14,779 nt of DNA from Terriglobia bacterium (GTDB lineage Bacteria; Acidobacteriota; Terriglobia; UBA7540), in assembly GCA_022866195.1 (NCBI GenBank), contig JALHUF010000522.1, positions 1-14,779 of the forward strand, read 5' to 3'. Under the pieces are notes generated by a model. The model saw only the letters and a program-made list of their open reading frames with translations. It ran no database searches and had not been told where the DNA came from. Made by a program: the position numbers and the translations under genes. This document shows positions 1-14,779 of the stretch, piece after piece; position 1 is the stretch's first letter, and each line of letters begins with the position of its first letter.

Positions 1-1
1 C

Positions 2-442
2 TGGCGCGCGTTTATCGAATCGCTCAACTCCGGCGGAGTTGAGTATCTGATTGTGGGCGCGGTAGCCTTGGCCCACCATGGCTTTCCTCGCTACACGGGC
101 GCTCTCGACATCCTGGTCCGCAACTCCCCTGAGAACGCCCAGCGGCTGGAAGGCGTGCTCCAAAGCTTCGGCTTCAGCGCTCTCGGCCTGAAGGCCGCTG
201 ACTTTATCGGTTCCTACCAGGTGATCCAACTGGGTCTGCCACCTAACCGCATCGACCTGCTAACTTCAATCACCGGCGTCTCGTTCGAGGAAGCTTGGAC
301 GGAAAGAATCGAAGCGGTGCTCGAAGGAATGCGGGTGAACTTCATCGGCCGCCAGGCGCTCATCCAAAACAAGAAAGCTACCCGCCGTCCTCAGGACTTG
401 GCCGACCTCGCGGCCCTCGGCGAGGACGCGCACAGTAAGTAG
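2..442 (+). CDS. Nucleotidyltransferase-fold protein (AbiEii/DUF6036-like), 5' partial, degraded active-site motif
   Basis: The reading frame is open from base 2, so the start lies outside the window; a GTG at 53 falls inside the conserved core and is not the real start. The visible 146 residues show the typical layout of the small DUF6036/AbiEii-like nucleotidyltransferase family: an N-terminal helix, the YLIVG strand, an HGFPRYTG loop, a middle helix, and the C-terminal LIQNKKATRRPQDLADL segment. The family usually has VGG after the strand and D-[IL]-D after the RYTG turn. Here these read VGA and A-L-D, so the second glycine and the first metal-binding aspartate are missing. Family members may be antitoxin-associated or of unknown role. 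The protein may be a non-catalytic homologue or a decaying gene; the C-terminal half is intact. Its stop codon TAG lies inside the GTAG foot of the following repeat. Confidence 0.75.
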   Translation, partial: WRAFIESLNSGGVEYLIVGAVALAHHGFPRYTGALDILVRNSPENAQRLEGVLQSFGFSALGLKAADFIGSYQVIQLGLPPNRIDLLTSITGVSFEEAWTERIEAVLEGMRVNFIGRQALIQNKKATRRPQDLADLAALGEDAHSK

Positions 443-569
443 CGCAGGTCCCGCTCTTTGGACCTGCGGTTCTTGTACGTGCTTGGCGAGGCCCTGCATG
501 GGCCTAATCCCACCGCAAGGGGTCTGGAAAAGCCGCAACCCGTCAACTGACGGACGGGAGTTGCGCTAC
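439..569. repeat. Inverted pair of GTAG-headed palindromes (REP/BIME-like)
   Basis: The first element (439-475, plus orientation) is GTAG followed by stem CGCAGGTCC (443-451), an 8-nt loop and GGACCTGCG (460-468), with tail GTTCTTG. The second (531-569, minus orientation, CTAC foot at 566-569) has outer arms CGCAAC and GTTGCG plus an inner GACGG/CCGTC stem. The head-to-head arrangement with about 60 bp between resembles a BIME. The GC-rich stem directly after the stop codon of the first gene could also slow transcription, but there is no real T-tract. Confidence 0.75.
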
Positions 570-675
570 CCGTTTCAACCTTCAACCTTTCCCCCTCACC
601 CTTTCCCTCTTGCGACTCCCTTCGGGAAATCGCAGACTCGCGCCAAGCGCGCATTTGGGTCAGCCTACATCGGGG

Positions 676-702
676 TTGCAAGGCGGGTCTTTCAGGTATA
701 CT
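676..702 (+). promoter_or_regulatory. Possible sigma70-type promoter for the 786-836 unit
   Basis: TTGCAA at 676-681 and TATACT at 697-702 form a plausible pair, although the 15-nt spacer is short. It would give a transcript starting near 709, with about 77 nt before the GTG at 786. A second -35-like TTGACT at 754-759 lacks a good -10 at the right distance. The region 570-675 holds pyrimidine-rich sequence in which I recognise nothing. Confidence 0.3.
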
Positions 703-785
703 ATGTTGAATATAAAGGACTTATTGTTGTGTACCGATTATGGAGCTTTTCTCTTGACTTTTTCTGTCGAAGGAGCATCATATAG

Positions 786-836
786 GTGAAGTATGCTGAT
801 GTTTTCAGCTATTCCCTGACCCGGGGCGAGAATTAG
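786..836 (+). CDS. Candidate 16-residue micro-ORF
   Basis: GTG at 786 opens a 16-codon frame, translated MKYADVFSYSLTRGEN if the start is read as Met, ending in TAG at 834-836. An AAGGAG ribosome-binding sequence lies at 770-775, 10 nt upstream. An in-frame TAG directly precedes the GTG, so the frame cannot be longer at its 5' end. A strong intrinsic terminator begins 5 nt after the stop. A second short frame (ATG 703, 28 codons) ends at TGA 787-789, overlapping the GTG in a GTGA arrangement that would allow translational coupling. I do not recognise the peptide. It may be a leader or free small peptide, or the segment may be a short non-coding RNA. Confidence 0.35.
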   Translation: MKYADVFSYSLTRGEN

Positions 837-840
837 GGTA

Positions 841-873
841 GAGCGGGCCGCGCGAGCGGCCCGCTCGTTTTTT
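841..873 (+). terminator. Strong intrinsic terminator
   Basis: A perfect 11-bp stem, GAGCGGGCCGC (841-851) with GCGGCCCGCTC (856-866), has a GCGA tetraloop and is followed by GTTTTTT (867-873). The T-tract serves the plus strand. The stop codon of the minus-strand gene begins within the T-tract at 872-874, so the hairpin also forms just after that gene, without a T-tract on that strand. It does not carry the GTAG foot of the surrounding repeats. Confidence 0.9.
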
Positions 874-1351
874 AGGGCCATACCTGGCAGCGACGTTCCA
901 TGTCTCCGATGGACTCGCGTGGGAAGACCGTAACCGCCTGCCTGAGCGTACCTATAACCTCGCAGATCAGCACCCGATACTGAGGGCTCCGTTCGGTCCC
1001 AAAGTTCTTCACGTATGCTTCGTCTCCACGCCCTAGGGCCTGCCAGTTCGTGCAGATTAGATCTGGGTGCGTAGCGATCTCGGATGCCCTTGGGAGTTCG
1101 GTTGCTCTTTGTGCGTCAAACCGTCCGGGCTTAAGTGTGATCCTTTCCCTTTCGATCTCTTCCAGTGCAAGGCGCGCATTCTTGGGTTCCTCTCCGTACT
1201 TGTTCCTGAGCTGGATGAGGTGAATGAAGTTCTCGCGCAAGAATCTGACCCGATATCCCCTTGGGTCAGCGAGATTTACATCGCACAAGTTCAATTCGTA
1301 CCATCGAAGCATTTCCTTGAGCGTGCTGAGCTGTAGCGCTTGAGTTCCCAT
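872..1351 (-). CDS. Hypothetical protein, possibly a PBECR-like nuclease domain
   Basis: The 159-residue soluble protein has no signal peptide or membrane segment. Residues about 30-60 hold DPRGYRVRFLRENFIHLIQL. A middle segment includes ELPRASEIATHPDLICTN, and a beta-rich C-terminal part contains YVKNFG, YRVLICEV and QAVTVFPRE. The helix with FxHL-type residues, the IxxPD[LV]I segment and the terminal strands ending in T.FP resemble the PBECR (phage barnase/EndoU/colicin-E5/RelE-like) group found in phage and toxin polypeptides. That assignment is pattern memory and uncertain. The ATG at 1351 has no clear ribosome-binding site; an internal ATG at codon 14 is possible. It stands alone between a terminator and a repeat pair. 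Confidence 0.6.
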   Translation of the reverse strand: MGTQALQLSTLKEMLRWYELNLCDVNLADPRGYRVRFLRENFIHLIQLRNKYGEEPKNARLALEEIERERITLKPGRFDAQRATELPRASEIATHPDLICTNWQALGRGDEAYVKNFGTERSPQYRVLICEVIGTLRQAVTVFPRESIGDMERRCQVWP

Positions 1352-1392
1352 TTGGGGAGGGGGGCTTTTACCAGATGGGCAACAGGATTTCC

Positions 1393-1498
1393 ATAGCGCA
1401 AGACTCGCGTTTTAGTCTTGCGGCTCTTTCATGAAAGCCGCAGGCAGCTCTTGCGATGGGAAGGACCGCAGAGTTCGAAAAGCCGAACTCTACGCTAC
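1393..1498. repeat. Inverted pair of REP-like palindromes with conserved linker
   Basis: The plus element (1393-1429) has foot ATAG, a variant of GTAG, stem CGCAAGACT (1397-1405) with AGTCTTGCG (1414-1422), and tail GCTCTTT. The minus element (1466-1498) has a CTAC foot at 1495-1498, preceded by CG, and arms GCAGAGTTCG and CGAACTCT. Between them lies GCTCTTGCGATGGGAAGGAC (about 1447-1466), which recurs with one change between the pair at 3319-3430. Conservation of the linker shows that the pair was copied as a unit. Confidence 0.75.
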
Positions 1499-1558
1499 GC
1501 GCTAACACCAAGCGGCGCAGACGAGACACGGGGCCGATTATACGCCCCCCACAACCCG

Positions 1559-1597
1559 CAAAGCCGCAGAGTTTGACAATCACAAACTCTGCGCTAG
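1559..1597 (-). repeat. Single REP-like palindrome
   Basis: CGCAGAGTTTG (1565-1575) pairs perfectly with CAAACTCTGCG (1583-1593). The foot reads CTAG (1594-1597) where CTAC is expected. The arm sequence differs from neighbouring elements but remains fully complementary, which implies compensatory change. The rest of the gap 1499-1683 holds only a weak GGGGC/GCCCC hairpin (1530-1548); I see no gene in it. Confidence 0.65.
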
Positions 1598-1683
1598 CTG
1601 CTGGGGGCATACGATGCGTTTACCGTCAAGCTAGGGGGACCTGCGCAAGGGCTTGGGCGATTCTGCACGAAGAGTCCATGGCC

Positions 1684-1992
1684 TTACGGCGGCTTACGGT
1701 CCCCCGGGTATTCGAAAGAGGCGGCCAGGGTTTGAAAAAACAGGCACATTAGCAAAGCAACCACCGCCATCACCTGCGTCGCCTTTGCCACGGTGGTGAA
1801 ATCCAACAGATATGCTCCCCCACCGAAGCCGAAGACTATAAGGCTGAACCAAAGATGGCGGAGGGCATGTCTGTGGAGTAGTCTCGGAGAGAGGCTCGGT
1901 GTAGGATATTCTGGCACTGATCGTTCGCTGGCAAGTGGGTTAGGGCCTGTTGTGTGATGTGGTCCGTCTTCACTATCCTTCAGCATCGGCAT
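1684..1992 (-). CDS. Small predicted membrane protein with two transmembrane helices
   Basis: I start this frame at ATG 1992 because AAGGAG (2003-2008 on this strand) lies 10 nt upstream; a TTG at 2022 would add ten residues but lacks such a site. The 102-residue product has a polar N-terminal half of about 45 residues rich in Pro and Ser. Two hydrophobic segments follow, approximately LWFSLIVFGFGGGAYLLDF and TQVMAVVALLMCLFFQTL, separated by a short TVAKA turn, and then a charged tail. This is a helical hairpin with no recognised family. It is a lone gene between repeat clusters. Hydrophobicity pattern and ribosome-binding site support it being real; no homology is claimed. Confidence 0.5.
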   Translation of the reverse strand: MPMLKDSEDGPHHTTGPNPLASERSVPEYPTPSLSPRLLHRHALRHLWFSLIVFGFGGGAYLLDFTTVAKATQVMAVVALLMCLFFQTLAASFEYPGDRKPP

Positions 1993-2112
1993 AAGCTCCA
2001 CACTCCTTAGTGCGTGCTCCAAGACTACAGCGCAGAACGTGAGACCGCAAGCATGGCTCGGCTCGGTCGCAGAGCCCTTGCCAGTGCGGTGGGGCCATAA
2101 AGCCGGTAGCCG

Positions 2113-2199
2113 GTAGCCACGGCATGATCGTTATGCCGTGGGCTCGTCATGCTCGGGCAAAAGAAAAAACCCACGGCACCCAGACCGTGCCGTGGCTAC
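2113..2199. repeat. Inverted pair of GTAG-headed palindromes, CCACGGC type
   Basis: The plus element has GTAG at 2113-2116, then CCACGGCAT (2117-2125) paired with ATGCCGTGG (2133-2141). The minus element has CCACGGCA (2171-2178), TGCCGTGG (2188-2195) and CTAC at 2196-2199. The arms differ completely from the CGCAG type elsewhere, but the GTAG foot is the same. A truncated extra foot copy (GCCGGTAGCCGGTAG) precedes it. It lies immediately downstream of the AlbA_2 gene. Confidence 0.75.
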
Positions 2200-2231
2200 C
2201 AGCTGGAACGCGATGTTAGACCGCGCGGCCC

Positions 2232-3119
2232 TTACTGCACCTCGACTTCAGCCTTTCCCCGACTCACTGCCGCGTTCTCTGCCGCAATCTCGTACTCTAT
2301 CGTCACGATTCCAGGGCGTGGCACTTCTGGGTTGGCCTCGAACCTGATGGCAGCAACCGCATGTGTCGTGCCTGGATGGATGACTGTTGTCGTGTCGCCT
2401 TTGTACTTGGGTGTGTGAAACTCGCTTGTCGTCTGTGGCATCCGCGGCAGCCCCTCGTTACGGTTGCCATCGACCCCATAGTTATCGAGTCGCCAATACT
2501 GAGGGATTTTGAACGCAAGATAGGGAGCACGCGCAAGGCCACCGGCCTCCTCGTTGCGGATTCCAATAACAATCCGCGGTCCAATGGTATGGTCTGGGAT
2601 CATGACGACGCTCAGGTTGGGGAGATCCGCCCCGGGACCCGCACCTATGCGGGCGATCTCGTCCGGATCGGCGGTTGCGGTCGAACTTCCCCTTCGAATG
2701 TAGACAACCTCCTTCTTCAGTTTTCCGAAGTCGGCCCTAAGAAAAATTGGCCGTTCCTGCCTAGGAATGTAGATGATGCCAAGCTGAGCCCCTTCGAAGG
2801 CGAATGCTTCGTACCTGAACTCCACTGGCCGCTGAGATTTGGAGTTTACGAATTGTTGAAGAGCGGCGTCGGCAAGGTGCTGCTGGACTCCCTTCACCTT
2901 CGGGCGACCGCCCCGCACTTCCTCCACACCGATGAGTATGTACGCATCGGCCCGTCGCCAAGCGTTCGCGAGGGCGAGGATGTCCTTAAGGAGTTCGCTC
3001 TTTTCCTCGTCCGTGGCACCACTGAAGGGATATTGGTCAGCCTTGAAATCCAGTGACGCACTCTCTTCCTCGTCAAGCAATTGTTCGATTAGCGCGTCGT
3101 TCATGGATTCGACCTGCAT
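2232..3119 (-). CDS. AlbA_2/Schlafen-type putative DNA- or ATP-binding protein
   Basis: The 295-residue protein begins with an AlbA_2 (divergent AAA-4, Schlafen-type) domain over about residues 10-165. Its markers are ESASLDFKADQYPF at the start, then SELLKDILALANAWR and AYILIGVEEVRGG. Later come HLADAALQQFVN, the strand GIIYIPRQERPIFL, and KEVVYIRRGSSTATADPDEI at the end of the domain. The remaining 125 residues are beta-rich and resemble no family I know. AlbA_2 proteins occur as regulators and in several defence systems, but the role here is unknown. Start sites at 3119 and 3104 are both possible; neither has a good ribosome-binding site. It is a single-gene unit flanked by inverted repeat pairs. 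Confidence 0.85.
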   Translation of the reverse strand: MQVESMNDALIEQLLDEEESASLDFKADQYPFSGATDEEKSELLKDILALANAWRRADAYILIGVEEVRGGRPKVKGVQQHLADAALQQFVNSKSQRPVEFRYEAFAFEGAQLGIIYIPRQERPIFLRADFGKLKKEVVYIRRGSSTATADPDEIARIGAGPGADLPNLSVVMIPDHTIGPRIVIGIRNEEAGGLARAPYLAFKIPQYWRLDNYGVDGNRNEGLPRMPQTTSEFHTPKYKGDTTTVIHPGTTHAVAAIRFEANPEVPRPGIVTIEYEIAAENAAVSRGKAEVEVQ

Positions 3120-3186
3120 CTGGGGTCTAACTCTTGTTTATGGTGACCCGCATAAAAACCCGTCCCGGTCGGCAAGAGTGGTAGTG

Positions 3187-3280
3187 GTAGCCACGACGAG
3201 TGTTCTTCCCCGTCGTGGGTCTTGGGGTTTCCCCGACGAAGGGTCCACGACGAATCAAACCGCCGATTCGTCGTGGCTAC
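3187..3280. repeat. Inverted pair of GTAG-headed palindromes, CCACGACGA type
   Basis: The plus element has GTAG at 3187-3190 and CCACGACG (3191-3198) paired with CGTCGTGG (3211-3218). The minus element has CCACGACGAAT (3245-3255) paired with ATTCGTCGTGG (3266-3276) and CTAC at 3277-3280. The layout equals that of the pair at 2113-2199 but with GACGA in place of GGCAT arms, so the arms co-vary. The pair lies just upstream of the AlbA_2 gene start, in the first part of a 330-bp gap without genes. Confidence 0.75.
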
Positions 3281-3318
3281 CCCTTGCTGAATTAGACTGC
3301 CACTTAACCTCCGAGCAG

Positions 3319-3430
3319 GTAGCGCAGAGTTTCGCATCCCAGAAACTCTGCCCTGCACCGTCCGGTGCAGGACTGTGCGGCTCTTGTGATGGGAAGGACC
3401 GCAGAGTCCGAAAAAGCCGAACTCCGCACC
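3319..3430. repeat. Inverted pair of REP-like palindromes with conserved linker and an extra inserted hairpin
   Basis: The plus element has GTAG at 3319-3322 and GCAGAGTTTC (3325-3333 region) paired with GAAACTCTGC (3342-3351). Where the GGCTCTT tail should follow, an additional palindrome CCTGCACCG/CGGTGCAGG (3352-3371) intervenes before GCGGCTCTTG. The linker GCTCTTGTGATGGGAAGGAC matches the one near 1447-1466. The minus element (CGCAGAGTCCG 3400-3410 with CGAACTCCGC 3418-3427) has lost its CTAC foot. Confidence 0.7.
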
Positions 3431-3453
3431 AGCCAGCCTGACAAGCCCCTCTT

Positions 3454-4047
3454 CTAGTGCCTGCCCCATTCGGTGAACAGTTCGCCGCCTCGTTTCGCCT
3501 CAGCTTCAAACTTCAGGTGCTTCGTGACGAGGTTCGTCACCATAAAGACTGCGCTGGTGCTGCAGCGAACCACTTCGATGATCTCGTCGTCGTTGTAGTC
3601 CGGCTTGAGGTCGTGACCGTCGAACCGCCTTGCGAGCTGAAAAGTACCTGAATGCGTATAGCTGTGGAGCGCCGTTCGGCGGTCGTCCAGGAAGTTCGTA
3701 AAGAGCCCGTCAAGCCCGAACGCTGTGTCAATTTGAGATCCGATCTTCTCGAAGTTGACTCTGTACTCGTCCTCCCGAATCTCGCGCACATCCTCGTCCG
3801 AACCCATCAACACCACATGTGAGCGCACCAGTGCTTCGACAACCGGGCGGACGAGTGCAAACGCACCTCCGCAGAGGCCATTTGATAGGAGGCCCAGAAT
3901 GCTCTTGTGGTAGTCAAACAGGAGAGCCCAGTACCCGAGGAGCAGTATGTTCCGGTCGTCGTCGGGACACTGACCGATCCGAACGACAACCTCCTCGAGT
4001 TGTTCACCGAGGTGCCGTGCTTTGACGATCTCGTCTTGAACGCTCAT
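3454..4047 (-). CDS. DUF6988-like hypothetical protein
   Basis: The product from ATG 4047 is 197 residues, mostly helical and soluble. Features resembling the DUF6988 group are the helix LLLGYWALLFDYHKSILGLL, the segment CGGAFALVRPVVEALVRSHVV split over about residues 59-79, the HSYTHSGTFQLARRF motif near residue 128-141, and the repeated acidic DYNDDEIIEVV helix. The frame continues upstream without a stop for another 213 codons, but that part translates repeats and a decayed transposase end, so I exclude it. The ribosome-binding site is weak (AGGCGA). Molecular function is unknown. It is isolated between repeat clusters. Confidence 0.65.
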   Translation of the reverse strand: MSVQDEIVKARHLGEQLEEVVVRIGQCPDDDRNILLLGYWALLFDYHKSILGLLSNGLCGGAFALVRPVVEALVRSHVVLMGSDEDVREIREDEYRVNFEKIGSQIDTAFGLDGLFTNFLDDRRTALHSYTHSGTFQLARRFDGHDLKPDYNDDEIIEVVRCSTSAVFMVTNLVTKHLKFEAEAKRGGELFTEWGRH

Positions 4048-4068
4048 TGTTCGCCTGCCGGAAAGCGG

Positions 4069-4165
4069 GTAGCGCAGACCTCGCGTTTGAGGTCTGCGGC
4101 TCTTTGCCCGTGTGATGGGAACCGCGTAGCGCAGGCCTGGCCTTGCAGGTGCGCGGCTTTTTGCC
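4069..4165 (+). repeat. Two direct REP-like palindromes upstream of the DUF6988-like gene
   Basis: The first is GTAG (4069-4072) with CGCAGACCT (4073-4081) paired to AGGTCTGCG (4090-4098) and tail GCTCTTTGCCCG. The second (4126-4165) is GTAG with a degenerate stem and tail GGCTTTTTGCCG. The first is almost identical to the element at 4535-4575 beside the intact transposase; only the loop and tail differ. Confidence 0.75.
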
Positions 4166-4195
4166 GAATGCGCGGGCAGGCCCGCCCCATTCGAA

Positions 4196-4313
4196 TCATA
4201 TTCGCGCCTTCGGCTCGGCGGGCAGACCGACGCGATCGATCGTGAGGCCGCACCGCCGCTCTTGCTCCCCCGCGTCCCCGCCCGAATACTCCAGCACGCT
4301 CGACCATCGCCAG
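4196..4313 (-). pseudogene. Truncated, decayed copy of the RAYT transposase 3' end
   Basis: These 118 bases align without gaps to 4601-4718, the 3' end of the intact RAYT gene; I count 15 mismatches by eye. The copy covers the C-terminal stretch after the DWRWSS motif. Upstream of it (higher coordinates) the similarity stops abruptly at the bases corresponding to that motif. It has the same order as the intact locus, a GTAG palindrome followed by the transposase tail, so a repeat-plus-transposase unit was duplicated and the second copy then eroded. The adjoining 4314-4474 shows nothing I recognise. Confidence 0.8.
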
Positions 4314-4474
4314 GAGAAGAACGCCGTGCAGTCGATGGGGCCTTGGCATGTTCGCCTCCCGCGTCGCTGGCGCATGCGTCGCGCTTTTTGCTTTGCGTGC
4401 GCTCGCCGGGCGGTAACCGCGGCATTAAGATGACGCCTGTATACACCTGGCGCGGGGGAAAGGCAAGGCCATTT

Positions 4475-4506
4475 AGCGATTGAGCGATTGAGTGATTGGG
4501 TGAATG
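4475..4506 (+). repeat. Short 8-bp tandem repeat
   Basis: Four consecutive octamers read AGCGATTG, AGCGATTG, AGTGATTG and GGTGAATG. The array is low in complexity, degenerate toward its right end, and lies 29 bp before the REP element next to the transposase. No function is evident. Confidence 0.7.
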
Positions 4507-4534
4507 AAGAGCAGGGGCTGGAAGCGGGTAGCGG

Positions 4535-4575
4535 GTAGCGCAGACCTCGCCTTTGAGGTCTGCGGCTCTTTCCCG
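4535..4575 (+). repeat. REP-like palindrome directly downstream of the transposase gene
   Basis: GTAG (4535-4538) is followed by CGCAGACCT (4539-4547), a loop, AGGTCTGCG (4556-4564) and tail GCTCTTTCCCG. The foot region is partially duplicated (GCGGGTAGCGGGTAG). The element lies 25 bp beyond the transposase stop codon. With the cluster at 5176-5274 it brackets the gene, the usual arrangement of RAYT genes with their cognate repeats. Confidence 0.8.
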
Positions 4576-4600
4576 AACGGGTGGGCCTGTGCGAGGGGGG

Positions 4601-5122
4601 TCATATTCGCGCCTTCGGCTCGGCGGGCAGGCGGACCCGATCGATGGCGAGCCCGCAGCGCCGCTCTTGCTCCCCAGCGTCGTCACCTGAATACTCCAGG
4701 ATACTCGACCATCGCCAGTCCTGCGGTCGCGCGACCAGTCCGCGCCGCACCGGATTGAGGTGAATGTATTCCACCTTTTCGTTGTATTCCTTCACCGTCC
4801 TCAGGGCGCGATCGAAGAAGCGCCCTTGCCAGAGTTCCGCCGCTTCTCCCCGGCGCCCATTGATCAGAATCATGGAACTCAGCTTCACGGCTTTCATGGC
4901 CTGCGAGACGGTCAGCGGATCGGGAGGGTAGAGAATGGCGTGCCAGTGGTCGGGCAGAAAAACCCAGGCGGTGAGCCGGAATCCCTGCCGCTGGCGCGCC
5001 TCGCGCAGGGCCTCGGCGAGAAGCCGAAAATCCCCCTCCACCATTTCCGTTCTTCCCTTGAGTAGCCGAACCGTGAGGAAGAAATATCGGTCCGAGAGGA
5101 AAGGACGCCGCAGCCGCGACAC
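4601..5122 (-). CDS. REP-associated tyrosine transposase (RAYT, Y1/IS200-like superfamily)
   Basis: The 173-residue protein is a complete RAYT (TnpA_REP). The HUH-type metal motif is H59-W60-H61 within FLPDHWHAIL. The WQGRFFDRAL segment follows at about residues 98-107. The catalytic tyrosine is Y119 in EYIHLNPVRRGLV, and DWRWSS at 135-140 completes the family signature. Family members cut and rejoin single-stranded DNA at hairpins flanked by a GTAG or GGAG tetranucleotide and are thought to spread REP elements; they are usually single-copy, non-self-mobile genes. GTAG palindromes flank this gene on both sides and recur across the window. The start is GTG 5122, with no evident ribosome-binding site, which suggests low expression. 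Confidence 0.93.
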   Translation of the reverse strand: MSRLRRPFLSDRYFFLTVRLLKGRTEMVEGDFRLLAEALREARQRQGFRLTAWVFLPDHWHAILYPPDPLTVSQAMKAVKLSSMILINGRRGEAAELWQGRFFDRALRTVKEYNEKVEYIHLNPVRRGLVARPQDWRWSSILEYSGDDAGEQERRCGLAIDRVRLPAEPKARI

Positions 5123-5175
5123 GGAAGGAGACTACCGCAAAAAGAGCAGCGTTTCCAGAAGAGCCGCAGCAGCAG

Positions 5176-5274
5176 GTAGCGCGGACTGGGACTTTAAAGT
5201 CCGCGGCCTTTCGCCGGGTTTAAATGTCAATTTCTTTTAAGACCCGCAGACCTCAAAAGCGAGGTCTGCGCTAC
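5176..5274. repeat. Inverted pair of REP-like palindromes upstream of the transposase gene
   Basis: The plus element has GTAG (5176-5179) and CGCGGACT (5180-5187) paired with AGTCCGCG (5198-5205), with tail GCCTTTCGCCGGG. The minus element has CGCAGACCTC (5245-5254) paired with GAGGTCTGCG (5261-5270) and CTAC (5271-5274). The second is the inverted counterpart of the 4535-4575 element, so near-identical palindromes in opposite orientation bracket the transposase. Confidence 0.8.
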
Positions 5275-5278
5275 CCCT

Positions 5279-5363
5279 GTAGCGGCGGCGTCCTCGCCGC
5301 CGGATTGTTGCGACGATGGGGACATCGCCGCTACAGTTGCACCGGTGAGGACACCGGCGCTAC
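5279..5363. repeat. Three GTAG-headed palindromes with short TCCT-type loops
   Basis: The plus element has GTAG (5279-5282) and CGGCGGCG (5283-5290), loop TCCT, CGCCGCCG (5295-5302). Two minus elements follow. CGACGATG (5311-5318) faces CATCGCCG (5323-5330) with CTAC at 5331-5334. CCGGTG (5342-5347) faces CACCGG (5352-5357) with CTAC near 5360-5363. Arms differ between the three, but two share the TCCT/AGGA loop and all keep the foot. The cluster ends 7 bp before the -35 box of the next gene. Confidence 0.8.
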
Positions 5364-5370
5364 AGAGCCG

Positions 5371-5399
5371 TTGACTTTCGCTTTTCGGCCCTCGATAAT
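5371..5399 (+). promoter_or_regulatory. Sigma70-like promoter of the E1 gene
   Basis: TTGACT (5371-5376) and GATAAT (5394-5399) are separated by exactly 17 nt, each matching the consensus at five of six positions. Initiation would be near 5406, about 50 nt before the ATG at 5459. Confidence 0.75.
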
Positions 5400-5458
5400 C
5401 TCCCATGGCACGACCCAGAGGGCTGGTGAATTGAATACCTCTTCCGCAGCGAGGCTTG

Positions 5459-7570
5459 ATGGCGACGACGACCCCGGTCCAGAAAGCTCCCAGGCTTTCT
5501 AGGGAGATGCTTGTCGGTGCCTACCGCACGATTTATCTCTCACGGCAAGTGGATGACAAAGAAATCCAACTCAAGCGGCAGAACCGCGCCTTTTTCCAGA
5601 TTAACGGCGTAGGACACGAAGCCATCGGCGTGGCGGCGGCGCTGCATCTGCGACCCGGCTACGACTGGTTCTATCCCTACTACCGCGACCGCGCGTTCTG
5701 CTTGCAGATTGGGATGACGCCGCTCGACATGTTGCTGGGCTCCGTGGGAGCAAAGGACGATCCCTGTTCCGGCGGGCGGCAGATGCCCTCGCATTGGTCG
5801 TCGAAGGCGCTGCACATCATTTCCCAGTCCAGCCCTACGGGAACGCAGATCCTGCAAGCGGTGGGCGCGGCGGACGCGAGCGTCTACTTCTCGGTGGTGC
5901 AGGAAGCCGCGGAGCTGGCCTCCGGGTTCCATGCGGATGAGTTGGTTTACGTTTCCATGGGCGACGGCGCCACCAGCGAAGGCGAGTTCTGGGAGTCGCT
6001 GAACTGGGCCTGCCTGCGCAAGTTGCCGGTGCTCTACATGGTGGAAGACAACGGGTACGCGATTTCCATGCCCGTGGACGCGCAGACCGCGGGCGGCAGC
6101 ATCTCGCGCCTGGTGCGGAGCTTCCCGGACCTGCTCACCCTGGAGTGCGACGGCACGGATTTCCTGGAGAGCTACGAGGCGGCCGGGAAGGCGGTCGAGT
6201 ACATCCGGCAGCGACGCGGTCCGGCGCTGGTCCACGCGCACGTCATTCGGCCTTACTCCCATTCGCTCTCGGATGATGAGCGCCTCTACAAGCCCGAGGA
6301 GATTCGCCGCCAGGAGGCGAAGCGGGATCCGGTGACGCGCCTGGCCAAGTACCTGTTGAGCGAGCATCTGGTGACGGAGAAGGAGCTGAAGGAATTGCAG
6401 GCGCGGGTGGGCGAGGAGGTGCGAGCGGCGGCCGACCAAGCGCTGGCCGCGGAGCCGCCTTCACCCGCCACAATCCTGGCTTTTATGCACTCGCCCACCG
6501 TGGACCCCACCTCCGACCAGTTTGACCACCCGCCCAAGTTTCGCGGCGAGCCGATAACCATGGTGGACCTCATCAACGCCTGCCTGCGCGATGAGATGGC
6601 GCGCGATCCGCGGGTGGTGGTCTTCGGCCAAGACGTCGCTGATTCCAGCCACGCCGATGACCTGGCCAAAGTCAAGGGCAAAGGCGGGGTCGTCAAGGTC
6701 ACGCACGGGTTGCAGCGCCAGTTCGGCAGCGCGCGCTGCTACAACGCCCCGCTGGCCGAAGCCAGCATCGTCGGCCGCGCCATCGGCATGGCTACCCGCG
6801 GCTTGAAGCCGGTGGTCGAGATTCAGTTCTTTGACTACATCTGGCCGGCCATGATGCAAATTCGCGACGAGCTCACCACCCTGCGCTGGCGATCCAACAA
6901 TACCTTCGCCTGCCCGTTGGTGATTCGCTCGCCCATCGGCGGGTATCTGGCGGGCGGCGCCATCTATCACAGCCAGTCCGGGGAAGGGATTTTCACTCAC
7001 TTGCCGGGCTTGCGCGTGGTGATGCCCGCCACGGCGCTCGACGCCAACGGCCTGTTGCGCACCGCCATCCGCTGCGACGACCACGTCCTCTTTCTTGAAC
7101 CGAAGCACCTCTATCGCCAGACGTACAACCGCAGCCCGTATCCGGGGCCCGATTACATGATTCCCTTCGGAAAGGCGAAGTTGGTCCGGGAAGGGACCGA
7201 CGTGAGCATCGTGACCTACGGGTCGCTGGTGGGGCGCGCCGGGCAGGCGGCGAAGACACTGGAGCAGGAAGGAATCCAGGCCGAAATCCTGGACCTGCGT
7301 TCGCTGCAACCCTACGACTGGGAATTGATTTCCGCCTCGGTGAAGAAGACCAATCGCGTGCTGGTGCTGCACGAGGACAATGTCTCCTGGGGCTACGGCG
7401 CGGAGATCGCCGCGCGCATCGCGGACGAGCTTTTCGAATTCCTCGACGCCCCGGTGCGCCGCCTGGCCGGCAAAGACGTTTACATCCCTTACCATCCCGT
7501 GCTCGAGGATGCTGTCCTCCCGCAACCCGCCGACATCGTGCAGGCGGTGAAAGAACTCGCGGCTTACTAA
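5459..7570 (+). CDS. 2-oxoacid dehydrogenase E1, fused alpha and beta subunits
   Basis: The 703-residue cytoplasmic enzyme joins the alpha subunit (about 1-345) and beta subunit (about 363-703) of a thiamine-diphosphate-dependent E1. It would decarboxylate a 2-oxoacid, most likely branched-chain, and acylate the lipoyl arm of an E2. Visible markers are [15 protein letters not shown], and the ThDP motif from [10 protein letters not shown] (168-170 for GDG) to EDNGYAIS (about 196-203). In the beta half they are [10 protein letters not shown] with a conserved Glu near 434, [17 protein letters not shown] with His near 504, and a transketolase C-terminal domain. ATG 5459 is preferred over TTG 5456; GAGG at 5451-5454 serves as ribosome-binding site. 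No E2 or E3 gene is nearby, so the exact substrate is unproven. Confidence 0.93.
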
Positions 7571-7636
7571 GCGGCAGTCTTTCGTCCCGCGTCCCTTGTG
7601 TGTTGGGGATGAAAAGCGAAATTTGCGCGGGTGCGC

Positions 7637-9274
7637 TCAGGGCTGGCGTCCCGGCGAGAGCCGAGCGAGCGGAATGCTGACCGAGCCCAGCGCGCCCGAG
7701 GAAGCATCACGCGCCAGGACCCGCAGCAGCGTGGCGCCAGAGACGATCCCCAGACGTTCGGTCAGCACCACCGCCTGTCTTTCCCTGGCCACCCGATAGG
7801 TCTCCGGATTCAATTGCAGATTGACTACGTGGGAAACGCCTTTTAGGTTCCGGGCGTCGGCGCTGAGCTGGACCAGCATCAGGTCGAGCGTTCCCATCCA
7901 TTTGCCGTCTTGCTGCCGCAGCGCGAGGTCGCGCAGGTCGATCGCAAGCTCCAGCTCCAGCGCGTTGCCTGCGGGCAGGGCGCGAACCGTCAGCCCGAGG
8001 CGGCTGGCGTCGATGGGGCTCCACATGGCGGCGTCGAGCACAGCGCGGCGGTGCGCTTCATCGCCGGGCTCGTCCGGGAGCGCGAAGTAGCCGCGCCGAT
8101 GGCGTACCTGAAGTCCCGGGCGCTTCACGCGCACCTGGAGGGCGCGAAATTCTCCGTTCCATTTGCCGTGGCTCGGATAGTAGCCTAGAACGTAAGTCAC
8201 CCGCGCATCGTCCACGGCGCGGCGAAGGGCGCGGCGGATGTCGTTGCGGTGGTAGAAGGCGCGGCCGCCGGTGCGCTCGGCCAGCTCCAGCATGCTGCCC
8301 ACGTCGCCGTGGCTCGCGCCGGGCAGTTCGCGACTGATGCTCGCGCGCTCGGGACTGAATTCCGCGGGCGCCACCAGCCCCCGCGCGTCCACCGGGTAGA
8401 TGGCCACGTTGGCGTTGTTCAGCGCCCGCGCAGCGCGTTCGATCTCCACGCTGAAATTCCCTGGTTCAGGTTTCAGTTTCTCGCCCGTCGCGAGCGCCGG
8501 GCGGTTGAACCACGCCGGGAAGTTGCCCGCGACCCAAATCAGATTCTTGCGTCCCGGCAGCCGCTCCAGGTGGTTGACGATGGCGAGCAACGACCGGATG
8601 GTGCGCAGGGCGCGATCGGCGCGGTACCTTTCGGCCACGTTCCGGTTGACCTCACCCATCCAGGCGTCAAACTCGCCCCAGCCGGTTCCCGGCTCTTCGG
8701 CTTCAGACTCGAGGAGCGCGGGCGAGAGGCGCGCGCCTTCCCGCGCCAGCGCGGCAAGCAGCGAGCGAGGCTCACGGGTGAAGTCGTGCACCACGCGCAG
8801 CCCCTGACCCAGGGCGTAGAGCGCCACACAGTCCTGCGGCTGGAGCTGCTCCAGAAACTCGACAATCTGCTGCCGCGCGTAAGGCTGGTCGGCGAAACGC
8901 GTGTTCAAGCCATCGAGGAGGATGACGGTGGCGCTGGTAGGAGCGGCCGCGGTCTGCTCCAGCCGATTGGAGAATGTGTGGGGCGGTAGCGGCGAGGACG
9001 GCGCACGCGGCGCAGCGGCTGATTCTTTCGCGAAAACACTGATTGATTGCTCGCGGCCCGCGTCCAGCACGACGAAGTCGTCGCGGGTGAGGTCTGTTGC
9101 TGGTTCGCCTGCCCGGTCTTGCACGATGACGCTTACCTCCACCAGGCGCGTCGTCACGCGCAGGGTTGGCTCCGCCTGGGGTGGCGAGGGCGAAGGAGTC
9201 TCGGCGAAGGAAGACGCCACCAGGCTCGCCAGGCACAGCCACGCTGGGGATCGCCCCCAGAAGTTGCTCTGCAT
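7637..9274 (-). CDS. Secreted VWFA-related protein of the Acidobacteria type
   Basis: Starting at ATG 9274 the protein is 545 residues with a signal peptide (about 1-24, hydrophobic AWLCLASLVASSFA). Residues about 35-85 hold the segment common to this family, LRVTTRLVEVSVIVQDRAG and TRDDFVVLDAG. A von Willebrand A domain follows, beginning VILLDGLNTRFADQPYARQQ near 117; the metal site is D-x-x-N-T rather than the classical DxSxS. GGRAFYHRNDI, YVLGYYP and VRHRRGYFA near 310-385 complete the family pattern (TIGR03436-like). The C-terminal 150 residues are beta-rich. It is presumably exported and involved in adhesion or protein contacts. The gene converges on the E1 gene with a 66-bp gap and no clear terminator. 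The frame extends 21 codons upstream, but the signal peptide favours this start. Confidence 0.92.
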   Translation of the reverse strand: MQSNFWGRSPAWLCLASLVASSFAETPSPSPPQAEPTLRVTTRLVEVSVIVQDRAGEPATDLTRDDFVVLDAGREQSISVFAKESAAAPRAPSSPLPPHTFSNRLEQTAAAPTSATVILLDGLNTRFADQPYARQQIVEFLEQLQPQDCVALYALGQGLRVVHDFTREPRSLLAALAREGARLSPALLESEAEEPGTGWGEFDAWMGEVNRNVAERYRADRALRTIRSLLAIVNHLERLPGRKNLIWVAGNFPAWFNRPALATGEKLKPEPGNFSVEIERAARALNNANVAIYPVDARGLVAPAEFSPERASISRELPGASHGDVGSMLELAERTGGRAFYHRNDIRRALRRAVDDARVTYVLGYYPSHGKWNGEFRALQVRVKRPGLQVRHRRGYFALPDEPGDEAHRRAVLDAAMWSPIDASRLGLTVRALPAGNALELELAIDLRDLALRQQDGKWMGTLDLMLVQLSADARNLKGVSHVVNLQLNPETYRVARERQAVVLTERLGIVSGATLLRVLARDASSGALGSVSIPLARLSPGRQP

Positions 9275-9291
9275 GACGCTTTGAGGATACA

Positions 9292-9310
9292 CCTTCGCCG
9301 CAGGCGAAGG
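9292..9310 (-). other. Perfect hairpin in the VWFA gene leader
   Basis: CCTTCGCC (9292-9299) pairs with GGCGAAGG (9303-9310) over a 3-nt loop, 18 bp upstream of the ATG at 9274. It has no GTAG foot and could affect translation initiation. The remainder of the divergent gap 9311-9651 shows no gene, repeat family or convincing promoter that I recognise. Confidence 0.5.
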
Positions 9311-9651
9311 CGCATCGTGTCCGCCGCCGATTGCCACCTGCCCGACCTAATCCTTCTGAAAATGACCCGCGCCGGTCCGCTCCCTTCGGCCGTTTTACCC
9401 ACGGGGAGGAGAAGGCGTCAGCAGGCGAGCGGAAAATCCCGACGCCTGCAAGACCTTTTCCGCCCGCAGCCGTCTAATCAGACAACCCAGGACTGGTCAA
9501 GTAATCGAGCCAGGACGTGGGAAATGGGCGGGAAGCCCAGCGGAGGTCAAGGATGGCAAGCACGGGACAGAAGACGGTGGCAGGGAACTTTCCCGTCTCC
9601 AGCATCGTATATCCCAAGAGAGGAGCGTTCTATGGGGAAAGAGGAGGCGCC

Positions 9652-9921
9652 ATGCTACTCCACTTGAGCGACAACCCGAGAATCGACAACCTGCGGAACT
9701 ATCCGGCCGACGTCGTGGAGAAGCTCCGCGAGCTGTTGGTGGCCGGGGCGAAGGCTTACCCCGACCCTCGGCGCAAGGAGTTCTACGACGTCGAGAACGG
9801 CGCGCGGATGTTTTACATCCACCTCTCCCCCAGCGGCCGGGTGTGGCTGCTCGCTACTTGGCTTAAAGAGTGCCAGCAAGCCGCCGCCCACGACGCCGCC
9901 CTCGCCGCAGTCTGCCGCTAA
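9652..9921 (+). CDS. Small conserved hypothetical protein (89 residues)
   Basis: I start at ATG 9652 because GAGGAGG (9641-9647) lies 4 nt upstream. The frame opens earlier, at 9517, but that part has no sign of protein-like content. The product is soluble: LSDNPRIDNLRNYPADVVEKLRELL as an N-terminal helix region, then GAKAYPDPRRKEFYDVEN, MFYIHLSPSGRVWLLATW as paired strands, and an Ala-rich tail. I recall similar short proteins as recurrent in Acidobacteria genomes, without a known function. A short overlapping frame (ATG 9632 to TGA 9667, 11 codons) with its own upstream AGAGGAG could act as a leader but is probably fortuitous. Confidence 0.75.
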   Translation: MLLHLSDNPRIDNLRNYPADVVEKLRELLVAGAKAYPDPRRKEFYDVENGARMFYIHLSPSGRVWLLATWLKECQQAAAHDAALAAVCR

Positions 9922-9963
9922 GCAGGCGGCTTACCCATCCAGCGTCTTTAGCGAACACGTCAG

Positions 9964-10126
9964 GGCACGGATTTACCTGTCCCGATGTTCTCGATCGGGA
10001 TCCGTGCCAACGCGCACTCGCTTAGAGATGATTGCCGGGCTTCAGTCCCTGAGGCCCCAGGGCCTAAAGGCCGTGGAAGGGGGTCCCGCGTTACGGCGCG
10101 ACTGAAGTCGTGCCCTGACGCGCTAC
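9964..10126. repeat. Nested hairpin and GTAG-headed palindrome after the small conserved gene
   Basis: GGCACGGAT (9964-9972) pairs with ATCCGTGCC (10000-10008) and encloses a second stem CCCGAT/ATCGGG (9981-9986, 9994-9999). A minus-oriented element ends with CTAC at 10123-10126; its stem is GGCGCGACT (10095-10103) against AGTCGTGCC (10106-10114), with one mismatch. Between them is GGCCCCAGGGCC-type sequence. No gene is seen here. Confidence 0.6.
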
Positions 10127-10353
10127 GGCGGGAAATTCCGGCGGCGGGTAGGGGAGGGCCTTCATGGCCCTCCCGTTTCGATTGAAGTGCGGGAGCACCG
10201 TAAAGGTGCTCCCCTACAAGAATTCCACGGTGGGAAATTCATGCGGCCTGTAGGGGAGGGCCGGCGCCTGTCCCGACCTCGTCGGGGCGGCCCTCCCGCG
10301 GGAGCACCGCAAGGGTGCTCCCCTACCACAACATCACGGCGGAAAGTTCATGC
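10125..10353. repeat. Composite repeat of GTAGGGGAG palindromes in inverted pairs
   Basis: Three copies of an ACGGCGGGAAATTC-like motif (10125, 10227, 10336) punctuate two composite units. Each unit has a plus palindrome GTAG-GGGAGGGCC/GGCCCTCCC (from 10148 and from 10250) followed by a minus palindrome GGGAGCACC/GGTGCTCCC with CTAC foot (10214-10217 and near 10323-10326). The second plus palindrome carries a longer loop containing another hairpin. This is a tandem duplication of an inverted-pair element about 102-109 bp long. Confidence 0.75.
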
Positions 10354-10430
10354 GGCGCAGGAGGTCCTGGAAGCGCGGGTCGGAGCGCAGTTCGGACCGG
10401 CCGACTACTCCCCCGCCCGACCACCCCTTG

Positions 10431-10615
10431 CTCCCCTCCTGAACCAGGAGGGGAACCCGTCACCACCCCTTGCTCCCCTCCTAACCTAGGAGGGGAAACC
10501 GTTTGTACTCCCCCCCTAACCGAGGAGGGGAAACCGCTTGTACTCCCCCCCTAACCTAGGAGGGGAAACCACCTGTACTCCCCTCCTCTCCGAGGAGGGG
10601 GTCAGGGGGTGGTGA
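10431..10615 (+). repeat. Five-copy array of CTCCCCTCC/GGAGGGG hairpins
   Basis: Units begin at 10431, 10473, 10508, 10543 and 10578, giving periods of 42, 35, 35 and 35 bp. Each is a palindrome CCCCTCC-(4 to 6 nt)-GGAGGGG followed by a spacer such as AAACCGYTTGTA. The spacers are themselves repeated, so this is a tandem palindrome array and not a CRISPR. It directly abuts the kinase relic on its right. Confidence 0.8.
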
Positions 10616-10620
10616 GAGGC

Positions 10621-10794
10621 CAGCCGTTGTTTCAGCGTCTCGCCATCCAGCAACTCCATCGCAATAAACGGCTGGCCTTCGTACTCGTCAATGTCGTGAA
10701 TGGTGCAGATGCTGGGATGATTGAGCGCGGACGCCGCGCGGGCCTCGCGCTTGAAGCGTTCCAGGGCCACGGGGTCGATGCGTGCGCCCTCACC
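10621..10794 (-). pseudogene. Relic of a serine/threonine protein kinase gene
   Basis: The minus strand encodes 58 codons from the kinase N-lobe: [20 protein letters not shown], then [19 protein letters not shown] and [15 protein letters not shown]. These correspond to the alpha-C helix with its Glu, the following strands and the hinge of Pkn2-type bacterial kinases. The glycine loop and VALK lysine upstream and the HRD and DFG motifs downstream are missing. On the downstream side the frame runs straight into the hairpin array; on the upstream side into the palindrome GGTCCGCC/GGCGGACC (10797-10815). It is therefore a fragment left between repeat blocks and cannot be active. Confidence 0.75.
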
Positions 10795-10796
10795 CG

Positions 10797-10882
10797 GTCC
10801 GCCGCCGGCGGACCACCCTCTCCCGGCGGGAGAGGGCTGTAAACCTAAAAGCTCCTCCCCTCTCCCCGAGGGAGAGGGCTAC
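10797..10882 (-). repeat. CCCTCTCCC/GGGAGAGGG palindromes
   Basis: After GGTCCGCC/GGCGGACC (10797-10815) come two copies of CCCTCTCCC-loop-GGGAGAGGG (about 10817-10838 and 10858-10878). The second is followed by CTAC (10879-10882), the reverse of the GTAG foot; the first has CTGT instead. The following 10883-10989 shows nothing I recognise. Confidence 0.65.
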
Positions 10883-10989
10883 AAATCCGAAAACCTCTCC
10901 CCTCGCCCGGTCCACCCGATCGGTCCCGGCAAAGAGATCAGGCGCTGGGTGGGCGTGTGCGGAGGTTGCCAAAATCAGAGATGTATGGC

Positions 10990-11018
10990 TTTACTCCAGG
11001 GTGGACGAAGCTTATACT
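10990..11018 (+). promoter_or_regulatory. Sigma70-like promoter for the DUF5666-like gene
   Basis: TTTACT (10990-10995) and TATACT (11013-11018) are 17 nt apart. The transcript would start near 11025, with an 80-nt leader containing a perfect hairpin TTCGCGCC/GGCGCGAA (11072-11079, 11083-11090) shortly before the ribosome-binding site. Confidence 0.55.
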
Positions 11019-11106
11019 ACGCGCAGGCTGAACGAGCCCAGATAGCCTAGAGTATCACTACCATATTTCAGTTCGCGCCCGTGGCGCGAAGGTAAGGGAG
11101 GAAACC

Positions 11107-11439
11107 ATGAGGAAGGTGTTGGCCAGTGTGCTAATTGTACTGTTTGCGGTAATAGGACTTGCCGCGCAAGAGAAGGCGGCCGGCGAAAAGAAGAAGGAGG
11201 TTCGCTGGCATGGCACGATCATCCGGAGCGACAAGGAGGCATCGACGCTCACGGTCCGCCAGCGCGGCGGAACCATAGAACGGGTCGTTCTCTATTCCAG
11301 CTCGACGCAGTGGACCAAACTCAACAAACCGGCCGAGCCGAGCGAATTCAAGGACGGATCGCGAGTGATCTGTCTGGGCAACTACGAGGGCAACAATTTC
11401 GTGGCCACTCACATCGATCTTCGGGAACCGGCACGGTAA
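11107..11439 (+). CDS. Small secreted protein, DUF5666-like OB-fold
   Basis: The 110-residue product has a signal peptide of about 20 residues (basic MRK, hydrophobic VLASVLIVLFAVIGLAA). A lysine-rich linker and one beta domain follow: WHGTIIRSDKEASTLTVRQ, then VVLYSSSTQWTKL, the SEFKDGSRVICLG turn, and NNFVATHIDL as the final strand. The sequence GxI-x-TLTV, T-x-W, DGSRV and FVATHI order resembles the short periplasmic DUF5666/OB-like domains common in Acidobacteria. No enzyme residues are apparent. GGGAGG lies just upstream of the ATG. The role is unknown; periplasmic location is inferred. Confidence 0.75.
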   Translation: MRKVLASVLIVLFAVIGLAAQEKAAGEKKKEVRWHGTIIRSDKEASTLTVRQRGGTIERVVLYSSSTQWTKLNKPAEPSEFKDGSRVICLGNYEGNNFVATHIDLREPAR

Positions 11440-11615
11440 GCACGCTTCGCCTGAATCCGGGGTGTGCTGGCGCTATCCCGAGCCTGGGGCGGCGAGGATG
11501 CCGTTCTGAGTTTCCCGGGCCGCCCCGTTGGTGTTCCGCGCAAAGCTCGAAATGAAGTTCTGGCACGCCGTCTGACTGGGGAATATCGGGCGGGTGGAGG
11601 AGTCGTTGCCGCTCT

Positions 11616-11659
11616 GGGGGGAGATTTGTGCCAAGGACCCGGCCTTGCAGTCTCCCCCC
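11616..11659 (+). other. Nested hairpin between two secreted-protein genes
   Basis: GGGGGGAGA (11616-11624) pairs with TCTCCCCCC (11651-11659), and inside the loop CAAGG (11632-11636) pairs with CCTTG (11643-11647). No T-tract follows, so it is not a standard intrinsic terminator. A smaller TTCTCC/GGGAGAA-type palindrome follows near 11687-11699, just before the next ribosome-binding site. The rest of 11440-11615 shows nothing recognisable. Confidence 0.5.
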
Positions 11660-11719
11660 GGCAGAAGTAGAGTTTTCTCAACAAGGTTCTCCGGGAGAAT
11701 ACGCTGAAAGGAGAAAAAC

Positions 11720-12556
11720 ATGTTTTACCGCCGCGTTTCACGGGCATTCGCCCTAGCAGTGTGCCTTGCTGCTGCCTCAGGCGTCCTGGCAGAGGCGAAC
11801 ACGCAGAACCTGAGCAACGAACCGAACCTCACGGAGGAGCAAAAGATAGAGTTCTTGCTGCACGCCAAGGTCGTGGACAGCCATGAGCTCGGAGTAGGCA
11901 TCACTCACCCTTGGCGGTTGACGCTGAGCGACGGCACGCTGACACACGACGCTGCTTTTCAAAGTGTTGATGAACGCAAAACCGTCATGAAGTTAGCCGA
12001 CGGACGCACCGAATTTAACTTCCGCGACTCTTACGACTTCAACCTTGCCGCCCGCGAGCTGGCCAAGCTTCTCGGCCTGGACGACATGCTTCCGGTGACG
12101 GTGGAACGCAAATGGAAGGGTAATAGTGGCTCCCTGAGCTGGTGGGTTCCCTGGTGGAAGATGGAGCTCGATCGCAAGAAGGAGAAGCTCGAGCCGCCCG
12201 ACGCAGAGGCCTGGAACAGACAGATGTACAAGGTGCGAGTGTTTGACGAGCTCATCTATGATACCGACCCCACCCTGGGGAATGTTCTGATCACCCAGGA
12301 TTGGAAGATCTGGAGAATTGACTTCACCCGCGCCTTCCGGCAAAACCACGACCTGCGGACCCCCAAGGATTTGGTGCAGTGCGACCGGCAGCTGCTGGAG
12401 AAGCTACGTCAGTTGAGCTACGAGGAGGTTCTGGACAAGACGAAGCCGCACCTCAGCAAGTCGGAGGTCAAGGCGCTGATAGCGCGGCGGGAAAAGATTG
12501 TGGCCTATTTCGAGAAGCTCATCGCCCAGAAGGGCGAGGGGGCAGTGCTGTACTGA
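11720..12556 (+). CDS. Secreted protein with FAM20/HipA-like kinase-fold motifs
   Basis: The 278-residue protein has a signal peptide (about 1-24, RRVSRAFALAVCLAAASGVL) and then a domain resembling the atypical kinase fold of FAM20/HipA/PI4K-like proteins. Candidate N-lobe elements are TVMKL near 88-92 and NLAARELAKLLGLDDMLPVT near 108-127, where the family usually has Glu in the helix. VERKWKGNSGSLSWWVPW follows near 128-145. The C-lobe shows FDELIYDTDPTLGN, with D183 and N188 in the canonical D-x4-N spacing, and IDFTRAF with D201 in the DFG position. The C-terminal helices hold RREKIVAYFEKLI. It could phosphorylate a periplasmic or outer-membrane substrate; activity is inference. AAGGAG at 11708-11713, 6 nt before the ATG, fixes the start. 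Confidence 0.8.
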   Translation: MFYRRVSRAFALAVCLAAASGVLAEANTQNLSNEPNLTEEQKIEFLLHAKVVDSHELGVGITHPWRLTLSDGTLTHDAAFQSVDERKTVMKLADGRTEFNFRDSYDFNLAARELAKLLGLDDMLPVTVERKWKGNSGSLSWWVPWWKMELDRKKEKLEPPDAEAWNRQMYKVRVFDELIYDTDPTLGNVLITQDWKIWRIDFTRAFRQNHDLRTPKDLVQCDRQLLEKLRQLSYEEVLDKTKPHLSKSEVKALIARREKIVAYFEKLIAQKGEGAVLY

Positions 12557-12597
12557 TTAGGGCGGCCGTGCCTGCACCGCGGCGCGCCTGGCGGCAA

Positions 12598-13125
12598 TCA
12601 CTCCTCTTCTTCCGCCGCTCGGCCCAGGGACTTGAAGACCACGTGCCGTCTCTCGGCGACTTCCTCCCCGCTCTCAGGGTTGATCGTGATGATCTCCAGG
12701 TCGCCGACCAGGCGGAGGTAGTCCGGGTTCTGCTCCTGATGTCCTGAGCCGCGTTCGACTGCCCCGGCAAATCGGTAATATTTCTGGTGAATTTTCCCGG
12801 TTTTGAACTCTACGTGATCCTTCTTACGTGACCCGATGGTGATGGGGTAACTTAAGATGGCGTCGGACTCTTCCTCACCCTGAAGCACATCCACGTAGCC
12901 CTTCAGCTTTCCTTCTTCCTCGAGCAAGGCCAGAGTGTCCTCGGCCGTTAAGAAGTGATATCTGCCGGTGATGTCCTGAATTTCCCCGGCCTCCTGCGGC
13001 GCTCCCCGGATAGTGAGGGGAAAAAGCAGTAAGGGAAGCGCCAGCAGCGCGCACGCTCCCGGCCATAGCCGCGCTTGGTTGCCGCACGGAGAGGAAGAAA
13101 AGTAAGAGAGCCCCGAGGTTATCAA
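12598..13125 (-). CDS. Secreted hypothetical protein (175 residues)
   Basis: TTG 13125 is chosen as start because AGAAGG lies 5 nt upstream. The N-terminus has a hydrophobic stretch ACALLALPLLLFPLTIRG ending near residue 41, consistent with a long signal peptide or membrane anchor. The mature part is beta-rich: ITGRYHFLTAEDTLALLEEE, GKLKGYVDVL, DHVEFKTGKI, YYRFAGAVERGSG, YLRLVGDLEII, and an acidic tail ending in four Glu. The pattern of repeated short strands with GxVERG recalls small exported proteins I associate with Acidobacteria, perhaps lipocalin-like, but I cannot name a family. It converges on the kinase-like gene with a 41-bp gap. Confidence 0.75.
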   Translation of the reverse strand: MITSGLSYFSSSPCGNQARLWPGACALLALPLLLFPLTIRGAPQEAGEIQDITGRYHFLTAEDTLALLEEEGKLKGYVDVLQGEEESDAILSYPITIGSRKKDHVEFKTGKIHQKYYRFAGAVERGSGHQEQNPDYLRLVGDLEIITINPESGEEVAERRHVVFKSLGRAAEEEE

Positions 13126-13459
13126 TTGAACCTTCTCCCGTTTCGAGATTGCCGCCCTGGTCCTGGAGTCGAACTAGAGTCCATATCTCCCCTAGCAAGT
13201 TTATTCCCAGGCGCCGCCGACGGCAAGCGAGACGCGCCATGCAAATCAAGGAATCCCCGCACCTGCCACGGAAGCGCCTCTGCGGCGTAGCGGCCTGGGA
13301 AGCTGTGCCTGGTTTCAATTGCTCGGACTCCTTTCCAGCCGAAACCAACTCTGGGCCGTGCGGGGAGGAGCTTGCGTCTGGGCCGCGCGTCCCGGCTGTA
13401 GAGTTGGCTGCTTGCGGCGCACTGGTCCGAAGCGCTAAGGGGCGCCGGGAATTTTCCCT
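13126..13459. other. Intergenic region without recognised genes
   Basis: The divergent gap between the secreted-protein gene and the regulator contains no GTAG palindrome, tRNA or plausible gene that I can identify. Short frames here lack ribosome-binding sites and protein-like content. Confidence 0.6.
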
Positions 13460-13499
13460 TTGACTTTCGAAAGCAATAGTATTAAATGGAAAGCGAAAG
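13460..13499 (+). promoter_or_regulatory. Candidate promoter and DeoR-type operator
   Basis: TTGACT (13460-13465) and TTAAAT (13482-13487), 16 nt apart, form a candidate promoter. It is overlapped by the palindrome CTTTCGAAAG (13464-13473) and by GGAAAGCGAAAG (13488-13499), so GAAAG recurs three times. AgaR/DeoR-type repressors often bind repeated GAAA-rich boxes; autoregulation is inferred. Confidence 0.5.
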
Positions 13500-13547
13500 T
13501 AAGACGGGCCTAACCGAACCCCCAGGTCGGGATTGCGTTGGGTCGCC

Positions 13548-14318
13548 ATGCAGCACATGTTAAACGAAGAGCGGCGACGAGTTGTCCTCGACATCATTAA
13601 TCGTGACGGTCGGGTTCTGGTCAAAGACCTCGCCCACCGTTTTGGCACCTCCCAGGTGACGATTCGCAAAGACCTGGAAGTCCTGCACAGCCAGGGCGCG
13701 ATTTACCGGACGCACGGGGGCGCGCTGCCCATCCGCACCGGAGCACTTCTCGACCCCAGCCTGCGGGAGAAGGAAAAGCTCCACCGCAAGGAAAAAATCA
13801 AGATCGGGGAGGCTGCGGCGCGCCTGGTGAAAGAAGGCCAGTCGGTGGTTTTGGATTCCGGTACCACGACCACTATGATCGGGCGGGCACTGCGCGGCTA
13901 CCGCAATCTGACCGTCATCACCAACGCGGTGAACATTGCCGCCGAGCTCGCCGGCACCGCCATCGAAGTCATCCTGACCGGAGGCACTCTGCGCGAGAAT
14001 TCCTTTTCTCTCGTGGGTCCGCTGGCCGAAGAAACCCTGCGGCGGTTAAGCGCCGACGTGCTGTTCTTGGGCGTGGACGGCTTCGACGTACATTTCGGCC
14101 TGACCACCCCGAATGTGCTGGAGGCCAAGGTCAATCGCGTCATGATCGAGATTGCGCGGCGCACGGTGGTGGTCTGCGATTCGAGCAAATTCGGGCGCCG
14201 CAGCCTCTCCTCGATCGCTCCCACGTCGGCCGTGCACCAGACCATCACCGACAGCCGGATCTCCAAGGCTGACTTGCGCGCGCTCGAGGAAGCAGGGATC
14301 GAAGTAACTCTGGTTTAG
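13548..14318 (+). CDS. DeoR/AgaR-family transcriptional repressor
   Basis: The product from ATG 13548 is 256 residues, the usual length for the family. The N-terminal winged helix-turn-helix (about 4-60) contains the DeoR signature SQVTIRKDLEVLHSQGAIYR followed by THGGAL. The C-terminal sensor domain, related to sugar-phosphate isomerases, shows VVLDSGTTTTMIG, the NAVNIAAEL loop, ILTGGTLRENSFSLVGP, LGVDGFDVHFGLTT and VVVCDSSKFG. Such repressors sense phosphorylated sugars. The next gene, a SIS-domain protein 52 bp downstream, suggests amino-sugar or galactosamine catabolism. ATG 13557 is an alternative start that would match the common MLNEERR opening; neither has a strong ribosome-binding site. 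Confidence 0.94.
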   Translation: MQHMLNEERRRVVLDIINRDGRVLVKDLAHRFGTSQVTIRKDLEVLHSQGAIYRTHGGALPIRTGALLDPSLREKEKLHRKEKIKIGEAAARLVKEGQSVVLDSGTTTTMIGRALRGYRNLTVITNAVNIAAELAGTAIEVILTGGTLRENSFSLVGPLAEETLRRLSADVLFLGVDGFDVHFGLTTPNVLEAKVNRVMIEIARRTVVVCDSSKFGRRSLSSIAPTSAVHQTITDSRISKADLRALEEAGIEVTLV

Positions 14319-14370
14319 TCGCGCGGCGGGAAGAGCACGCGTTCCCCAGACTTGCGACAAAGGATTCGTC

Positions 14371-14779
14371 ATGACTGTGGCCTCCTCGCCTCCTCCGGGC
14401 ACCCACACCCGGGCCGAAATCCTTTCTCAGCCTCAGTGCTGGCGGGAGTGCTTCGCGGCCTTCGCGGAAAATGACCAACTAGGAGAGATTTGCCGGCGCT
14501 TCCCGGCGCGCTCCGACTGGCTCTTCACGGGATGCGGCACCAGTTACTACATCGCGCTGGCGGCGGCTGCCAGTAGGACGAAGCTGACGGGGCTGCGGGC
14601 GCGCGCCGTGCCCGCCTCGGACCTGCTGCTTTTCCCGAGCCTGCTCCTCTCCGGGCCGGAGCCTTGCCAGCCGGTCCTGATCTCGCGTTCTGGTCACACC
14701 TCGGAGATCCTGAAGACGGCCGAGTACCTGGAGCTTAAGGAGAACAGTCGCACCCTGGCAGTCAGTTGTGCGCCGCATC
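14371..14779 (+). CDS. SIS-domain sugar isomerase/deaminase, AgaS-like, 3' partial
   Basis: The frame from ATG 14371 is open to the window edge (136 codons seen). AAAGGA lies upstream at a suitable distance. The N-terminus reads HTRAEILSQPQCWRECF, as in AgaS-like and GlmS-related proteins. The first SIS domain then appears as WLFTGCGTSYYIALAAA and VLISRSGHTSEILKTAEYL, with the SRSGxTSE phosphosugar-binding loop intact. The protein would isomerise or deaminate a ketose or hexosamine phosphate in the cytoplasm. Position behind a DeoR/AgaR-like repressor on the same strand supports an amino-sugar operon. The second SIS domain is outside the window, so GlmS-like alternatives cannot be excluded. 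Confidence 0.85.
   Translation, partial: MTVASSPPPGTHTRAEILSQPQCWRECFAAFAENDQLGEICRRFPARSDWLFTGCGTSYYIALAAAASRTKLTGLRARAVPASDLLLFPSLLLSGPEPCQPVLISRSGHTSEILKTAEYLELKENSRTLAVSCAPH

Follow-up and report, generated by a model that had tools for sequence, protein, structure and literature searches.

Does the gene for a RAYT (REP-associated tyrosine transposase) found in this DNA, together with the palindromes that stand on either side of it with a GTAG foot, form a REP/RAYT system? The stretch analysed (hereafter, the window) is the whole of contig C416, with 14,779 bases, from a genome of 3.58 Mb in 727 contigs, 85% complete. An earlier note on the same DNA had proposed a candidate REP/RAYT system, and the proposal was borne out, since the hairpins occur in many copies outside genes and are linked to RAYTs; we consider it very likely that they belong to a REP/RAYT system of an Acidobacteriota lineage, working by the mechanism proposed below. 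The features needed in what follows are:

4601-5122, minus strand: RAYT gene including the stop codon, with a GTG start, 173 amino acids (aa), H59-W60-H61 and Y119.
4535-4570, plus strand: REP at the RAYT gene's 3' end, with a GTAG foot, a stem of 10 bp, a loop of 6 nt and the tail GCTCTT, reading GTAG.CGCAGACCTC.gccttt.GAGGTCTGCG.GCTCTT; same place and orientation in the C336 copy.
4566-4567, plus strand: candidate cleavage site, the CT dinucleotide one base past the stem, placed by analogy with the CT cleavage of PMC8266576.
5176-5211, plus strand: REP with stem CGCGGACT, left half of a REPIN (hairpin scans).
5239-5274, minus strand: REP with stem CGCAGACCTC, right half of the 5176 REPIN and right-hand palindrome of the earlier note, reading GTAG.CGCAGACCTC.gctttt.GAGGTCTGCG.GGTCTT.
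About 5157-5170, minus strand: REP remnant (3' half and tail), from alignment; in the C336 and C35 copies, the corresponding REP stands about 43 nt upstream of the RAYT gene.
4069-4104, plus strand: further REP of the RAYT-flanking class, situated 22 nt ahead of the start codon of the minus-strand gene at 3454-4047.
4126-4161, plus strand: partly decayed REP of the same class as the 4069 REP (pattern and fold).
4173-4313, minus strand: relic of a second RAYT, its last 39 codons (protein 87% identical).
439-474, plus strand: REP with the CGCAGGTCC stem, overlapping a stop codon by 4 bases.
1393-1498: REP pair, 1393 (plus, foot decayed to ATAG) and 1498 (minus), from the hairpin scan.
2113-2199: REPIN of the CCACGG class (hairpin scans).
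3187-3280: REPIN of the CCACGACG class (hairpin scans).
3319-3352, plus strand: REP with stem CGCAGAGTTTC, outermost pair broken (hairpin scans).
5279-5302, plus strand: GTAG hairpin of the CGGCGGCG class, a third class (hairpin scans).
10148-10217: REPIN of the GGGAG class, stems GGGAGGGCC and GGGAGCACC (hairpin scans).
10250-10326: second pair of the GGGAG class, left hairpin with a 24-nt loop (hairpin scan).

The RAYT proved to be complete, with the HWH motif and catalytic tyrosine that had been claimed for it: the 173-aa protein matches NF047646 at 111.2 bits, above the curated cut-off of 80, and matches PF01797 of the Y1 transposase family. Its nearest solved protein by sequence is 4er8, the E. 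coli TnpAREP bound to a REP hairpin (E value 5.7e-19), which is also the best PDB match (TM 0.73/0.76) of an AlphaFold2 model with a pLDDT of 93.1, transposases of the IS200/IS605 type ranking behind it. In an alignment of 24 RAYTs, residues H59, W60, H61, Y119, N123, Q99 and R108 were invariant, and D104 was present in 23. The stretch Y119-I-H-L-N-P carries the class 2 signature Y---NP and not the Y---Q of IS200, a distinction drawn in PMC6006769. Of the E. coli TnpAREP residues that PMC6006769 and PMC8266576 name among the GTAG contacts, Q95, E100 and R104 correspond in the alignment to Q99, D104 and R108 of the window RAYT; the C-terminal foot contacts of the E. coli protein, G160/E161, showed no clear conservation in the 24 aligned RAYTs. 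None of the rows for subclasses 2.1-2.8 in the part of Table 1 of PMC6006769 that was consulted matches the motif set D-HWH / WQ / YIHLNP; the middle HUH residues there are L, V, I, F, Y and M, and Trp is absent. The HWH RAYTs are probably a lineage of their own. The presumed origin in an Acidobacteriota genome was likewise upheld: among the best 80 of 212 loci, 46 of the 48 listed at an identity of at least 40% have source titles naming Acidobacteria, Acidobacteriota, Acidobacteriaceae or Terriglobia, the two others being L186, from a record titled Acidimicrobiia, and L229, a partial match from Lysobacteraceae. Among the 120 listed of 2221 matches, the few homologues with an organism in the source name were Acidobacteriota or Terriglobia too. 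The RAYT of L186, an actinobacterial metagenome-assembled genome by its title, is 57% identical to that of the window and reflects either lateral transfer or a misbinned contig.

The two palindromes beside the gene are both real, near-identical and opposite in orientation, as the earlier note had described them: they are part of a 38-nt inverted repeat, 95% complementary, and each consists of GTAG, a ten-pair stem, a six-nt loop and a short tail. The feet stay at 4535 and 5274, and the stem ends were corrected to 4564 and 5245. In both cases the GTAG foot stands unpaired at the base of a palindrome of 20-40 nt, as in the GTAG REP superfamily, and the copies are many and extragenic, with 38 matches to the CGCA-class pattern in the own genome in addition to other classes. 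The window holds 15 GTAG feet with a directly adjoining perfect stem of at least 8 bp (loop 3-12), far beyond the chance level of its dinucleotide shuffles (mean 0.025 and maximum 1 in 200 shuffles). In a looser scan of the window, GTAG came out as the top hairpin foot among all 256 tetramers (19 of 87 GTAGs vs 1100 of 29,552 for all feet); of 17 hairpins listed by another scan, none lay mostly within a CDS, our own CDS list covering 68% of the window; the hairpin counts of 19, 14, 17 and 15 used for the window come from four scans with different rules. The stems fall into the classes CGCR (that of the RAYT), CCAC, CGGC and GGGAG. REPINs, that is, two inverted REPs at a set spacing with their feet outward, were found at 2113/2199, 3187/3280, 5176/5274 and 10148/10217, and REP pairs with weaker or long-loop members at 1393/1498 and 10250/10326. 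No Rfam family matched the window at gathering thresholds. The unusual density of repeats that had been noted holds for the window, with 14 GTAG hairpins in 14.8 kb by the strictest scan, and fails genome-wide, with 7 in about 76.5 kb of the own genome (15 unmasked of 20 contigs sampled), the window being about 10 times denser than the other contigs. The five remaining contigs of the sample (C125, C160, C195, C440 and C475) read as N, with no G or C, and were included in the base total of one scan.

Two further copies of the gene in the same genome clarified the architecture. The undisturbed layout is seen in the C336 copy (protein 91% identical), where a plus-strand REP, 43 nt, the gene, 43 nt and a minus-strand REP follow one another with the GTAG feet outward; in the third copy, C35 (65%), the upstream REP lies at the same distance as in C336. 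In the window, the upstream REP is reduced to a remnant of its 3' part, and a complete REPIN (5176+/5274-) stands there instead, whose outer half is the 5' bracket at 5274, 123 nt from the RAYT gene. The description of the gene as bracketed by palindromes therefore stands as regards flanking GTAG hairpins and had to be amended as regards the right-hand one, which is half of a REPIN beside a truncated REP. Window and C336 are 90% identical over 4530-5169, through the gene and the 3' REP, and their homology ends at the CTAC foot in the alignment (the BLAST match extends 5 nt more). The unit 5171-5274 recurs with 88% identity at positions 1565-1668 of C336, at a different site on the opposite side of the gene, and the limits of the shared REPIN are one foot exactly and, on the other side, a point 5 nt past the foot. 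The relic of a RAYT 3' end with its REP (4126-4313) occurs in the own genome only beside the C416 and C336 RAYTs; being confined to the neighbourhood of two RAYTs, it was rejected as a dispersed element. Incorporation of rayt 3' ends into BIMEs is mentioned in a supplement legend of PMC2817692. Among 44 named loci with RAYTs at an identity of at least 38% (250 nt on each side, strict hairpins), GTAG hairpins were present on both sides in 21 and on at least one side in 31.

Which parts of the hairpin are constant was examined in the CGCA class, using 149 of the 150 listed rows (one with an N omitted) of 401 matches, 136 of them distinct. The GTAG foot and the basal stem are constant, and the five pairs above them vary while remaining complementary: pairing of the upper stem is no condition of the search pattern, and yet the five pairs above CGCA were perfect in 102 of the 136 distinct elements and had one mismatch in 25, with 41 different five-letter stems. 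When arms were shuffled among these 136 elements, perfect upper pairing fell to a mean of 10 (maximum 19). Single mismatches were G.T in 7 of 25 cases and A.C in another 7 of 25, and this equality gives no hint of pairing as RNA on one strand. Tails of the CGCR and CCNC classes read G, CT and then pyrimidines (G-CT-YTT) after the stem. The first CT was found at that offset in 60 of 109 CGCR and 18 of 42 CCNC tails, vs 3 of 24 for CGGC/CGCC and 1 of 13 for GGG, so that the CT tail is not characteristic of CGGC and GGG hairpins. The TnpAREP proteins of E. coli and Stenotrophomonas cut at CT in vitro (PMC8266576), and in assays of the E. coli protein GTAG was essential and the upper stem non-specific in sequence, albeit structurally needed (PMC8266576). 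By analogy, a fixed foot and base with a free, paired upper stem would reflect requirements like those found in the assays, and the window RAYT would read the GTAG foot and the base of the stem.

The distribution of hairpins across genomes points to the same partnership. The CGCA-class pattern gave 401 matches in 39 family genomes (31 with at least one), and its reversed control gave 2. Genomes with more RAYT matches tended to have more hairpins (Spearman 0.61, p 3e-5, 39 genomes). In 25 genomes the best match to the window RAYT had been scored; the 11 in which it reached at least 130 bits had 3-66 CGCA hairpins, vs 0-12 in the 14 others (p 0.001). The earlier note had stated that equal frequency of the palindromes in relatives without a RAYT would speak against the system. 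Taking 'RAYT-free' as no NF047646 match at E 0.001, the four such family genomes had 0, 0, 1 and 2 CGCA-class hairpins (one of them, G046, is only 58% complete), so that the palindromes are mostly not as frequent there, the qualification being that RAYT-free G006 keeps another class. G006, a genus mate of G022, has 12 CCGCGAC-class hairpins among the matches listed, and one place matching the REPIN pattern; because these hairpins persist in it, REPs seem to outlast their transposase gene. In sampled stretches, GTAGs with a hairpin numbered 7 of 392 in the own genome, 5 of 326 in G022, 3 of 373 in G009 and 2 of 597 in G006, and none among the 557, 520, 393 and 351 GTAGs of RAYT-free G001, G014, G036 and G039. 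Exceptions run in both directions. G040, with 16 RAYT matches, had no hairpin at 361 GTAGs in the 100 kb sampled, and the pattern scan found no CGCA hairpins in G010, G018, G024 and G043, which have RAYTs; 12 CGCA hairpins each were found without an intact near RAYT in G015, whose RAYT matches are all weak, and in G020, which has a distant RAYT in intact form and one of the near kind as a fragment. Comparison of a G022 REPIN with G006, G048 and G049 of the same genus, in search of an empty site, returned only non-syntenic gene matches and hairpin matches, and gave no evidence of movement because the flanks were non-syntenic.

At the scale of single loci, 57 named ones with RAYTs at an identity of at least 38% had 79 GTAG feet in the 21.3 kb within 200 nt of the RAYT genes and 17 in the 88.4 kb more than 500 nt away, and GTAG made up 79 of the 216 hairpin feet near RAYTs. 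At least one strict GTAG hairpin stood within 250 nt of the RAYT in 39 of these 57 loci, vs 3 of 23 more distant loci; the 18 loci at which none was found within 250 nt include some with short flanks or imperfect stems, and L170 (RAYT at 52%) is an example of an exception among loci at an identity of at least 41%. On a tree of 49 RAYTs, with some long branches and several weak forks and with 'none' treated as a class, hairpin class changed 11 times vs a shuffled mean of 27.3 (none of 200 shuffles as low), and RAYT lineages therefore tend to keep their own hairpin class, as reported for Stenotrophomonas in PMC2817692.

The whole-REPIN pattern with CGCA ends was found at 128 places in 25 of 39 genomes, vs 3 places for the reversed control, and in the RAYT loci collected, REP pairs were head-to-head in 44 cases, tail-to-tail in 15 and tandem in 26. 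Partners were compared in 74 of the 75 listed REPINs (one with an N omitted) of the 128, of which 11 without a hairpin on both sides were dropped, leaving 63. They differed within the five upper pairs in 52 and agreed in 11; only one pair was identical over seven letters. Re-pairing of REPs within genomes (without effect in 8 of the 16 genomes, which have a single REPIN) gave 10.5 expected vs 11 observed agreements for five letters, 5.9 vs 6 for six, and 4.2 vs 1 for seven (P 0.029), so that only agreement over seven letters is below chance. REPs flanking a RAYT, about 600 nt apart, agreed in nine arm letters in 13 of 23 pairs vs 11 of 63 REPINs (Fisher p 0.0008, a value made optimistic by sequence kinship; the spanning pairs are of mixed classes, the REPINs all CGCA). 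A first comparison over eight letters gave 11 of 33 REPINs vs 16 of 23 RAYT-spanning pairs (p 0.014), or 9 of 27 vs 12 of 18 distinct combinations (p 0.037); as those 33 REPINs are biased to RAYT neighbourhoods, the figures of the pattern scan (n = 63) carry more weight. Folded as single-stranded DNA, 17 of the 33 REPINs preferred two separate hairpins and 16 one long hairpin, and when given like stems all 33 switched to the long hairpin, as they must. REPIN partners looked dimorphic (T/C) at their fifth upper pair, in 21 of 30, but the pattern was not retained, as it came to 13 of 19 distinct combinations (p 0.11).

The preference of REP dimers for heterodimers has been described as without 'obvious explanation' in PMC3733652, where removal of long hairpins is discussed, and PMC3116915 proposes that the long form is not recognised by RAYTs. 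We tentatively suggest, as an explanation more doubtful than probable, that selection keeps the REPIN as a heterodimer and that the upper stem is a freely drifting, self-complementary label. One RAYT would then accept any REP with a GTAG foot and the shared basal stem; unlike upper stems would let each REP fold alone, in the form that the RAYT could cut, whereas a long hairpin formed between partners would obstruct the RAYT and be prone to deletion. Two REPs with a RAYT gene between them would be too distant for such a rule to apply and would stay alike. The REPIN data agree with the rule without proving it; if true, it would answer the question of PMC3733652 as to why REP dimers are so often heterodimers.

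The recognition, cleavage site, movement and reason for heterodimers that we infer for the whole system can be summarized as follows. The hairpins are, on the sequence evidence, very probably recognised by the window RAYT. Each REP, when in single-stranded DNA, would fold into a hairpin with an unpaired 5' GTAG, and the RAYT would read this foot together with the lowest three or four pairs of the stem (here CGC/GCG). The HWH motif and Tyr119 would make a cut next to the hairpin, most likely at CT in the G-CT-YTT tail, and the ends would be joined elsewhere. REPINs (two REPs, feet outward, about 75-100 nt) would be spread by the RAYT in this way, as might an occasional REP-RAYT-REP unit in which the gene lies between two outward-facing REPs. 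The upper stem would need only to pair and could therefore change freely by matched substitutions; unlike upper stems within a REPIN would favour folding of each REP on itself rather than with its partner.

Other explanations differ in what they make of the hairpins and of the protein. If the hairpins were host elements, intrinsic terminators or mRNA-stabilising RNA hairpins selected on transcripts to which the RAYT is incidental, their intergenic position and the T-rich tail of two classes would be accounted for, and five GTAG/ATAG hairpin places (439, 838, 1393, 2199 and 10148) also passed a terminator scan, which in total returned 19 terminator-like sites in the window vs 14.0 in shuffles. 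However, a terminator has no use for a conserved foot, basal stem and, in two classes, tail; the hairpins cluster at RAYT genes and vary with RAYT lineage, some stand upstream of genes, the equal G.T and A.C mismatches show no one-strand RNA wobble and Rfam gave no match at gathering thresholds, all of which makes this explanation improbable. It is hardly credible that the palindromes are unrelated repeats, such as the long terminal inverted repeats (TIRs) of a TIRYT, with GTAG present by chance. Tyrosine transposases of Acidobacteria with TIRs unrelated to GTAG do appear in PMC3733652, and a RAYT on C501 of the own genome has non-GTAG palindromes; but the window RAYT lacks long TIRs of that kind, and for its lineage the explanation is already contradicted by the rank of GTAG as top foot of 256, its share of the feet near RAYTs (79 of 216) and the 0.025 expected from shuffles.

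A more serious contender, though we still put it somewhat below even chances, is that the RAYT is a domesticated host protein, serving chromosome maintenance or regulation by binding REPs and seldom if ever moving them, the spread of REPs being past. TnpAREP is called domesticated in PMC8266576, and the dN/dS of 0.165 between the window and C336 copies (0.172 for the second value) indicates that the protein has been under purifying selection since the copies parted. An active transposase is equally compatible with purifying selection, however, and three open copies of the window type at unrelated sites of one genome (window, C336 and C35), together with RAYT fragments and the 3'-end relic, look like turnover.

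GTAG REPs, RAYTs and REPINs are already known, and the closest described system is that of E. coli TnpAREP (4er8, with REPs and BIMEs; Bertels group 2, subclass 2.2). It shares with the present one the Y1 fold, HUH motif plus Tyr, the GTAG foot, the aligned contact residues Q95/Q99 and R104/R108, REPs in opposite orientation on either side of the gene, and an upper stem that is non-specific in the published assays there and variable in sequence here. It differs in that identity is only about 25-31%, HMH stands in place of HWH, E100 is D in 23 and H101 is R in 20 of the 24 aligned RAYTs, and E. coli REPs carry a bulge whereas the stems here are regular, with G160/E161 contacts not clearly conserved. 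In the GTAG REPs of Stenotrophomonas maltophilia (SMAG), which go with group 3 RAYTs (PMC3733652, PMC8266576), GTAG likewise directly precedes a perfect stem, and SMAG also has several stem types per genome and inverted dimers, some of them hybrid; in the SMAG REP assayed, the stem is 8 bp long and the loop has 3 nt, one base of which is critical, whereas stems here are about 8-11 bp, loops mostly 6-8 nt, and the main classes have the G-CT-YTT tail. The REPINs of Pseudomonas fluorescens SBW25 (PMC3116915) are likewise units of two inverted REPs and a spacer tied to a RAYT; there, REPs are highly conserved and compensatory changes lie in the spacer, whereas here such changes are found in each REP's upper stem, and partners are usually unlike. 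TIRYTs of Acidobacteria (PMC3733652) come from the same phylum and have Y1 tyrosine transposase genes, but with long non-GTAG TIRs.

The remark in the earlier note that REPs are best described in Gammaproteobacteria needs some widening. RAYTs with abundant REPs were found only in that group in PMC2817692, and tagged REPs (GTAG or CGTC) are reported from eight phyla in PMC3733652, in the available part of which Acidobacteria are named only for TIRYTs (RAYT-like genes with other repeats). PMC6006769 lists class 3 Y1 proteins for Acidobacteria, and PMC12306157 gives loose palindrome counts for three Acidobacteria genomes, the words RAYT and transposase being absent from its text. No description of GTAG REP/RAYT pairs in Acidobacteria was found in the literature searched, mostly open-access main texts. 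The present results would extend this pairing to a large Acidobacteriota group with its own HWH lineage of RAYTs, making many natural hairpin-enzyme pairs available for learning what RAYTs read. The contrast between close REP pairs, with mostly unlike upper stems, and RAYT-spanning ones, often alike, makes the heterodimer puzzle assayable by cleavage.

Some neighbouring genes and other repeats of the window may also be recorded. Two minus-strand genes match PADLOC candidate phage-defence models, 2232-3119 with PDC-S50 (2.4e-17; also Schlafen AlbA_2) and 3454-4047 with PDC-S52 (1.3e-11; also DUF6988), and the REPs at 4069 and 4126 lie directly upstream of the latter. Non-GTAG palindromes of the GGGGCTAAAGCCCC / GACTGAAGTC type occur at 10031-10125 of the window and at 1260-2000 of L156; they flank the distant RAYT on C501 and are scattered in the window too, and are perhaps the repeat family of that RAYT. 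Tandem GTAGCGGCGGGTTTACCCCGCCA hairpins also stand on both sides of another distant RAYT, that of C171 (L157 1210-1380 and 1910-2080); their C.A mismatch at the stem base made strict scans miss them. Finally, positions 10420-10610 of the window hold tandem CTCCCCTCCTNACCNAGGAGGGGA palindromes at a spacing of 35-42, some with GTAC in front.
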